Part shown: in pieces, positions 1 through 64,000 of the stretch
Layout of the letters: each line of letters begins with the position of its first letter
Numbering within the stretch: the stretch's first letter is position 1
DNA from: Rhodospirillales bacterium
GTDB lineage: Bacteria > Pseudomonadota > Alphaproteobacteria > ATCC43930 > CGMCC-115725
Direction: 5' to 3'
DNA length: 64,000 nt
Assembly: GCA_947473305.1 (NCBI GenBank)
Contig: CANJCB010000021.1
Location: 1-64,000 of the forward strand
Made by a program: the position numbers and the translations under genes
The notes under the pieces: model-generated
The model's database searches: none
Seen by the model: only the letters and a program-made list of their open reading frames with translations
What the model was told of the DNA's origin: nothing

Positions 1-96
1 CCACCGTGACGGGTAATCGACCAGGTGATCCTGAACCATCCGGACTGCCCGCTCGCGAACTTCCGGTGAAAACTTGTTCGTTGTCTTGCTCATCAT
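1..96 (-). CDS. IS3-family transposase OrfA, N-terminal 32 residues (partial)
   Basis: This is the N-terminus of the small OrfA protein, the helix-turn-helix component that binds the IS ends and is fused by -1 frameshifting to the OrfB integrase in this family. The visible residues start [18 protein letters not shown] and match the usual opening of IS3-type OrfA proteins. The ATG at 96 (or the adjacent one at 93) follows GAAGGTGG. The rest of the gene lies outside the window to the left. Function follows from family knowledge; intactness cannot be judged. Confidence 0.75.
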
Positions 97-146
97 GGCC
101 CCACCTTCTCAGGAGTTGGAGCCTCCGGCAAACCCGGGGCGGTTCA
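1..146 (-). mobile_element. Terminal end of an IS3-family insertion sequence (cut by window edge)
   Basis: Read on the minus strand from 146, the sequence begins TGAACCGCCCCGGGTTTGCC, a terminal inverted repeat of the kind found in many IS3-family elements. A ribosome-binding site and the start of a transposase OrfA follow. Only this one end is visible, so the element's length, its second inverted repeat and the target duplication cannot be checked. Family recognition rests on the terminal repeat together with the encoded N-terminus. Confidence 0.75.
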
Positions 147-442
147 ATCCGGCGGGGCGAGGCTCCCGCAACTCAGACGAGTTGCTGGACTTTTGCAAGG
201 CCTCCTAACCGTCGCAGCTCATGCATTGGCAGCCGATCTCGACGAAGGGCAACAGCGTTCGCAATGAGGATGCGGATCTGATTGAACCCCTCGTCGCCTG
301 AGCGGCAAGCGTCTGGGCCGTGGCCGTCATCTTGTCGGTGGTAATAATCGCAGGACGTTCGGGTCTTTAGGCCTCCGTCTCATGCGTGGGGTATTGGGTC
401 TTCCCTATAGACTCCGACTAGCATTGCTGCGTCAACTGAGCA
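147..442. other. Gene-poor scar beside the IS end
   Basis: No convincing gene is visible. A plus-strand reading frame open from the left reaches a stop near 264 and ends ALAADLDEGQQRSQ, which looks like the tail of a protein-coding sequence cut off by the insertion, but it has no start. A second frame ends RNEDADLIEPLVA at about 301. These could be remnants of genes disrupted by transposition, or chance. No promoter or terminator was recognised. Confidence 0.3.
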
Positions 443-610
443 ATGGTAGCCGTCCTACAGAACATCCAGGATCAAATCGACCGTTACCTTCGACTGGCCA
501 CGGCGGTTGTCGATCGCGAAGTCGAGGTTATTCTTCGACAGATGATTGCGGAGCTGGAGACCGAGCTTGAAGGCCTCGCCGAACCTTCGACGCCACCCCG
601 CCTTCAGTGA
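443..610 (+). CDS. Small hypothetical protein (55 aa), uncertain
   Basis: An ATG at 443 opens a 55-codon frame ending TGA at 608-610. The product is acidic and helix-prone with heptad-like spacing (DQIDRYLRLATAVVDREV, then a segment rich in E, L and A), so it could form a coiled coil. I do not recognise the family. There is no clear ribosome-binding site, and the neighbourhood is an IS scar, so it may instead be a remnant of a longer gene. It is offered as a candidate only. Confidence 0.3.
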   Translation: MVAVLQNIQDQIDRYLRLATAVVDREVEVILRQMIAELETELEGLAEPSTPPRLQ

Positions 611-811
611 CCGCTCTTAGGTCTTGTCTAGGGACCACGGAGCCGCGACCAAGATCGCCCCTCGCTCGCGATATGCGCCCGGATTCCCAGGTGGCCCCGC
701 CCCAAGCTCTGACCGGCCACCCACTTTTATGCCGCCGCCGCGGCTTGCGCCCTGGCGCCACGGGAATGAAGCGCCATCGCGCCATCGCGAAGACCCAGAA
801 TAAGGCTTTTT

Positions 812-1378
812 TTACGATGCGGTCCTCCGGTCCCCTTCGAACGGCGGGATCGCGCCCGGGGGAAGCGGCGTCTCGGCCACATTGAGCACCATGGCCAACA
901 TCGCGAAGCTGGCGCAAACCGTCGTCAGTTCCAGCGCAAGCTGCTTGCCGAACCGCTCCGCCACCCGGCCGAAGTTGCCGTCGCCAACGCGCCCCGTATC
1001 GCAGAGTTCCTGAGCGAAATCGTAGATCATCTCGCGATCGGGGCTCATGCCCCCAGGCCGCTCCCCCTTCGCGAGGGCCTCCACCACTTCGTCAGGAAGG
1101 CCGGCCTCGCGGGCTAGTCGCTTATGCACGTAGAATTCGACCTGGCATTTCCAATTCCGGGCGACCGTCATGATCGCCAGGACCCTGAGATCCTCCGGGA
1201 TGATCGTGCCGAAGCGCATCTCCAGGATCAGCCGCTCCAGGTGGTCGTTGATCTTGGGCACATGCATGAGACTCACAAAAGGTCCCGACACCCCACGGGC
1301 GCTGCGCCCGGCGATCGCGTCGAAGACCCGGCGCTGCTCTTCGGTCATATCTGCTTGGGGAATGGGCGGGTAACGCAT
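812..1378 (-). CDS. Carboxymuconolactone decarboxylase (CMD/AhpD-like) family protein
   Basis: A 188-aa protein of the CMD fold, the family of 4-carboxymuconolactone decarboxylases and AhpD-type peroxidase partners. It opens MRYPPIPQADMTEEQRRVFD. The typical central helix carries a C-x2-E-x3-H arrangement (CQVEFYVH, about residue 109), in place of the CxxC of AhpD, so it is more likely in the decarboxylase/hydrolase-like branch than a peroxidase partner. The ATG at 1378 follows AGAGGAG. The next gene upstream on this strand is a decayed binding-protein fragment, so the CMD gene may depend on read-through or its own promoter. The substrate is unknown; a role in aromatic breakdown is inferred from context only. 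Confidence 0.8.
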   Translation of the reverse strand: MRYPPIPQADMTEEQRRVFDAIAGRSARGVSGPFVSLMHVPKINDHLERLILEMRFGTIIPEDLRVLAIMTVARNWKCQVEFYVHKRLAREAGLPDEVVEALAKGERPGGMSPDREMIYDFAQELCDTGRVGDGNFGRVAERFGKQLALELTTVCASFAMLAMVLNVAETPLPPGAIPPFEGDRRTAS

Positions 1379-1439
1379 CTGGATTCTCCTCTTTTTATCC
1401 GTATCGGCGGGTTCGCGCGACGGTCACGATGGGGCTGCC

Positions 1440-1745
1440 TTAAACAGCTTTCAGACAGGCCTTGTCGGGCGTCATCTCCTTCGTGCCTGGCAATACGTCG
1501 AATCCGAAGGTCGTAACGATCTTCTCCCATTCGCCCGACGCTTTCATCTTCCGAAATTCGGTCTGGAACGCCTGGAGGATATCGGTATCGCGGGACCGGA
1601 AAGCGCCGCTGAGAGGAACGATGAGATCGTCCGAGAACGGCCCCACATGGGCGAAGGAACCGGGTTTGGCGGCTAATCTCTGCCGCGCGATCACGATTCC
1701 GGCCGAGCCGGGCGAGATTGAAAGCTATCATGTCCTGGGCGGGCA
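1440..1745 (-). pseudogene. C-terminal fragment of an EhuB-like solute-binding protein
   Basis: The frame read from 1694 to 1440 (KPGSFAHVGP..., EFRKMKASGEWEKIV..., TPDKACLKAV stop) matches the C-terminal third of the paralogous binding proteins at 13618-14496 and 17348-20219. Homology continues upstream in a different frame (PAQDMIAFNLARLG, resembling PAILEAVTAKRAEIG in the paralogs) and is interrupted by a frameshift and an in-frame TAG. The N-terminal two-thirds and the signal peptide are missing, and the remnant abuts the stop of the next gene at 1749. This is a decayed copy; it cannot make a working binding protein. Confidence 0.8.
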
Positions 1746-1748
1746 GGT

Positions 1749-3341
1749 TCATTTTTTGAGCCAGGCGTTTCTCCAGCTGATGAAGAACATCTCGTCGTGG
1801 TCCCATTGGAGCCGCACGCTCTGGACGTCTGAGAGCTGCTTTTCCCGCAACGTATAGACGGGAACCTCTTGGGCGAGGAGAGCCTGGACCTCGCGGTAAA
1901 TGGCCGCGCGGGCGTCCTGGCTTGGTGCAGTCTCGCCCTTTTGGAAAAGGTCATCGACAGCAGGATTGGAATAGCTCGACGCATTGGCATAGGGCTTGCC
2001 GATCGACGAGGTCACAAACGACCGGGCGAGCCCGATGGCCGGGTCGCCATAGCTCGTATAGCCGTTGATATGCAAGTCGAAGTCGTGGTCGATATAGACC
2101 CGCTTCAGGGCCGTCGCCCTCTCGGCCGCGTCGATGATCACATCGACGCCCACCGCCCGCCACATGCTCTTCAGGGCTTGGATGACCTGGGTGAAGTCTA
2201 CCTCGTCGTTGACATAAACCGCGCGCAGCGAGAAGCGATTGCCGTCGGCCCCGCGCTTATAGCCGGCCTCGTCGAGCAGCGCGTTCGCCTTGGCGGTGTC
2301 GAAAGGATACATTTTGCGGTAATCCACCTCGGGATTGACCGTCCAGGCGAGCGCGCTGGTGAAGGGCGACACGCCCACATTGCCCATGCCGAGCCAGCCG
2401 TTCTTCAGGAGATACTCCCGGTCGGTCGCGATCAGTAGCGCCTGCCGGACCCGCTTGTCGTCGAGCGGCTTGTTGAGGACGTTGAGGAAGAGATAATCAA
2501 GCGACGGCGCGGTCACGCCCGGGGTCACGCTGAGCTTCGGATCGGCCATGGCCGTCTTCTGATCGCTCGACGGGAAATAATAGTAGCTGACGAAATCGAC
2601 CTCGCCGGCCTGGAGCGCCTGGGTGCGGGCGGGGGCCTGGGCGATGATCTTGGCGACGACACCGTCGAGGTAGGGCTTGCCGGGCTCCCAATAATCGGTG
2701 TTGCGGGCGAGACGGATATGATCTCCGCGCTTCCATTCCTGGAAGGCAAAGGCGCCTGTCCCGATCGGCTTCGACGTGGTGGCCGGATTCTGGAGCACGT
2801 TGGTGCCCTCGAAGACGTGCTTCGGCAGGATCGCCGCTCCCATCCCGCAGGCGAGTTGCAGCAGGAGCGGTCCATAGGCGTTCTTCAACTTGACCACGGC
2901 GCGATAGGGATCGGAGGTATCCACATCCTCGATCATCCGTCCCGCCGAAGCGAATTGCGGGCTGAGCTTGGCGCTGACCTCCATGAGCGAATATTTGACG
3001 TCGGCCGAGGTCATCGGCTTGCCGTCATGGAAGACGGCCTTGTTGAGCTCGAAGGTATAGGTCTTCCCATCCGGCGAGATGGTCCAGGACTTGGCCAGCA
3101 TCGGTTTAGGCAAGCCCTTGGCGGAGATCTCGGTGAGGCCCTGGTGTACCGCGCAACCGATGATCCCATCCGGCACGCCGCTCGACACATTGGGATTGAC
3201 CGTAGGTGGATCGCCGCCGAGGGTCACGATCAGAGTGCCGCCCCGCACCGGGGTCTCGTCGGCCGCCAGAGCGGGCCAGGCCAGCCCCGCGGTCAGCCCC
3301 AAGAGGGCGATATAGGAAGCTCCTTTTGCGATGCTCGTCAT
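1749..3341 (-). CDS. ABC transporter substrate-binding protein, family 5 (peptide/oligopeptide type)
   Basis: A 530-aa periplasmic binding protein of the SBP_bac_5 group that delivers peptides, opines, nickel chelates or other solutes to Dpp/Opp-type importers. A Sec signal ends ALAADETPVRGG. The domain hallmarks follow in order: RGGTLIVTLGGDPPTVNP, an SWTISPDGKTYTFELNKAVFHDGKP segment, and VRQALLIATDREYLLK. The open frame extends further upstream, but the ATG at 3341 is preceded by GGGGGGAGGACG and gives a proper signal peptide. It lies 23 bp downstream of the flavin monooxygenase gene, so is probably its co-transcribed uptake partner. No cognate permease is adjacent; a DppC-like gene begins at the far right end of the window. 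Substrate unknown. Confidence 0.9.
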   Translation of the reverse strand: MTSIAKGASYIALLGLTAGLAWPALAADETPVRGGTLIVTLGGDPPTVNPNVSSGVPDGIIGCAVHQGLTEISAKGLPKPMLAKSWTISPDGKTYTFELNKAVFHDGKPMTSADVKYSLMEVSAKLSPQFASAGRMIEDVDTSDPYRAVVKLKNAYGPLLLQLACGMGAAILPKHVFEGTNVLQNPATTSKPIGTGAFAFQEWKRGDHIRLARNTDYWEPGKPYLDGVVAKIIAQAPARTQALQAGEVDFVSYYYFPSSDQKTAMADPKLSVTPGVTAPSLDYLFLNVLNKPLDDKRVRQALLIATDREYLLKNGWLGMGNVGVSPFTSALAWTVNPEVDYRKMYPFDTAKANALLDEAGYKRGADGNRFSLRAVYVNDEVDFTQVIQALKSMWRAVGVDVIIDAAERATALKRVYIDHDFDLHINGYTSYGDPAIGLARSFVTSSIGKPYANASSYSNPAVDDLFQKGETAPSQDARAAIYREVQALLAQEVPVYTLREKQLSDVQSVRLQWDHDEMFFISWRNAWLKK

Positions 3342-3364
3342 AGCGTCGTCCTCCCCCCTGACGG

Positions 3365-4507
3365 TCAACCCTTGAAGTGCGGGATGACCTCGTTTGCGAA
3401 GCGTTCGATATTCTTCATCGTGAGATCGGCGGGCAGCGTGCCGAATTGCAGGCAGCCCATCACATGGCCGACGCCGAATTCCTCCACCAGCTTTCCCACC
3501 TTGCGGCGCACGGTCTCGGCGCTGCCGACCAGGAAGACCCCGTCCGCCGCCAGCTTCTCCGCCGTCTGACCGCCGGCCTGGATGTGGCGCTGGCGGTCCA
3601 GGGTCGCGCGCATGGAATCGATTGAGGTATAGCCGGGCGGCAGCAGCGACTGGACCGGCTTGACCAGCAGCTTGTTGATGAAGATCTCGATATGCTCCTT
3701 GGCTTCGGCCATGGCGCTCTCGTCGGTCTCGCCCACATAGACGGGGCCGAGCCAGCCCAATTTGTCCGGCGTCACGGTCCAGCCGTTGCGTTGGGCCGCC
3801 TCGCGGTACATCTGAAAAAACCGCTCCGAGGCCGCGAAGGAGCCATAGCCCTGGAGATAGGTATAGCGGCGGTCCGGATGGGCCGCCCATTCCACCGTCT
3901 CGCGGCTGCCCGTCGAGGGCGCCCAGATCGGCGGATGGGGCTTCTGAAAGGGCTTAGGCCAAATGTTCACATAGGGGAAGTGGAAGTGCTTCCCCTCGAA
4001 GGCGAAGGGACCGGTCTCGGTCATGGCGCGCAGGATCAGGTCATGGGATTCGCGATAGCGCTCATGCGAATAGGTCGGGTTCACCTGCCAATTGAAATAT
4101 TCGGTGCCGATCCCTCGCACGAAGGCGCAGATCATCCGCCCGCCTGTGATGTTATCGAGCATCGCCAGTTCCTCGGCGATGACCAGAGGATTATTCCGCA
4201 GGAGCGCCGCATGGCCGACGATGGCGATCTTGGCCCTGGTCGTGCGCCGCGCCAGCGCCGCCGCGATGATCGAGGGCGAGGGCATCAGCCCATAGGCGGT
4301 CTGGTGGTGCTCGTTGATGCAGACCCCGTCGAAGCCTGCCCGCTCGGCCGCCTCCAACTCATCGAGATAACGGTTGTAGAGCCGGTGCCCCTCGGCGGGA
4401 TCGAAGGCGCTATTGGGCAACTCGGTCCAGGTCGTGCCGTAGGTGTCGAGCAGCTTCAGGTCGAGCGCCGCATAGGGCATGAGATGGAAGCAATAGAACT
4501 GGGTCAT
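3365..4507 (-). CDS. LLM-class flavin-dependent oxidoreductase (luciferase-like monooxygenase)
   Basis: A 380-aa bacterial luciferase-like TIM-barrel protein that would use reduced FMN (or F420) to oxygenate a small substrate. Family marks include GFDGVCINEHHQTAYGL near residues 59-75, the ALARRTTRAKIAIVGHAALLRN strand, and EELAMLDNITGGRMICAFVRG. Its start overlaps the upstream hydrolase stop in an ATGA arrangement (4504-4507), showing translational coupling. A matching flavin reductase is not seen nearby. The operon of hydrolase, monooxygenase and binding protein suggests uptake and oxidative opening of an organic substrate; which one is unknown. Confidence 0.9.
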   Translation of the reverse strand: MTQFYCFHLMPYAALDLKLLDTYGTTWTELPNSAFDPAEGHRLYNRYLDELEAAERAGFDGVCINEHHQTAYGLMPSPSIIAAALARRTTRAKIAIVGHAALLRNNPLVIAEELAMLDNITGGRMICAFVRGIGTEYFNWQVNPTYSHERYRESHDLILRAMTETGPFAFEGKHFHFPYVNIWPKPFQKPHPPIWAPSTGSRETVEWAAHPDRRYTYLQGYGSFAASERFFQMYREAAQRNGWTVTPDKLGWLGPVYVGETDESAMAEAKEHIEIFINKLLVKPVQSLLPPGYTSIDSMRATLDRQRHIQAGGQTAEKLAADGVFLVGSAETVRRKVGKLVEEFGVGHVMGCLQFGTLPADLTMKNIERFANEVIPHFKG

Positions 4508-5328
4508 GACGCTTCCCCCAGGAAACCTGCCACGGCCTCGGCGTAGTCGGCCGTCCGCTCAAGCGGCGAGAGATGCCCGCAGCCGAGGAGGATCGTCAGC
4601 TTCGCCTGGGGCAGCAACTCCTTGAAGCGATGGGCGTAAGCAAGCGGGAACATGCCATCCTGCTCGCCCCAGACGATATGGCTCGGCATGGAGGCCCGAT
4701 GCAGCCAGCGCTCCAGATGCGGGTTGAAAAAGGGCGGCGCCCAGGCGACCCGCGCCAGGGTCCTTTGGTCCTTCAGACGGTTTTCGAGAGCCTCGGGTCC
4801 CAGTGATTTTTCCCGCGCGACCTGGGCTTTGATCTGGGCCTCGTCGGCGAAGGAGTGGCGGATCACCTTCTCCGCCGACCAGAAGAAGGGGTCGCCCTTC
4901 GGCACGCCCTTGAGATGGATCCCTGCCGCGCCGCCGATGGTGAGCGTCCTGAGCGCGACCGGGCAACGCACCGCCATCTCAAGCGCGATCCAGGCTCCGA
5001 CCGAATGGCCGACCACATGGACCGCCCCCAGCCCCAGCGTCTCGATCAGGTCGAGGTAGAAGAGCGCATAGTCCCCGATATTGTCGAGCCAGTCCGGGAT
5101 CTCCTCGCCGAAGCCCGGATGGAGCGGCGCCGTGACCTGGAATCGCGCCGCCAGGCTTTCGACCGCCGGCAGATAATCGTCGAGGCCCTCGTTGCCGTGG
5201 AGATAAAGCAAAGGCGCGCCCGCGCCCGCCCGATGCAGCGAGACCTCCCGTCCCTGAACCTTCAATCGAGAGAGCGTCGATCCCAAGAGACCTCCCCGCC
5301 GCGTTTTCGCAGATGGAGAAGTCTGCAC
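4504..5328 (-). CDS. Alpha/beta-fold hydrolase
   Basis: A 274-aa (from GTG at 5328) serine hydrolase. The nucleophile elbow is GHSVG with Ser109; HGNEG near residue 44 forms the oxyanion-hole strand; the acid is probably in WGEQDGMFP and the base in GCGHLSPLE. It resembles esterases and C-C or lactone hydrolases of aromatic and cyclic-ketone pathways. A TTG at 5286, in frame, is preceded by GGGGAGG at ideal spacing and may be the true start (260 aa); the GTG has no room for a ribosome-binding site. First gene of a three-gene minus-strand operon, with a sigma70 promoter at 5386-5414. Confidence 0.85.
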   Translation of the reverse strand: MQTSPSAKTRRGGLLGSTLSRLKVQGREVSLHRAGAGAPLLYLHGNEGLDDYLPAVESLAARFQVTAPLHPGFGEEIPDWLDNIGDYALFYLDLIETLGLGAVHVVGHSVGAWIALEMAVRCPVALRTLTIGGAAGIHLKGVPKGDPFFWSAEKVIRHSFADEAQIKAQVAREKSLGPEALENRLKDQRTLARVAWAPPFFNPHLERWLHRASMPSHIVWGEQDGMFPLAYAHRFKELLPQAKLTILLGCGHLSPLERTADYAEAVAGFLGEAS

Positions 5329-5385
5329 TCCGGGGTAGGTGGAGTGTCAATCGACATCCACCAGAAGAACCCGACTTTGAGCAAA

Positions 5386-5414
5386 ATTATAGTTATCGAC
5401 GTCACACACAGCAA
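5386..5414 (-). promoter_or_regulatory. Sigma70-type promoter for the hydrolase operon
   Basis: On the minus strand TTGCTG (5414-5409) and a perfect TATAAT (5391-5386) are separated by exactly 17 bp. Transcription would start near 5379, giving a leader of roughly 50-90 nt before the hydrolase start. No activity data; the call is by pattern only. Confidence 0.6.
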
Positions 5415-5695
5415 TCTCCAATGCGGCGGGGAGTTTCTCTGCGGCCGGTGTTGACAGCCGAGAGCGCAGATGCCCCGGGAATTTTGGCACCGCTGAGATT
5501 GCTGAAAGGAACGGCCATTGCCTTGAAGTTCACGGGAGCGAGTTCCGTCCCCGTCACCGATTTTGCCAAAGCCTGCTGCTAGAGAGACGGCCGATCCTTA
5601 GACAGGGGATGCGACTATCGCTTTCGTGAGGCGGGCAAATCCTGATAGGAGACAGGGCTGGATTAATTCGACCCCGGATAGTCTTCGGACAAGTC
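5415..5695. other. Non-coding remainder of a divergent intergenic region
   Basis: Between the minus-strand operon promoter and the DUF4239 gene I see no credible gene or RNA structure. The plus-strand promoter for the gene at 5696 presumably lies here, but no clear -35/-10 pair stands out. Confidence 0.4.
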
Positions 5696-6460
5696 ATGCT
5701 CATAACCTCTTCAATCGTCCTTTGTCTTGCCCTTTGCGGTGTAATGCTCATCGGTTTCGAGACAGGCTTTCGGGTCGGGCGTTGGCGTCGTGGTGAGGGC
5801 GGCGATCGGGAGGAAATGGCGGCGGTCGATGCGGCGATCTTCGCCTTGCTCGGCTTGTTGCTCGGCTTCGCCTTTGCCGGGGCCATGTCGCGGCTCGACA
5901 CGCGCCGCGATCTCATCGTCAAGGAGACCAATGCAATCGGCACGGCGTATCTCAGGGTCGATCTGCTGCCACTGGCGGACCAGCCGGAGATGCGAAGACT
6001 GTTCCGCGGCTATCTCGACGAAAGGCTCCATGTTTTCGACAGTCTCGACCGCGGGCATGATGCGGAGCCGGCGATGGCGGCGGTCGCGCGCCTCCAGCGG
6101 GAGATCTGGACCAAATCCGTCGAGGCCAGCCGCAAGGAGGCGACCGGAACGGTGGAGCGGCTGGTCCTGCCGGCGCTCAACGAGATGATCGACGTAACGA
6201 CGACCCGGACGGTCGCCCTTCATACCCGCCTTCCGACCTTGATTCTCGGGCTGCTGCTCGGCGTCGCGGTGCTGAGCTCGCTGCTCGCCGGCCATGCGAT
6301 GGCCAAGCGGGGGCGACGTAATTATCTCCATGCGGCGATCTATGCGGCAACGGTGTCCCTGACGATCTACGCGGTGCTCGACCTCGACGATCCCCGGCGC
6401 GGCCTGATCCGGCTCGAGGCGGCGGACCAGATCCTGCGGCAGCTTCACCAGTCCATGTGA
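5696..6460 (+). CDS. DUF4239 (bestrophin-like) membrane protein
   Basis: A 254-aa inner-membrane protein. One membrane segment is at the N-terminus (about residues 2-22), a second at 48-64 (AAIFALLGLLLGFAFAGAMS), and two more after residue 175. The conserved block SRLDTRRDLIVKETNAIGTAYLR after the second helix is the signature of DUF4239 proteins, which have been compared with bestrophin channels. Function in bacteria is not established. It stands alone and converges with the next gene, with only 8 bp between stops and no hairpin terminator. Confidence 0.8.
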   Translation: MLITSSIVLCLALCGVMLIGFETGFRVGRWRRGEGGDREEMAAVDAAIFALLGLLLGFAFAGAMSRLDTRRDLIVKETNAIGTAYLRVDLLPLADQPEMRRLFRGYLDERLHVFDSLDRGHDAEPAMAAVARLQREIWTKSVEASRKEATGTVERLVLPALNEMIDVTTTRTVALHTRLPTLILGLLLGVAVLSSLLAGHAMAKRGRRNYLHAAIYAATVSLTIYAVLDLDDPRRGLIRLEAADQILRQLHQSM

Positions 6461-6468
6461 GTGCCGCG

Positions 6469-6906
6469 TCAGCGTGCGGTTGTCAGAAGCTCTCCCGCGA
6501 TCTGGCACAGGGTGTCGGGCATGGCGATGCGCCGCTCCATGAGGACGGCGCGGCCGCCATCCGGGGCGAGGTCATAGGCGAAAACCGGATCGCTATAGAG
6601 CGTTCCGCCCTTTTCGGTCGCGACGACCCATCGCCGGCCCTCATTCCAGATGAAGGCCAGCCGGCGGTTCCGGCCGGTGTTGATGGCCTCGGTCGCATCG
6701 AATTTTTCGCCCGGCGCGGCCATCTCCCCGATCTCTTCCTGGAGACTTTGGCGCAGCGCGGGCGGCGTGTCGGCGAGCGTCGCGCGGGTGGCCCCCTTTG
6801 GCGGCGGGCAATCGAGAAGCCGGTCTTGGCCGCCCCAGTAAAGCGCGGCCACCACGGCGGCGAACACATAGCCGAGCCGGACAAACAGCCTTGTCAGATG
6901 CCTCAT
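6469..6906 (-). CDS. Hypothetical exported or membrane-anchored protein
   Basis: A 145-aa protein with an N-terminal hydrophobic segment (residues 8-24, LFVRLGYVFAAVVAALY) followed by a soluble domain, so it is either secreted or held by one helix. There are two Cys (33 and about 134). I do not recognise the family. The ATG at 6906 follows GGAGAG. It is divergent from the small gene at 7002, with 95 bp between them that should hold both promoters. Confidence 0.6.
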   Translation of the reverse strand: MRHLTRLFVRLGYVFAAVVAALYWGGQDRLLDCPPPKGATRATLADTPPALRQSLQEEIGEMAAPGEKFDATEAINTGRNRRLAFIWNEGRRWVVATEKGGTLYSDPVFAYDLAPDGGRAVLMERRIAMPDTLCQIAGELLTTAR

Positions 6907-7001
6907 TGCTCTCCGTTTCTGGCGGTGTTCCCGGCTTCGCGGGAAAGGAACCTATCTCTCCATGGCGCGTTTGATAAGCGGGTAACTATGGAGAAACGAA
7001 C

Positions 7002-7298
7002 ATGAGACCATGGATCAAAGGAGCGCTTTTGGTTGTCGCTCTGGCAGGTGCGCCGGCGATGGTTTCCGCTCCGGCTCACGCGGAATCGGTGGATTTCAGC
7101 GTCCGCCTCGGCAACGCCGCTTTCGGTTATAGCGACGGGTACTGGGATCGGGAGCATCGTTGGCATCGCTGGCGGAACGCCGCGGAGCATCGCTATTATC
7201 GCGAGCATTATGCGGAGCATTATTACAAGGTCCGCCATGATAACGACCGCCGTCACAACGGATGGCGCGAGGAGCGTTGGTGGGATCACCGGGGCTAA
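7002..7298 (+). CDS. Small secreted His/Arg/Tyr/Trp-rich protein
   Basis: A 98-aa protein with a clear Sec signal (MRPWIKGALLVVALAGAPAM, cleavage after AHA near residue 27). The mature part is dominated by His, Arg, Tyr and Trp with repeated HRYYREHYAEHYYK-type segments. Such composition suggests metal or polyanion binding, but no family is recognised. GGAG precedes the ATG by 9 nt. It is followed by a strong rho-independent terminator. Probably a single-gene transcript; function unknown. Confidence 0.7.
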   Translation: MRPWIKGALLVVALAGAPAMVSAPAHAESVDFSVRLGNAAFGYSDGYWDREHRWHRWRNAAEHRYYREHYAEHYYKVRHDNDRRHNGWREERWWDHRG

Positions 7299-7311
7299 AA
7301 GCCTCGCTCCT

Positions 7312-7344
7312 AAAAGCCCGGAGCCCATCGCTCCGGGCTTTTTT
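7312..7344. terminator. Bidirectional rho-independent terminator
   Basis: A perfect 12-bp stem, AAAGCCCGGAGC (7313-7324) with GCTCCGGGCTTT (7330-7341), encloses a five-base loop and runs into a T tract. The A run at the left makes it usable for the convergent gene ending at 7344 as well. Confidence 0.9.
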
Positions 7345-8039
7345 CATGACGGAAGGCCGACACGGGGACAAAGGTTCGCCAGGACGCAACGGTTGCACGC
7401 CGGGTTGGCCCGGGTGCAGATCTCCCGGCTGTGCCGCTTCAGGTAATATTGCAGCGCATCGAGGTCATGCGCGCCCCAGCTGTCCGGAATGAGCCTCTCA
7501 TAGCAGTCGAACCCCCGGTCATAGTCCTTGGGGGAGGGCGTCAGCCTCATGCGATAGCCGACCCGCAGCAGGTGCCGATCGACCGGCAGGCAGCGGGCGT
7601 GGATCGAGCTGAAATTCATCACGGTCGCCGCCACCTCCGGCCCGACGCCGTCGAACCGCCGGAGCCAGGCGATCGCCTGCTCGACCCGCCAGCCGGCGAG
7701 GAAGGTGAGATCGAAGCTTCCCCGTTGCGCCTTGACCAGGGTCAGCATCCGCCGGATTTCACGCAGCTTGTCCTGCCAGTCCGTCACCGGCCAGATGATC
7801 TTCCGGATATCGTCTTCCGCGGCGTTGAGAAAGCGCTGCCAGCTTGGATAGCGCCACTGCAGTCGTTGAAAGACTCGCCCGGCGGTCTCGTCGCGGGTCC
7901 GCTTGCTGAGCATCGCGAAGACAAGCTGGGACATAGGGTTCAGGAAAAGCAATTCCGGGACCGGCCCCATGATCGCCTGGAGCCGGTGCCGGACGATCAG
8001 CAGGATCGGTAATTCGTCGAGGGGCAGGGAGAGTTGCAT
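7344..8039 (-). CDS. HhH-GPD family DNA glycosylase with 4Fe-4S cluster (endonuclease III-like)
   Basis: A 231-aa base-excision-repair protein. The helix-hairpin-helix is GVGPEVA (131-137) and the catalytic Asp is D154 in PVDRHLLRV. The cluster ligands follow the Nth/MutY spacing C208-x6-C215-x2-C218-x5-C224. The Lys that gives endonuclease III its lyase activity (GVGRKTA) is Glu135 here, so a monofunctional glycosylase is more likely. ATG 8039 is preferred over the TTG at 8078, because that TTG lies against a LexA-type box. Upstream at 8073-8087 is GAAC-N7-GAAC, consistent with SOS induction. It ends at the shared terminator. Confidence 0.85.
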   Translation of the reverse strand: MQLSLPLDELPILLIVRHRLQAIMGPVPELLFLNPMSQLVFAMLSKRTRDETAGRVFQRLQWRYPSWQRFLNAAEDDIRKIIWPVTDWQDKLREIRRMLTLVKAQRGSFDLTFLAGWRVEQAIAWLRRFDGVGPEVAATVMNFSSIHARCLPVDRHLLRVGYRMRLTPSPKDYDRGFDCYERLIPDSWGAHDLDALQYYLKRHSREICTRANPACNRCVLANLCPRVGLPS

Positions 8040-8072
8040 GGCGTCATCTCGTGTCAGAACATCTCCATGAAA

Positions 8073-8087
8073 GAACAAATAGAGAAC
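8073..8087 (-). promoter_or_regulatory. LexA (SOS) box
   Basis: On the minus strand the sequence is GTTCTCTATTTGTTC, a perfect GTTC-N7-GTTC direct repeat, the operator type recognised by alphaproteobacterial LexA. It lies 34-48 nt upstream of the DNA glycosylase start. The repair function of that gene makes a chance match unlikely. It also sits about 100 bp upstream of the plus-strand aldolase gene, which is a less likely target. Confidence 0.75.
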
Positions 8088-8183
8088 AAACGCGAGTCGA
8101 AAATGGCGATGCCTCGAAGTCGCTCTGCCACGTCTCTTCGGCGACGTGCTATAGATCGACCTTCCTTAGGAGGTCGGAACCCC

Positions 8184-9077
8184 ATGCGTCTCAAGGGCAT
8201 CATCGCGGCGGCGGCGACACCGCTCCGGGCGGACCGTTCGATCGATTTGGACCGGCTTGTCGCCCATTGCCAAAGGCTTGTCGCCTTGGGCTGCGACGGG
8301 ATCAACCTGCTCGGCACCACGGGGGAGGCGACCTCCTTTTCGGTGGCGCAGCGCGAGGCGGCGATGCGCGCGGTGGCCAAGGCCGTGCCGCTGCAAAAGC
8401 TGATGGTGGGAACCGGGGCGGCTTCTCTCGCCGATGCGGCGCGCCTGACGTCCCTGGCGCGGGAATTGGGCTTCGCCGGGGCACTTTTGCTGCCGCCTTT
8501 CTACTACAAGGGCATCACGGACGATGGGCTCCAGGCCTATGTGGAGGCTTTGATCGAGACGGCGGGGGCGGAGGGGCTTCGCCTCTACCTCTATCACTAT
8601 CCGCTGCTTTCGGGCGTGCCCTATCCGGTGGAGGTGGTCGCCCGCCTCTTCGCGAAATATCCCGCCCAGCTTTTGGGTCTCAAAGACAGTTCCGGCGACA
8701 TGGGCTATGCCGAGGCGATGGCGCGGCGCTGCCCGGGCTTCGATGTCTTCCCAAGCACGGAGGCGGGCTTCGCGTCGCCGGTTGCCGGGCTTTTCGCGGG
8801 CTGCATCTCGGCCAGCGTCAATGTCACCGCGTCGCTCGTTGCGGAGGGACGCAAGGACCCGGCCGTGCTGGCTCAGGGAGTGGCGATCCGCAACGCGCTC
8901 GCGGGCGTGCCGCTGATCCCGGCGATCAAATGGGCGCTGGCGGATCTCACCGGCGACGAGACCTGGAGAAGGATCATGCCGCCGCTCCATCCCTTGAACG
9001 AGGACGAGATCCGGAAACTGGGCGCCGCCCTCCATGAGACCCGTTACGAGACCCTGGCGCCGCTGTTCCGGCGGTAA
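8184..9077 (+). CDS. Dihydrodipicolinate synthase (DapA)/N-acetylneuraminate lyase family aldolase
   Basis: A 297-aa TIM-barrel class I aldolase that forms a Schiff base with a 2-oxo acid. Visible marks are GTTGE (44-48), the Tyr of the triad in LYHYP (Y137) and the Schiff-base Lys167 in GLKDSSGD. The Arg that binds the aspartate semialdehyde carboxylate in true DapA (YNVPxRT) is absent, so a sugar-acid or other 2-oxo-acid lyase is more likely than lysine biosynthesis. ATG 8184 follows AGGAGGTCGG, an excellent ribosome-binding site; longer in-frame starts are not needed. 13 bp separate it from the next gene. Confidence 0.85.
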   Translation: MRLKGIIAAAATPLRADRSIDLDRLVAHCQRLVALGCDGINLLGTTGEATSFSVAQREAAMRAVAKAVPLQKLMVGTGAASLADAARLTSLARELGFAGALLLPPFYYKGITDDGLQAYVEALIETAGAEGLRLYLYHYPLLSGVPYPVEVVARLFAKYPAQLLGLKDSSGDMGYAEAMARRCPGFDVFPSTEAGFASPVAGLFAGCISASVNVTASLVAEGRKDPAVLAQGVAIRNALAGVPLIPAIKWALADLTGDETWRRIMPPLHPLNEDEIRKLGAALHETRYETLAPLFRR

Positions 9078-9090
9078 TTTGGGGCTCCTC

Positions 9091-10305
9091 ATGTCGCGCT
9101 TCGGTCTGCTGTGGCGATCCCTCTTCCGCCTCGCCGTCTTCATCCTGCTGCTCTTCCCCACGGCATCCTCCTCCTATTCGGGGCGGGAATTGCCTCATGA
9201 AGCCTATGTGTGGCAGCGCCAATGGACGCCACCGCTGGCCCAGGCGCTCAAGGCTTCGGCGGGGATCGTCGGGGGCTGGAGGGTGCTGGCGGCGGAGGCG
9301 ACCCCCGGCCGAGGGCTCCAGACTTTCGCGGTCGATTGGAAGGCGCTGGAGCTTGCCGCCCGCCCGGTGACGCTGGTGGTACGGATCGACGGGCGGCTGC
9401 CCGCCCTCGACCAAGGGCTGCTTATCGCGATACCGGATCTGCTGAAGGCGGCGCAGGGCCGCGGGGTGCCGGTTGCAGGGATAGAGATCGACCACGATTG
9501 CGCAACGTCGCGGCTGCCCGACTATCGCCGCTTCCTGCTGGCTCTGCGTCCACGTTTGGCAGAAAGCACGCGCCTTTCGATCACCGCCTTACCCAGCTGG
9601 ATGTCCTCGCCGGCGCTCGGGTCCCTTCTCGAGGCGGTCGATGAAAGCGTGCTTCAGGTCCATGCGGTGCAGGACCCGCGCCGGGGGCTCTTCGACAGGG
9701 ACTTCGCCAGGACCTCGGTCGAGCGCTATGCGCGGCGGACAGCCCGGCCGTTCCGCGTGGCCTTGCCCGCCTATGGGGCGCGGGTGGTCTGGCGGGGCGA
9801 TGGGACGCTTGCGGCCGTGGAAAGCGAGACGCCGGTCCTGGCCGGCGGAAGCGAGGGTCGGGAACTCATGGCGGATCCCCGGGAGCTTGCCGCGCTGATC
9901 GACGATTTCACCCGCGCCGCGCCACCCAATCTCAGGGGGATCGTCTGGTTCCGCCTGCCGACGGGCGAGGATCGCCGCGCCTGGAGCCTCGCGACCTGGC
10001 AGGGGGTGGTCTCCCGCAAACTCCCCGAAAGCCGCATCGAGGTGCGCTTTGCTTCCCGTGAAACTCCCGGTCTCCGCGACGTGCTGCTCGCGAACGGCGG
10101 GGTAGGTGACGCGCCTTTGCCGAAGCGGCTGCTGCTGCCGGACGGCTGCGCGCTGGCGGATGGGGTGAACGGCTATGCGCTGGAGCGCACGGGGGGCCGC
10201 TTCGCGCTGGTCCGGGCGCAGGAGGGTTATTTGCGCGGGGGGCGGGAACGCGCCGTGGGATGGGCGCGCTGCGCCGGAGAAGGGAAGCTCGATGTCGAAG
10301 AATAG
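9091..10305 (+). CDS. DUF3142 domain-containing protein, exported
   Basis: A 404-aa protein with an N-terminal hydrophobic segment (residues 8-24), then a domain opening LPHEAYVWQRQWTPPL and continuing with RIDGRLPALDQG and VAGIEIDHDCATSRLPDYRRFL. These blocks are typical of DUF3142, which looks like a TIM-barrel glycosyl-hydrolase relative; biochemical function is not known to me. It overlaps the following gene by 14 bp, so the two products probably act together at the envelope. The start at 9091 is chosen because it begins the signal segment. Confidence 0.75.
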   Translation: MSRFGLLWRSLFRLAVFILLLFPTASSSYSGRELPHEAYVWQRQWTPPLAQALKASAGIVGGWRVLAAEATPGRGLQTFAVDWKALELAARPVTLVVRIDGRLPALDQGLLIAIPDLLKAAQGRGVPVAGIEIDHDCATSRLPDYRRFLLALRPRLAESTRLSITALPSWMSSPALGSLLEAVDESVLQVHAVQDPRRGLFDRDFARTSVERYARRTARPFRVALPAYGARVVWRGDGTLAAVESETPVLAGGSEGRELMADPRELAALIDDFTRAAPPNLRGIVWFRLPTGEDRRAWSLATWQGVVSRKLPESRIEVRFASRETPGLRDVLLANGGVGDAPLPKRLLLPDGCALADGVNGYALERTGGRFALVRAQEGYLRGGRERAVGWARCAGEGKLDVEE

Positions 10306-12526
10306 TCTCATCCTGGCCTTGGCGCTGGCCTTGCTCGCAGGCTCTCTCGCCTGGGCCTGCGGCCCCGATTTTCCGTTCCAGCTGCTGGACGACCGCAGCG
10401 CGACCTTGAAGCAGACCCCGGCCAATACCTTCGCCTTCGAGATGATGCATCTTGCTCCCAAACCGTCCCGGAATTTCCCGGTCGACGAGGGCGATGCCTG
10501 GAAACCGGCAACCGATGTCGAGGCGCGGGAAACCGCAAGTCTCGATCCCGCCGCCCTGGCGCTGGTCAAGCGCATGCGCGAGGCCGTTTCGGGGGAGCAG
10601 GCATTCCGTCTCGGCCAGGGATTGAATGACGACGTGCGGCTCTATACGGCCGGCGCGGTCGATTTCCGGGTGGAGGACTACGCCTCGGCGCTCCAGCATT
10701 TCCAGGCGGTGCTGTCCCTCGACCCTGCCCGGCGCGAGCGTCGGGCGGTCTGGGCGGCCTTCATGCTGGGCCGTACCAGCGGCAAGCTGGGCGACCGCGA
10801 GGCGGCCGGCCAGGCTTTCGCTCTCGCCCGCGACCTGGCTGCCGCCGGCGGTTTCGATCCCCAGGGGCTTGCGGTATCGAGCTTCGGCCAGGAGGCCCGG
10901 CTCCATCTGGAAGTCGCGGAAGCCGTTACCGATGAAGATCCGAACCTTTCCACCTCCGAAGCGGCCGCGCGTTTCGCGGGCGAGATCGCCCAGGCCGTGA
11001 GGCTCTATGCGGAGCAGGCCGCGCAGGGGTCCCAGTCCGGCGTGAATTCATTGAGGATGGTCGCGCAATCCCTGGTCGCGGAGCCTTCCTGGATGACTGC
11101 CTCGCTCGGCGAGCCCATCGTCCAGCGGCTCCTGGTCGCCTATGTTCTGGCTCGGGTCGGCGATATCGCGGAAGACCGGCCGGAGACGCCGGACGGCAAA
11201 TATGTGCCGCCGGTAACGACGGTCAATCCCCTGGTGACGGCGCTTGTCGATGCCATCGAGCGACGGGGGCTCGACCGGGTGGCTTCGGCCGATCGCCTGG
11301 CGGCGCTCGCCTATCGCGGCGGACGTTACGACCTTGCGGGGCGGCTTGCGGGCAAGGCGCAGAGCCCGGTTTCCTCCTGGGTGAAGGCGAAGCTCGCCTT
11401 GCAGAAGGGGGATCTTACGACCGCCGCGGCGCTCTATGCCGAGGCGGTGCGCGGCTTCACGCCCGAGGATATCGACGACGGCAATCGCAACCGCATCGTC
11501 GGCGAGCAGGGCGTCGTGGCCCTGGCGCGGAGCGACTATCTCGCGGCGCTGGAAATCCTCTATCCCGCCGCCCGGACCTATTGGGGCGACGTCGCCTATC
11601 TCGCCGAGCGGGTGCTGACCCTCGATGAGTTGAAGCGCTTCGTCGATGCGGACCACCCGCCCTTTCCCGGGGTGAAGTCTTCGGATGGCGAGGACGACCA
11701 GGAAGGGTATGTGCTGGCCAAGGATCCCGCCCAGTCCCTGCGCTATCTGCTGGCGCGGCGGCTGATGCGGGCCGGGCGGGGGGAGGAGGCGCTTGCTTAT
11801 TATCCCGAGACCGGTGTCGAGGGGCAGGAGATCCTGCTCGACGCCCGCCGCTATCTCCTGGCCTTGAAGGCGGCGAAGTCGGAGTGGTGGGCGGCCGACC
11901 GGGCACGGGCCTGGTTCGAGGCGGCGAGCCTCGCGCGGCGCTCGGGCATGGAGATCTTGGGTTATGAGGGGCCGCCCGATGTGCTGGCGGTCAGCGGAGA
12001 GTTCTCCTTCGGCGCGGGCCAGGCGACAGCCGAAGGACCCTTCGTCACCGAAGACGAGCAGAAGCGGTTCGAGGCCAGCGCCGCCAAGCCTGACCGTCGC
12101 TTCCATTATCGCTACATCGCGGCCGATCAGGCGGTGGAGGCGGCCAATCTGCTGCCGCCCCGTTCGCAGGCCTTCGCCGCCACGCTCTGCAAGGCGACCG
12201 GATGGATGCTCGGATCGCAGCGCTACAATTACTACGACGAGGAGAGCAACAAGGCGGTCAACAAGGAACCGCTGGAGCGTGCCCAGGCCTATTACGCACG
12301 CTATGTGAAGGAGGGGCCGCTCGTCCCCTGGGCGACCCATTTCGGGCACGACTGCCCCGAACCCGATTTCGACTCAGCCGCCCATATGGCGAAGATCCAG
12401 CTCTACCTGGATGCCAGGTCCTTCTGGCGCGGTCATCGCCGAGGGGTGGTCTTCGGCGGTCTCGGAATTCTCCTGATCGGCGCGGCTCTGGTGGGCGCGC
12501 GCCTCATCAGGCGGAAGACAGCTTAG
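10292..12526 (+). CDS. Large hypothetical periplasmic protein with TPR-like repeats and C-terminal membrane anchor
   Basis: A 744-aa protein. The N-terminal signal peptide ends LAWACGPDFPF, with a Cys that may be lipidated, although the lipobox is poor. A long Ala/Leu-rich helical region follows with repeated A-x3-Y/F-A-A-L spacing (DYASALQHFQAVL near residue 130; LAYRGGRYDLAGRLA near 337), suggesting TPR or Sel1-like units. The last 25 residues are a transmembrane helix ending RRKTA. It overlaps the DUF3142 gene by 14 bp, a conserved-looking pair. Likely a membrane-anchored scaffold facing the periplasm; function unknown. Confidence 0.7.
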   Translation: MSKNSLILALALALLAGSLAWACGPDFPFQLLDDRSATLKQTPANTFAFEMMHLAPKPSRNFPVDEGDAWKPATDVEARETASLDPAALALVKRMREAVSGEQAFRLGQGLNDDVRLYTAGAVDFRVEDYASALQHFQAVLSLDPARRERRAVWAAFMLGRTSGKLGDREAAGQAFALARDLAAAGGFDPQGLAVSSFGQEARLHLEVAEAVTDEDPNLSTSEAAARFAGEIAQAVRLYAEQAAQGSQSGVNSLRMVAQSLVAEPSWMTASLGEPIVQRLLVAYVLARVGDIAEDRPETPDGKYVPPVTTVNPLVTALVDAIERRGLDRVASADRLAALAYRGGRYDLAGRLAGKAQSPVSSWVKAKLALQKGDLTTAAALYAEAVRGFTPEDIDDGNRNRIVGEQGVVALARSDYLAALEILYPAARTYWGDVAYLAERVLTLDELKRFVDADHPPFPGVKSSDGEDDQEGYVLAKDPAQSLRYLLARRLMRAGRGEEALAYYPETGVEGQEILLDARRYLLALKAAKSEWWAADRARAWFEAASLARRSGMEILGYEGPPDVLAVSGEFSFGAGQATAEGPFVTEDEQKRFEASAAKPDRRFHYRYIAADQAVEAANLLPPRSQAFAATLCKATGWMLGSQRYNYYDEESNKAVNKEPLERAQAYYARYVKEGPLVPWATHFGHDCPEPDFDSAAHMAKIQLYLDARSFWRGHRRGVVFGGLGILLIGAALVGARLIRRKTA

Positions 12527-12536
12527 GACCCAGGCC

Positions 12537-13595
12537 TTAAGACGCGGGGGCGTCGTCCTTGAGCCAGCGGCCCTTGGATTCCGTGCCCGGACCCATCGAC
12601 TTTTCATAAAGGCCCTTGCCGAAGAAATACCAGTCCTGCAGCTCGCGGTAGGTGATCGGCGGATATTTCGCCGGCTCCTCGGCCGAGGTGCAGCAGGGCA
12701 GGACATCGATCACCGTGTCGAGGTCGCTGCCGAAGAAGACCGGGATCGAATAACGCGCCTTGCCGCTGGTATTGACCACCGTGTGCTTCGTCGAGAGGAA
12801 GCGCCCATTGGTCCAGCGCGACAGCGAATTGCCGGTGTTGACCATGAAGGCACCGGGCTTGATATCCGCCACCCGCCAGTGACCCGACGGCATCTGCACC
12901 GCAAGGCCGGGGACGTCGGCCTGGGCGAGGATGGTCATGATGGTGTTGTCGGTATGAGGCTTGATGCCATAGGGGCGGCTCTTGTCCGTCTCCATGGGCG
13001 GGTAATAGATGAGGCTCGTCGCAAGCCAGGGGTTTTTGAAATACTGGGCGAAGTAATCCGCCGGCAGGTCGAGGGCCGCGGCCCAGATCGGCATCATGGC
13101 GAGGCCGACCTTCTCTACCGCGTTGTAATATTCCAGGACCTTCTCGCGGAAGCCCGGCAGATCCTCCGGCCAGGCATTGGCGCGGCGATAGGGGTCGGCG
13201 GGATCGATATGGGGATTGTCGGGGCCACGCTCGATATAAAGGAGGTAGCTCGACGAGAGATTGGCGGGCGGCTCGCCGGGACGGGCGGCCTTTTCCTCCC
13301 AGGATTCATATCCCAAGGGGATGTCCGGGGACTTTTTCGGCATCTTGCCGCGCGTTTCGGCCGGCAGCTCGTGGAAGCGGCGGGACTGGCCGAAAACCTC
13401 GTCGAAGAGGCTCAGTGGCACGCCATGGCCCGTGAGGTAGAAAAAGCCGATGGTCTCGGAAATCTCGCGCAGTTCGGCGCCCAGCCGCTCCCGCGCGCCG
13501 GGCTTGCCGGCCATATAGTCCGAGATGTCGAGGACCGGGATCTCTTCGGTCGAATCGGGATGGGCCGCGAGGTAGGCTTCGTCTTGTCCGTCCAT
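12537..13595 (-). CDS. Isopenicillin N synthase-like 2-oxoglutarate/Fe(II) oxygenase
   Basis: A 352-aa non-heme iron oxygenase with the N-terminal DIOX_N region (IPVLDISDYMAG, GFFYLTGHGVP) and the C-terminal double-stranded beta-helix. Iron ligands are in KPHTDNTIMTIL (H-x-D) and STKHTVVN (distal His), and the oxoglutarate-binding R-x-S is in KARYSIPVFF. Such proteins hydroxylate or desaturate small molecules. It ends 10 bp from the convergent TPR-like gene and starts 22 bp after an EhuB-like binding-protein gene in the same direction, so the two are probably one transcript under the operator at 14544. Substrate unknown. Confidence 0.88.
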   Translation of the reverse strand: MDGQDEAYLAAHPDSTEEIPVLDISDYMAGKPGARERLGAELREISETIGFFYLTGHGVPLSLFDEVFGQSRRFHELPAETRGKMPKKSPDIPLGYESWEEKAARPGEPPANLSSSYLLYIERGPDNPHIDPADPYRRANAWPEDLPGFREKVLEYYNAVEKVGLAMMPIWAAALDLPADYFAQYFKNPWLATSLIYYPPMETDKSRPYGIKPHTDNTIMTILAQADVPGLAVQMPSGHWRVADIKPGAFMVNTGNSLSRWTNGRFLSTKHTVVNTSGKARYSIPVFFGSDLDTVIDVLPCCTSAEEPAKYPPITYRELQDWYFFGKGLYEKSMGPGTESKGRWLKDDAPAS

Positions 13596-13617
13596 CTTCA
13601 GGTCTCCTCTGTCGAGG

Positions 13618-14496
13618 TCAGTGCGAGCTAGTATCCGATTCCGCGCAGGCGCGGTCAGCTGTTAATTCGGCGCTTCCCGGGAAGACGTCGAAGGTGAAGC
13701 CGGTGATGATCTTCTGCCATTCGCCGGAGACCTTCATCTTGCGGAATTCGGCGATGAAGGCGCTGCTGAGGTCCGTGTCGGCGGGACGGAAAGCGGCGCT
13801 CGCCGGGCTCACCATATCGTCGGGCAAGGGATAGAGATATTCGAAGGAACCGGGCTTCTGTTTGATGACTTCGCGGATCACGCGCATGCCGGTGCAGCCG
13901 ATCTGGGCGCGCTTGGCGGTTACCGCTTCAAGAATAGCGGGGCTGTCGGGATAGACCTGGATGTAGTCTTCCGGCTTCTCGTAGGCGGCGCGGAAGGCCT
14001 TCATGTTGTAGGCGCCGGCCAGCACCGCGAACTTCAATTTGCGCTGGCCGATCTCCTTGATCGTCTTGGGCGGATCGGGCAGTTCCGACTTCAAATAGGG
14101 GTAGGCGGCGTAATCGACCGTGAAGGGATCGCAATAGGTGACCTGGTCGCAGCGCTCCTTGGTGATCGTCATATCGGCGCCGATCATGTCCCAGCGCCCG
14201 GCCTGCAGACCGGGAATGAGCTGGCCATAGCTCACGACGATGCCTTCGACCTTGGGCACGCCCAGCCGCTCCATGACCGTGCGGACCAGCGTCGGTGCGA
14301 CGCCATCGAGCGAACCGTCCGGATTGAGCGAGGAATAGGGCAGGCCGTTGGTGATGCCGATCTTGATCACGCCGGCTTTGCGGACTTTGTCCAAAAGCCC
14401 GTTGCCGGCCTGGGCGAAGGCCGGGGCGCTGCCGAGCAGCGCACTGCTGCCCGCCAGAAGCCCGAGCATCATTCGTCGCGACAAGTCTGCAGTCAT
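13618..14496 (-). CDS. EhuB-like ABC transporter substrate-binding protein (SBP family 3), paralog 1
   Basis: A 292-aa periplasmic binding protein with a Tat-like signal (LSRRMMLGLLAGSSALLG). The mature domain carries GVIKIGITNGLPYSSLNPDG and SYGQLIPGLQAGRWDMIGAD, the pattern seen in ectoine-type EhuB and related amino-acid binding proteins. Cys residues in ERCDQVTYC, in IGCTG and near the C-terminus may form disulfides. ATG 14496 follows AAGGGGCG; the longer upstream frame would bury the signal. The GntR-type operator at 14544-14566 lies 48 bp upstream. No permease or ATPase partner is in the window. Four related copies or remnants occur at 1440, 17348, 18314 and 19351. Confidence 0.9.
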   Translation of the reverse strand: MTADLSRRMMLGLLAGSSALLGSAPAFAQAGNGLLDKVRKAGVIKIGITNGLPYSSLNPDGSLDGVAPTLVRTVMERLGVPKVEGIVVSYGQLIPGLQAGRWDMIGADMTITKERCDQVTYCDPFTVDYAAYPYLKSELPDPPKTIKEIGQRKLKFAVLAGAYNMKAFRAAYEKPEDYIQVYPDSPAILEAVTAKRAQIGCTGMRVIREVIKQKPGSFEYLYPLPDDMVSPASAAFRPADTDLSSAFIAEFRKMKVSGEWQKIITGFTFDVFPGSAELTADRACAESDTSSH

Positions 14497-14543
14497 GGTT
14501 CGCCCCTTTTTGCTTTGCTGACCGGCGTCGTTTTGACTGCCAG

Positions 14544-14566
14544 ATTGTAAAATGGATCCAAAATTG
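14544..14566. promoter_or_regulatory. Predicted GntR operator, copy 1 (upstream of binding-protein gene)
   Basis: ATTGTAAAATGGATCCAA followed by AATTG is repeated with one change at 15442-15464, on the other side of the GntR gene. The core TGGATCCA is a perfect palindrome, as expected for a dimeric FCD-type GntR regulator. On the minus strand the site includes TACAAT, a possible -10 for the binding-protein gene. Confidence 0.65.
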
Positions 14567-14706
14567 AACCTCATGGAGCCTGGGCTGTCAAGAGCGGCAG
14601 CCGGCAGTGGGGAATGATTTGTCAGGGAGGCAATGGGAATTTATAGTCCTATCGTTCCCGGAGTCCCTCGCGGGTCTGGCGCAGATAAAGGCGAATCGAG
14701 TTTTTC

Positions 14707-15423
14707 ATGAAGAGTACCAAGCCGAGAAAGCTCTCGGATGTGCAGGGGTTGGCCATTCCGGATTTGCCGCCGAGTCTTCCGGACTTGGCCTACCGGTATC
14801 TCAGGGATGCGATCCTCAACGGCCAGCTCGCCTTCGGCGCGGCGATCCGCCAGGAGGATATCGGCGCCCGCCTGGGCATCAGCCGCCTGCCGATCCGTGA
14901 GGCCTTGCGCCGCCTGGAGGCCGAGGGGCTGGTGGTCCTGAAGCCTCGCCGCGGCTATTCGGTCACCTCCCTCAGCTGGGAAGAGATCGAGGATATCTTC
15001 GACACGGCCGCCGTTCTGGAGGAGCGCGCGGGATATCTCGCGACACAGAAGCGGACCCAGGCCGATGTCGACGCCCTGGAATTGGCGCTGCGCGATCTCG
15101 ACGGCTTCATGAAGCGGGGCGCCACGCGGGATCTGGCGGCTTTCGGCAAGGCCAACGCCCGCTTTCACAGCCGGCTCGTCGCGACGGCGGACCGCAGCTA
15201 TCTCTCCCGGCTGCTCACCACGGTTCAGAACAATGTGGAGCATTATGTGCGGGTCGGCGCGGGGCTTGTGCCGGAGCTCGACGCCTCGAACAGCGAGCAC
15301 CATGCGATCTTCGAGGCCTTCAAGGCGGGCGACGCCGATACGGTGGGCTCGCTCTCCCGCAGCCATCGGAAAAGCACGGGGCGGCGATTGCTCGACTATC
15401 TTCAGGCGAAGGCCCCCGACTGA
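14707..15423 (+). CDS. GntR-family transcriptional regulator, FCD domain
   Basis: A 238-aa regulator. The winged-helix DNA-binding domain spans about residues 25-95 (LAYRYLRDAILNGQLAFGAA, EDIGARLGISRLPIREALRR, LEAEGLVVLKPRRGYSV). The helical FCD ligand domain follows, with metal-binding His in NARFHSRLV and EHHAIFEAF. FCD regulators usually respond to carboxylic acids and repress catabolic or uptake genes. It is the only DNA-binding regulator in the window and is flanked by two near-identical palindromic sites, so it probably controls the binding-protein/oxygenase gene pair to the left and the Rieske oxygenase to the right. Confidence 0.93.
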   Translation: MKSTKPRKLSDVQGLAIPDLPPSLPDLAYRYLRDAILNGQLAFGAAIRQEDIGARLGISRLPIREALRRLEAEGLVVLKPRRGYSVTSLSWEEIEDIFDTAAVLEERAGYLATQKRTQADVDALELALRDLDGFMKRGATRDLAAFGKANARFHSRLVATADRSYLSRLLTTVQNNVEHYVRVGAGLVPELDASNSEHHAIFEAFKAGDADTVGSLSRSHRKSTGRRLLDYLQAKAPD

Positions 15424-15441
15424 GACGGGTTGCTAACGCAT

Positions 15442-15464
15442 ATTGTAAAATGGATCCAATATTG
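15442..15464. promoter_or_regulatory. Predicted GntR operator, copy 2 (upstream of Rieske oxygenase)
   Basis: ATTGTAAAATGGATCCAA followed by TATTG is identical to copy 1 at 22 of 23 positions. It overlaps the -35 element and spacer of the likely promoter at 15443-15471, so bound regulator would block polymerase. Confidence 0.65.
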
Positions 15465-15471
15465 TTATTGA
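15443..15471 (+). promoter_or_regulatory. Likely sigma70 promoter of the Rieske oxygenase operon
   Basis: TTGTAA (15443-15448) and TATTGA (15466-15471) are spaced by exactly 17 bp, and the GntR operator fills the -35 and spacer. Transcription would start near 15478, about 65 nt before the ATG. Confidence 0.5.
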
Positions 15472-15544
15472 AGACCGCGCTCGCCGATATCGGTTAGAGT
15501 GACGATGGGGTTCGCCCCCAAAGGTTTCAGCCAGGAGGCGTCGG

Positions 15545-16807
15545 ATGCTCGACAATAGCATATGGCCCGCGAAGGATTATTCGCGGGTTCCGTTCAGGCT
15601 CTATCACGACCAGGAGGTCTACGATCTGGAGCGGGAGCGGATCTGGCGAGGGCCGCTCTGGTCGTTCCTGGGCCTCGAGGCCGAGGTCCCGAAGATTGGC
15701 GATTTCCGCACGAGCTTCATCGGCGATATCCCCGTGGTCTACAACCGGGGCGACGACGGCAAGGTCTATGGCTTCGTCAACCGTTGCGCCCATCGCGGCT
15801 CGACGGTCCGGCGCGAGGCCTATGGCAATGCTGCCGACCATACCTGCATCTATCACCGCTGGTGCTACGATAAGAAGGGAGGGCTGATCGGCGTGCCCTT
15901 CCGGCGCGGCGTCAAGGGGCAGGGCGGGCTCGATCCGGCCTTCGACCAGGCGCAGCACGGGCTGGAGACGATCCGCATCGAGAGTTGGCACGGCATTCTC
16001 TTCGCCACCTTCTCCGACAAGGTGGAGCCCCTGGAGCAATATCTCGGCGGCCCGATGTCGAACATGCTGGCGCGCATCATGGCGCGGCCGGTGAAGGTGC
16101 TGGGCTATCAGCGCCAGCGCATTAAGGGCAACTGGAAGCTCTATTGCGAGAATACCCGCGATCAGTATCACGGCAGCCTCTTGCACCAGTTCCACATGAA
16201 GTTCGGCATCACCCGCGTGACCCAGAAGGGCGGCGCCTGGATGGATACGCGCCACCGGCACAGCATCTCCTATACCCGCGAGGACACCGACGCCCAGGAC
16301 AGCGCCCAGGCGATCGCGGCCTATGCCGACCAGAAGGTCGCGGAGAGCGACTTCCAGCTGAAAGACCAGGGCATCCTCGGCTACAAGCAGGAATTCGACG
16401 ACGGCGTGAGTCTTGCCATCTGCTCGATCTTCCCGAACGGGACCTTCCAGCAGATCCGCAACAGCATGGCCGCGCGTCAGGTGCGCCCGCGCGGCATGGA
16501 CGAGTTCGAGCTTTATTGGACGATCTTCGGCTACGAAGGCGACGACGAGGAGTTGGAGATGCATCGTCTTCTCCAGACCAATATGATCGGCCCGGCCGGC
16601 TTCATCTCCATGGAGGACGGCGAGGCGGTCGAGATCGCCCACCGCGCCACCATGCTCGAAGGCGAGGCCTGTTCGATCATCGAGATGGGCGGCGGCGGCA
16701 AGATCCCCGACGAGATCACCTTCAAGGTGAGCGACGTGCCGCTCCGGGGCTTCTGGTCCTATTACGCGGAATTGATGGGCATCGAGCCTGAAGGCGGCAT
16801 TCGATGA
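15545..16807 (+). CDS. Aromatic-ring-hydroxylating Rieske oxygenase, alpha subunit
   Basis: A 420-aa catalytic subunit that inserts oxygen into an aromatic ring using electrons from a reductase. The Rieske 2Fe-2S ligands are C81-A-H83 and C101-x2-H104. The mononuclear iron site is H209 and H214 in DQYHGSLLH with the bridging Asp206, and the third ligand is probably D358 in ISMEDGE. Overall it resembles oxygenases for carboxylated aromatics such as anthranilate or salicylate, but specificity cannot be read from sequence. The beta-subunit gene overlaps in ATGA. No ferredoxin or reductase gene is in the window, so electrons must come from elsewhere. Controlled by the adjacent GntR by inference. 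Confidence 0.93.
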   Translation: MLDNSIWPAKDYSRVPFRLYHDQEVYDLERERIWRGPLWSFLGLEAEVPKIGDFRTSFIGDIPVVYNRGDDGKVYGFVNRCAHRGSTVRREAYGNAADHTCIYHRWCYDKKGGLIGVPFRRGVKGQGGLDPAFDQAQHGLETIRIESWHGILFATFSDKVEPLEQYLGGPMSNMLARIMARPVKVLGYQRQRIKGNWKLYCENTRDQYHGSLLHQFHMKFGITRVTQKGGAWMDTRHRHSISYTREDTDAQDSAQAIAAYADQKVAESDFQLKDQGILGYKQEFDDGVSLAICSIFPNGTFQQIRNSMAARQVRPRGMDEFELYWTIFGYEGDDEELEMHRLLQTNMIGPAGFISMEDGEAVEIAHRATMLEGEACSIIEMGGGGKIPDEITFKVSDVPLRGFWSYYAELMGIEPEGGIR

Positions 16808-17277
16808 TCGCCTCCGAAAAGCGGGACGCCATCGCCGACCTGATGGCCGAATACGCCTATCGCATCGACCGCGACAAGCTCGAGGACTGGGTGAACCTCT
16901 TCACCGAGGACTGCCTCTACAAGGTGGTCCCGCGCGAGAACGTCGCCCAGGGCCTGCCGGGCGTGCTGCTGATCTGCCTGAATCGCAACATGGTCCACGA
17001 CCGGGTGACTTCGCTCAGGGTCGCCAACGAATACAACATCCATGTGGACCGCCACGTGATCGGCGCGCCGAGGCTCACCGCCCAAGCCGACGGTTCGGTC
17101 AGGGCGGAGAGCAACTACGCGCTCTTCCAGACCAATCAGGAAGGCGAGAGCTGGCTCTTCAGCGTCGGCTGCTACGAGGACGTGATCGTCTTCCAGGGCG
17201 GCAAGGCGCTCTTCAAGGAGCGGGTGGTGATCGTCGATACCTACGCGATCCCGAACCTGCTCGCGACGCCGATCTGA
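16804..17277 (+). CDS. Aromatic-ring-hydroxylating oxygenase, beta subunit
   Basis: A 157-aa SnoaL/NTF2-like small subunit that builds the alpha3-beta3 oxygenase. Blocks such as AEYAYRIDRDKLEDWVNLFTED and FKERVVIVDTYAIPN are family-typical. Its ATG overlaps the alpha-subunit stop, giving coupled translation. A hairpin terminator follows at 17303. Confidence 0.9.
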   Translation: MIASEKRDAIADLMAEYAYRIDRDKLEDWVNLFTEDCLYKVVPRENVAQGLPGVLLICLNRNMVHDRVTSLRVANEYNIHVDRHVIGAPRLTAQADGSVRAESNYALFQTNQEGESWLFSVGCYEDVIVFQGGKALFKERVVIVDTYAIPNLLATPI

Positions 17278-17302
17278 GGTCTGGAAGCCGCCTTCTGATC
17301 TA

Positions 17303-17340
17303 TCCTTCTCCGCTCCTTGGGGGGCGGAGAAGGATTAATA
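17303..17340. terminator. Hairpin terminator between convergent genes (repeat-family member)
   Basis: TCCTTCTCCGC (17303-17313) pairs with GCGGAGAAGGA (17324-17334), followed by a short AT-rich tail. The same arms occur at 36481-36509, so this belongs to a dispersed intergenic repeat family. It separates the beta-subunit gene from the convergent binding-protein gene. Confidence 0.65.
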
Positions 17341-17347
17341 ACGAGAC

Positions 17348-18214
17348 CTACACCGTCCCGCTGCAGGCCTGCTCGGCCGTCATATTCTCCGTCCTTGGCG
17401 AGATCTCGAAGCCGAAGGTTCCGATGATCTTCTGCCATTCGCCCGATTTTTTCATCTTCTGAAACTCGGCCTTGAAGGCGGTGATGAGGTCGGTGTCGCC
17501 GGGGCGGAAGGCGGCGCTGCCGGGGCTCAAAAGGTCGTCGGGCATGGGATCGACATGCTCGAAGGCGCCGGGCTTGCCCTTCAGCACTTCCTTGATCAGG
17601 ACGATGCCGGTACAGCCGATCTCCGCGCGCTTGGCGGTCACGGCTTCGAGGATCGAGTTCGTATCGGGATAGGTCGCGATGAATTCGTCGGGTTTTTCAT
17701 AGAAGGACTGGACGACCTTCAGGTTGTAGGTGCCGGCCAGCATGGCGAGTTTGATCTTGCGCTGGCCCATTTCCTTGAGGCTCTTGGGCGGAGAGGCGAA
17801 GGCGCCCGGCAGATAGACATAGGCCGCGTAATCGACCGTGAAGGGATCGCAATAGGTGACCTGTTCGCAGCGCTCCTTGGTGATCGTCATATCAGCGCCG
17901 ACCATGTCCCAACGGCCTGCGAGAAGGCCGGGGATGAGTTGCCCATAGGATCCGACGATACCCTCGACCTTTGGGACCCCGAGGCGCGCCATCACCGTCT
18001 TGACGAGCGTCGGGGCGACGCCGTCCACCGATCCATCCGGGTTCAACAGGGAATAGGGCAGGCCGTTCGTCATCCCGATCTTGATGACACCCGCCTTGCG
18101 CACGCGTTCCAGAACTCCGTCAGCCTGGGCTAGGGCACCGCCGCTCGCCAAGCCGATTCCACCGGCGGCCATGAGGCCAACGAAACCGCGTCTCGACCAA
18201 TTCGCCTCTGCCAT
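17348..18214 (-). CDS. EhuB-like ABC transporter substrate-binding protein, paralog 2
   Basis: A 288-aa periplasmic protein with a twin-arginine-type leader (NWSRRGFVGLMAAGG) cut near residue 30. The body matches paralog 1 in long stretches, including PYSLLNPDGSVDGVAPTLVK and GRWDMVGADMTITKERC. Candidate disulfide cysteines are C116, C122, C201 and C285. The ATG at 18214 follows GGAG. A leader motif shared with two neighbours lies at 18245-18258. It is followed by a hairpin terminator, so the three tandem copies may each have their own promoter. Ligand unknown; proximity to the Rieske oxygenase suggests its substrate or a related carboxylate. Confidence 0.9.
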   Translation of the reverse strand: MAEANWSRRGFVGLMAAGGIGLASGGALAQADGVLERVRKAGVIKIGMTNGLPYSLLNPDGSVDGVAPTLVKTVMARLGVPKVEGIVGSYGQLIPGLLAGRWDMVGADMTITKERCEQVTYCDPFTVDYAAYVYLPGAFASPPKSLKEMGQRKIKLAMLAGTYNLKVVQSFYEKPDEFIATYPDTNSILEAVTAKRAEIGCTGIVLIKEVLKGKPGAFEHVDPMPDDLLSPGSAAFRPGDTDLITAFKAEFQKMKKSGEWQKIIGTFGFEISPRTENMTAEQACSGTV

Positions 18215-18244
18215 TTCAGTCTCCAGGATGTTCGTGTCGGCAGA

Positions 18245-18258
18245 AGTGTCGCGGTTTC
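18245..18258 (-). promoter_or_regulatory. Shared leader motif GAAACCGCGACACT, copy 1
   Basis: Minus-strand GAAACCGCGACACT lies 31 nt upstream of paralog 2. Copies occur at 19234-19247 and 20248-20261 at almost the same distance from their start codons. It may be part of a duplicated promoter, a 5' leader or a regulator site. Confidence 0.5.
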
Positions 18259-18313
18259 AAAGCGTTACGGCAAGCGGCTCCAGGCGGAGCCGCCTGCCGA
18301 TTGCTACATAGTC

Positions 18314-19198
18314 CTAGGCCGCGCCGGCGCAGGCCTGCTCGGCGGTCACGTTTTCCTTGCCCGGAAAGACCTCGAAGCCGAAGGATTCGATGATCTTCTT
18401 CCATTCGCCCGAGGCCTTCATCTTCTGGAACTCGGCCCGGAAGGCGGTTCTGAGATCCGTGTCGCCCGGCTTGAAGGCGGCGCTTGCCGGGCTGATCATG
18501 TCGTCGGGCGCGGGATAGAGATATTCGTAGCTGCCGGGCTTCTGCTGCAGCACAAGCTTGATGTTGCGACCGCCCGTGCAGCCGATTTCGACGCGCTTTG
18601 CCGTCACCGCCTCGAGGATCGCGGGCGTGTCAGGGTAGATCTGGATGAACTCGTCCGGCTTCTCATACATGGACTGGATGAGCTTCAGATTGTAGGAGCC
18701 CGCCAGCATCGCGAGCTTGGTCTTGCGCGCGCCGATTTCCTTGAGGGTCTTGGGCGGGTCCTTATAGGCGCCCGGCAGATAGACATAGGCCGCGTAATCG
18801 ACCGTGAAGGGATCGCAATAGGCGACCTGGGCGCAACGCTCCGCGGTGATCGTCATATCGGCGCCGACCATGTCCCAGCGCCCGGCCATGAGCCCGGGGA
18901 TAAGCTGGCCGTAGGTTGCGACCACGCCTTCGACCTTCGGCACGCCAAGCTTCGCCATCACCGCCTTGACGATCGACGGGGCGACGCCGTCCACGGTGCC
19001 ATCGGGGTTCATGATGGAATAGGGCAGGCCGTTGGTCAGCCCGATCTTGATGATGCCTTCCTTCTGCACCCGCGCGAGAAGGCCGTTACCCGCCTGCGCC
19101 GCGGCCTCGCCCCCGCCAAGCGCGAGGCTGCCAAGTCCCGCGCCGCCGGCCGCCATCAGGCCAAGCATGTCACGTCGCGTCCAATCGTTTTTCACCAT
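18314..19198 (-). CDS. EhuB-like ABC transporter substrate-binding protein, paralog 3
   Basis: A 294-aa protein with the leader MVKNDWTRRDMLGLMAAGG, again twin-arginine-like. The body shares PYSIMNPDGTVDGVAPS, TYGQLIPGLMAGRWDMVGAD and the Cys pattern ERCAQVAYC, IGCTGG and EQACAG. ATG 19198 is chosen because it follows GTGGAGG and starts the signal; an in-frame codon at 19210 would put the ribosome-binding site inside the gene. The shared leader motif is at 19234-19247. Tandem with paralogs 2 and 4, no transporter membrane or ATPase genes nearby. Confidence 0.9.
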   Translation of the reverse strand: MVKNDWTRRDMLGLMAAGGAGLGSLALGGGEAAAQAGNGLLARVQKEGIIKIGLTNGLPYSIMNPDGTVDGVAPSIVKAVMAKLGVPKVEGVVATYGQLIPGLMAGRWDMVGADMTITAERCAQVAYCDPFTVDYAAYVYLPGAYKDPPKTLKEIGARKTKLAMLAGSYNLKLIQSMYEKPDEFIQIYPDTPAILEAVTAKRVEIGCTGGRNIKLVLQQKPGSYEYLYPAPDDMISPASAAFKPGDTDLRTAFRAEFQKMKASGEWKKIIESFGFEVFPGKENVTAEQACAGAA

Positions 19199-19233
19199 TC
19201 GAGCCTCCACCCTGGATTAATATTTATCCATGG

Positions 19234-19247
19234 AGTGTCGCGGTTTC
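19234..19247 (-). promoter_or_regulatory. Shared leader motif GAAACCGCGACACT, copy 2
   Basis: Identical to copy 1 over 14 bases and located 36 nt upstream of the paralog 3 start. Flanking bases differ from copy 1, which argues that the motif itself is conserved. Confidence 0.5.
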
Positions 19248-19350
19248 GGATGGGACGATCAAGACGGGGTTTTTGCGCCTGGTGAGAAACCTGGCGGGTT
19301 CAGGTGAAGCCGTCGGCGCAGGCCTAGGCAAGTCGGCATCTTCAAAGGGG

Positions 19351-20219
19351 TTAGACGGCTCCCGTGCAGGCCTGTTCGGCGGTAACGTTCTCCTTGCCGG
19401 GGAAGACCTCGAAGGTGAAGGATTTCAGGATCTTCTCCCATTCCCCCGATTTCTTCATCTTCTGGAATTCCGCCTTGAAGGCGGTGATGAGATCGGTGTC
19501 GCCGGGGCGGAAGGCGGCGCCGGCCGGCGCGACGATATCGTCGGGCAGGGGATAGACGTATTTAAAGGCGCCGGGTTTCGTCTCCAGCAATTGCCGGATC
19601 GAGCGGACGCCGCTCGCGCCCATCTGCACCCGCTTGGCGGTGATCGCGTCCATGATCGCCGCGGTGTCGGGATAAGTCGTGATGTGGTCGTCGGGCCGTT
19701 CGTAAAAGGCCTGGATGACCTTGAGGTTATAAGTCCCTGCCAGAAGGCCCAGCTTGATCTTGCGCGCGCCCATCTCTTTCAGGGTCTTGGGCGGATCGAA
19801 ACCTTCCGGCAGATAGACATAGGACGAGTAATCGATGGTGAAGGGATCGCAGAAGGTGACCTGCCCGCAGCGGTCCGGGGTGATCGACATATCCGCCCCG
19901 ATCATGTCCCAGCGCCCGGCTTGGAGGCCAGGGATGAGCTGGCCATAAGTGTCACCACGACGCCCTCGATCCGGGGTACGCCCAATCGCTCCAGCACGGT
20001 CTTGACGATGGTCGGCGCGACGCCGTCCAGCCTGCCGTCGGGATGCATGAAGGCATAGGGCAAGCCGTTGGTGAGCCCGACCTTGATGACGCCTTCCTTG
20101 CGGATCTTTTCAAGAAGGCCGTTGCTGGCACCTTGTGCAAGCGCCGGCCCGCTCCCAAAGAGACTGCCACCCAATCCCATCAGTGCCAGCATGTCGCGCC
20201 GGGTCCAAACGTGCTTCAT
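19351..20219 (-). pseudogene. EhuB-like substrate-binding protein, paralog 4, frameshifted
   Basis: The gene starts at ATG 20219 after CGGAGGG, with leader KHVWTRRDMLALMGLGG, and keeps its frame to about residue 90 (RIEGVVVT). There an extra AC (plus-strand GTGT at 19949-19952) shifts the frame. Removing two bases gives VVTYGQLIPGL, in perfect register with the paralogs, and the remainder reads through DMIGADMSITPDRCGQVTFC to the stop at 19351. One conserved Cys is also lost (MGASG for IGCTG). It is either a recent slippage mutation or a sequencing error; as read, no full-length protein is made. Confidence 0.85.
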
Positions 20220-20247
20220 TCCAAACCCTCCGTCTATTGTAGACAGA

Positions 20248-20261
20248 AGTGTCTCGGTTTC
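20248..20261 (-). promoter_or_regulatory. Shared leader motif GAAACCGAGACACT, copy 3
   Basis: Differs by one base from copies 1 and 2 and lies 29 nt upstream of the paralog 4 start. Copies 1 and 3 also share the following TCTG and a preceding TGAAAC context. Confidence 0.5.
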
Positions 20262-20312
20262 AGTTTAAGGATGCAAGGCGGGGTTTGGACGACTGTAAAA
20301 AATATCTAGGCT

Positions 20313-20374
20313 GTCATTGCGAACCACTAAAGGCGAAGCTCTGCTTCCGCGAGAACATTCGCGTCCTCGCGATG
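20313..20374. repeat. Possible intergenic inverted repeat
   Basis: CATTGCGA (20315-20322) and TCGCGATG (20367-20374) form near-perfect inverted arms in a gap between minus-strand genes. The GTCATTGCGA opening resembles dispersed intergenic repeats common in Alphaproteobacteria. No second copy was seen in the window. Confidence 0.3.
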
Positions 20375-20397
20375 ATGGCGGAAAGCAAAACGATCGG

Positions 20398-21210
20398 TCA
20401 CCGCCCCTTGAGAAACTCGATGACCATGGCGTTGAATTCGTCGGGCTTCTCGTAATAGGGGCAGTGGCTGGTCTCGGCGATGAGCCGCAACGGGGCGTGT
20501 TTCAGGAGCGCCGCCGCCTTCTCGCCGATGACGACCGGCACCGACTTGTCCTCGCTGCCCCAGATCAGGAGCTGCGGGAAACGGTCGCCCAGCGCCGCGA
20601 GCTTCTCGCCCACCGCGTCCTTGTCGATCTGGTCGCGGAAATAGATGGCGAGTTTCTGGAAGCTCTCGGTCGAACCCTCGGAATTGTTGATCGCATATTC
20701 CTCGGCGATGAAGTCGGGTGTCGCATGGACGGGATCGAACATCACCGTCTTGAGCTTGCCCTCGATGCCCGCGAGGTTGCGGTCGACGATACGCTCAGCG
20801 ATCCGGTTGCAGGCCTCGGGTCCGATGGGGAAAAGCCCGGTGGAGCCGACCAGGGTCAGGCTCTTGACCCGATCCGGCGCATTCACCCCGACCCAGGCCG
20901 CGATTTGCCCACCCAGAGAGGTGCCGACGAGATGCGCCTTCTTGGCGCCCTTCATGTCCATGAGGCCCAGCACGAGATCCGCGAAGGCCGGAACCCCATA
21001 GGGGAAATCCGGCCCCTTTTGCGCAAAGCCATGGCCCGGCAGATCGAGCGAGAAGCAATGGAAGCCCGCCGCCGCGATGGGATCGAGGTTGCGCCGCCAG
21101 CGGTCGCCCCGCGCGCCGACGCCATGAGTGAAGATGACGAAATTGTCGCCCTCGCCGGCCTCCATGAGCCGGGTGAGGGTGCCGTTGATCTTCGCCGGAT
21201 AGCTGATCAT
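20398..21210 (-). CDS. Alpha/beta hydrolase (meta-cleavage-product hydrolase-like)
   Basis: A 270-aa serine hydrolase. Oxyanion strand FTHGVGARGDRW (27-38), nucleophile elbow GTSLGG with Ser98, acid in WGSEDKSVP and base His in ETSHCPYYEKP. The overall pattern is that of hydrolases acting on ring-fission products or on esters and lactones. It is the last gene of a minus-strand run with the RidA-like and nitroreductase genes, 9 bp after the former. Such a trio fits breakdown of a nitro- or amino-substituted ring, but the substrate is inference. Confidence 0.85.
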   Translation of the reverse strand: MISYPAKINGTLTRLMEAGEGDNFVIFTHGVGARGDRWRRNLDPIAAAGFHCFSLDLPGHGFAQKGPDFPYGVPAFADLVLGLMDMKGAKKAHLVGTSLGGQIAAWVGVNAPDRVKSLTLVGSTGLFPIGPEACNRIAERIVDRNLAGIEGKLKTVMFDPVHATPDFIAEEYAINNSEGSTESFQKLAIYFRDQIDKDAVGEKLAALGDRFPQLLIWGSEDKSVPVVIGEKAAALLKHAPLRLIAETSHCPYYEKPDEFNAMVIEFLKGR

Positions 21211-21219
21211 GAGGGCCTC

Positions 21220-21615
21220 TTACGGCAGGACGGCGATGGCGTTGATCTCGATCATGGCGTCGAGGGAGACGAAGCGGCTCACCTCCACCATGGTCGAGGC
21301 TGGCGGATCCTTGGGGAAGTATTCGGCGCGCACCTTGTGGATCGTCGAGAAGTGGTTCATGTCGGTGATATAGACATCGACGCGAACGAGGTCCGCCAGC
21401 GTGCCGCCGGCCGCTTCCACGGCGAGCTTCAGGTTCTCGCAGGTCTGGCGCGTCTGGGCCTCGATATCGCCCTTGCCGACGATGTTGCCGTCCGCGTCAC
21501 GGGACACGAGGCCCGAGATGAACAGCATCTTGCCGGGCTGGGTCAGCACCGCATTGGTCCAGACGCCGCTGGGCTTGGGCAATCCTGGAACGGGAATGGA
21601 TTTTCTGAGACTCAT
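21220..21615 (-). CDS. RidA/YjgF/2-aminomuconate-deaminase family protein with altered active site
   Basis: A 131-aa trimeric chorismate-mutase-like fold protein. The family hallmarks FISGLVSRDADGNIVG and DLVRVDVYITDMNHF are present. The Arg of the imine-deaminating RidA subgroup (PARS) is Ser here (PAST), and the Glu in EIEAIA is Asn (EINAIA), so classical enamine/imine deaminase activity is doubtful. Relatives in aromatic pathways act as 2-aminomuconate deaminases or as ring-product hydrolases. Its start overlaps the nitroreductase stop (ATGA). Confidence 0.88.
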   Translation of the reverse strand: MSLRKSIPVPGLPKPSGVWTNAVLTQPGKMLFISGLVSRDADGNIVGKGDIEAQTRQTCENLKLAVEAAGGTLADLVRVDVYITDMNHFSTIHKVRAEYFPKDPPASTMVEVSRFVSLDAMIEINAIAVLP

Positions 21616-22364
21616 GGCTTTCCTCCTTGGTTGTCGTCGAAGCCTTCGAAATGGGCGAATTCACGGGCCGGCACGCGCTCGGTGACCAGCTGGTTTTCCA
21701 GCGCCGTCAGATCGGCATAGCCCAAGGACATGCCGCAGGTGACCATCTCCTCGGGCGCCAGGGGCAGGTGCTGCCGGATGATGTCGTGGAAGGGCGGAAA
21801 CGAGGCCTGGGGGCAGGTATCTAGCCCATGGCCGCGCGCCGCGATCATGACATTCTCCAGGAACATGCCATGGTCGAGCCAGCTTCCGGGCTCCAGCCGC
21901 CGGTCGATGGTGAAGATCAGCCCCACGGGCGCGCCGAAGAACTCGTAGTTCCGGGCATGGAAGGCGTTCATTTTCTCGCCTTCGCCGCGGGCGATGCCGA
22001 GGAGGCCGTAGAGATCCCATCCGACTTTCCGCCGCCGGGCCAGATAGGGCTCGAAAAAGGGCGTTGGGTAATAGGCGTATTTCTCGTGCTGGCGCGGCGC
22101 GCCGGATAGAAAGGCCTCGACCAGCGCGCGGCACAGGCGGTCCCTCGGTTCCCCCGCCACCGCATAGGCGCGCCAGGGCTGCGTATTGGTGCCGCTCGGC
22201 GCGCGGGCCGAAACGTCCAGGATATGTTCGACCAGAGTCTTCGGGACCGGCTTGTCGAGATAGGCGCGCAGCGATCGCCGCGAGCTGATCGCCCGGTCGA
22301 CCGCTGCCGCGTCTGAGTTTCCTTCGGCACCCTCGGGTGACGCTTGCTGCATGATTGGATCCAT
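21612..22364 (-). CDS. Nitroreductase family protein
   Basis: A 250-aa FMN-dependent oxidoreductase. The opening SSRRSLRAYLDKPVP and the FMN-binding ARAPSGTNTQPWRAY are the family signature, with NVMIAARGHGLDTCP later. Members reduce nitroaromatics, quinones or flavin substrates. The ATG at 22364 (MDPIM) is chosen; another ATG at 22352 is possible. A 12-bp sequence AATGGATCCAAT, identical to the GntR operator core, spans 22354-22365 at the start. First gene of a three-gene set with the RidA-like and hydrolase genes. Confidence 0.85.
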   Translation of the reverse strand: MDPIMQQASPEGAEGNSDAAAVDRAISSRRSLRAYLDKPVPKTLVEHILDVSARAPSGTNTQPWRAYAVAGEPRDRLCRALVEAFLSGAPRQHEKYAYYPTPFFEPYLARRRKVGWDLYGLLGIARGEGEKMNAFHARNYEFFGAPVGLIFTIDRRLEPGSWLDHGMFLENVMIAARGHGLDTCPQASFPPFHDIIRQHLPLAPEEMVTCGMSLGYADLTALENQLVTERVPAREFAHFEGFDDNQGGKP

Positions 22365-22365
22365 T
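22354..22365 (-). promoter_or_regulatory. Possible third GntR operator core at the nitroreductase start
   Basis: Minus-strand AATGGATCCAAT is identical to 12 central bases of the operator at 15442-15464. It overlaps the first codons if translation starts at 22364, or lies just upstream if it starts at 22352. The outer ATTG flanks are not conserved, so this is weaker than copies 1 and 2. Confidence 0.35.
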
Positions 22366-22484
22366 CGCCTATTTCGCGACCTTAGCTTGGGCAATGCGCC
22401 TTTGTCAGCCTGTCATTCGGCCGCCGGTCTTTCAATTATCGGATGAGCGGCATACCGTCTCGGGAAAGCCTTTGGGAGGGCGCG

Positions 22485-23366
22485 ATGAACGAGCGGCAAG
22501 TGGGCGCGGTGCGGGTGACCCGGATCGAGGAGATGCTGGGTCTTGGTTTCTTCGCCAGGGATTTCTTTCCCGACTTCGACGAGGCGGTTTTCGCCGAACA
22601 GCTTCCCTGGCTCGCGCCCAAATTCTACGATCCCGACAGCGGCAAGATGCGGTCGAGCAACCATTGCTGGGTGTTGCGGACGGGCCGCCACACGATCCTG
22701 ATCGATACCTGCAACGGCAACCACAAGAACCGCCCCGGCATCCCGCGTTTTCATATGCTGAACACGCCCTGGCTGAAGCGGCTGGAGCGCGCGGGCCTCA
22801 CTCCGGAGGAGGTCGATTTCGTCCTCTGCACCCATCTCCACAGCGATCATATCGGCTGGAACACGCAGTTGCAGGACGGCCGCTGGGTCCCAACCTTTCC
22901 CAATGCCCACTATGTCATGGCGCGGCGCGAGCACGATTTCTGGATCGAGCATGCGAAAGCGCCCGGCACGGCAGAGGTCTGGAAGGAAGCCTATAAGGAC
23001 AGCGTCCTGCCGGTGGTCGAGGCGGGGAAGGCGGTCTTCGTGGACGACGGCCACCAGATCGACGACTGCCTGACCCTCAACCCGGCGCCAGGCCATACGC
23101 CGGGCCATATCCGGATCGAGATGCGCTCCGAAGGCAAACTGGCGGTTTTTTCCGGCGATATCCTGCACAGTCCGGTGCAGATGCCGCTCTGGCGCTGGAA
23201 CAGCAGCTTTTGCGAAGACCCGGTGCGGGCGAGGCAGTCGCGCCACGATCTCCTGGCCTTCTGCGCGGAAGAGAGAGCCCTGTTGCTGCCCACCCATTTT
23301 GCCGAGCCCCATGCCGCCACCGTCAAGGTCAAGGGCGACGGATTTATGCCGGTGTTCGAGGGCTAG
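22485..23366 (+). CDS. MBL-fold metallo-hydrolase
   Basis: A 293-aa metallo-beta-lactamase-fold enzyme. The di-zinc motif is THLHSDHIGW (HxHxDH), a further His lies in NPAPGHTPGHI, the bridging Asp in FSGDILHSP and a last His in PTHFAEPH. It resembles lactonase-like MBL hydrolases (AttM/AhlD-related group) but substrate cannot be set. ATG 22485 is chosen because GGGAGGGCG precedes it; an ATG at 22443 has no good site. It is divergent from the nitroreductase gene, 120 bp apart, and converges with the SDR gene 12 bp away. Confidence 0.87.
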   Translation: MNERQVGAVRVTRIEEMLGLGFFARDFFPDFDEAVFAEQLPWLAPKFYDPDSGKMRSSNHCWVLRTGRHTILIDTCNGNHKNRPGIPRFHMLNTPWLKRLERAGLTPEEVDFVLCTHLHSDHIGWNTQLQDGRWVPTFPNAHYVMARREHDFWIEHAKAPGTAEVWKEAYKDSVLPVVEAGKAVFVDDGHQIDDCLTLNPAPGHTPGHIRIEMRSEGKLAVFSGDILHSPVQMPLWRWNSSFCEDPVRARQSRHDLLAFCAEERALLLPTHFAEPHAATVKVKGDGFMPVFEG

Positions 23367-23378
23367 ATCGACTGGGCT

Positions 23379-24113
23379 TCAAATGGATTGGGTCAGGCCG
23401 CCGTCGCAGGCGATGGCCTGACCGGTGACATAGCCCGCCGCATCCGACAGCAGGAAACTCGCCACCGCCGCGAATTCCCGAGGCTCTCCGAGCCGCTTGG
23501 CGGGTACGTCTTGAGCGATCCGGTCAAGGTCCGGCATCACCTGTTTCAGCCGTTCGGTCAGCGTATAGCCGGGCATCAGCGCATTGATGGTGATCCCCTC
23601 GGCTGCGATTTCCTTGCTCAGTGCGTTGACCATGCCGTGGAGACCCGCCCGAAGCGCGTTCGACAGCATCAGGTTCGGGATCGGCTCCCGCGCCGCCGTC
23701 GAGGTCACCACCAGGATGCGGCCCCAGCGCCGCTCCCGCATGCCGGGCAGGCTCTCCCGGATCGCCTGGACCGCGGACATCCAGAGCTCCTCGAAACCAA
23801 TGCGCCAGGCCCCGTCGTCGATGCGGTCGAAGGTATTGGGCGGCGGGCCGCCCGTGTTGACGAGCAGGATATCGACCCCGCCCATTTTGCTCGCGACCTC
23901 GCGGACAAGCCCTGCCGCAGCCCCCTCGGTCGAAAGATCGCAGGGAAAGGCCGTAGCCCCGATCTTCGTCGCGGCGTTCGAAAGCTTCGCCGCGTCTCTC
24001 GCGCAGATCGCGACCTTCGCTCCCTCGGCGATCAGGGCCTCCGCCACCGCCCGGCCGAGGCCCCGCGATCCGCCCATGACCAGCGCGCACTTGCCCTCGA
24101 TCCCAAGGTTCAC
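23379..24113 (-). CDS. SDR-family protein lacking the catalytic Tyr-Lys pair
   Basis: A 244-aa Rossmann protein. The nucleotide-binding GGSRGLG (14-20), VNTGGPPP and the conserved Ser138 are present. The YxxxK active site is replaced: S151-NAL-R155. The C-terminal PGYTLTERLK and YVTGQAIACDGG blocks are normal. It therefore binds a dinucleotide but may not be a standard dehydrogenase, or uses another mechanism. GTG 24113 overlaps the upstream hydratase-like stop in a GTGA arrangement, so the longer open frame is not used. Last gene of the diiron protein/hydratase/SDR operon. Confidence 0.85.
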   Translation of the reverse strand: MNLGIEGKCALVMGGSRGLGRAVAEALIAEGAKVAICARDAAKLSNAATKIGATAFPCDLSTEGAAAGLVREVASKMGGVDILLVNTGGPPPNTFDRIDDGAWRIGFEELWMSAVQAIRESLPGMRERRWGRILVVTSTAAREPIPNLMLSNALRAGLHGMVNALSKEIAAEGITINALMPGYTLTERLKQVMPDLDRIAQDVPAKRLGEPREFAAVASFLLSDAAGYVTGQAIACDGGLTQSI

Positions 24114-24889
24114 GGAAGCACGTCCAAGGCGACCGAGCCGATGCCACCGAGGTCGAAGCGGAAGGCGCCGGTCCTGGGGAAACGGGTGGTGACCAGGCTT
24201 CCGGTCATGACCACGTCGCCCTTGCGCAAGCCGCCGCCCTGGCGGGCGAGATGATTGGCGAGCCAATGAAGCGCCGTGACGGGATGGCCGAGCACGTCGC
24301 GGCCGGTCCCTTTGTCCACTTCGACGCCGTTCTCGAAAACGGTCCCCTTGAGGCCGGCAAGATCCGGCCAATGGCTTTGGAATTCGCCGAGCACGATGCC
24401 CGCGTTCCAGGAATTGTCCGCCACCAGCGAGAGGACATCGAGCCCGGCGTAATCGGCGTTCCGGTCGTCGACCAGTTCCATGGCCGGCGCCACGGCTTCG
24501 ATGGCACCGGCGACGGTTTCGATGTCAAAGCCTTTCGCCCTTGCGGGCAGATCCTGGCCGATCCGCACGGCGATCTCGAATTCCACGCCCAACCGGCCGA
24601 AATTGCGGGCCTGGATCGTGATGCCGGAACGGTGCACCCGCGTTTTCAGCACGAAACCCGCGATCGGATGGTCGATCCCGCAGAATTCCTGCATGCGCCG
24701 GGAGGTAAGGCCGATCTTGTAGCCGGCGACGAAGGTCTCGTCCCGTTCGCAGAGCCGGGTCACATAGGCGGCCTGCGTAATGTAGGCCGCGGCCTCGTCG
24801 GCGAGGCCGGGTAGGGTCGAGAAGCGTGTGCCGGCTGCGTGTTCGTCGAACAGCCGCCGGGCGAGGTCGCTCATCGGCTCACTTGACAT
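24110..24889 (-). CDS. 2-oxoalkenoate hydratase/oxalocrotonate decarboxylase family protein
   Basis: A 259-aa member of the fumarylacetoacetase fold that includes 2-oxopent-4-enoate hydratase and 4-oxalocrotonate decarboxylase. The family opening GYKIGLTSRRMQEFCGIDHPIAG is clear, and metal ligands are expected in GVEFEIAVRI (E-x-E). These enzymes process products of meta ring cleavage. ATG 24889 overlaps the upstream diiron-protein gene by 11 bp; a second ATG at 24874 is possible. The missing aldolase and acetaldehyde dehydrogenase partners are not next door, but a class II aldolase lies at 26982. Confidence 0.88.
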   Translation of the reverse strand: MSSEPMSDLARRLFDEHAAGTRFSTLPGLADEAAAYITQAAYVTRLCERDETFVAGYKIGLTSRRMQEFCGIDHPIAGFVLKTRVHRSGITIQARNFGRLGVEFEIAVRIGQDLPARAKGFDIETVAGAIEAVAPAMELVDDRNADYAGLDVLSLVADNSWNAGIVLGEFQSHWPDLAGLKGTVFENGVEVDKGTGRDVLGHPVTALHWLANHLARQGGGLRKGDVVMTGSLVTTRFPRTGAFRFDLGGIGSVALDVLP

Positions 24890-25583
24890 CCTGCAGGACG
24901 CGCCAGATGTCGTCGTTCATGGCGCCCCAGACTTCGAGCGTGTTGCGCACGGTGGTCACGACGATCTGGAGATCCACGTCCGTCTTGGCGAATTCCTGGA
25001 GGAATTCGAGCCCGGCGTCGGAATGGTCCTTGTCGGCCTCTTCATGCACGGTGAAGAACATCGCCTCGTCGGCGGTGCAGCCATAATGCTTGATGAAGGT
25101 CTCGGAGATCTTGCCGAAGACGCCCGGCACCTGGCTTTCGGCGCCCAAGGAGGTTGCGGAAATGCCCTGGAGGAAGCTGGAACGGCACATATCCGCCTGA
25201 TAGGAGCGCACGCCCAGAGCGCCGGCGCAGAGCTTGGCGTTATAGAGGTCGCTGGGAGTCAAGCCGAAGGCGGCCCCTAAGTTCAGATAGAGCTTCCAAT
25301 GGGGAACGCCGTCGGAGAAGAGCCGTCCCGTCCCTTCCTCATAGACGATCTCCGCCATGCGCGGCCGCCATTCCGGGTTGGGGCAATTCATGTAAAGCTC
25401 GCCATGGTAGAAATGGTTATAGAGCGGCACGACGCTGAATTGGCGAATGTATTCAGCGACCTGGTTCCGGGTGAGGCCCCCGCTCATGAGATTTATCCAG
25501 AGCGGATGCTTGTGCCGGCTCTTCGCGGCGTGGAGCGTCGCGATCTCGTCGAGGACGCTCTGATAGCTGCGAGATAGGGCCAT
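24879..25583 (-). CDS. TenA/PqqC-like iron-containing redox enzyme (heme-oxygenase-fold diiron protein)
   Basis: A 234-aa all-helical protein related to PqqC, CADD and other heme-oxygenase-like diiron oxidases. The key stretch HEEADKDH near residue 186 gives the H-x3-D-x2-H metal arrangement of this group, and Glu and His candidates occur in FYHGELYM and YEEGTGRLFSDGVPH. Members catalyse unusual oxygen chemistry such as C-C or N-C bond cleavage. ATG 25583 has a GGGAGG 14 nt upstream. It is the first gene of an operon with a 2-oxoalkenoate hydratase-like gene and an SDR-like gene, which suggests that it makes a ring-opened or 2-oxo product. Reaction unknown. Confidence 0.8.
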   Translation of the reverse strand: MALSRSYQSVLDEIATLHAAKSRHKHPLWINLMSGGLTRNQVAEYIRQFSVVPLYNHFYHGELYMNCPNPEWRPRMAEIVYEEGTGRLFSDGVPHWKLYLNLGAAFGLTPSDLYNAKLCAGALGVRSYQADMCRSSFLQGISATSLGAESQVPGVFGKISETFIKHYGCTADEAMFFTVHEEADKDHSDAGLEFLQEFAKTDVDLQIVVTTVRNTLEVWGAMNDDIWRVLQDVK

Positions 25584-25764
25584 GGTCTGTCGGAGCCTCC
25601 CGGAAATGTTGTAGGAACCGACCTTATTTTCGCGGGACTGGCGCGTCAATCTCGGGTTACCCTGCGGTTCAAGTTAAATCCGCCAGCCCGAGCACCCTGG
25701 TGTTTTTGTTTACAATCTGCGCTGGCCTCCGCAAAATGCGCGCGTCGAATCATGGGGAGTGGTT

Positions 25765-26970
25765 ATGGATCTGCGTTTCACGCCCGAGGAGCAGGCTTTC
25801 CGGGCCGAGGTGAGGGAGTTTCTGAAGACCTCGCTGCCGGAAGAGCTGCGCCGGAAGCTCGTGACGGGCCTTTTGCCCTCGAAGCAGGACATCGTCGGCT
25901 GGCAGCAGATTCTCTACAAGCGGGGCTGGGCCTCGCCCAATTGGCCGGTCGATTGCGGCGGCACGGGCTGGGATGCCGTGCACTCCTATATCTTCCGCGA
26001 GGAAATCGAGAAGTGGCCGGCGCTCACCCCTGCCTCCCAGAACGTCAGCATGATCGGCCCGGTGATCGCCCATTTCGGCACGCCCGCCCAGAAGGAACGT
26101 TTCCTGAAGCGGATCGCCAATCTCGACGATTGGTGGTGCCAGGGCTTCTCTGAGCCCGGTGCGGGTTCGGATCTCGCCTCGCTGCGCACCACCGCCAAGC
26201 GCGAGGGCGACCATTGGGTGGTCAACGGCCAGAAGACCTGGACCACCAACGCCCATCATTCCAACTGGATGTACACGCTCTGCCGCACCGATCCCAATGC
26301 CAAGAAGCAGGAAGGGATTTCGATGCTGCTCATCGACATGAACTCGCCGGGCGTCGTGGTCACCCCGATCGTCACCATCGATGGGGCGCATGAGGTCAAT
26401 ACCGTCTTCCTCGATGACGTGAAGGTGCCGCTCGACTGCCTCGTGGGCGAGGAGAACAAGGGCTGGGACTGCGCCAAGTTCCTCCTGTCCAACGAGCGCA
26501 CCAGCACGGCGCGCATCGGCCTCGCCAAGGAACGCCTGCGCACCCTGAAGGGCCTCTTCGCCGAGGAAGTGAAGGAGGGTAGCGCCATCGCCGAGGACAA
26601 GACCTTCCGTTCCAAGCTCGCGGCGGTCGAGGTCGAGCTGAAGGCCCATGAGATGACGACCCTGCGGGTGCTCGCTTCCGAGCGCCGCCGCAAGTCGCCG
26701 GGTCCCGATCCCTTCTCCTCCATGCTCAAGATCCGGAGTTCCGAGATCATCCAGCGGATCACCGAGCTTTACGTCGAACTTGCCGGCCCCTTGAGCATGC
26801 CCTTCCAGGCGGAAGATCCGGAAGGCATGCGCAACAACGACGAGGATTTCGAGCAATCCTGGGCCTCCGTCGCGGCCCCCACCTATTTCAACCGTCGTAA
26901 GCTTTCGATCTACTCAGGATCCAACGAGATCCAACGCAACATCCTCGCCAAGGCCGTGTTGGGCCTCTAA
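25765..26970 (+). CDS. Acyl-CoA dehydrogenase
   Basis: A 401-aa FAD flavoenzyme. Signature segments are WWCQGFSEPGAGSDLASL (flavin/substrate loop), VVNGQKTWTTNA, and the C-terminal YSGSNEIQRNILAKAVLGL. A Glu base at the usual C-terminal position is not obvious, as in several non-canonical members. ATG 25765 is chosen over the GTG at 25759 because GGGGAG sits just upstream. It leads a four-gene plus-strand run with aldolase, cytochrome b561 and NDP-forming acyl-CoA ligase, so may act on a CoA-activated intermediate produced by the ligase. Confidence 0.9.
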   Translation: MDLRFTPEEQAFRAEVREFLKTSLPEELRRKLVTGLLPSKQDIVGWQQILYKRGWASPNWPVDCGGTGWDAVHSYIFREEIEKWPALTPASQNVSMIGPVIAHFGTPAQKERFLKRIANLDDWWCQGFSEPGAGSDLASLRTTAKREGDHWVVNGQKTWTTNAHHSNWMYTLCRTDPNAKKQEGISMLLIDMNSPGVVVTPIVTIDGAHEVNTVFLDDVKVPLDCLVGEENKGWDCAKFLLSNERTSTARIGLAKERLRTLKGLFAEEVKEGSAIAEDKTFRSKLAAVEVELKAHEMTTLRVLASERRRKSPGPDPFSSMLKIRSSEIIQRITELYVELAGPLSMPFQAEDPEGMRNNDEDFEQSWASVAAPTYFNRRKLSIYSGSNEIQRNILAKAVLGL

Positions 26971-26981
26971 GGAGACAAGAT

Positions 26982-27755
26982 ATGAATATCGCCACCAGCA
27001 AGGCCGCCGTGCAGGGCATGACGGAAGAAGAATGGAAGACCCGCTGCGATCTCGCGGCCTGCTATCGCCTCGTCGCCCATTACGGCTGGACGGACCTCGT
27101 CTATACCCATTTGAGCGCCCGCGTGCCGGGTCCGCATGAGCATTTCCTCATCAACCAATATGGTGTGCTCTTCCACCAGATGCGCGCGTCGGACCTCGTG
27201 AAGGTCGATGTGGACGGCACCATCGTCGATCAGGACGCCAGCGGCTCCCGCCACATCAACCAGGCCGGCTACACGATCCATAGCGCCGTGCATATGGCGC
27301 GCCCGGACCTGACCTGCGTGCTGCATACCCATTCGGCGGCCGGCATCGCGGTTTCCTGCATGAAGCAGGGGCTGCTCTCGATCAGCCAGCAGGCAATGCG
27401 CTTCCACGGCAAGCTCTCCTATCACGACTACGAGGGCATCGCTCTCGACCTCGGCGAGCGCGAGCGTCTGGTCAACGACCTCGGCGACAACAAGTGCATG
27501 ATCCTGCGCAACCACGGCCTCCTGGCCGGCGGCAGCTCGATCCCGGAGGCCTTCTTGAACCTCCATCGCCTCGAGTTCTCCTGCAAGACCCAGGTGATGG
27601 CCATGGCCGGCGGCGCCGAGTTGGTCTATCCGCCCAAGGAAGTCTGCGAGCATGCCGCCCGCCAGTCCTCGGGCACCGGCGGCAAACATCAGGAGCAGGT
27701 CTGGAACGCGATCATTCGCCTCATCGAGAACGATACCCCGGACTATCGGACGTAA
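26982..27755 (+). CDS. Class II aldolase/adducin family protein
   Basis: A 257-aa zinc-dependent aldolase-fold protein. The metal ligands are in VLHTHSAAGIA (H-x-H) and in ILRNHGLLAGG (distal His), with the earlier YTHLSARVPG strand. Bacterial members include fuculose-phosphate aldolase and ones that cleave or decarboxylate hydroxy acids. 11 bp after the acyl-CoA dehydrogenase gene with an AAGGAGA site. Substrate not predictable. Confidence 0.88.
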   Translation: MNIATSKAAVQGMTEEEWKTRCDLAACYRLVAHYGWTDLVYTHLSARVPGPHEHFLINQYGVLFHQMRASDLVKVDVDGTIVDQDASGSRHINQAGYTIHSAVHMARPDLTCVLHTHSAAGIAVSCMKQGLLSISQQAMRFHGKLSYHDYEGIALDLGERERLVNDLGDNKCMILRNHGLLAGGSSIPEAFLNLHRLEFSCKTQVMAMAGGAELVYPPKEVCEHAARQSSGTGGKHQEQVWNAIIRLIENDTPDYRT

Positions 27756-27765
27756 TCGGCGCGCC

Positions 27766-28311
27766 ATGATCCGGAGGGGCAAGGCGGCCCGCTATGGCGG
27801 CGTTGCCAAGCTTCTCCACTGGCTGACCGCGCTCCTGATTCTGGTGATCGTTCCGGTGGGCCTCGTCATGACGAGGCTCGACGGCGGACCGCTCCAGGAT
27901 CGGCTTTTTACGCTCCATGAATCGACCGGGATCACGATCCTGGTCCTGACGGTCTTGCGGTTCCTGTGGCGCATCGGCCATGGCGCCCCGACCCATTCCA
28001 CCGCACTGGCCCCCATCGAGGTCGCGGCGAGCGGGGCGGTCCATTGGCTGCTTTACGCCTTGCTGATCCTGATGCCGGTCAGTGGCTATATCTTCGTGGT
28101 TGCGGGTGATTTTCCCATCACCTGGTTCGATCTTTTCCAGGTGCCGAGGTTCCTGGCCAAGGACGAGGCGCTGTCGAAACTCGGGGAGACGGCGCATCTC
28201 ACGCTGCAATATGCCGTTTATGGGGCGGTTGGCCTGCATGTGGCGGCGGCGCTCCATCATCATTTCTTCAAGCGCAATGACGTGCTAAGTCGGATGCTTC
28301 CTTTTTCCTGA
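27766..28311 (+). CDS. Cytochrome b561
   Basis: A 181-aa integral-membrane diheme b-type cytochrome with four predicted helices. Candidate axial His residues are in KLLHWLTA, FTLHESTG, AVHWLLYAL and GLHVAAALHHHF. It would pass electrons between the quinone pool and a partner or detoxify superoxide. ATG 27766 begins just after the aldolase stop; the longer in-frame extension is within that gene and unlikely. Its place next to an acyl-CoA dehydrogenase could mean an electron-transfer link, which is inference. Confidence 0.88.
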   Translation: MIRRGKAARYGGVAKLLHWLTALLILVIVPVGLVMTRLDGGPLQDRLFTLHESTGITILVLTVLRFLWRIGHGAPTHSTALAPIEVAASGAVHWLLYALLILMPVSGYIFVVAGDFPITWFDLFQVPRFLAKDEALSKLGETAHLTLQYAVYGAVGLHVAAALHHHFFKRNDVLSRMLPFS

Positions 28312-28330
28312 AGCCTCCGGAGTTCGTCAC

Positions 28331-30418
28331 ATGAATATCGACCGGCTCGTCAACCCGCGCTCGATCGCCATCCTTGGCGCGTCGGAGAATAATGCGGGCA
28401 CGCGCAGCATCGTTGCCTCGCTCGAATCCCTGGGCTTCGATGGGCCGATCTGGCCGGTCAATCCGCGCTACGAGACGCTGTTCGGGCGGCCCTGCTATCC
28501 GACACTGAAGGACCTGCCGGGCTCGCCGGATGTGGTTTCCTTCCGCGTGGGCTATCAGCGCGTGCTGGAAAATTACCGCATGCTGCCGGAAGTCAAAGCC
28601 GGCGGGGCGGTGATCTACGATGGCGGCTTCGGCGAGGGCGGGGACGAAGGCAAGGCCTTGCAGGCGGAAATCACCGCGATCTCCAAGGAATTTGGAATCG
28701 CGCTCTGCGGTCCCAATTGCCAGGGCATCATCAATCCCCACGCGCGCTCCACGACCTCCGGCCAGGAGGTCGCGGATGTGGCGAAGCTCCAGGGCAACGT
28801 CGGCTTCGTTTCCCATAGCGGCACCATGTGCATCGGCATGATGACCGACACCCGCCGCTTCGGCTTCAGCCTGGTGGTTTCCTCGGGCAACGAGGCGGTG
28901 GTGAGCGTCGCGGACTATGTGAACTGGCTGGCGACGGATCCCAATACCAAGGTCATCGCCTGCTTCCTCGAAACGATCCGCGAGCCGGAGGCCTTCCTGG
29001 CCGCTGTAGATCGCGCCGCAGCGGCCGGCAAGCCCGTCGTCGTGTTGAAGGTCGGCAAGAGCGAGCGCACCCGCCGCGCCATCACCAGCCATACCGGCGG
29101 TCTGGCCGGGGAGGCCAAGGTCTTCTCCGAGGTGCTGAAGGCCCATCGGGTCATCGAGGTCGATGATTTCGACGAGCTTTCGGAAGTCCTGGCGGTCTGC
29201 CAGGGCAAGGTCTGGCCCACGGGGCGCCGCACCAATCTCATTACGCCCTCGGGCGGGATCGCCGAACTGGTGCTCGACGTCGCAAGCGCGGCGGGCGTCG
29301 TCATGCCGCCACTTCCGGCGGAATCGAAGGCGGCGGCCGAAAGCGTCATCGGCCATGTGGGGGGCGACGGCAATCCGCTCGACGCCTGGGGGCATGCGGA
29401 TTATGCCCGTAACCTTCCCCATGCGCTCAAAGTCCTTGACGAGAACCCGATCTGCGACAACATCGTCGTGACCATGGAGGGTTTCAACTACAACCCGATC
29501 AAGCGGCCGCCGCTGGGCTATGCCTCGCAGCTTTCCGAAGCCGCCGCCCAGAGCAAGAAGCCCCATTACGTGCTGAACATGCGGTCGGGCCTCATGCAGG
29601 TCGAGCAGGTCGATTACCTGAAGGAACGCGGGATGGTCGTCCTCGGAGGCTCCCGCCAGGGGCTGATGGCCGTGGACCGGGTGGCGCGTTGGAACACGCC
29701 GCTGCCGCCGGTGCGGAAGAGTGCTGCGAAGTCCGCTGCCGTTACGATCGCGGGCCGTTCGACGGTCCATGAATATGACAGCAAGGCGCTGCTCGCCGCC
29801 TGCGGCGTGACGGTGACGAAGGAGAAGCTGGCGACCAGCCTCGACGCGGCCAAGGACGCGGCCAAGGCCATCGGCTATCCGATCGTGCTGAAGGCGGTGT
29901 CGGACGACATTCCGCATAAGTCCGAATATGGGCTGGTGAAGGTCGGTATCGCCGACGAGGCGGCGCTGGCCTCGGCCTGGGCCGAACTTGAAGCCAATAT
30001 GAAAAAGGTTGGCAAGCCGGTGAAACTGGCGGGCTTCGTCGTCCAGGAAATGATCAAGGACGGGATCGAGATGTTCGCCGGCGTCTCCCGCGATCTGGAA
30101 TTCGGGCTGACCCTGGCGGTGGGCTTCGGCGGGATCGAGATCGAGATCACCCGGGACTTCGCCTTGCGGCCCTTGCCGCTGCGCGAGGGAGATGCCGAGG
30201 CGATGCTGGCGGAATTGAAAGGGGCCGCCCGTCTGGGGGCGATCCGGGGCAAGCCTGCGGCGGATGTGAAAAGCCTGGCGCGGGCGATTTACGGTCTCGC
30301 GGATTTCGTCGCGTCGAACGGCGAGCAGATCGAGGAGATCGATTTGAACCCGATAAAGCTCCTGCCGGAAGGCAAGGGCTGCGTGGTGGTGGACGCGCTG
30401 ATCGTTCCGAAGAAGTAG
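28331..30418 (+). CDS. NDP-forming acyl-CoA ligase (acetate--CoA ligase family)
   Basis: A 695-aa fused protein. The order is a CoA-binding domain (1-130, starting VNPRSIAILGASENNAGTRS), a succinyl-CoA-ligase-like domain with the phospho-His loop in SHTGGLAGEAK near residue 255, and an ATP-grasp domain from about 475 (KALLAACGVTVTKEKLA, VLKAVSDDIPHKSEYGLVK). These enzymes make acyl-CoA from acid, CoA and ATP with release of ADP and phosphate. Last gene of the run from 25765; it converges with the molybdenum hydroxylase operon, 13 bp apart. The acid substrate is unknown. Confidence 0.9.
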   Translation: MNIDRLVNPRSIAILGASENNAGTRSIVASLESLGFDGPIWPVNPRYETLFGRPCYPTLKDLPGSPDVVSFRVGYQRVLENYRMLPEVKAGGAVIYDGGFGEGGDEGKALQAEITAISKEFGIALCGPNCQGIINPHARSTTSGQEVADVAKLQGNVGFVSHSGTMCIGMMTDTRRFGFSLVVSSGNEAVVSVADYVNWLATDPNTKVIACFLETIREPEAFLAAVDRAAAAGKPVVVLKVGKSERTRRAITSHTGGLAGEAKVFSEVLKAHRVIEVDDFDELSEVLAVCQGKVWPTGRRTNLITPSGGIAELVLDVASAAGVVMPPLPAESKAAAESVIGHVGGDGNPLDAWGHADYARNLPHALKVLDENPICDNIVVTMEGFNYNPIKRPPLGYASQLSEAAAQSKKPHYVLNMRSGLMQVEQVDYLKERGMVVLGGSRQGLMAVDRVARWNTPLPPVRKSAAKSAAVTIAGRSTVHEYDSKALLAACGVTVTKEKLATSLDAAKDAAKAIGYPIVLKAVSDDIPHKSEYGLVKVGIADEAALASAWAELEANMKKVGKPVKLAGFVVQEMIKDGIEMFAGVSRDLEFGLTLAVGFGGIEIEITRDFALRPLPLREGDAEAMLAELKGAARLGAIRGKPAADVKSLARAIYGLADFVASNGEQIEEIDLNPIKLLPEGKGCVVVDALIVPKK

Positions 30419-30431
30419 GAGGCGCGACCGC

Positions 30432-30896
30432 CTACCCCCGGCCCGCCGCGTCCTCGACCGCGTCGATGATCTTCGCATAGCCCGTGCAACGGCAGATATT
30501 GCCCCGCAGGGCGTCGCGGATTTCGTCCCGGTTCGGCTTCGGATTTTCGGCCAGGAGCGCTGTCGCCGTCATCAGGAAACCGGGCGTGCAGAAGCCGCAT
30601 TGGACCGCGCCGTGCCGCATGAAAGCTTCCTGCAGCGACGTGAGCTTGCCGCCGGTTTCAAGTCCTTCGACAGTGGTGATTTTCGCCCCGTCCGCCTGGG
30701 CCGCCAACAGGAGGCAGGAGGTCACCGGCTTTCCCTCCATCAGCACCGTGCAAGCGCCGCAGATGCCCTGGGCGCAGTCGCGATTGGTGCCGACGAGGCC
30801 GAGCCGATCCCGCAGCACTTCGACCAGCATCTCGGTCGAGCCGACCTCGAGCGCATGGGGCTTGCCGTTGACGGTCAGGGTGATCTCAACCGCCAT
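30432..30896 (-). CDS. Molybdenum hydroxylase 1, 2Fe-2S subunit (xanthine dehydrogenase small-subunit type)
   Basis: A 154-aa electron-transfer subunit with two 2Fe-2S clusters. The plant-type cluster ligands are in CAQGICGACTVLMEG with a further Cys in TSCL. The second cluster is in QCGFCTPGFLM and NICRCTGY. It is the last gene of an L-M-S operon; its ATG overlaps the FAD-subunit stop by one base (TAATG). Together the three form a molybdopterin cytosine dinucleotide-type hydroxylase that adds water-derived oxygen to an N-heterocycle, aldehyde or similar. Confidence 0.92.
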   Translation of the reverse strand: MAVEITLTVNGKPHALEVGSTEMLVEVLRDRLGLVGTNRDCAQGICGACTVLMEGKPVTSCLLLAAQADGAKITTVEGLETGGKLTSLQEAFMRHGAVQCGFCTPGFLMTATALLAENPKPNRDEIRDALRGNICRCTGYAKIIDAVEDAAGRG

Positions 30897-31768
30897 TACT
30901 TGGTCCCTCCTGCCAAGGCCCGCTCCACCGCCCGGCGCAGCAGCACCTTGGCGAGCCGGGCCTTATAAGACGCCGAATAGACGAGATCGCTTTCGGGCTT
31001 GATGTCGCTGTCGAACGCGGTCCCGACAGCGTTCCAATCGATCGCGCCGGGGCTTTTGCCCAGAAGGGCCGCTTCCGCGTTGCGGGGCCGCACCGCCGTG
31101 GGTGACACGCCGTTCATTCCACAGCGGATATGATCGATCCTGCCATCCCCGCCCAATCTTGCGACCACCGAGACGGCCACCAGCGTGAAATCCATGGCAT
31201 TGCGCGGACCTTGTTTCAGGAAGGCCCAATGCGCCCCCTTCGGAGCGGCGGGGACATGGACCTCTTCGAGTATCTCGCTTTCGCCCAAATCGAGTTCGAA
31301 GGCGTCCTTGAAGAAGGCTTCAAGCGGGATCGTCCGGCTGCCCTCGGGTCCCTTGATGCGGATCGTGGCGTTCAGCGCCAGAAGTCCCGTGGCCGGATCG
31401 CCTTGCTGGCCCATCATGCAGAGGCTGCCGCCCAGGGTGCCCCGGTTCCGCAGCCGCCCGCAGGCGATATCCTCGGCGATTTCGCAGAGGAGGGGCACCG
31501 TCCGCTTGACGATATCCGAGCGCAGCACGTCATCGTGGGTCGTGAGCGCGCCGATGGTCAGGCCGCCATCGGTGCCCGCCTCGATCTTCTTGAGGCTGGG
31601 GATCCGGGTGATATCCACCAGCAAGGCCGGCGAGGCAAGACGCTGGTTGATGAGCGAGCCCACCACCAGACCGCCCGCGACGATCACCGCGTCGCCCGCC
31701 TGGGAGGCGAGCGCCGCGATTGCTTCATCCACGGAGGTTGCGCGGAGATAGGAGGTGGCTTCGGTCAT
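30896..31768 (-). CDS. Molybdenum hydroxylase 1, FAD-binding subunit
   Basis: A 290-aa medium subunit. FAD-binding blocks are VIVAGGLVVGSLINQRL (around 28-44), LTIGALTTHDDVL and LRNRGTLGGSLCMM. The first glycine-rich loop is unusual (AGGLVVGSL instead of AGGQSLLPM), so FAD contacts may differ. Its start overlaps the large-subunit stop (ATGA). Confidence 0.9.
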   Translation of the reverse strand: MTEATSYLRATSVDEAIAALASQAGDAVIVAGGLVVGSLINQRLASPALLVDITRIPSLKKIEAGTDGGLTIGALTTHDDVLRSDIVKRTVPLLCEIAEDIACGRLRNRGTLGGSLCMMGQQGDPATGLLALNATIRIKGPEGSRTIPLEAFFKDAFELDLGESEILEEVHVPAAPKGAHWAFLKQGPRNAMDFTLVAVSVVARLGGDGRIDHIRCGMNGVSPTAVRPRNAEAALLGKSPGAIDWNAVGTAFDSDIKPESDLVYSASYKARLAKVLLRRAVERALAGGTK

Positions 31769-34131
31769 TCCGCGGCCTCCTTCCGGTCGAGAAGATCCAG
31801 CACGGTCTCCGCATCCATCGGCATCTTGGCGGGCCTGACCCCGGTTGCTTCGTGGAGCCCCGCCGCGATCGCTGCGGGCACGGGGATAATGCTTGCCTCC
31901 GCGACTCCCTTGGCGCCATAGGGACCGGTGGGATCTGGATTATCGACGAAGATCGTCTCGATCTTGGTGGGTGTATCCTTGGCGCCGGGGAGCAGATAGT
32001 CGCGATAGCCGGGGTTCTGGATATAGCCGTCCTTGCGGACGATCCGTTCCCAGAGCGCCATGCCGAGACCCATCACCACGCCGCCCTCGATCTGGCCGAC
32101 CGCGCCCATCGGATTGACGAGCGTGCCGGCATCATGCGCCGCCCAATAGTTAGGCACTTCGATCCGGCCGGTTTCGATATCGACTTCGACCTCGGCCAAA
32201 TGGGTCGCATAGGTATAGGTGGGGTAGGGATCGCCCTCGAAGTTCTTGAGGTCGAGCTGGTTCACCGGATCGAACTTGCCATAGGCGACGATGTTCTTGG
32301 TGGCACTGCCGATGGTCTTGCAGGCTTCCTCGAAGCTCATGGGGCTGTTGTTCACCAAGACTTGATCGTCGTTGAGCCGCACCACGCCCTTCGATACGCC
32401 CAGCTTCGCCGCCAGCGCCTCGACGAATTGCCGGTTGAAATCGTTGCCCGCAATCCGCGCGGCGCTGCCCGAGAAATAAGTCGTCCTGGAAGCCGAGGTC
32501 GGACCTGAATCGTCGGTCTTGGTCGAATCGCCGCTGACCACGCGGATCCGCGCGATGTCGATGCCCGCCGCATCCGCCGCGATCTGCGCCAAAGCCATGT
32601 CGGAACCGGTGCCGACGTCCGGCGTGCCGCAATTGGCGATGACGAGGCCGGTCTCGTCGACCTCGATGCGGGCGGTGGAGGGATTGCGCACGCCGCTATA
32701 GCCGATGCCATAGCCAAGACTGGCAATGCCAAGGCCGGTCCTGATCGGACCCGTCTGAGGCTTGGCCGCCAATTCTTTTCGTCGCGCCTCGTAGATCGGC
32801 TCCAGCGCGTCGAGGGTCTTGATGAAGCCCACGTCCTGGAGGACCTGCCCGGTCATGGTGACCGTGCCGCTCTTCACGGCATTGATCCGGCGGATCTCGA
32901 TGGGGCTCATGCCGAGCTGGTCGGCGATCTTGTTGAGTTGCGATTCCGTCGCGAAGCCCAGCTTGATGACGCCGAAGCTGCGCATCGCGCCCGAGGGCAC
33001 GTGATTGGTGAAGGTCGTCTTCATATGGGTCTTGATCGCCGGGATGTCGTAGGGCATCGCCGAATGGATGATGCAGCGGCCCGCGACGATCAGGCTGTAG
33101 GAGTTATAGGCCCCGCCGTCGCAGAGCACGTCCATGTCGAGCGCCGTCAGCCGCCCGTCCTTGGTCGCGCCCAGGCGGTGGCGGATGGTCATGGCATGGC
33201 GCTTCGTGGTGGAAGAGAAGACCTCGTTCCGTTCCAGCACCATTTTGACCGGCCGGCCGGTCTTCATCGTCATGAGGCTCGCGGCGCATTCGATGGTTAC
33301 GTCGATCTTGCCGCCGAAGGCCCCGCCGATGACGCTCTGCACCACCCGGATCTTCTCCATCGGCAGGCCGGTGACGCGGGCGAGCTGCTTGTGATGGAAA
33401 TGGGGGTATTGCGTGCAGACCAGCAGGGTCAGCACATCGCCGTCCCAGAAGGAGATGCCCGCCGGGGATTCCAGATAGGCATGCTCGATGGGATCGTTGG
33501 TATAAACGCCCTCGACCACGATATCCGAGGCCTTCAGCGCCGCTTCCGCGTCGCCCCGGGTCTTGGTGAAATCGGCGATGATATTGCCTTGCTCATGGAG
33601 CTGAGGCGCGCCGGGCGCGATGGCTTCCTGCGGCGTCAGGATGGGCTTCATCGGCTCGTAATCGACCTCGATGAGGTCAAGCGCGGCTTCCGCTTGTGCC
33701 AAGGTCTCCGCCGCGACGGCGACGACCGGCTCACCCACGTGTCGCACGACCGTTTTCGCCAGCACGGGCGTATCCTCGAAGAGCGACCCCACGAGAAACC
33801 CTTCCTCGCGCACGTCCCAGGCGGTCAAAACGCATTGGACGCCCGGCGCCGTCTTGGCCTTGGAGACATCGACGCGCTTGATTTTGGCGTAGGGGTGGGG
33901 GCTGCGCAGGAAGACCCCATGCAGCATGCCGGGCATGGTGACATTGGCCGCGTATTTTGCCCGGCCGCGCACCTTATAGAGGACATCGTTGCGGGGGATG
34001 CTGTGGCCGAAGAAGACGTCGCTGCCCTTCGTGGCCCCACCGATGATCTCGCGATAGACCTCCTGCCAGTGGCGTTGCTCGTCCAACCCATCTAGGGCGA
34101 ATTTCTCGCCGACATCGAGTTCACTGGCCAA
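31765..34131 (-). CDS. Molybdenum hydroxylase 1, molybdopterin-binding large subunit
   Basis: A 788-aa catalytic subunit. Family blocks include RGRAKYAANVTMPGMLHG, VIGGAFGGKID and GAKGVAEASIIP with the catalytic Glu. The position of the CO dehydrogenase AYRCSFR loop reads SGAMRSFG, so it is not a form I CO dehydrogenase. A TTG at 34131 is preferred because GGGGAGGCG precedes it and the size fits; an ATG at 34197 would add 22 residues. The divergent hydrolase at 34301 shares the intergenic region, which contains the palindrome TGTATACA. Substrate unknown; hydroxylation of an N-heterocycle is plausible. Confidence 0.9.
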   Translation of the reverse strand: MASELDVGEKFALDGLDEQRHWQEVYREIIGGATKGSDVFFGHSIPRNDVLYKVRGRAKYAANVTMPGMLHGVFLRSPHPYAKIKRVDVSKAKTAPGVQCVLTAWDVREEGFLVGSLFEDTPVLAKTVVRHVGEPVVAVAAETLAQAEAALDLIEVDYEPMKPILTPQEAIAPGAPQLHEQGNIIADFTKTRGDAEAALKASDIVVEGVYTNDPIEHAYLESPAGISFWDGDVLTLLVCTQYPHFHHKQLARVTGLPMEKIRVVQSVIGGAFGGKIDVTIECAASLMTMKTGRPVKMVLERNEVFSSTTKRHAMTIRHRLGATKDGRLTALDMDVLCDGGAYNSYSLIVAGRCIIHSAMPYDIPAIKTHMKTTFTNHVPSGAMRSFGVIKLGFATESQLNKIADQLGMSPIEIRRINAVKSGTVTMTGQVLQDVGFIKTLDALEPIYEARRKELAAKPQTGPIRTGLGIASLGYGIGYSGVRNPSTARIEVDETGLVIANCGTPDVGTGSDMALAQIAADAAGIDIARIRVVSGDSTKTDDSGPTSASRTTYFSGSAARIAGNDFNRQFVEALAAKLGVSKGVVRLNDDQVLVNNSPMSFEEACKTIGSATKNIVAYGKFDPVNQLDLKNFEGDPYPTYTYATHLAEVEVDIETGRIEVPNYWAAHDAGTLVNPMGAVGQIEGGVVMGLGMALWERIVRKDGYIQNPGYRDYLLPGAKDTPTKIETIFVDNPDPTGPYGAKGVAEASIIPVPAAIAAGLHEATGVRPAKMPMDAETVLDLLDRKEAAE

Positions 34132-34269
34132 GATCCGCCTCCCCTTCGCTACTTTCTCATCATGAAACGCAGTCTTGTCCCGGCGCAAGGCCGCCATCCC
34201 GTCTTTCCGCGAACCGGAAATCCTGCTTCTATCTGAGGATAGGGATGGGTCCAGCCATGCTATGCCCAT

Positions 34270-34277
34270 TGTATACA
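34270..34277. promoter_or_regulatory. TGTATACA palindrome, copy 1
   Basis: A perfect 8-bp palindrome in the divergent region between the molybdenum hydroxylase and the alpha/beta hydrolase, 23 bp before the latter's ATG. GTATAC cores of this type are bound by several GntR regulators. Similar sites lie before the genes at 35481 and 43351. Confidence 0.4.
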
Positions 34278-34300
34278 TCGATAGAGCGGAGTTGCGACCC

Positions 34301-35407
34301 ATGGTGGATCTCTTTCCCGGACACCCCGACTGGTCGATTCAGACCCAGCGCGTCATCGCGGAGGCCGCCTTTGGCGGTGGCGACGTTTTCGAATGCTCGC
34401 GCACGGCCGAGAAAATCAAGCCCGGCGACCAGGAAAGCTGGTGGCAGGAATGGGTGGGCCTCGCCCGCGCCACGGAAGCCGAAGGCCGCCGCGCCCTGGC
34501 CGATGGGGCGCTGGTGACCGGCAAGCAGTATCTCTTCCGGGCGTCCAACTATTACCGCCACGCGGATTTCTTCCTCCTCGGCACCGATCACAGGAAGCGC
34601 GAGGATTTCATCCGCACCCAGGCATGCTTCCGGGACGCGGCGAAGCTTCAGACGCCGAAGATCGAATTCGTGCAGGTCACTTGCGGCACGGATGTCTACG
34701 ACGGCTATTTTCTCCATCCCCACGATCCCGCACCCGGCAAATGGCCGGTGGTGCTGATGCTGGGCGGGGCGGATTCCCTGGCGGAGGAGCTTTATTTCTT
34801 CGGCGGGTCGGAGGTTGCGGCGCGCGGCATCGCCGTGCTGATGCTCGACACCCCCGGCCGGGGGTCGAGCTTGCGCCTCAAGGGCATCGTCTCGCGTCCC
34901 GACTACGAGGTGCCGGTGAAGGCGGCGATCGATTGGATCGAGGCGCGGCCGGAAATCGACCGGGACCGCATCGGTTGCGTCGGCGTCAGCATGGCGGGCT
35001 ATTACGCTCCCCGTGGCATCGCCTTTGAGCCGCGCGTGAAGGCCCTGGCGCTCTGGTGCGCTTGTTACGATATCCTGGAAGACCTCTATGAGTTCTACCC
35101 GCCGATCCAACTGCAGATGCAATGGATCGTCGGCGCCAAGGACGATGCGGAGGCGCGGGAGAAGCTGAAGGCCTTCAACATGAAGGGCCACGCCCAAAAC
35201 ATCAAATGCCCGGTGCTTATCTCCCACGGCGAGCAGGACATCGTCATGGACGTGAAGGGCGCCAAGAAGCTCTTCGACGAGATTGGGTCGAAGGACAAGA
35301 CCCTGAAGCTCTGGTCGGGCTCGGCCGGCGGGGCAATCCATTGCAACTACGACAATTGGGCCGCCGCGATCCCCTATATGTTCGACTGGCTGCAGAAGAA
35401 GCTCTGA
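34301..35407 (+). CDS. Alpha/beta hydrolase (dihydroxypseudooxynicotine-hydrolase/FrsA-like)
   Basis: A 368-aa hydrolase with an N-terminal helical cap of roughly 140 residues before the core domain, an arrangement seen in 2,6-dihydroxypseudooxynicotine hydrolase and FrsA-like proteins that cleave C-C bonds next to ketones. The nucleophile elbow is GVSMAG (Ser about residue 230), acid in HGEQDIVMD and His in GGAIHCNYD. ATG 34301 has GGAG 9 nt upstream. Next to a molybdenum hydroxylase and a non-heme iron oxygenase, a role in N-heterocycle breakdown is attractive but inferred. Confidence 0.83.
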   Translation: MVDLFPGHPDWSIQTQRVIAEAAFGGGDVFECSRTAEKIKPGDQESWWQEWVGLARATEAEGRRALADGALVTGKQYLFRASNYYRHADFFLLGTDHRKREDFIRTQACFRDAAKLQTPKIEFVQVTCGTDVYDGYFLHPHDPAPGKWPVVLMLGGADSLAEELYFFGGSEVAARGIAVLMLDTPGRGSSLRLKGIVSRPDYEVPVKAAIDWIEARPEIDRDRIGCVGVSMAGYYAPRGIAFEPRVKALALWCACYDILEDLYEFYPPIQLQMQWIVGAKDDAEAREKLKAFNMKGHAQNIKCPVLISHGEQDIVMDVKGAKKLFDEIGSKDKTLKLWSGSAGGAIHCNYDNWAAAIPYMFDWLQKKL

Positions 35408-35421
35408 GGTTTCTCCCGAGA

Positions 35422-35457
35422 TTGACAACTCATGAGTTCAACGTGATTCTGTATACA
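35422..35457 (+). promoter_or_regulatory. Promoter with two palindromes upstream of the PhyH-type gene
   Basis: TTGACA (35422-35427) and GATTCT (35445-35450) are 17 bp apart. A perfect 12-bp palindrome AACTCATGAGTT (35427-35438) fills the spacer, and TGTATACA (35450-35457) lies at the likely start region. Either palindrome could be a repressor site. Confidence 0.55.
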
Positions 35458-35480
35458 TAGTCCAGTCGAGGATCACGCTG

Positions 35481-36350
35481 ATGACCAAGGTTCTGTCGCG
35501 CCAGGAGCTTTCCCACCTCGCCCGCGAGGGCTGGCTCAAGGGCATCCCGATCCTCTCGCCCGAACAGGTGAAGCACTACCGGTCGAGCCTCGAGAACTTC
35601 GAGCGCAAGTACCCGGACCATGTGAAGAAGCTCAAGAGCAAGTCCCATGTGCTCTGCCCCTGGGTGATGGACCTGGCGCGCACGCCCAAGGTGCTCGATG
35701 TCTATGAGGATATCGTCGGCCCCAACATCATGCTGCGCAACATGGCCTGGCGCGTGAAGAAGAACGATGGCGAGACCTTCGCCGGCTGGCACCAGGACAA
35801 TGTCTACGGCGGCAATATCGCGCCCCGCACCATCGCGGGGGTCGTGGCGCTGTCGGATTGCAGTTCCAAGGCCGGGTGTCTGCGGGTCATTCCCCGGTCC
35901 CACAAATGGGGGAACATGCCCCATCAGGACTTCGACGATCCGACCAGCATCCTGGCGCGCGGCCAGCAGATCTCGGTCGAATTCGACAAGTCCAATGCGG
36001 TGGACCTGGAGCTGAAGGCCGGCGAGATGGCGCTCTTCGACCGGGGCTGCATCCATGGGTCGAGCGCCAATACGAGCGACGACCGCCGGATCTTCGTGCT
36101 GATGGACTATGTGCCGAGCTTCGCGGTCACCGAGGATGGCGTGAAGGACAGCGCCATGCTGATCCGGGGCGTCGACGAGCACGATCATTTCTACGCCGAG
36201 CAGGCCCCGGAGGAGGAGTTCTCCGAAGCTGCGTTGGCGGAGTGGAACAAGGTGATCCAGCACCGCGCCCGCCAGATCTTCGGCCAGAGCCATCTGGCGG
36301 TGAGCGAGGCCTATGGCGGGACAAGACAGGCGGCTTACGGGTTGGCGTAA
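35481..36350 (+). CDS. Phytanoyl-CoA dioxygenase (PhyH) family oxygenase
   Basis: A 289-aa Fe(II)/2-oxoglutarate oxygenase. Iron ligands are in FAGWHQDNVYG (H-x-D) and RGCIHGSSANTS (distal His), with the oxoglutarate-binding Arg in SDDRRIFVLMDY. Members hydroxylate acyl-CoAs, ectoine, halogenated or other small substrates. The ATG lies about 25 nt downstream of the promoter-palindrome region, with GAGGATCACGCTG before it. The C-terminal sequence after residue 225 is more variable. A complex intergenic repeat follows. Confidence 0.87.
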   Translation: MTKVLSRQELSHLAREGWLKGIPILSPEQVKHYRSSLENFERKYPDHVKKLKSKSHVLCPWVMDLARTPKVLDVYEDIVGPNIMLRNMAWRVKKNDGETFAGWHQDNVYGGNIAPRTIAGVVALSDCSSKAGCLRVIPRSHKWGNMPHQDFDDPTSILARGQQISVEFDKSNAVDLELKAGEMALFDRGCIHGSSANTSDDRRIFVLMDYVPSFAVTEDGVKDSAMLIRGVDEHDHFYAEQAPEEEFSEAALAEWNKVIQHRARQIFGQSHLAVSEAYGGTRQAAYGLA

Positions 36351-36358
36351 GAGGATAA

Positions 36359-36509
36359 TCCCTCTCCGGCCGCTTGCGGAGGGAGAGGGAAGGGGCCCAC
36401 GTAGTGGGAAGGGTGAGGTAGGGTCCTCCGCTGGCGAGATGCTCCGGCGCCTCAGCGCCCTCGCCCCACCTCATCCTAAATCCTTCTCCCCCCAAGGGGC
36501 GGAGAAGGA
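36359..36509. repeat. Complex intergenic inverted-repeat element
   Basis: Nested hairpins fill the gap between two genes: CCCTCTCC (36360-36367) with GGAGAGGG-type arms near 36381-36389, CCCAC-GTA-GTGGG (36396-36408), GTGAGGT with ACCTCAT, and TCCTTCTCC (36481-36489) with GGAGAAGGA (36501-36509). The last hairpin matches the one at 17303-17334. This is a dispersed repeat of the type common in alphaproteobacterial intergenic DNA and probably also ends transcription. Confidence 0.7.
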
Positions 36510-36531
36510 CTTTCCGGCCGACGCGGGGCTC

Positions 36532-37767
36532 TTAAACCCTGATCTCCCGTCTCACCTCGTTCGTCGCCAGCACCTTGCCCCCCTTGATCACCCAGGCGGG
36601 GGGCTGCTGCAGCCTCAGCACATGCTGGATCGTCGGCGCGGCGAGCACGTTGAGATCCGCCTTGCAGCCGACTTCCAGCCCATAGCCTTCGAGCCGCATC
36701 GCCTTCGCGGCATTGTCAGTGATGAAGCCGAAAACCGCCGCGATCTCGTCCGGATAGGTCATGTGGCAGCTATGGCAGACATAGGAGGCCACCTCCTGCT
36801 GGTCGTTCCGGCCGAAGGGGTAATAGGGGTCGTTGACATCGTCCTGGCTGGAAAAGAGGTTCACCCCCATCCGCCACATCTGCTTCACCCGGGTGATCCC
36901 GCGGCGGATCGGCTCCTGGTCGTAGCGGCCCTGGGCCACGAGGCTGATATGCGGGTTGGTGGAGATCGAAACCCCCGCCTGCTTCACCAGGGCCATGACC
37001 TTATTGGCATGAACCTCGTCGTAGGAGGCCAGTGCCCCGCAATGGCTGGCGGAAACCCGGCCTTGGAAACCTTCCCGCATGGTCTTCACGGCGAGATATT
37101 CGAGCGACCGGCTGTTCGGATTGTCCGTGTCGTCCACCAGCATATGGACATCCTTGTCGTATTTTCGCGCCAGATCGAAGCAGAGGTCGATGTGGCGGCG
37201 CGCGTCTTCGTCCAGATGTTCGTGCCAGGGGAGGCCGCCCACCACATCGGCGCCCATCCGCATCCCTTCCTCCATCAATTCGAAGGTGCCGGGATCGCGG
37301 ACGATGGCTTCCTGCGGGAAATCGACCGCTTCGATTTCGACGATGCCGCGCCATTTCTCGCGGAGCGCGATGATGCCTTCCAGAGGCCGCAAGCCGCCGA
37401 TGGTGTCCACATCCGCGAAGACCCGGAAGACCGTGGTGCCGTTGAGGATGCCTTCCTCGATGGCGCGGCTGGCGCGGGTGACAATGTCTTCGACCGTATA
37501 GGTGCGCTTGTGCTCCCAGGTGATCTCCAGGCATTCCTGGAAGCTGTTGGTCTTGTTGGGGCGCATCACGTCGCCGAGGTTGCATTTGTCGAGATGGACG
37601 TGGCCGTTGACATAGGTCGGGGCCATGAGCCGCTCGGCCGCGTCGATTTCGGTGGGGGCTTTCGCCTCGATCTTCTGCGCCACCTCGGCGATGAGGCCGC
37701 GTTCCACCCCTATGTCCCAAAGGCCAGCTTTGCCGTTGAGCCGGCCGCGTCTTATGATCAGGTCCAT
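36532..37767 (-). CDS. Cytosine-deaminase-like amidohydrolase
   Basis: A 411-aa TIM-barrel amidohydrolase. Metal ligands are in NGHVHLDKC (H-x-H), LPWHEHLDED, SASHCGAL and the Asp of FSSQDDVNDPYYPFG; the last block closely resembles the corresponding CodA segment. CodA-type enzymes remove an amino group from cytosine, creatinine-like or isoguanine-like rings. ATG 37767 is chosen because GGAGGG precedes it. It is divergent from the ABC importer at 37844, with 76 bp between, which suggests shared control and import of its substrate. Exact substrate unknown. Confidence 0.85.
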   Translation of the reverse strand: MDLIIRRGRLNGKAGLWDIGVERGLIAEVAQKIEAKAPTEIDAAERLMAPTYVNGHVHLDKCNLGDVMRPNKTNSFQECLEITWEHKRTYTVEDIVTRASRAIEEGILNGTTVFRVFADVDTIGGLRPLEGIIALREKWRGIVEIEAVDFPQEAIVRDPGTFELMEEGMRMGADVVGGLPWHEHLDEDARRHIDLCFDLARKYDKDVHMLVDDTDNPNSRSLEYLAVKTMREGFQGRVSASHCGALASYDEVHANKVMALVKQAGVSISTNPHISLVAQGRYDQEPIRRGITRVKQMWRMGVNLFSSQDDVNDPYYPFGRNDQQEVASYVCHSCHMTYPDEIAAVFGFITDNAAKAMRLEGYGLEVGCKADLNVLAAPTIQHVLRLQQPPAWVIKGGKVLATNEVRREIRV

Positions 37768-37843
37768 GGCATCGCCCTCCACTGAATTTTGTGCCGACAC
37801 TAGCGGCGGGCGATGCGTTGTCAACCAATGGGGAGTGAGCGAG

Positions 37844-38764
37844 ATGACCGGCAGATTTATGCGCGCGGCGATCCTGGGGATCGCGCTGGCGGCACTCGCT
37901 CAGGGCGCATCGGCCCAGGAGGCGGTGCGGGTCGCCTCCAAGATCGATACCGAGGGCTCGCTTCTCGGCAATATGATCATCGCCACGCTGGAGGCGAAGG
38001 GGATCAAGACCCAGGCCAAGCTTCAGCTCGGCCCCACCAAGATCGTCCGGGAAGCCATCCTGGCGGGCGAGATCGACCTCTATCCCGAATATACCGGCAA
38101 CGGCGCCTTCTTCTTCAACGCGGATACCGATCCCGCCTGGAAGAACGGCAAGAGCGGCTTCGAGAAGGTGAAGGCGCTGGATGCGGAGAAGAACAAGCTC
38201 GTCTGGCTGGAGCCCTCGCCCGCCAACAACACCTGGGCCATCGCGCTGCGCCAGGACGTGGCGAGCGCCAACAAGCTCGCCTCCATGGCGGATTTCGCCA
38301 AATGGGTTTCGGGCGGCGGCAAGGTGAAACTCGCGGCCTCGGCGGAGTTCGTCGAGAGCCCGGCGGCGCTGCCGTCCTTCCTGAAGACCTATAATTTCAA
38401 GCTCAACGCCGACCAGATCCTGACCTTGGCGGGGGGCAATACCTCGGCGACCGAGCGTGCGGCGGCCGAGCAGACTTCCGGCGTCAATGCGGCCATGGCC
38501 TATGGCACGGACGGAACCATTGCGACCCTGGGCTTGGTGGTCATGAGCGATCCCCAGGGCGCGCAGATCGTCTATGAACCGGCCCCGGTGGTGCGGGCTG
38601 CGGTGCTGGAGAAGCATCCCGCCATCAAGGAAGCCCTGGCCCCGGTCTTCGCGGCGCTCGATTTGAAGACCCTGCAGGCCCTCAATGGCAAGATTGCGGT
38701 GGACGGGCAGGACGCCAAGCAGGTCGCGGCGGCTTGGCTCAAGGAAAAGGGTTTCCTGAAATAG
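37844..38764 (+). CDS. ABC transporter substrate-binding protein, glycine-betaine/YehZ (OsmF) type
   Basis: A 306-aa periplasmic protein. A Sec signal ends GASAQEAVRVASK. The OpuAC-like domain shows SKIDTEGSLLGNMIIATLEAKG, GEIDLYPEYTGNGAFFF and GGNTSATERAA, as in YehZ/OsmF rather than high-affinity betaine binders. ATG 37844 follows GGGAGTGAGCGAG. It starts the four-gene order binding protein, permease, ATPase, permease that is the same as yehZYXW. Given its neighbours it may carry an N-heterocycle instead of an osmolyte; that is inference. Confidence 0.88.
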   Translation: MTGRFMRAAILGIALAALAQGASAQEAVRVASKIDTEGSLLGNMIIATLEAKGIKTQAKLQLGPTKIVREAILAGEIDLYPEYTGNGAFFFNADTDPAWKNGKSGFEKVKALDAEKNKLVWLEPSPANNTWAIALRQDVASANKLASMADFAKWVSGGGKVKLAASAEFVESPAALPSFLKTYNFKLNADQILTLAGGNTSATERAAAEQTSGVNAAMAYGTDGTIATLGLVVMSDPQGAQIVYEPAPVVRAAVLEKHPAIKEALAPVFAALDLKTLQALNGKIAVDGQDAKQVAAAWLKEKGFLK

Positions 38765-38772
38765 GAGAGCCG

Positions 38773-39942
38773 ATGCCGGGCGGGCGACGCTTGGTCCGCA
38801 ACCGCTTGCTACTCCTGCTCGTGGTCGCGGGGCTTCTCGCGGCTTTCCTGCTGTCTTTCGTGAGCCACGCGCCAAACCGTCTAGTGTCCGGGCGGGGAGT
38901 CGGTCTAGGGGAGGTCGCCGGTGGGTTGCGCTGGCTTGCCCTGCTGCCCGGTTTCCTGCTCCTGCCCATCCCGTTCTTGCCGCAACGGCGCGAGATCCTT
39001 TGGCTCGCAGGTATCTTTTCAGCCGTTTTCCTCCTAGCGCTCTGCTGGCTGGCTGGGGATTCTGTGATGAGATTGGCGGAAGGGGCTCCGCCCGCCGCGC
39101 GGACCTCCCTGGGATCGGGGTTCTGGATCTTGTCGTTCTGTGCGGTTCTGGCGCTCGTCGATGCTGTGCAGCGTTTGAGGCTTTCGACGGCCCTGGGGCT
39201 TCTGATCGCGGCCTTGGTGATGGCCTTCATCGTCGCTTTAGGTTTCTCCGGTGCCTTCGACCGGCTGTCGCTCGCGCTTGAGATCGCGAACCGGCGCGAT
39301 GTCTTCGAGGCGGCGGTGATGCGCCATATTCTCCTTGTCCTGGGCGCCTTGCTGCCCGCCGTGCTGATTGGCATACCCCTGGGTTTTTGGGCGCATCGCC
39401 GGGCCTCGGCCTCGGGCGGACTTTTCACGATGTTGAACCTGATCCAGACGATCCCCTCGATGGCGCTTTTCGGTTTGCTGATCGCGCCCCTCGCGGCCTT
39501 GGTCGCAGCTATGCCCTGGCTGGCGTCGCTCGGCATCGCGGGCATCGGCCCGACCCCGGCGATCATCGCGCTGGTGGCCTATTCGCTGCTCCCCATTGCG
39601 CGCAACACGGCGGAGGGGCTCTCGGGCGTGCCGGCGGCTTCCGTCGAGGCGGGGCGGGGCATGGGCATGACCGGCGGGCAGCTTTTCTGGCGGGTCGAAT
39701 TGCCGCTGGCTTTGCCGGTCTTTCTCTCGGGACTGCGCATCACGGCGGTCCAGGCCATCGGGCTTGCGGCGGTGGCGGCGCTGATCGGCGCGGGCGGGCT
39801 TGGCTCCATCATGTTCGAGGGGCTGTTCGCCAATGCGCTCGACCTCGTGGTGCTGGGGGCGCTGCCGGTGGTTTTCCTGGCGCTGGCGACAGATGGAGTT
39901 TTCCGATTGGTAACAGCTGCGGTAGAGGCCGGTCCCCGATGA
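38773..39942 (+). CDS. ABC transporter permease, YehY type
   Basis: A 389-aa inner-membrane protein with about ten hydrophobic segments: an N-terminal set (residues 10-165) that is extra relative to simple OpuBB permeases, and a C-terminal BPD_transp_1 core. The EAA loop reads EAGRGMGMTGGQLFWRVELP. The extra N-terminal helices are typical of YehY. ATG 38773 follows AGGAGAGCC, 8 bp after the binding-protein stop. Confidence 0.88.
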   Translation: MPGGRRLVRNRLLLLLVVAGLLAAFLLSFVSHAPNRLVSGRGVGLGEVAGGLRWLALLPGFLLLPIPFLPQRREILWLAGIFSAVFLLALCWLAGDSVMRLAEGAPPAARTSLGSGFWILSFCAVLALVDAVQRLRLSTALGLLIAALVMAFIVALGFSGAFDRLSLALEIANRRDVFEAAVMRHILLVLGALLPAVLIGIPLGFWAHRRASASGGLFTMLNLIQTIPSMALFGLLIAPLAALVAAMPWLASLGIAGIGPTPAIIALVAYSLLPIARNTAEGLSGVPAASVEAGRGMGMTGGQLFWRVELPLALPVFLSGLRITAVQAIGLAAVAALIGAGGLGSIMFEGLFANALDLVVLGALPVVFLALATDGVFRLVTAAVEAGPR

Positions 39943-40865
39943 TCGAGCTCGATCACGTCACCCAGCGCTACGGCGAGACTGCCGTGGTCGACGACCTGTC
40001 GCTCACCGTCGCCGAGGGCGAATTCCTGGCGTTGATCGGCCCGTCGGGCTCAGGGAAATCCACGACCCTGCGGATGGTCAATCGGCTGGTGACGCCGACC
40101 TCCGGCTCGATTCGCATCCGGGGGCAGGACGCGCTTTCCGTCAAGCCGGAGGAGCTGCGCCGCCGGATCGGCTATGTCATCCAGTCCGGCGGGCTCTTTC
40201 CCCATTGGACTGTGGAGCGCAACATCGGGACGGTCCCGGAACTATTGGGCTGGCCGAAGCCCGAAATCCGCGCCCGCGTCGGGGAGTTGTTGGGGGTTTT
40301 AAGCCTCGATCCCGGGAGTTTCCGGGACAAATATCCCCATCAGCTCTCCGGCGGTGAGCAGCAGCGGGTGGGCGTGGCGCGGGCGCTTGCCGCGCGGCCC
40401 GAGATCCTGCTGATGGACGAGCCCTTCGGGGCGCTCGATCCCGTAACACGGGTTGCCTTGCAGGGAGAACTGAAGCGCCTTCATCGGGAGACAGGCACCA
40501 CCACGATCTTCGTGACCCACGACATGGGGGAGGCCCTGGCGCTGGCGACCCGCATCGCCGTGCTCGACCGGGGACGGTTGGTCCAGGTCGGTTCGCCGCT
40601 GGAGATCGTCGCGGAACCGGCCGCCGATCTTGTCCGGGACATGATCGGCCGGGATGAGCGGGGGTTGCAACTCCTGGCGCTGGAGACTGTCGCGACCCGT
40701 CTGCGGGCGGGCGATGCCGCGTCGGGCGAGCCGGTTTCATCCGCCGCCAGCCTTCGTCTGGCGTTGTCGAGAATGGTTGCCACTCGAACGGATCGGTTGC
40801 CGGTTATCGACGAGGCCGGCAGGCCGCTCGGCGCGATCCATCTTGCCGACTTGATCGGGCGATGA
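39939..40865 (+). CDS. ABC transporter ATP-binding protein, YehX/OpuA type
   Basis: A 308-aa ATPase. Walker A is GPSGSGKST (residues 34-42), the signature is [15 protein letters not shown], Walker [12 protein letters not shown] and the switch His in FVTHDMGEA. One CBS-like half-domain follows residue 240 ([25 protein letters not shown]), whereas osmosensing OpuA has two. Starts in an ATGA overlap with the permease. Confidence 0.93.
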
Positions 40866-41599
40866 CCGGCGCGCGGGGCGGTTCCATCTGGGCGGCGCTG
40901 GGGTTCGTCGCCCTCGTCCTGCTCATGCCGCATCTGAAGCCGGTCTTCGCCGCGCTCTTCCCGAAGCTCGACCGGCCGCTTTTCGAACAGACCTCTTTCC
41001 CGCGGCTTGTCCTGGGACATCTGATGCTGGTCGGCGCGTCGAGTTTGGCCGCGATGGTCATCGGCGTCGGTGCCGGCGTCTTTGTGACACGGCCTGCGGG
41101 AGCCGAATTCCGCGCCACGGTCGAGACGCTGGTCGCCATGGGCCAGACGATCCCCCCCGTGGCGGTGCTGGCCTTGGCGGTGCCCATGACGGGTTTCGGG
41201 GCGGTGCCGGCACTGATCGCGCTGACCGCTTATGGGGTTCTGCCGATCCTTCAGAACACGATTGCGGGTCTGGCCGCAGTCTCGGAACCCGTGCGCGAGG
41301 CGGCGCGGGGCATGGGCATGGGGCCTGCCGCTATTCTTAGCCGGGTAGAACTCCCCTTAGCCCTGCCGGTCATCCTTGCCGGGATCCGGACCTCGGTCGT
41401 GATCAATGTCGGCACCGCCACCATCGCCTCGACCGTGGGGGCGGAGACGCTGGGCCTGCCGATCATCGTGGGACTCAACGGCTCCAACACCGCCTATGTG
41501 ATCCAGGGGGCCTTGCTGGTGGCGGTCCTAGGCATCGCGCTGGACCTGGGATTGGGCCGGCTCGCCGCCCTGTCTGTGCGCTGGCGGACACTTGCCTGA
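40862..41599 (+). CDS. ABC transporter permease, YehW type
   Basis: A 245-aa permease of six predicted helices with the EAA loop [24 protein letters not shown] overlap with the ATPase gene. It completes the importer; the amidase pair follows after 72 bp in the same direction. Confidence 0.9.
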
Positions 41600-41671
41600 A
41601 ATTTCCCGCTTCCCATGGAAGGCAGGCACCGCTATTGCCATTGGGGAGTGGGAGACTGCGGAGAATTTTCG

Positions 41672-41860
41672 ATGGCGGATAAACCCTTCGACGCCGGGGC
41701 CTATGTAGACGCCGCTGCGGCGCTTACCGGCATGCCGATCGCGCCGGAGCATCGGCCGGGCGTGGTGGTCAACATGGAGCGGATCGCCGCCATGGCGAAG
41801 CTGGTGATGGACTTCCCCCTGCCCGACGAGGTCGAGCCCGGCCCGGTATTCCGCGCATGA
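41672..41860 (+). CDS. AtzG-like small protein (DUF4089)
   Basis: A 62-aa protein that reads VDAAAALTGMPIAPEHRPGVVVNMERIAAMAKLV and VMDFPLPDEVEPGPVF, the pattern of AtzG, the small partner that holds the amidase AtzE in a GatCA-like complex. In the cyanuric-acid pathway this pair hydrolyses 1-carboxybiuret. It overlaps the amidase gene in ATGA (41857-41860), as in known atzG-atzE pairs. Confidence 0.88.
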   Translation: MADKPFDAGAYVDAAAALTGMPIAPEHRPGVVVNMERIAAMAKLVMDFPLPDEVEPGPVFRA

Positions 41861-43245
41861 TCGACCAGACGAGCAGCGCGACCCAGATCGCCCAGGCGGT
41901 TTCCCTCGGCAGCGTCAGCGCTCTCGAAGTCACCGAAGCGGCCCTGAAGCGCATCGAGACGGGCAATCCCCGCCTCAACGCCTTCAGCGCGGTCACGGCG
42001 ACGCGTGCTCTGGCCGAGGCTAAGGAAATCGACGCCCGCCGGGCGCGGGGCGAGCCCATGGGTCCGCTGGCGGGCGTGCCCTATGCGGTCAAGAACCTCT
42101 ATGACATCGCCGGGATGACCACCATCGCCGGCTCCAAGATCGATGCGGAAGAGCCGCCCGCGGCGTCCGATGCGACCGCCGTCAATCGCCTGAAGGCGGC
42201 CGGCGCTGTGCTGGTCGGCGCCTTGCATATGGACGAATACGCCTACGGCTTCACCTGCGAGAATTCCCACTACGGCCCGACCCGGAACCCGCACGACACC
42301 GATTGCGTGCCCGGCGGCTCCTCCGGCGGTTCGGCGGCGGCGGTGGCCGGGGGGCTGGTGCCGCTGTCCTTGGGCTCCGACACAAACGGCTCGATCCGCG
42401 TCCCGGCGGCGCTCTGCGGCATCTTCGGGCTCAAGCCCACTTATGGGCGGTTGAGCCGGGGCGGGGCCAAGCTTTTTGCCGGCAGCTTCGACCATATCGG
42501 ACCCTTCGCCCGTTCCGTGCGCGATCTTGCGGCGGCTTATGACGCGATGCAGGGGCCGGACAGCCGCGATCCCGTCTGCCAATCGGTCGAGATCGAGCCT
42601 GTGCTGCCGCAACTGGGGCGCAGCCTCGCGGGCCTTCGGGTCGCGGTGGCGGGCGGCTATTTCGCGCCGCCCGGCGTCGAGGCAGCCTTGGAGGCCGTGC
42701 AGAAGGTGGCCGGAGCGCTTGGCGCGATCAAGCGGGTCGATATCCCCCAGGCCGAGCGCGCGCGCGCCGCGGCTTTCCTGGTGACGGCGGCGGAGGGAGC
42801 CAATCTCCATTTCGCCAATATCCGCAGCCGGCCGCAGGATTTCGACATCGGGACCCGCGACCGCTTCATCGCGGGCTCGCTGGTGCCCGCCGTCTGGGTC
42901 CAGCAGGCGCAGCGGTTCCGCCGCTGGTATCGCGCCCAGATGCTGAAGCTCTTCGCCGAGGTGGATATCATCCTGGCCCCTTCGACGCCCGGCCCCGCGC
43001 CACGCATCGGCGACGACAGCATGCCCATTCCGGGCGCGCAGCTTCCCGTCCGCGCCAATCTCGGCGTCTTCACCCAGCCCCTCTCCTTCATCGGCCTGCC
43101 CATCGTCGCGGTGCCGGTCCAGCGGGAGGGAGCCTTGCCCTTGGGCGTGCAGATCATCGCCGGCCCCTGGAAGGAGGCCATGGCGCTCCGCGTCGCCGAT
43201 GCCCTGGAGCGCCAGGGCGTCGTTTCGGCACCGGTCGCGGGATAA
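41857..43245 (+). CDS. AtzE-family amidase (1-carboxybiuret-hydrolase-like)
   Basis: A 462-aa amidase-signature enzyme. The catalytic Lys is in YAVKNLYDIAG (about residue 73), and the Ser-cisSer pair lies in CVPGGSSGGSAAAVAGG and LGSDTNGSIRVPAA. Close AtzE relatives act on carboxybiuret, and others act on ureido acids or similar linear amides left after ring opening. Coupled to the AtzG-like gene. Next to a deaminase, a cyclase-family hydrolase and a molybdenum hydroxylase, it probably cleaves the opened-ring product. Substrate is inference. Confidence 0.9.
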   Translation: MIDQTSSATQIAQAVSLGSVSALEVTEAALKRIETGNPRLNAFSAVTATRALAEAKEIDARRARGEPMGPLAGVPYAVKNLYDIAGMTTIAGSKIDAEEPPAASDATAVNRLKAAGAVLVGALHMDEYAYGFTCENSHYGPTRNPHDTDCVPGGSSGGSAAAVAGGLVPLSLGSDTNGSIRVPAALCGIFGLKPTYGRLSRGGAKLFAGSFDHIGPFARSVRDLAAAYDAMQGPDSRDPVCQSVEIEPVLPQLGRSLAGLRVAVAGGYFAPPGVEAALEAVQKVAGALGAIKRVDIPQAERARAAAFLVTAAEGANLHFANIRSRPQDFDIGTRDRFIAGSLVPAVWVQQAQRFRRWYRAQMLKLFAEVDIILAPSTPGPAPRIGDDSMPIPGAQLPVRANLGVFTQPLSFIGLPIVAVPVQREGALPLGVQIIAGPWKEAMALRVADALERQGVVSAPVAG

Positions 43246-43252
43246 GCGATAA

Positions 43253-43261
43253 CGTATACAT
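43253..43261. promoter_or_regulatory. GTATAC palindrome, copy 3 (upstream of cyclase gene)
   Basis: CGTATACAT lies 90 bp before the cyclase ATG in a 105-bp intergenic region. It shares the GTATACA core with the sites at 34270 and 35450. No good -35/-10 pair was found with it. Confidence 0.35.
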
Positions 43262-43350
43262 TTTGGGTTTGATTTTCAGGGTAGCCCCGTTACCCTGCGC
43301 CGCAAATTCGCAGCCGGTGGAAATCCTCCGGCCAATAAGGAGCACCCCCC

Positions 43351-44196
43351 ATGAAGATGGTAGACCTGTCCCACGTGATGAACATGCATACCCCCGGCTG
43401 GGTCGGCTACGCGGGTAACAAGGTCTATTACGCGCAGAATCTTCAGACCAAGAGCATCGTGGCGCAGCGCATCGACATGGCGCTCCATGTGGGCACCCAC
43501 ATCGACGGCGCGATGCATGCCGCCGACGGCATGGGCGACATGGCCTCCTATCCCTTGGATTACCTTGTCAGCAAGGGCTGCGTCATTGACGTTTCCCAAC
43601 AGGTCGACGACTGGGGCGTGATCACCCCGGAGATGATCATGAACGCCCCGGTGAAGGTGGAGAAGGGCGATATCCTGATCATCCATACCGGCTGGCACCG
43701 CTATTACGAAGGCATGCCGCAGCAGGATCTGGTGCGTTATTTCTGTATGCATCCCGGCGGCAAGATGGAACTGGTCGAGTGGATGCTCGACATGAAGATC
43801 AAGTGGTGGGGCATCGACGCCGGTTCGGGCGATCATCCCATGAACACCACGATCCGCTACATGCGCCCCGACCTCACCAAGCAGTTCGAGGAGAAGGTTG
43901 GGATGAGCTGCGACGAGTTCTTCCCGCATCACGAGTACAAGCACAAGCTCTCGGGACGGCATGTGAAGAACAACATTTTCGCCTTCCACAACTACGCCTT
44001 CCAGGAAGGCCTGATCCACGCCGAGAACGTGGGCGGCGACATCGAGCTGGTGCTGAACCAGCGCTGCGTGATCGGGGCTTTCCCCTGGCGCTTCGACGGT
44101 CTCGAGAGCTGCCCCTGCCGCATCGTCGCCTTCACGGATGTGGGCGAGGGCGATGTGGTCGGCATCGGGCCGGCGGCTGCGGGCCTCAAGCGCTAA
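43351..44196 (+). CDS. Cyclase-family (PF04199-type) metal-dependent hydrolase
   Basis: A 281-aa member of the family with kynurenine formamidase and isatin hydrolase, which open cyclic or formyl amides. The metal motif is HVGTHIDGAMH (about residues 49-59), where most relatives have HxGTHxDAPxH; the Ala-Pro pair is replaced. Other blocks are ILIIHTGWHRYY and WWGIDAGSGDHPMNTT. AAGGAGCACCCCCC precedes the ATG. Placed between an AtzE-type amidase and a molybdenum hydroxylase, it is the best candidate for ring opening of a hydroxylated N-heterocycle. Confidence 0.87.
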   Translation: MKMVDLSHVMNMHTPGWVGYAGNKVYYAQNLQTKSIVAQRIDMALHVGTHIDGAMHAADGMGDMASYPLDYLVSKGCVIDVSQQVDDWGVITPEMIMNAPVKVEKGDILIIHTGWHRYYEGMPQQDLVRYFCMHPGGKMELVEWMLDMKIKWWGIDAGSGDHPMNTTIRYMRPDLTKQFEEKVGMSCDEFFPHHEYKHKLSGRHVKNNIFAFHNYAFQEGLIHAENVGGDIELVLNQRCVIGAFPWRFDGLESCPCRIVAFTDVGEGDVVGIGPAAAGLKR

Positions 44197-44212
44197 TCCT
44201 CGCGCTGACCAA

Positions 44213-45064
44213 GTGAAACCGCCGCCGTTCGACTATGCGAAGCCAGCGTCTCTCTCGGAGGCGCTGGAACTTCTCGCAAGCGACGACGACGCCAAGATCC
44301 TCGCGGGCGGGCAGAGTTTCGTGCCCGTCCTCAATTTCCGGCTCGCGTCGCCCTCGCTCCTGATCGACATCAACGGTCTGGCGGAGCTGGGGCGGATCAG
44401 CCTGGTGGATGGGGGATTGCGGCTCGGCGCCATCGTGCGCTACCGCGATCTTGAGGACAGCGAGCTGGTCGCGGCGGAAAACCCGCTGCTGGCCCATGCG
44501 CTCCACCACATCGCCCATTACCAGATCCGCAACCGGGGCACGGTGGGGGGCAGTTCCTCCCATGCCGATCCCTCGGCGGAATTTCCGGCAGTCTCCGCCC
44601 TCTGCGGGGCGGAATACGTGCTGCAGAGTATCCGGGGGAGCCGGGTCCTGCCGGCGGACGAGTTCTTCCTCGGCGCGCTTACGACCGCGCTCGAAGCCGA
44701 CGAGATCCTGACCGAAATCCGTTTCCCGCCCTGGCCCAGGGACCGGCGCTGGGCCTTCGAGGAGATCGCCCCCCGCCTCGGCGATTTCGCGATCCTGGGC
44801 GCCGCCGTGCTGCTCGATCCGGGCGAGACGCGGATCCTGGTTTTCGGGGCGGGTGATCGTGCCTCCCGCCTCCCCCGGGCGGAAGCGGCGCTCAGGGGCC
44901 GCACCCTGGATAAGGCCGCGATCCTGGAGGCGGCGAAGCTCGCTTCCGAAGAGATCGAGCCGCAAGGCGACATCCATGCGACCGCCGAATACCGCAAGGC
45001 CATGGCGGAGGTCCTGGTGGAACGCTGTCTCGAACGCGCCTCGGGCGTGAAGGTCGTGGCATGA
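44213..45064 (+). CDS. Molybdenum hydroxylase 2, FAD-binding subunit
   Basis: A 283-aa medium subunit opening KPPPFDYAKPASLSEALELL. FAD-binding loops are ILAGGQSFVPVLNFR and QIRNRGTVGGSSSHADPSAEFP, both standard. GTG 44213 is chosen because the family N-terminus starts there; the preceding frame overlaps the cyclase gene. The ribosome-binding site is weak. Gene order here is M-S-L, the reverse layout from hydroxylase 1. Confidence 0.9.
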   Translation: MKPPPFDYAKPASLSEALELLASDDDAKILAGGQSFVPVLNFRLASPSLLIDINGLAELGRISLVDGGLRLGAIVRYRDLEDSELVAAENPLLAHALHHIAHYQIRNRGTVGGSSSHADPSAEFPAVSALCGAEYVLQSIRGSRVLPADEFFLGALTTALEADEILTEIRFPPWPRDRRWAFEEIAPRLGDFAILGAAVLLDPGETRILVFGAGDRASRLPRAEAALRGRTLDKAAILEAAKLASEEIEPQGDIHATAEYRKAMAEVLVERCLERASGVKVVA

Positions 45065-45543
45065 CCCCCCGCACCGTCAAGCTCCGCGTCAACGGCGAGG
45101 CGCGCGAAGGCCAGGCGGAACCGCGCCTGCTGCTCGCCGATTTCCTGCGCCACGAGCTTCACCTAACCGGGACCCACGTCGGCTGCGAGCACGGGGTCTG
45201 CGGCGCCTGCACGGTCATCGTGGACGGCCGCGCGATGCGCAGCTGCCTGATGTTCGCGGTGCAGGCCGAGGGCACGGAGATCACCACGGTCGAGGGGCTC
45301 GGCACGCCGGAGAATCTCTCGCCCTTGCAGGATGCTTTCCACCGGCATCACGCCTTGCAATGCGGCTTCTGTACCGCCGGGATCCTGACGACCATGACGG
45401 CCCTCCTGAAGGAAGAGCCCGATCCCACGCCCGACCGGGTGCGCGAGGTTCTGTCCGGGAACCTCTGCCGCTGTACGGGCTATATCCCGATTGTCGACGC
45501 GGTCCTCGACGCCGCCGAGAAGATCCGTGCAGCCAAAGCCTGA
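45061..45543 (+). CDS. Molybdenum hydroxylase 2, 2Fe-2S subunit
   Basis: A 160-aa subunit with two 2Fe-2S clusters: ligands in CEHGVCGACTVIVDG with Cys in RSCL, and in QCGFCTAGIL and NLCRCTGYIP. ATGA overlap with the FAD subunit, and its end overlaps the large subunit by 17 bp. Confidence 0.93.
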   Translation: MTPRTVKLRVNGEAREGQAEPRLLLADFLRHELHLTGTHVGCEHGVCGACTVIVDGRAMRSCLMFAVQAEGTEITTVEGLGTPENLSPLQDAFHRHHALQCGFCTAGILTTMTALLKEEPDPTPDRVREVLSGNLCRCTGYIPIVDAVLDAAEKIRAAKA

Positions 45544-47851
45544 GGGGCTTGACCCCAAGACCTTCATCGGCCAGCCGATCCTTCGTAACGAGGATGCGCG
45601 TTTCCTCACCGGCGGCGGGACCTATTCCGACGACGTGACGCGGCCCGGCATGCTCCATGCCGCGATCCTGCGCAGTTCCCACGCCCATGGGCTCGTCCGG
45701 GGGATCGACGCTTCGGAGGCCCTGGCGCTGCCGGGCGTGGTCGCGGTCTATGCCTGGGCCGATATCGCCGATATCGCGCAGCCGATCCCGATCCGGCTGG
45801 CGCCTCTCGTGGGCCTCGACCGGTTCCCGCAATATTGCCTGGCCAGCGACAAGGTCCGTTTCGTCGGCGAGCCCATTGCCTTGGTGGTGGCGGAAAGCCG
45901 CTATATCGCGGAAGACGCGCTTAACCTCATCTCCGTCGATATCGAGGAACTGCCGGCGATCGTCGATTTCGCGGGAGCTTCCGCTCCGAAGTCGCTGCTG
46001 CACGACGCTCATGGCACGAATATCGCTTCGGCCTATGAGGTCCAGCGTGGGGATGTAAAGGCGGCCTTCGCCGAGGCCGATTACCGCCGCCGCGAGACCT
46101 TCGTCTGCCAGCGCCATACCGGTGTGCCCATGGAAACCCGCGCCGTCATCGCGGAATGGGACGTGGCCGCCCAGCATATGACCGTCTGGGGCGCGACCAA
46201 GGTGCCCTTTCCGAACCGGGCGACCCTGGCGAAGATGCTGGGCCTGGAGGATAAGTCGGTCGATCTTATCGAGGTCGATGTCGGGGGCGGTTTCGGGATC
46301 CGGGGGGAATTCTATCCCGAGGATTTCCTTATTCCCTTCGCGGCAAAGAAACTCGGCCGTCCCGTCAAATGGATCGAGGACCGGCGCGAGCATCTGCTCT
46401 CCGCCCAGCATTCGCGCGACGTCTCCTGCATCCTGGAGATCGCCTGTAAAAGCGACGGCACGATCCTGGGCCTCTATGCCGAGCTTTTCGTCGATCTCGG
46501 CGCCTATGTCCGCACCGTGGGCGGCGTCGTGCCGGCCAAGGCGGCGCAATTCGTGCCCGGCCCCTATCGGATCGCGAATGTCGGCTGCTCGGTCCAGATC
46601 TTCCTGAGCAACAAAACGCCGGTCGGGACCTATCGCGCGCCCGGCCGCTATGAATCGAATTTCTTCCGGGAGCGGCTCATCGACATGGCCGCCCATGACC
46701 TCGGCATCGATCCCGCCGAGATCCGACGCCGGAACCTCGTGCTGGGGTCGGAGATGCCCTACGGCATCGGCAAGCTCGTCCCCTATGAGCCCGAGGGCGA
46801 ATACGACACCGGCGATTTCGTCGCCGCCTTCGAGCGCGCGCTCCAGGACAGCGACTGGAACGCCCTGAACGCCCGCCAGGGTGAGGACGAGGACGGTTGG
46901 CTCCATGGCACAGGCCTCGCCTGTTTCGTCGAGACCGGCGGCGCTGGCCCCAAGGAAACCGCGCGGCTCGTCGTGCGCAAGGAAGACGGCGGGATCAACC
47001 TTTTCATCGGCTCCTCCGCCCTGGGGCAGGGGCATGAGACGGTCTTCGCCCAGATCTGCGCCGATGCCCTGGGCATCCCGTTCAAGGGTATCCGGGTCTT
47101 TCACGGATCGACGACCTATCTTGACGAGGGTTATGGCACCTATGCCAGCCGGGCCATCGTCATGGGCGGCAGCGCCGTGCTCAACACCGCGGAAACCCTC
47201 ATCGAGACGATGAAGCCGCTCGCGGCGGAAGCCTTGGGTTTCCCCAATGAGGCTTTGGTCTGGAAAGCGGGCCGTTTTGAGACCGAGAGCGGCGGGAGCT
47301 CGATCGGGCTGGCGGAACTCGCGGCGGCGACAGCCCAAGAAATCCGCGCCGATGGCTCCTTCTCCTCGACCCGCCGCACGGCGAGCTATGGGACCCATGT
47401 GGCCCATGTGGCGGTGGACAGGCGGACAGGAAAGATCCGGCTCATCGACTATTATGTGGTCGAGGATGTGGGGCGGATCATCAATCCGCTCATTGTCCAC
47501 GGGCAGGCGGTGGGCGGCGTGGTCCAGGGGCTGGGCGGCGCTTTCCTGGAAAACCTCGCCTATGACGAGAACGGCCAGTTCCTGGCGGGATCCTTCGCCG
47601 ATTACCTGATGCCGACCGCGACCGATTTCCCCTCGATCCATTGCACGAGCCTGGAACTCTCCCGCGCGCCCAGCAATCCCCTGGGCGCCAAGGGAGCGGG
47701 CGAGGGGGGCACCACGGCGGCGGGGGCGGCTATCGGCAATGCGGTCTCGGCGGCGTTGCGGAAGTATGGCGCCGAGGTCCACGAGTTGCCCGTGACGCCG
47801 TCGAAAGTCTGGTCCCTGATCGCTCAGGCGAAGGCTGCCGCGGGGCAATAA
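45527..47851 (+). CDS. Molybdenum hydroxylase 2, molybdopterin-binding large subunit
   Basis: A 774-aa catalytic subunit. The active-site loop near residue 368 is GTYRAPGRYE, the form II type (AYRGAGR-like), not the AYRCSFR of CO dehydrogenase. VGGGFGIRGEFYPED, SSALGQGHETVF and GAKGAGEGGTT (catalytic Glu) complete the pattern. GTG 45527 is chosen, with GAGAAG upstream and the family opening FIGQPILRNEDARFLTGGG soon after. Relatives hydroxylate nicotine, quinoline, pyrimidines, caffeine or carbon monoxide analogues; the neighbours point to an N-heterocycle. Confidence 0.92.
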   Translation: MQPKPEGLDPKTFIGQPILRNEDARFLTGGGTYSDDVTRPGMLHAAILRSSHAHGLVRGIDASEALALPGVVAVYAWADIADIAQPIPIRLAPLVGLDRFPQYCLASDKVRFVGEPIALVVAESRYIAEDALNLISVDIEELPAIVDFAGASAPKSLLHDAHGTNIASAYEVQRGDVKAAFAEADYRRRETFVCQRHTGVPMETRAVIAEWDVAAQHMTVWGATKVPFPNRATLAKMLGLEDKSVDLIEVDVGGGFGIRGEFYPEDFLIPFAAKKLGRPVKWIEDRREHLLSAQHSRDVSCILEIACKSDGTILGLYAELFVDLGAYVRTVGGVVPAKAAQFVPGPYRIANVGCSVQIFLSNKTPVGTYRAPGRYESNFFRERLIDMAAHDLGIDPAEIRRRNLVLGSEMPYGIGKLVPYEPEGEYDTGDFVAAFERALQDSDWNALNARQGEDEDGWLHGTGLACFVETGGAGPKETARLVVRKEDGGINLFIGSSALGQGHETVFAQICADALGIPFKGIRVFHGSTTYLDEGYGTYASRAIVMGGSAVLNTAETLIETMKPLAAEALGFPNEALVWKAGRFETESGGSSIGLAELAAATAQEIRADGSFSSTRRTASYGTHVAHVAVDRRTGKIRLIDYYVVEDVGRIINPLIVHGQAVGGVVQGLGGAFLENLAYDENGQFLAGSFADYLMPTATDFPSIHCTSLELSRAPSNPLGAKGAGEGGTTAAGAAIGNAVSAALRKYGAEVHELPVTPSKVWSLIAQAKAAAGQ

Positions 47852-47943
47852 CCCGCTCAAGGCTCTTGGGCTGTTCCCAAGCTTCGCATCCCTTGTTAAG
47901 CTTTCCGCGACGGGGCGCAAATGTCCCGCAAGGGAGGATTCAC

Positions 47944-49005
47944 ATGACTGGACAAGATCGGACACTCAGCCGGCGCACGCTGATCAAGACAGGCGCGGCA
48001 TCGACCGCCTTCGTGGCCATGGCGCCGTCGATCCTGCGAGCCCAGGAAAAGGTCGTCTATGTGAATACCTATGGCGGCAACATCCGCCAGGCGGAGACGG
48101 CGGCCTATTACAAGCCTTTTACCGATAAGACCGGGATCCAAGTCATCCCGGTGGACGGTGTGAACATCGGTAAGCTCAAGGCGGCGGTGCAGACCAAGAA
48201 TTACGAGTTCGACATCTCCGTCTTCGACCATCTTGAACTGCGCCAGGCCAAGCTCGAGGGCCTCGTCGAGACCATCGACTACAATGTCATCAACAAAGCC
48301 AACCTGGTGCCGAACTCGGTGGCGGACGAGGCGGGCGTGCTGTTGCGGGCGCTTTCCACGGTCATCGTCTATCGCACCGACAAATTCCCCAACGGTGGTC
48401 CGCAGAACTGGGCCGATTTCTGGGACGTGAAGAAGTTCCCGGGCAACCGCTCGCTCATCAACCAGTATTTCTCGGTGCCGGCCATGGCGCTCCTGGCCGA
48501 CGGGGTGCCGGCGGACAAGATCTATCCCATGGACCTCGACCGGGCCTTCAAGAAGCTCGACCAGATCAAGCCGCACATCAAGGTCTGGTGGACCCAGGGC
48601 AACCAGTCCGAGGCTTTGATCCACGATAATGAAGTGGACATGATGTGCATGTGGAACGGGCGTGCGCAGACCCAGGTGGATGCGGGCACACCCTGCAAGA
48701 TCGCCTGGGACGGCGCGCAGCTGGGCTGGATCTATTACGGCGTCACCAAGGGCACGCCGCGCGCGAAAAACGCCTGGCAGTTCATCGAATTCTGCCAGCA
48801 GGCCAAGGCCCAGGCCGATTTCTCGAATCAGCTTCCTTACGGGCCGGCCAACCCCAAGGCCTTCGATCTCCTGACGCCTGCGACCAAGGAGAAGCTGCCG
48901 ACCTCGCCGGAGCATCTGAAAGTCGCCTTCGTGCCGGATGCCGAATGGATGGGGCCGCGCATGAGCCAGCTTCAGGAACGCTGGAGCCAGTGGATCGCGG
49001 GCTGA
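47944..49005 (+). CDS. ABC transporter substrate-binding protein, PotD/spermidine-putrescine type
   Basis: A 353-aa periplasmic protein with a twin-arginine leader (TLSRRTLIKTGAASTAFVAM) and a mature start EKVVYVNTYGGNIRQAE. Later blocks such as VIVYRTDKFPNGGPQNWADFWDVKKFPG are shared with SBP_bac_8/PotD relatives. AAGGGAGG precedes the ATG. It follows the molybdenum hydroxylase by 92 bp. No permease or ATPase for it is in the window, so it is another orphan binding protein. Confidence 0.9.
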   Translation: MTGQDRTLSRRTLIKTGAASTAFVAMAPSILRAQEKVVYVNTYGGNIRQAETAAYYKPFTDKTGIQVIPVDGVNIGKLKAAVQTKNYEFDISVFDHLELRQAKLEGLVETIDYNVINKANLVPNSVADEAGVLLRALSTVIVYRTDKFPNGGPQNWADFWDVKKFPGNRSLINQYFSVPAMALLADGVPADKIYPMDLDRAFKKLDQIKPHIKVWWTQGNQSEALIHDNEVDMMCMWNGRAQTQVDAGTPCKIAWDGAQLGWIYYGVTKGTPRAKNAWQFIEFCQQAKAQADFSNQLPYGPANPKAFDLLTPATKEKLPTSPEHLKVAFVPDAEWMGPRMSQLQERWSQWIAG

Positions 49006-49030
49006 GGCCTGATCTTTACGGGGCGGCGCG

Positions 49031-50428
49031 CTAAGGGGCGGCCGCCTCGCCCTTCTTGCGGTGGCCGCTGATGTCGGCGGCCGCATCGGGGGCGAGCCGC
49101 AAATAGAAGAAGATCGCGACGGCCGAGCAGACGCCTACCGCGAAGAGCGCGAAGCGGATGTCGATGGCGTTCATCGCCTCGGTTCCGACCCCGCGCCAGA
49201 CCATCGAGATCTGCAGCAGAACCGCCGCGACCGCGACGCCGAGGCCGCCCGAGAGCTGCTGCACCATGCTGCTGAAGCTGGTGGCATTGGCGAGGCGCTG
49301 GGCCGGGACCTCGGCGAAGACGATGGTATTGAGCGCCGAATACTGCGTGGAGCGGATCAGCCCGCCGAGCCCCAGGAGGATCACCAGCACCACAACCGGG
49401 GTGGTCTCCGTGAAAAAGCCGCAGACCAGGATCGAGGCGGCGCAAGCGACCCCGTTCCAGACCAGCACCGGCCGGTAGCCGAACCAGCGGAGCGTGTATT
49501 GGATCACGGTCTTGGCGAGGACCGTCCCGACCGCGCCGCTCAAGGTGATGAGCCCGGATTGGAAAGCCGTCATGCCGAAGCCGACCTGAAGCAGGAGCGG
49601 GATCAGGAAGACGATGGCCCCCACCGCCGTGCGGAAGAAGGATCCCCCATCCACCGAGATCCGGAAGGTCGGCAGCTTCAGGAGCGAGAGATCCAGAAGC
49701 GGGCTCGGATGGCGTAGCGAATGGAGCACGGCCAAGACGCCGGCGATGAGGCCCCCTCCCATCAGGAGGTAGAGTTCGACCCCGCTCTCGCGCCTGCCGA
49801 TCAGCTCCAGGCCATACATGAGACCGCTCAGGGAGCCGCCGCTCAGCAGAAATCCGATCCAGTCGAGCGGCCGCTTCTCCTCCGAGCGGAAATTCTTGAA
49901 ATAGACGGTCGCCAGAACCATGCCGAGAATCCCGATCGGCACATTGACGAAGAAGATCCAGCGCCAGTCGAGATAGGTCGTGATGAAGCCACCGAGCGGC
50001 GGGCCCACGATGGGGCCGACGAAGGCGGGCACGGTGATATAGGACATCGCGCGCACGACCTCGGACTTCGGCACGCTGCGGAAGACGACGAGTCGCCCCA
50101 CCGGCGTCATCATCGCACCCCCGATTCCCTGGACCAGCCGCGCCAGGGTCAGTTCCATCTCGCTATGGCTCAAGCCGCACCAGATCGAGGCCAGGGTGAA
50201 GACCCCGATGGCCGCCCGGAAGACCGTTCGCGCGCCATAGCGGTCCGCGACCCAGCCGCTGACCGGGATGAAGACCGCGAGGCTCAGCATGTAGGAGGTG
50301 ATGGCGAGGCTCATATGCGCCGGAGTCGAGCCCAGGGATTGCGCCATGTCCGGCAGCGCCGTGGTGATCGCCGAGCCGTCCACATTGGTCATGAACATGG
50401 CGCAGGCCACGACAAGCGCGACGATCAT
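49031..50428 (-). CDS. MFS transporter, DHA2 (EmrB/QacA) family, copy A
   Basis: A 465-aa drug:proton antiporter-type protein with about 14 predicted helices. Motif A is GWVADRYGARTVF, motif C-like PAFVGPIVGPPLGG, and helix 4 has ARLVQGIGGAMMTPVGRL. It likely exports organic compounds. A close paralog lies at 52656-54071 on the same strand; the two bracket a ThDP enzyme and a PAS protein. It converges with the PotD-like gene. Confidence 0.92.
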   Translation of the reverse strand: MIVALVVACAMFMTNVDGSAITTALPDMAQSLGSTPAHMSLAITSYMLSLAVFIPVSGWVADRYGARTVFRAAIGVFTLASIWCGLSHSEMELTLARLVQGIGGAMMTPVGRLVVFRSVPKSEVVRAMSYITVPAFVGPIVGPPLGGFITTYLDWRWIFFVNVPIGILGMVLATVYFKNFRSEEKRPLDWIGFLLSGGSLSGLMYGLELIGRRESGVELYLLMGGGLIAGVLAVLHSLRHPSPLLDLSLLKLPTFRISVDGGSFFRTAVGAIVFLIPLLLQVGFGMTAFQSGLITLSGAVGTVLAKTVIQYTLRWFGYRPVLVWNGVACAASILVCGFFTETTPVVVLVILLGLGGLIRSTQYSALNTIVFAEVPAQRLANATSFSSMVQQLSGGLGVAVAAVLLQISMVWRGVGTEAMNAIDIRFALFAVGVCSAVAIFFYLRLAPDAAADISGHRKKGEAAAP

Positions 50429-50610
50429 CTTCTATCCCAGGAGTTGCCGGCCGCAGTATGACCATCGCCGCCCCGGCTGCAAGCTTTAGGGCCACATCTG
50501 GGAAAATTGCCGATTTTGGGTTGCCGTCCCGCTCCGCGCGGACATAGCATCGACCCAAGGGGAGCAGGGATGAGAAAGATGAGCGGCCCGTCGCCGGCGG
50601 AAACTCGGTA

Positions 50611-52149
50611 ATGAACGGGGCGGAAAGTCTCGTCCGGACCCTTGTCGCCTCGGGTGTCGAAGTCTGCTTCGCCAATCCCGGCACTTCGGAGATGCATTTC
50701 GTCGCGGCGCTTGATCGTGTCGAGGGCATGCGCTGCGTGCTGGGCCTCTTCGAAGGGGTCGTCACCGGCGCGGCCGACGGCTGGGCGAGGATGATGGACC
50801 GGCCGGCTTGCACCCTGCTTCATCTGGGGCCGGGCCTGGGCAATGCGCTCGCCAATCTGCACAACGCCACCAAGGCGATGACGCCGGTCGTCAATATCGT
50901 CGGCGACCATGCCACTTATCATCGCCAATACGATGCGCCGCTGACCTCGGATGTCGAGGCGGTGGCCCGGCCCTTTTCCCATTGGGTCCATACCTCGCCG
51001 GACGCCAAGCTCGTCGCGGCCGCGGGCGCCCGGGCGGTGGCGGCGGCGATGACGCCTCCGGGCGCGGTCGCGACCCTTATCCTGCCCGCCGACACCGCCT
51101 GGAACGAGAGCGATGGCCCCGCGCCGGCCCCCGAAATTCCGCCGCGCGCCAGGGTTTCCGCCGAGGCGGTGCGGGGGGCGGCGAAAGCCCTGCGGTCGGG
51201 CGAACCGGCGCTTCTGCTCCTGGGCGGCATGGGCATGCGCGAGCGGGCGGGAGCCCTGGCGGGCCGGATCGCGGCGGGGACGGGGGCCAAGATCATGGCG
51301 CAGGGCTCGATCTCCCGGCTGGAGCGGGGGGCAGGGCGGGTGCCCATCGGGCGGGTGCCCTATCCCGTGGATCTGGCCCTGCCGGCTTTGGCGGGCGTCA
51401 AACACCTGATCCTCGTTGGCTCCAAGGTGCCGGTGGCCTTCTTCGCCTATCCGGGCAAGCCGAGCGTGCTCACCCCGCCGGGGTGCCAGGTCCATGTGCT
51501 GGGAACGGCGGCGGAGGACCTCGACCATGCGCTGGAATGGCTCGCCGACGAGGTGGGGGCGCTTCACGCGGCGCCGGTAACGCCCTATCTGCGGACCGAG
51601 CCCGGAACCGGGCCGATAACGCCCGAGGGGCTGGGCCGCTCGCTCGCGGCGCTCTTGCCCGAGGACGCCATCGTCGTGGACGAAGGCCTTACCACCGGCC
51701 GGGGCTTTTTCCCGGCGACGGTTGCTTCCAAGCCCCATACCTGGCTTGCCAATACCGGCGGCTCCATCGGCATTGGCCTGCCGCTTTCCCTGGGCGCGGC
51801 GATCGCCTGCCCCGATCGCAAGGTGCTGACGCTCCAGGCGGATGGCAGCGCCATGTATACACTCCAATCGCTCTGGACCATGGCGCGGGAAGGGCTCGAC
51901 GTGACCGTCGTGCTGCTCTCCAACCGGGCCTATGCGATCCTGCATAACGAGTTGATGAACGTCGGGGCCAATCCGGGGCGTAAGGCGCTCGACATGCTGG
52001 ACATCGGACGGCCCGATCTCGACTGGGTCTCGCTCGCCAAGGGCATGGGCGTGCCGGGGGCAAGGGTGACCGAAATGGCCGGCTTCAACCGGCACCTCGC
52101 CGCTGGACTCAACACGCCGGGTCCCTACCTTATCGAAGTCATGTTATAA
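50611..52149 (+). CDS. Thiamine-diphosphate-dependent enzyme (acetolactate synthase large subunit/benzoylformate decarboxylase family)
   Basis: A 512-aa ThDP enzyme. N-terminal Pyr domain with the cofactor-activating Glu48 in GLFEGVVTGAADG, a central domain, and a C-terminal PP domain with QADGSAMYT and SNRAYAIL, a variant of the GDG-x(24-27)-N motif. It is shorter than true acetolactate synthases (about 560-590 aa) and has no regulatory subunit gene nearby, so a 2-oxo-acid decarboxylase or carboligase is more likely. Its start is divergent from MFS copy A. Substrate unknown. Confidence 0.88.
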   Translation: MNGAESLVRTLVASGVEVCFANPGTSEMHFVAALDRVEGMRCVLGLFEGVVTGAADGWARMMDRPACTLLHLGPGLGNALANLHNATKAMTPVVNIVGDHATYHRQYDAPLTSDVEAVARPFSHWVHTSPDAKLVAAAGARAVAAAMTPPGAVATLILPADTAWNESDGPAPAPEIPPRARVSAEAVRGAAKALRSGEPALLLLGGMGMRERAGALAGRIAAGTGAKIMAQGSISRLERGAGRVPIGRVPYPVDLALPALAGVKHLILVGSKVPVAFFAYPGKPSVLTPPGCQVHVLGTAAEDLDHALEWLADEVGALHAAPVTPYLRTEPGTGPITPEGLGRSLAALLPEDAIVVDEGLTTGRGFFPATVASKPHTWLANTGGSIGIGLPLSLGAAIACPDRKVLTLQADGSAMYTLQSLWTMAREGLDVTVVLLSNRAYAILHNELMNVGANPGRKALDMLDIGRPDLDWVSLAKGMGVPGARVTEMAGFNRHLAAGLNTPGPYLIEVML

Positions 52150-52188
52150 CGCGGGCGAAGCGCCGCTGCGCCGTGAAAGGCCTGAATT

Positions 52189-52683
52189 TTGAGCGAGCGC
52201 GTCGAACGATCTTCCATAGGCAGCCTGCCGGAGGACTGCGATCCCCGCCTGAAGCAGATTCATGCCTATTGGGAATCAATCAGGCCTTCGCCGGACCTCC
52301 TGCCCGGCCGCCAGCATTTCGATCCGGTCGACGTGCCCCGGCTCCTTTCCTGGATCTGGCTGGCCAATGTGGAGCGCGACCCGCTTCGCTTCCGCTACCG
52401 GCTGACCGGCACCGAGCATGTGATGGCCATGAATGGCGATTACACCGGCCGGCTGGTCGGCGAAAAGAACCCGGATTTTCTCACGACCCCGCAGGGAACC
52501 CATTATGTCGCCGCGGTGGAGCAGGGAATCGTGGGCTATTTCAGCGGGAAGCCCACGGTCTATACCAACCTCAACCATTCCTGGTTCGAGCGGGTGCTGC
52601 TACCGCTTGCGCGGGATGGGAAGACGGTCGACATGCTGCTCGGCATGACAATCTATCACCGGATCACTTCCTGGTTCTGGTGA
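52189..52683 (+). CDS. PAS-domain protein (PAS_5 type)
   Basis: A 164-aa single-domain protein. DPRLKQIHAYWESIRP, GRQHFDPVDVPRLLSWIWL and RFRYRLTGTEHVMAMNGDYTG are the pattern of the alphaproteobacterial PAS_5 family, whose ligand and partner are unknown. Start is TTG 52189, supported by AAAGG 8 nt upstream. It has no output domain. Its last 28 bp overlap the convergent MFS copy B. Confidence 0.8.
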   Translation: MSERVERSSIGSLPEDCDPRLKQIHAYWESIRPSPDLLPGRQHFDPVDVPRLLSWIWLANVERDPLRFRYRLTGTEHVMAMNGDYTGRLVGEKNPDFLTTPQGTHYVAAVEQGIVGYFSGKPTVYTNLNHSWFERVLLPLARDGKTVDMLLGMTIYHRITSWFW

Positions 52684-54071
52684 GCGGCGGGCTTTAGGAC
52701 CCGGTGGCCGCTGAAGGCCTGACCCGCATCCATCGGCAGTCGAAAGAAGAAGAAAGCGCCCGCCAGCATCATGAGACCCATGGTGGCGATGGTCCATTGG
52801 ATGGCGGCCGAGGAGAGCGGTGCCGCGCCCGTCCATTGGGGCATCGCTTCGAGGAGGGCCGCGGCCAGCGCCACGCCGACGCCCTGGCCCATCTGCTGAA
52901 CCATCGCGCCGATGCTGGCGGCGTTGCTCGCCTGGGCCTGGGGCACGTCGGCGAAGACCAGGGTCGAGAGGCTTAGGTATTCGCAGGAGCGCAGATAGCC
53001 GCTGCCGACCAGGACCGCGATGATGACGAAGACCGGCGTCGAAGCCGTGAAGAAACAGAAGACCAGGACGGAAAGGCCGCAGGCGGCGGTATTCCAGACC
53101 AGCATGCTGCGGAAGCCCACCCGCTTCAGCCAGTTCTTGGTGGTGCCCTTGGCGACGACCGAGCCGAGCGCCCCGCAGAGGGTCACGAGGCCCGACTGGA
53201 AGGCGGTCATGCCGAATCCCAGCTGAAGCAGGATGGGGGTAAGGATCATCATGCCGCCATGGGCGATGCGGAAGATGGAACCCGCGTCGTTGGCGATCAG
53301 GAAGGTCGGGATCTTGAAGAGCGAGAGATCGAGGATCGGCGCCTTGTGTCGCCGCGCATGGAGAATCGCCAACACGCCGAGTAGCAGCCCGCCTCCGAAA
53401 AGCAGGGCCAGCGTGAGCGCCTCATCGGTCTTATGGGCGCCCACCATGTCGAAGGCATACATGAGCGCCATCAGCGAACCGCCGGTGAGGATCGATCCCA
53501 GCCAGTCGAGCGGGCTCGGCTTCTCGGCCTTGAAGTTCTTGATGTAGAGCGACACCAGCACGATGGCGATAAGACCAAAGGGCAGGTTGACGAAGAAGAT
53601 CCAGCGCCAGCTCCAATAGGTCGACAGGAAGCCGCCGATGGGCGGTCCCAGCACCGGACCCAGGAAGGCGGGCACCGTGACATAGGACATGGCCCGGAGG
53701 AATTCCGACTTCGGGAAGCTCTTCAGGATGATGAGCCGCCCCACCGGGACCATCATCGCCCCGCCGATCCCCTGGAGGGACCTTGCCGCGATCAGCTGCG
53801 GCAGGGTCTCGCTGATGCCGCAGAGCAGCGAGGCAAGGGTGAAGACGGCGATGGCCGCGCGGAAGACGGTGCGGGTGCCGAAGCGGTCGGACATCCAGCC
53901 GCTCGCCGGGATGAAGACGGCGAGGCTGACGATATAGGCGGTGATGGTGATGCTGACTTCGGCCGGGGTGGCGTTGAGTTCCCGCGCCATGTCGGGCAGC
54001 GCGGTGGTCAGCACGGTGCTGTCCACGAACTCCATGAAAAAAGCGAAGGCCACCACCAGCGGGACGATCAT
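52656..54071 (-). CDS. MFS transporter, DHA2 (EmrB/QacA) family, copy B
   Basis: A 471-aa 14-helix transporter, clearly paralogous to copy A (both read SLAVFIP-SGW and RAMSYxTVPAFxGPxxGPPxGGF). Motif A is GWMSDRFGTRTVF. Likely effluxes organic compounds. 13 bp downstream of the TerC gene, so probably the distal gene of that transcript. Confidence 0.92.
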   Translation of the reverse strand: MIVPLVVAFAFFMEFVDSTVLTTALPDMARELNATPAEVSITITAYIVSLAVFIPASGWMSDRFGTRTVFRAAIAVFTLASLLCGISETLPQLIAARSLQGIGGAMMVPVGRLIILKSFPKSEFLRAMSYVTVPAFLGPVLGPPIGGFLSTYWSWRWIFFVNLPFGLIAIVLVSLYIKNFKAEKPSPLDWLGSILTGGSLMALMYAFDMVGAHKTDEALTLALLFGGGLLLGVLAILHARRHKAPILDLSLFKIPTFLIANDAGSIFRIAHGGMMILTPILLQLGFGMTAFQSGLVTLCGALGSVVAKGTTKNWLKRVGFRSMLVWNTAACGLSVLVFCFFTASTPVFVIIAVLVGSGYLRSCEYLSLSTLVFADVPQAQASNAASIGAMVQQMGQGVGVALAAALLEAMPQWTGAAPLSSAAIQWTIATMGLMMLAGAFFFFRLPMDAGQAFSGHRVLKPAAHQNQEVIR

Positions 54072-54084
54072 GCGTCAGGAATCC

Positions 54085-54732
54085 TCAGCCCGCCAATGCG
54101 CCGGCGACCTCATGCGCGCCGTTCCAGATCATTTCGAGCGCGACATAGACGATCAGGATGAGGCCGATATAGGCGATCGAGCGATAGCGTTCCAGCAGCT
54201 TGACGATGAGGGTCGCGGCGCAGCCCATGATGAGGACCGAAAGCCCCAGCCCGATCATCAGGATGATTGGGTGGTCCATGGCTGCGCCCGCGACCGCCAG
54301 CACGTTGTCGAGGGACATCGACACGTCCGCGATGATGATCTGACGCAGGGCCTGCGGGAAGGTCTTCTCGTGTCCGTGGGCTGGAACCTCCCGGCCGTCG
54401 ATGACGGCCTCGCCCTCGGCCTCTTCCGCGCGGCCCGATTCGCGGATTTCGCGCCAGAGCTTCCAGGCGACCCAGAGGAGGAGTACGCCGCCCGCCACCA
54501 TCAGCCCGATGACGTGGAGGAGGGAGGTCGTCGCGATCGCGAAGATCACCCGCAACACGGCGGCGGCGAGAATGCCCCACCAGACCGCCCGGATCCGCTG
54601 CTTGGCCGGCAGCGTCGCCGCCGCCATGCCGATGACCACCGCGTTGTCGCCCGAGAGGATCACGTTGATCATGATCACTTCGCCGAGCGCCCAGAGCGCC
54701 GACATGAAATCGGGTCCGAAGAGGTTATCCAT
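54085..54732 (-). CDS. TerC-family membrane protein
   Basis: A 215-aa protein with about six or seven helices and the two inverted TerC repeats, each with the acidic motif: NVILSGDNAVVIGMA near residue 25 and ADVSMSLDNVLAVAG near 140. Family members have been linked to Mn2+ export at protein-folding machinery or to tellurite resistance. ATG 54732 is chosen; the upstream open frame overlaps the TRAP permease gene. Confidence 0.9.
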   Translation of the reverse strand: MDNLFGPDFMSALWALGEVIMINVILSGDNAVVIGMAAATLPAKQRIRAVWWGILAAAVLRVIFAIATTSLLHVIGLMVAGGVLLLWVAWKLWREIRESGRAEEAEGEAVIDGREVPAHGHEKTFPQALRQIIIADVSMSLDNVLAVAGAAMDHPIILMIGLGLSVLIMGCAATLIVKLLERYRSIAYIGLILIVYVALEMIWNGAHEVAGALAG

Positions 54733-54754
54733 CAGGTGAATCCGTGCCCGCGCC

Positions 54755-56362
54755 TTATTGGGTGTCGTCCGAATCCGTGGGAGGGTCGGGGATCGAATCG
54801 GGCATGTCCACATCGAAATGGATCTGGCTCGAATCCCCCGCGACATGTGTATCCAGGAGCCCCGTCACCATGATCGGGAAGGCGATCACCAACGCCACCA
54901 TGATGAGCTGGATCCCGACCCAGGGTAGCGCGCCCCAATAGATGTCCGAGCTTTTCACTTCCCGGGGCGCGACGCCGCGCAGGTAGAAGAGCGCGAAGCC
55001 GAAGGGTGGATGCATGAAGGAGGTCTGCATGTTGACGCAGAGCATCACGCCGAACCACACGAGCGCCACGTCGGGGCCGACGATGGGCGCCAGCATCTTC
55101 TGGGCGATCGGCGCGATCATCGGCAGGATGATGAAGGCGATCTCGAAGAAATCGAGGAAGAAAGCGAGGAAGAAGATGAAGAGGTTGATGAAGGCGAGGA
55201 AACCCCAGGGTCCGCCTGGCACATGGGACAGGAGATCCTCGAGCCAGCGGTTCCCGTCCACGCCCAGGAACACCACCGAGAAGCAGGTCGAGCCGATCAG
55301 GATGAAGGTGACCATGGCGGTGATCCGCATGGTCGTCTGATAGCCCTGGATGATGAGCTTCCGGAGGTCGGAGATGCGGACCGCTTCGATGCAAAGCCAG
55401 GCGACCGCGAGATAGCAGAGGGAGAAGGCGATCTGGAAAGGATAGCCGGGGATCTCATAGATCCCGAGCATGGTGCCGACGCCCCCGGCGACAAGGCCCA
55501 GGACGAAGATCCGGCGGCTGTTCTGGCTCAATTGCGGATGATGGATCACCGCCAGGATGACCGCTCCCACGGCTCCCATGGCGCCGGCCTCGGTGGGGGT
55601 GGCGAGACCCAGCATCATGGTGCCCAGCACCACGAAGATCAGGATCGCCGAGGGAATGATCCCCAGGAGGCATTTCCGCACGAGCGGCCAGCCGTCGAGG
55701 GTGCGGGCGGATTTCGGCACCGCCGGGACCCACTGCGGCTTCACGAGGCTGAGGATGAAGGTATAGCCCGCGAAGAGCAGCACCTGGATGATCGACGGTC
55801 CCCAGGCCCCGAGATACATGTCGCCCACCGACTTGCCGAGCTGGTCGGCCAGCACGATGAGCACGAGCGAGGGCGGGACGAGCTGGGTGATGGTGCCCGA
55901 GGCCGCCAGCACGCCGGTCGTATAGCGGGTGTTGTAGCCGTAGCGCATCATCACGGGCATGGAGATGAGCGCCATGGTGATGACCTGGGCGGCGACGGTG
56001 CCGGTGATCGCGCCCAGGATGAAGCCGACGATGATGACGGAATAGCCGAGGCCGCCCCGGATCGGCCCGAAGAGCTGTCCCATGCTGTCGAGCATGTCCT
56101 CGGCGAGCCCGCATTTCTCCAGGATCGCGCCCATGAAGGTGAAGAAGGGCACGGCCAGCAGGAGGTCGTTCGACAGCACGTTGCCGAAGATCCGGTTGGG
56201 GATCGCCTGGAGGAAATTGAGGCCGAAGAAGCCTTCATGGATCGAGATGAAGCCGAAGAAGAGCCCGAGCGCCGCCAGCGAGAAGGCCACGGGGTATCCG
56301 ACCAGCATGAAGAGCACGAGCCCCGCGAACATGAGGGGCGGCATGAACTCGACGGGGATCAT
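54755..56362 (-). CDS. TRAP transporter large permease (DctM family, FcbT3-like long form)
   Basis: A 535-aa inner-membrane protein. It has the DctM pattern (FSLAALGLFFGF, GGLGYSVIIVGFILGAITGTVAAQVI, ASGTITQLVPPSLVLIVLADQL) with an extra central stretch of roughly 80 residues and a C-terminal acidic tail, making it longer than the usual 425-aa DctM. The long form is seen in mannitol/chloroaromatic-type TRAP systems. ATG overlaps the small-permease stop. No DctP-type binding protein is within the window. Confidence 0.9.
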   Translation of the reverse strand: MIPVEFMPPLMFAGLVLFMLVGYPVAFSLAALGLFFGFISIHEGFFGLNFLQAIPNRIFGNVLSNDLLLAVPFFTFMGAILEKCGLAEDMLDSMGQLFGPIRGGLGYSVIIVGFILGAITGTVAAQVITMALISMPVMMRYGYNTRYTTGVLAASGTITQLVPPSLVLIVLADQLGKSVGDMYLGAWGPSIIQVLLFAGYTFILSLVKPQWVPAVPKSARTLDGWPLVRKCLLGIIPSAILIFVVLGTMMLGLATPTEAGAMGAVGAVILAVIHHPQLSQNSRRIFVLGLVAGGVGTMLGIYEIPGYPFQIAFSLCYLAVAWLCIEAVRISDLRKLIIQGYQTTMRITAMVTFILIGSTCFSVVFLGVDGNRWLEDLLSHVPGGPWGFLAFINLFIFFLAFFLDFFEIAFIILPMIAPIAQKMLAPIVGPDVALVWFGVMLCVNMQTSFMHPPFGFALFYLRGVAPREVKSSDIYWGALPWVGIQLIMVALVIAFPIMVTGLLDTHVAGDSSQIHFDVDMPDSIPDPPTDSDDTQ

Positions 56363-56898
56363 TGGGTCGGCCTCTCGTAGTGGACGTCGAGCTTGATGAC
56401 GCCCGCGATCGCCGCCATGCGCTTGATGATCTCGGAGAGGCCCTGGAGCGCCAGGAGCGCGAAGGCCGCCGGCGTGGCGAATTTGATCGGCCAGCGCAAC
56501 AGGCCCCCGGCGTTGCCGGACCATTCGTTCTCGATATAGGACTGCATGAAGAAGGGCCAGGAGAGATAGACCATCAAGAGGCAGGTCGGGATTAGGAAAA
56601 CCAGCGTGCCGATCAGGTCAAGCCAGTATTGCCCCCGGTCCGACAAGCAGACGTAGAAGATCTCGACCCGGACATGCTCGTTGCGGCGCAGGGTATAGGA
56701 CGCGCCGAAAAGCACGATGATGGTGAACATGTACCACTGGATTTCCAGGAAGCCGTTGGAGCTGTAGCTGAAGGCGTAGCGCATCATCGCGTTGCCGGCG
56801 CTGATGGCGCAGCATAGCAGCACGAGGATATTGGCCACCCTGCCGATCTTTTCGTTCAGCCAGTCGATGGCCTCGCTCAATCGCAGCAATGCGTTCAT
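56359..56898 (-). CDS. TRAP transporter small permease (DctQ family)
   Basis: A 179-aa protein with four predicted helices and the family motif EIQWYMFTIIVLFGASYTLRRNEHVRVEIFY. It pairs with the adjacent DctM through an ATGA overlap. The nearest binding protein is a TAXI-type one that belongs to the fused permease upstream, so the DctP partner must lie elsewhere. Confidence 0.9.
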   Translation of the reverse strand: MNALLRLSEAIDWLNEKIGRVANILVLLCCAISAGNAMMRYAFSYSSNGFLEIQWYMFTIIVLFGASYTLRRNEHVRVEIFYVCLSDRGQYWLDLIGTLVFLIPTCLLMVYLSWPFFMQSYIENEWSGNAGGLLRWPIKFATPAAFALLALQGLSEIIKRMAAIAGVIKLDVHYERPTQ

Positions 56899-57020
56899 CT
56901 AGGCTCTAGGCTCCCGGTGGCGGTGTTCTTTATCGTAGGAACGAGAAGACTCTAAGCCCAGAAGTATGAGGAAGTCGCCGCGAATATTATGCGCGGTGCG
57001 GCAAGTTTGCCGCGCTGTCG

Positions 57021-57407
57021 TCATTTCGCGGCGCAGGGGCGCAGCGTGAGGACGCCCTCCGCCGCGTCGGAGCCGATGACCTCGGTCAGCGCCCGGCAGG
57101 CGCCGTCGAGGCACAGGCGGTATCCCGCCGTGAAGGGGGAGAGCGTGAGCCGCAATTCCGGCAGCGGCGACAGATGGGGATCGTAGCGCCACCATCCCTT
57201 GTCGAGGCGCGCGCCCTCGGGCGGGTCCATGCCGGCGCCGCTGCCCTGGATGCGGGCCTCGGTCAGCAGCAGGCGGTCGCCGCGCAGGACGTAATCCTCC
57301 TGCCATTCCGTCTTCTGGACGGAATGTGTCCAGGCGAGGGTGAAATGGTCGCCGGGCAGGATCGTGCTCATCCCGGCGATGAGGAGGCAGACCGTCGCCC
57401 CGCTCAC
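57021..57407 (-). CDS. DUF1850 protein associated with fused TRAP permease
   Basis: A 128-aa exported protein with a short hydrophobic N-terminus and the segments FTLAWTHSVQKTEWQEDYVL and GSGAGMDPPEGA, the DUF1850 hallmarks. DUF1850 genes are commonly found beside TAXI/fused TRAP systems; their role is unknown. GTG 57407 overlaps the fused-permease stop (GTGA). Confidence 0.8.
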   Translation of the reverse strand: MSGATVCLLIAGMSTILPGDHFTLAWTHSVQKTEWQEDYVLRGDRLLLTEARIQGSGAGMDPPEGARLDKGWWRYDPHLSPLPELRLTLSPFTAGYRLCLDGACRALTEVIGSDAAEGVLTLRPCAAK

Positions 57408-59506
57408 GCCGCGGCCGCAGCCCCTTGCCGGAGCTTCCAGCGCCGGTAGAGCAGGAAGGCCGCGCCGATGGCAAAGCCCGCCTCGTCGGTCCAGGCGACC
57501 GCCGCGACCACGAGTCCCGCCGCCACCGTGGCGATGATCCGGTCGAGCCAGGTCATCGGTCCGAGGAGGTATCCCGTGGCCGCCCCGCCCCAGAGCGCGA
57601 TGGCGAAGAGCGCCTTGGCGAGGATGTAGGCGAGGCCGACGAAGGTCCAATTGCCCTGGAGGAGGAGGGCCGGATCATAGACCCACATGAAGGGCACGAC
57701 GTAGCCCGCCAGCGCGATCCGCGTGGCGATCCAGCCCACCTCCATATGGTCGGTCTTGCTGATCGCCGAGGCGGCGAGCGCCGCGAGCGCCACCGGCGGG
57801 GTCAGGTCCGCCATGATGCCGAAATAGAAGACGAACATGTGTGAGGCGATCAGCGGCACGCCCATCTTCAGGAGGGCGGGAGCCGCCATGGCCGCGCAGA
57901 TGATATAGGTCGGGATGGTCGGCAGCCCGGTGCCCAGCACGATGCACATGATCATGGTCATGACGAGCGCCAGGAAGAGGTTTTCGCCCGCCAGGTCCAG
58001 GATGATGCGGGCAAGCTCGCTGGCGAGGCCGGTCAGGGTCATGGTGCCGACGATCATGCCGACGATGGCGCAGGCGAGGCCGACGCCGACCGCGCTTTTG
58101 GCGCCGTCCGAGAGGCTCGTGACCAGAAGCGCCACGGTCTTGCGCCGGTCGCGCGCGAAAAGGCATATGGCCGACATGATCGCGATGGCGCCGAAGAGCA
58201 CGGTGTTGATCGACAAGAGGTCGGCGGCGAGGAGACCGCCGCCGATGAGGCCGAGCGCGATCCAGAAGCCACCCCGGATGAGGGTGCTGCCGAAGGGCGA
58301 TATGATCGAGGTGCCCAGAATCATGATCGAGGTCAAGGTCAGGCCCACGGTGCCGGCGAAGAGCGGCGTATAGCCGTCGAAGAGCATGTAAACCAGCGCC
58401 ACCAGGGGCAGCGCCAGATACCAGTCGCGCTTCAACGCGTTCCAGGCGCTGGGGCATTTCTCCTTGGGCAGGCCGACGAGATTGTTCTTCCCGGCTTCCA
58501 GATGGACCATCCAGAAAGTGCTGGCGTAATAGAGGGCGGCGGGGATGATCGCCGCGATGGCGATGGTCGCATAGGGCACGCCCAGGGTTTCCGCCATGAT
58601 GAAGGCGACGGCGCCCATCACCGGCGGCATGATCTGTCCGCCCATGCTGGCCGTGGCCTCGACGGCGGCGGCGAAGGAAGGGTTATAGCCGAAGCGGCGC
58701 ATCAGCGGGATCGTGAACTGGCCGATGGTCACGACGTTCGCGATGCCCGAGCCGTTGATCGTCCCCATGAGCCCGGAGGAGATCACCGCCACCTTGGCGG
58801 GTCCGCCTTGGGTGTGGCCCACGGTGCCCATGGCCACGTCGTTGAAGAGGTTGATCATCCCCGCCTTTTCGAGAAACGACCCGAAGAGGATGAAGAGGAA
58901 GATATAGGTGGCCGAGACGAAGGTGGGCGTGCCGTAGATCCCCTCGGTCCCGAGAAAGAGCTGGTCGATCACCTGCTCGAAATCGAAGCCGCGATGGAGC
59001 AGAAAGCCCGGCAGATACCGCCCGAAAAGCGCATAGGGGATGAAGACGATGCACATCGCGGGCAGTTCCCAGCCCATGGCCCGCCGCGACGCTTCGAAAA
59101 GCAGGCCTAGAACGACGCAGCCCACCCCGATGTCGAGCATCGAAGGATCGCCCGCCCGCTGGATGAGGTCAGCCTCAAAGACCCAGTGATAGAAGCCCAG
59201 CCCGAAGGACAGGATGCCGAGCGCCCAGTCGTACCAAGGCACCGCGACCTTGCCGTTGTCCCGGCTCCGGAAGCGGAGGATCGCGAAGGCCAGCAGCATC
59301 AAGAAGCCCACATGCACCGACCGCAGCACCATGGTCGAGACGGGGCTATAGGCGGCGTTGAAGACCTGCCAGATGCTGAAGATCACCGCGATCCCGAAGA
59401 TCGCGGTTCCTGAGCGTCCTGGCGCCGTGAGGCCGGCGGCCGGGTTCTCGGGGTCGATGATGACGGAGGTTTCTTCCACCGTCGCGGTGGCTGCCGTTGA
59501 CGTCAT
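57404..59506 (-). CDS. Fused TRAP transporter permease (4TM/12TM type)
   Basis: A 700-aa membrane protein. The N-terminal third corresponds to the small-permease region and the rest to the DctM region, with FNDVAMGTVGHTQGGPAKVAVISSG and AAVEATASMGGQIMPPVMGAVAF as typical signature blocks. It works with the TAXI binding protein encoded 38 bp upstream to import a carboxylate or amino acid using an ion gradient. Confidence 0.92.
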   Translation of the reverse strand: MTSTAATATVEETSVIIDPENPAAGLTAPGRSGTAIFGIAVIFSIWQVFNAAYSPVSTMVLRSVHVGFLMLLAFAILRFRSRDNGKVAVPWYDWALGILSFGLGFYHWVFEADLIQRAGDPSMLDIGVGCVVLGLLFEASRRAMGWELPAMCIVFIPYALFGRYLPGFLLHRGFDFEQVIDQLFLGTEGIYGTPTFVSATYIFLFILFGSFLEKAGMINLFNDVAMGTVGHTQGGPAKVAVISSGLMGTINGSGIANVVTIGQFTIPLMRRFGYNPSFAAAVEATASMGGQIMPPVMGAVAFIMAETLGVPYATIAIAAIIPAALYYASTFWMVHLEAGKNNLVGLPKEKCPSAWNALKRDWYLALPLVALVYMLFDGYTPLFAGTVGLTLTSIMILGTSIISPFGSTLIRGGFWIALGLIGGGLLAADLLSINTVLFGAIAIMSAICLFARDRRKTVALLVTSLSDGAKSAVGVGLACAIVGMIVGTMTLTGLASELARIILDLAGENLFLALVMTMIMCIVLGTGLPTIPTYIICAAMAAPALLKMGVPLIASHMFVFYFGIMADLTPPVALAALAASAISKTDHMEVGWIATRIALAGYVVPFMWVYDPALLLQGNWTFVGLAYILAKALFAIALWGGAATGYLLGPMTWLDRIIATVAAGLVVAAVAWTDEAGFAIGAAFLLYRRWKLRQGAAAAA

Positions 59507-59544
59507 GGAAGATGCTCCGTTTTACGTTTTACGAGCGGCCAGCC

Positions 59545-60498
59545 CTATTTCAGCAGGCCCTTTTCCTTGAAGAACTTCTCGGCACCGGGATGCATGGGGA
59601 TCGGCATGCCCTTGGCCCCGTTTTCCAGCTTGATGTCCTTGGCGGCGGCATGGGCCGCCACGAGCTGGTCGAGGTTGTCGTAGACCGACTTGGTCATGGC
59701 ATAGACCACGTCGTCCTTCATGTCCGAACTCGTGACCAGGAAGTTGGTGATGGCGATGGCCGGAACGGCCGCCGTCTGGCCCGGATAGGTATTGGCCGGG
59801 ATCGAGGCCGCCTGATAGGCCGGGTCGCCGATCTTCGCCACCACATCCGCCGGGACCGGGACGACGATGATGTCCATGGAGGTGCCGAGGTCGCGGATCG
59901 AGGCGACGCCGAGGCCCGCCGACTGGAGCGTCACGTCGATCTGCCGGTTCTTCATAAGGTCGACGGAGACGCCGAAGTCGAGATATTCGACCTTGGAGAA
60001 ATCGGCATAGGTGAGGCCGGCACCCTTGAGCACGGCCCGGGTGTTGAGCTCGGTGCCGGATTTCGGCGCGCCGACCGAGATGCGCTTGCCCTTCAAGTCC
60101 GCCAGGGTCTTGATTCCCGAGGAGGCGCTCGCGACGATCTGGATGTAATTGGGATAGATGCCGGCGATGCCGCGCAGCTTCGTCAGGGGCTGGGCGAAGC
60201 CCGCGTCCGCCTTGCCGGTCCAGGCGTCGCTCAGGGAGTCGCCGAGGGTGAAGGCGATCTCGCCGCGGCCGGCCTGGAGGAGGTTGAGGTTTTCAACCGA
60301 GGCCTTGGTCGCCTGGACCGCCGACTTCGAATTGGGCAGCGACTTCGAATAGATATTGGAGAGGGCGACGCCCAGCGGATAATAGACGCCGCTCGTTCCG
60401 CCGGTCAGGACGTTGATGAATTGCTGGGCATGGGCGGCGGGCGCCGCGACCAGCGCGGCCGTGACGACAGCCAAGGCGAATGCGGTCTTCTTGAACAT
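59545..60498 (-). CDS. TAXI-family TRAP transporter solute-binding protein
   Basis: A 317-aa periplasmic protein with a Sec signal ending APAAHAQQFINVLTGG. The TAXI hallmark GGTSGVYYPLGVALSNIY and the inner block GKRISVGAPKSGTELNTRAVL are present. GGAGG lies just upstream of ATG 60498. First gene of the TAXI, fused permease, DUF1850 run. Ligand not predictable. Confidence 0.92.
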   Translation of the reverse strand: MFKKTAFALAVVTAALVAAPAAHAQQFINVLTGGTSGVYYPLGVALSNIYSKSLPNSKSAVQATKASVENLNLLQAGRGEIAFTLGDSLSDAWTGKADAGFAQPLTKLRGIAGIYPNYIQIVASASSGIKTLADLKGKRISVGAPKSGTELNTRAVLKGAGLTYADFSKVEYLDFGVSVDLMKNRQIDVTLQSAGLGVASIRDLGTSMDIIVVPVPADVVAKIGDPAYQAASIPANTYPGQTAAVPAIAITNFLVTSSDMKDDVVYAMTKSVYDNLDQLVAAHAAAKDIKLENGAKGMPIPMHPGAEKFFKEKGLLK

Positions 60499-60612
60499 CG
60501 ATTTCCTCCAAAACGGGCCGGCTTCATTCTTTCGAGCGAAGCCTAGCTTGTCGGGAGGCGATACCTCAACCACTAACCTGCAAGTTGACCCCTTCTCCTC
60601 CTGGCCCGGCGC

Positions 60613-61401
60613 TTACCGGCCCTGGAAATTCGGTTTCCGTTTTTCCATGAAGGCGCGGCGGCCCTCGATGAAGTCCTGGCTGCCGAGCGCTGCCGCCGTC
60701 TTCCGCTCGCAGAGCGCGAAGTCCCGCTCGCCCGGATCCTTCAAAAGCTCGGCCACCGACTGCTTCACCGCCGCGATGGTGAGCGGGGCGTTGCCCGCGA
60801 CCGTCGCCGCATAGTCGTCGACGAAGGTCTTCAGCTCCTCCACCGGGACCACATGATTGACGAGGCCGCAGTTATAGGCCTGCTGCGCCGTGTATTGCCG
60901 GGCGGTGAAGAAGATGTCCTTGGTGACGGAAGGACCGACCAGTTCCATCAGCCGTCCGATGCCCTCGTGGCCATAGCCGATGCCGAGCTTGGCCGCCGGA
61001 ACCGCGAAGCGCGAATTCTCGGAGCAGATGCGGATATCGGCGCAGATCGCGAGGCCCAAACCGCCACCCAGGCAATAGCCCTGGATCTGGGCGATGGTCG
61101 GTTTCGACAGATCGCGCAGGCCGGTGGAGGCGCCGGCGACCGCATCGGAATAGATTTTCTGTGCGTCGGCGCTGGCCCGCTCGCTCTCGAATTTCGAGAT
61201 GTCGGCGCCGGAGACGAATGCCTTGCCGCCGGCTCCGGCCAGGACCACGACGCGGACGGCGGGATCCTGGTCGAAATCCGCCAATATCTCAGCCGTGCGC
61301 TGCCACATCTCCAGGGACATGGCGTTGTGCCGCTCGGGGTTGTTGAAGGTGAGGCGGCCGATGCCGCCCTCCTTGGCGACGAGGATCTTGTCGCTGCTCA
61401 T
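60613..61401 (-). CDS. Crotonase-fold (enoyl-CoA hydratase/isomerase family) protein lacking both hydratase glutamates
   Basis: A 262-aa protein with the CoA-binding fold: oxyanion-hole segments GADISKF (65-71) and GYCLGGGLGLA (108-118). The two Glu residues of true enoyl-CoA hydratase are Gly116 and Ala136 here, so hydration of enoyl-CoA is unlikely; isomerase, decarboxylase or hydrolase activity is possible. 16 bp downstream of a class III CoA-transferase gene, which probably supplies its acyl-CoA. Confidence 0.88.
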   Translation of the reverse strand: MSSDKILVAKEGGIGRLTFNNPERHNAMSLEMWQRTAEILADFDQDPAVRVVVLAGAGGKAFVSGADISKFESERASADAQKIYSDAVAGASTGLRDLSKPTIAQIQGYCLGGGLGLAICADIRICSENSRFAVPAAKLGIGYGHEGIGRLMELVGPSVTKDIFFTARQYTAQQAYNCGLVNHVVPVEELKTFVDDYAATVAGNAPLTIAAVKQSVAELLKDPGERDFALCERKTAAALGSQDFIEGRRAFMEKRKPNFQGR

Positions 61402-61417
61402 ATTGGAAACCCCGGAT

Positions 61418-62617
61418 CTAGAGGATGCTGTCGCGGCGCAGGGCGGCGATTTCGGCCGCGGCAAAGCCAAATTCGCCAAGGATCTCGTCGGTATGCTGGC
61501 CGACGACGATGGGCGGTTCCGTCACCAATGCGCTCGGCGTCCGGTCCAGATGGACCGCCTGAGCGACCTGGGCGATCTTGCCGTGGACCGAGGTTTCGAT
61601 CTCCTGCACCAGCTTCAAATGCTTCACCTGGGGATCGGCGAAGGTCTGGTCCATGGTGTAGATCGGGCCGCAGGGCACTCCGGCCTTGTTGAGCCTTTCG
61701 ATCCACCAGGCGGACTCATGCTGGCGGGTCCGCTTGGTGATCTCGTCGTTGATCTGGGCGCGATTGGTGGCGCGGCCGACGCGGTCGGAAAAGCGCGGAT
61801 CCTGCGCGAGTTGCGGCGTTCCCATGCTCTCGCAGAGCGCCGCCCACATCTTGTCGCCCCCGGCGGCGATATTGATGTAACCGTCGCTCGTCTCGAAGAC
61901 GCCGGTGGGGATGATGGTCGGATGGTCGTTGCCCGATTGCGGCGGGACTTCCTTGTCCACGAGCCACCGCGCCGCCTGGAAATCCAGCAGGAAGATCAAG
62001 GCTTCCAGGAGCGAGGTATGGACGAACTGGCCCTTGCCCGAAACCTCGCGTTCGAGGAGGGCGGTCAGGATGCCCTGGGCGCAGAGATGCCCGGCCGTCG
62101 AATCCGCCACCGCGATGCCCGCGCGCACCGGGCCTTGGCCCGCTAGGCCCGTGATCGACATGAGCCCACTCATGCCCTGGGCGATCTGGTCGAGGCCGGG
62201 CCGTCGCGCATAGGGGCCGTCCTGCCCGAAGCCCGAGATGCTGGCGTAGACAATCCGAGGGTTGACCGCGCTCAAGGCGGCATAGTCGATGCCAAGCCTG
62301 GTCTTCACGTCAGGCCGGAAGTTCTCGACCACCACATCCGCCTTTTCCGCCAGGCGCTTGAAGACGGCGACGCCCTCCGGCGCTTTGAGGTTCAGCGTGA
62401 GGCTCCGCTTGTTCCGGTGGAGGTTCATGAAATCCGACCCGTCCCGCGCCGTGCCCATGGGATCGCCGCCGCCGTCGCCCAGGTCGGGCATCTCGATCTT
62501 GATCACATTGGCCCCCCAGTCGCCGAGCTGCCGGGTGCAGGTGGGACCCGAGCGCGCGCGCGTCAGGTCGAGGACGGTAAAGCGCGAAAGCGCTTGCGAC
62601 GCCGCGCGAAAGCTCAT
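61418..62617 (-). CDS. CaiB/BaiF class III CoA-transferase
   Basis: A 399-aa interlocked-dimer CoA-transferase that moves CoA between carboxylic acids through an aspartyl-CoA intermediate. Blocks are FTVLDLTRARSGPTCTRQL, NLHRNKRSLTLNLKAPEG, and the catalytic Asp in RPGLDQIAQGMSGLM (about residue 168). ATG 62617 follows AAGGAGTG. Leads a likely operon with the crotonase-fold protein, perhaps continuing into the TAXI system 114 bp further on. Confidence 0.92.
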   Translation of the reverse strand: MSFRAASQALSRFTVLDLTRARSGPTCTRQLGDWGANVIKIEMPDLGDGGGDPMGTARDGSDFMNLHRNKRSLTLNLKAPEGVAVFKRLAEKADVVVENFRPDVKTRLGIDYAALSAVNPRIVYASISGFGQDGPYARRPGLDQIAQGMSGLMSITGLAGQGPVRAGIAVADSTAGHLCAQGILTALLEREVSGKGQFVHTSLLEALIFLLDFQAARWLVDKEVPPQSGNDHPTIIPTGVFETSDGYINIAAGGDKMWAALCESMGTPQLAQDPRFSDRVGRATNRAQINDEITKRTRQHESAWWIERLNKAGVPCGPIYTMDQTFADPQVKHLKLVQEIETSVHGKIAQVAQAVHLDRTPSALVTEPPIVVGQHTDEILGEFGFAAAEIAALRRDSIL

Positions 62618-63079
62618 GCCCGGAGCACTCCTTGAAGGGAGCGCGGACTGTATCGCCGGGACTTTCCCCTGGCAAGGCGGGCGGCGGGCCATGCGCTGCT
62701 TGCAACACAGCCATTGATATTCCGGTGGAAGCTGTCATAGCATGAGAGGGGGGTCCAAGCGGCGTAAAGCCGTTGTCGTCAAGACGGCCTTCTTGGGAAG
62801 TTCACGAATGAGACCGAGGTTTCTGAGGCGGATTGCCCGACCGGCATTTGGCGCGGTCGGAAACAGGCGGAGTTTGGGGCTCTATTCCGGCACGCCTGCC
62901 CGCTCTCTTGGGGTTGCGACTCTTTCCGGGTTGACGAGTCGGTGCCGCAGAGGGCAGAGGATGCAAAAAAAGCTTCACGCTTCACGGGCGGTCTACATTT
63001 TCTGGACGGTGGCGGATCGGCGGAAAACAGCCGGGTCGCCGCAAGCATGGATGCGAGGGTGTGCGGGGGTAGATGGTAG
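62618..63079. other. Divergent intergenic region without recognised genes
   Basis: The 462 bp between the CoA-transferase and the ABC permease hold no gene I can support. A plus-strand frame from 62742 to 63083 ends in an ATGA overlap with the permease start, but its basic, low-complexity product and lack of a ribosome-binding site make it doubtful. Promoters for both directions should lie here; the A-rich stretch near 62963 is not a clear terminator. Confidence 0.4.
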
Positions 63080-63901
63080 ATGAGTAATTTCACCTCAAGA
63101 TTTAAATCCCTTCCGGCCGGTGTCGCCGCAGCCGTTTATGTCGGCGCGCTGGTCGTGATCGCGATCGGCGCGCAATTCTCCGGCGTCGATCCGACCATCA
63201 TCTCGAACGACGCCTTGCTGCCGCCGTCGACTTCGCATTTCCTAGGATCCGACGAATTGGGCCGGGATGTCCTCGTCGGCATCATCTTCGGGATCCAGAT
63301 TTCGCTCTCGGTGGGGTTCTGCGCGGCGATCGCGGCAACATCCCTCGGAATCTTCATCGGTGGCATCGCGGGCTACTATGGCGGCGCGCTTGACCTTATC
63401 GTCATGCGCGTCACCGAGGTTTTCCAGGTGGTGCCGAGCTTCATTCTGGCCGCGGTGATCGTGGCGCTTTCCGGTCCCGGATTGACACGGATCATCGCCG
63501 TCATCGCGCTGCTTGCCTGGCCCCAGGCCGCGCGCGTGATGCGCGGCGAGGTCATGCGCGTGAAGCAGCTTGAATTCGTCGAAGCGGTCCGCTGCCTCGG
63601 GTATAAGGAGGGCTATATCCTCCTGCGCGAGGTTATCCCCAACGCGGTTTCGCCGACCATGGCCATCGGGACCCTGATCGTCGGCCAGGCCATCCTGCTC
63701 GAAGCGGCCCTGAGCTTCTTCGGCTTGAGCAACCCCGACCTCGTGAGCTGGGGGCGCATGCTGAACAGCGGCCAGCGCTTCCTGTTCAATGCCTGGTGGC
63801 TTTCCTTCTTCCCGGGCACCGCCATCCTCATCACGGTGCTGGCTTTCAACCTGCTTGGCGACTCGATCAGCCGTGCGCTCAACCCCAAAGGCGTGAAGTA
63901 G
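63080..63901 (+). CDS. ABC transporter permease, DppC/OppC type
   Basis: A 273-aa inner-membrane protein with about six helices. DPTIISNDALLPPSTSHFLG with SDELGRDVL is the DppC-type periplasmic entry, and the EAA loop is EAVRCLGYKEGYILLREVIP. It is followed at once by an ATPase gene, as in Dpp/Opp operons, but the DppB-type permease that normally comes first is not upstream. It could serve the peptide-type binding protein at 1749-3341 only if transcripts or partners elsewhere complete the system. Confidence 0.9.
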   Translation: MSNFTSRFKSLPAGVAAAVYVGALVVIAIGAQFSGVDPTIISNDALLPPSTSHFLGSDELGRDVLVGIIFGIQISLSVGFCAAIAATSLGIFIGGIAGYYGGALDLIVMRVTEVFQVVPSFILAAVIVALSGPGLTRIIAVIALLAWPQAARVMRGEVMRVKQLEFVEAVRCLGYKEGYILLREVIPNAVSPTMAIGTLIVGQAILLEAALSFFGLSNPDLVSWGRMLNSGQRFLFNAWWLSFFPGTAILITVLAFNLLGDSISRALNPKGVK

Positions 63902-64000
63902 ATGGCCGAGACGACAGCGAAGAGCGGACGCAACATCCTCGAGATCGACGACCTGAAGCTCGCCTATCTGGTCGGCGGGGCGAGGGTCAAGGCGGCGAAC
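63902..64000 (+). CDS. ABC transporter ATP-binding protein, DppD/OppD type, N-terminal fragment
   Basis: The first 33 residues (NILEIDDLKLAYLVGGARVKA) match the start of peptide-type ABC ATPases; the Walker A motif lies beyond the window. The ATG begins directly after the permease stop TAG. The gene is cut by the window edge, not truncated in the genome as far as can be seen. Confidence 0.8.
   Translation, partial: MAETTAKSGRNILEIDDLKLAYLVGGARVKAAN

Follow-up and report, generated by a model that had tools for sequence, protein, structure and literature searches.

Two near-identical 23-bp sites enclose a gene for a GntR/FCD-type regulator in the window, a stretch of 64,000 nucleotides from a Rhodospirillales bacterium (GenBank assembly GCA_947473305.1, contig CANJCB010000021.1, positions 1 to 64,000), and their assignment as operators of the enclosed protein is well supported by sequence comparison. 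This support has two sources, as the closest regulators carry a matching site upstream of their own genes and as characterised proteins of the VanR type bind such short inverted repeats. In the full model, to which we give a probability of about three in four, a regulator dimer would bind an inverted pair of half-sites, a third CAA box would add contacts, expression of both flanking gene sets would be blocked, and a small acid would release the protein from the DNA.

The repeated sites and the enclosed regulator

Searches of the window and of the genome place site 1 (ATTGTAAAATGGATCCAAAATTG) at 14544..14566 and site 2 (ATTGTAAAATGGATCCAATATTG) at 15442..15464, both on the plus strand and 898 bp apart. 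They share the 23-mer ATTGTAAAATGGATCCAA[A/T]ATTG with 22 of 23 bases identical, the sole mismatch (A/T) being at position 19; coordinates and number of mismatches are as the first-pass annotation had given them. The 23-mer has two matches in the window as opposed to none in 100 window shuffles, and with up to 3 mismatches it occurs in its own genome (4,695,435 bases in 105 contigs) at these two sites only. A repeat search of the window recovers the pair as a 26-nt repeat of 92% identity. Beyond the 23-mer the flanks agree at 15/60 and 17/60 positions, which is background; the sites are therefore not a piece of a longer repeat.

The description of the sites as palindromic operators holds for the 8 bp of TGGATCCA, to which perfect palindromy is limited. 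The 10-mer ATGGATCCAA matches its own reverse complement at 8 of 10 positions, the whole 23-mer is not palindromic, and a third, direct half-site had been missed. The TGGATCCA core by itself is found at 52 places in the genome, TTGGATCCAA is matched 4 times in the window when 1 mismatch is allowed (1.79 expected, with 13 of 100 shuffles reaching 4), and a loose 15-base version with up to 3 mismatches has 5 (6.07 expected). As the core is common and the loosened patterns are unremarkable in the window, it is the extended sequence that needs explaining.

The gene between the sites (14707..15423, plus strand) encodes the proposed binder of both, a protein of 238 aa. Its N-terminal GntR winged helix-turn-helix (PF00392, 57.4 bits, cut-off 27) and C-terminal FCD domain (PF07729, 73.6 bits, cut-off 24.3) confirm the earlier assignment to the FCD subfamily of the GntR superfamily. 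It had also been called the only regulator gene, which agrees with a Pfam comparison of 50 window proteins, the regulator included, in which no second DNA-binding regulator was matched; further open reading frames in the gaps, with part of the small ones, were read by eye. According to the accessible part of PMC7797058, the VanR subgroup is marked by six, not seven, effector-domain helices. The AlphaFold model of the regulator (mean pLDDT 85.4) predicts six, at residues 91-114, 118-136, 143-161, 164-184, 189-206 and 210-235, which is consistent with membership of this subgroup.

A fold search points in the same direction. Ranked by E-value, chains of Atu1419 come first, its DNA complex among them (TMq 0.65-0.70), while by TM-score VanR-group entries such as AlkR fit better (TMq up to 0.78) and FadR reaches about 0.5. 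Arg60 and Arg64 of the regulator align with Arg45 and Arg49 of Atu1419, both described as contacting DNA in the portion of PMC7797058 available. A metal site is predicted from His154, His198 and His220, which are invariant in 28 aligned sequences, and from Asn150, whose alignment column varies among relatives; three His plus Asp/Asn is the pattern of metal-binding members of the subgroup. The best NCBIfam match, PhnR_burk (TIGR03338), scores 105.2 bits, below its equivalog cut-off of 271.5. The protein also differs from VanR proper, which controls the vanAB vanillate demethylase genes, in that the adjacent Rieske pair is AndAc/AndAd-like.

Three boxes in the candidate operator

On the minus strand, where both window sites read TTGGATCCATTTTACAA, the candidate operator appears to be described better by three boxes than by a palindrome. 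The arrangement TTG-GATC-CAT-TTTA-CAA lies at 14545..14561 in site 1, recognised by the box layout common to upstream regions of related regulators, and at 15443..15459 in site 2, found by pattern match. The layout shared by the window and the related loci, NTG-N4-CAW-N4-CAR, consists of the inverted pair seen in known VanR-type sites and of a third box, a direct repeat, 7 bp on. The three-box reading is preferred because a further CAA stands one 7-bp step beyond the core at all 8 cores of the regulator's clade.

Relatives of the regulator were searched for in 43 genomes of the order and in a sample of 385 genomes of the class, which yielded regulators with 40-51% identity in one alignment. 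No orthologue above 52% identity was found in 39, 43, 385, 2, 18 and 398 genomes (overlapping sets, those of class and phylum being samples), and a strict orthologue with the same target genes was absent from the genomes searched, the best other match being 51-52% identical. The genes of the closest regulators (48-52% identical) are immediately preceded by a close match to the site: TTGGATACAATATTCAA in four genomes of one genus (L028-L031), TTGGATACAATATGCAA at L037 and TTGGATCCAATCTACAA at L038, these regulators being 48-51% identical to that of the window in the one alignment. A paralogue in the same genome (L018, about 41-43% identical) is preceded by CTGTATACAGGTTACAA.

The following counts describe the footprint and are not a blind test, since the pattern was noticed before counting and both the core TG.AT.CA and the offset of the third box were chosen after the loci had been seen: among 12 clade loci whose regulator has an identity of 40% or more, scanned over 250 bp upstream and with the window included through site 1, 8 have a TG-NATN-CA core (7 of 11 when the window is left out), whereas 2000 block shuffles gave 0.43 on average and never more than 3, and the third CAA box is present at 8/8 of these cores, from 5 gene lineages, with a chance of about 0.035 per site. 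The core is found at 9 of 26 more distant loci (shuffle mean 0.89, maximum 5), and outside the clade a CAA third box follows 1 of 14 cores (L023), with CAG at one more (L019). The four clade loci without the core are L039-L042; degenerate forms were read by eye at L039, L040 and L041 with the third box as a guide and were left out of the counts, and the case of L042 is weak. At L095 the regulator carries the clade's typical PRRGY wing, but the core there lacks the third box. The neighbours of the related regulators differ, with SBP_bac_5 at L032, a SnoaL-like gene at L033, and at L077 a 365-aa open reading frame with ABC-transport genes further out. On the Novosphingobium plasmid pSA1 (L094), two TGAATACAATCTAC sites at 2790 and 2940 lie upstream of a 38%-identical GntR protein and look like the CAA-TCTA-CAA half of the clade's sites.

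These AT-rich operators resemble promoter elements (TACAAT, TTGTAA), and this resemblance may account for part of their conservation. One promoter element cannot explain the third box at both sites, because the two sites share one orientation but the genes they would control are read in opposite directions; at single sites the box could still be such an element.

In Caulobacter, where VanR regulates vanillate demethylase, the VanR operator ATTGGATCCAAT holds the TTGGATCCAA core, which is exact in L038 and has one change in the window sites. Atu1419 from Agrobacterium fabrum, of the VanR subgroup of FCD-GntR proteins, binds the 10-bp palindrome ATGTATACAT with an essential G at position 3, and its sites, several per regulon, lie at the -10 or between the -10 and -35 of catabolic promoters, as far as the partial text of PMC7797058 describes them. 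The window regulator shares with it the domains, a predicted six-helix effector domain and, in its candidate sites, a short palindrome, and Atu1419 ranks first by E-value in the fold search, yet identity in the fold alignment is only 24-25%, and ATGTATACAT as described there has no third box. VanR2 of Pseudomonas sp. NGC7 is a GntR-type repressor adjoining an aromatic oxygenase operon, and its inverted repeat GGGATCCC is centred on GGATCC like the window sites; in contrast to the window, the accessible sections of PMC12314914 place three sites in one intergenic region and name a vanAB-type demethylase operon as target, with syringate and 3-O-methylgallate as inducers. AlkR, the VanR-group repressor of an oxygenase gene and close to the model by TM-score (0.78), has a palindrome overlapping the -10 regions, but its site ATTGTCAGACAAT has another spacing and its effectors are acyl-CoAs in the part of its description at hand.

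A precedent for the third box comes from Suvorova 2015 (PMC4494728): according to the available excerpt, 13 groups of the FadR subfamily have an extra, weaker box at 7-12 nt from the centre of the palindrome. The third CAA of the window lies at a similar distance, about 10-12 nt from the centre, but unlike the weaker boxes reported in that excerpt it is a full CAA, a direct repeat at 7 bp, and present at 8/8 clade cores. No operator letters are given in the accessible parts of PMC10229424 and PMC6974649, and literature searches by operator letters, and likewise by AndR/AndAc, returned no relevant match.

Predicted target genes, promoters and rival explanations

Site 1 lies before the binding-protein/2OG-oxygenase pair and the Rieske genes lie beyond site 2, and the Pfam hits of these neighbours are as the first-pass annotation had them. 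To the left of the regulator and divergent from it are the predicted target of site 1, a solute-binding protein (SBP) of family 3 (SBP_bac_3; 13618..14496, minus strand, the start at 14496 being preferred over a longer reading frame starting at 14574), and a 2OG-Fe(II) oxygenase with a DIOX_N domain (12537..13595, minus strand); order and strand suggest one transcript. Co-directional with the regulator and to its right are the predicted target of site 2, a Rieske oxygenase alpha subunit (15545..16807, plus strand), and a ring-hydroxylating oxygenase beta subunit (16804..17277, plus strand). By their Pfam and NCBIfam matches the pair appears related to anthranilate dioxygenase AndAc/AndAd, at scores below the equivalog cut-offs (alpha 460.2 bits, cut-off 750; beta 152.9 bits, cut-off 230). 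Four related family-3 SBP genes are clustered in the window (13618-14496, 17348-18214, 18314-19195 and 19351-20219), with 71-86% DNA identity in the longer blocks, and the candidate operator stands before the first only. The fourth is split over two frames (19902-20219 and 19351-19905) and is therefore either broken or affected by a sequence error.

A relaxed sigma-70-like scan of 14480-14720 gave two promoter-like pairs at 10/12 where 0.03 would be expected in shuffles. TTGACA-17-TTCAAT (14563..14591, minus strand) would serve the SBP gene and overlaps site 1 with its -10, and TTGTCA-17-TATAGT (14619..14647, plus strand) would serve the regulator gene. A stricter scan of 14400-15600 found the regulator promoter alone and no terminator-like site. 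Site 2 had been said to cover the -35 and spacer of a Rieske promoter, a claim that was not borne out, as no sigma-70-like pair of 9/12 or more was recognised in 15400-15560. This missing match is weak evidence because alphaproteobacterial promoters often depart from the E. coli consensus.

The preferred model would work as follows. The two winged helices of a regulator dimer would recognise TTG-N4-CA(A/T), the inverted pair, and the third CAA box, a direct repeat of the second box, would provide additional contacts or bring in a further subunit. Bound at site 1, the protein would block the divergent SBP/2OG-oxygenase promoter by covering its -10 and predicted start; bound at site 2, it would stop either transcription from a promoter of the Rieske alpha-beta genes or read-through into them. 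A small acid taken up or made by the products of these genes would then release the regulator. The earlier prediction that both flanking transcripts are repressed thus survives in part: repression of the SBP/oxygenase transcript fits the position of site 1, while for the Rieske transcript it is only a guess.

The alternative that deserves the most weight, quite possible if on balance the less probable course, is that transcription is controlled from site 1 alone. The promoter at 14619 would then drive the regulator and Rieske genes as a single operon, and site 2 would be auxiliary, either forming a loop with site 1 or serving as a roadblock. The Rieske genes may indeed be co-transcribed with the regulator, because they lie 121 bp apart on the same strand, no terminator-like site intervenes, and a 10/12 promoter was detected before the regulator and none at site 2, although this last absence carries little weight for the reason given above. 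A paralogous cassette on contig C4 repeats the GntR-Rieske order, and there the TG.AT.CA scan gives a single site, upstream of the GntR gene. Looping would have a precedent in Atu1419, in the available text of PMC7797058 a tetramer with methylenetetrahydrofolate as proposed effector that loops two sites 190 bp apart; the window sites, however, are much farther apart.

Another protein could also bind the two sites, since a first look at the genome gave 34 candidate relatives of the regulator (4, itself included, at E 1e-20 or better) and similar sites occur elsewhere. That an FCD paralogue from another part of the genome is their main binder, for example a regulator common to several oxygenase cassettes, is unlikely. 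In its favour, TauD-family genes on C48 and C20 are preceded by TTGGATACAGTTTCCAA at about 50 bp and by TTGAATTCAATTTACAA at about 100 bp, respectively, with no GntR gene seen by eye among the reading frames called nearby, one stretch ending at a contig end. Against it, both exact 17-bp matches of the genome flank the window regulator, whose closest relatives are the ones that have the GAT[AC] centre. Far less probable still is a remnant of a duplicated promoter or mobile element with no regulatory role. The 22 of 23 identical bases, in a window with duplicated family-3 SBP genes, would suit such an origin; against it stand the background identity of the flanks and the recurrence of the box layout next to relatives of the regulator from other families of the class.

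Similar sites in the genome and a possible wider regulon

The pattern TTGNATNCAA occurs at 17 places in the genome against 7 for its reversed form, and the 17-bp TTGGATNCAWTNTNCAA with up to 2 mismatches at 14 against 2, exact only in the window pair. Six of the other 12 places were looked at. TauD-family genes follow two of them and a second GntR-Rieske cassette follows a third; the other three fall at the starts of a luciferase-like gene, a family-5 binding-protein gene and a nitroreductase gene in the window. This suggests that several FCD paralogues may act through operators of similar sequence, which would form one family. The window's nitroreductase-family site, at 22355-22371, holds the third TGGATCCA of the window within TTGGATCCATTCGCCTA, with 2 mismatches to the operator pattern; it falls at a likely start codon and may be an operator or chance.

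The second cassette (L069, C4:56000-70000) has CTGGATCCAATTTACTA at 7290 upstream of a GntR/FCD gene, followed as in the window by a Rieske alpha gene (63% identical) and a beta-like gene. A regulator lineage shared with the window was considered for it and dropped, as its GntR/FCD protein is only 27% identical though the site is similar. Another Rieske paralogue (48% identical) is preceded at about 43 bp by TTGTATTCAA (L071, C14:91000-98127, 5074-5083), and no GntR gene was seen by eye in that stretch. Three-box-like sites stand before the two TauD-family genes (L099 4106-4122, C48:26605-26621; L097 4222-4238, C20:52221-52237) and at the start of the family-5 binding-protein gene (L090 2913-2929, C80:4912-4928); a GntR gene was not found by eye in these three stretches, and the sites are possible distant regulon members.

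A broader and tentative idea, which we regard as rather doubtful, is that VanR-type GntR regulators of one clade, the majority carrying a PRRGY wing, recognise an asymmetric NTG-N4-CAW-N4-CAR operator whose direct repeat is as important as its palindrome. In this genome, operator variants differing in the central NATN would then allow many oxygenase and binding-protein cassettes to be controlled separately.

Operators of the VanR type are already known, as are additional half-sites close to GntR palindromes, and the window pair adds one more case. The proposed switch is sound but ordinary, its one less usual feature being a third box that is strong among the sites of the clade. For a Rieske oxygenase and uptake cluster so far uncharacterised, the analysis offers a candidate pair of regulator and operator, and it supplies a concrete case, recurring in several families, of the additional half-sites described by Suvorova et al. 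with no known function. If the three-box reading is true, searches based on the palindrome only would overlook part of such regulons.
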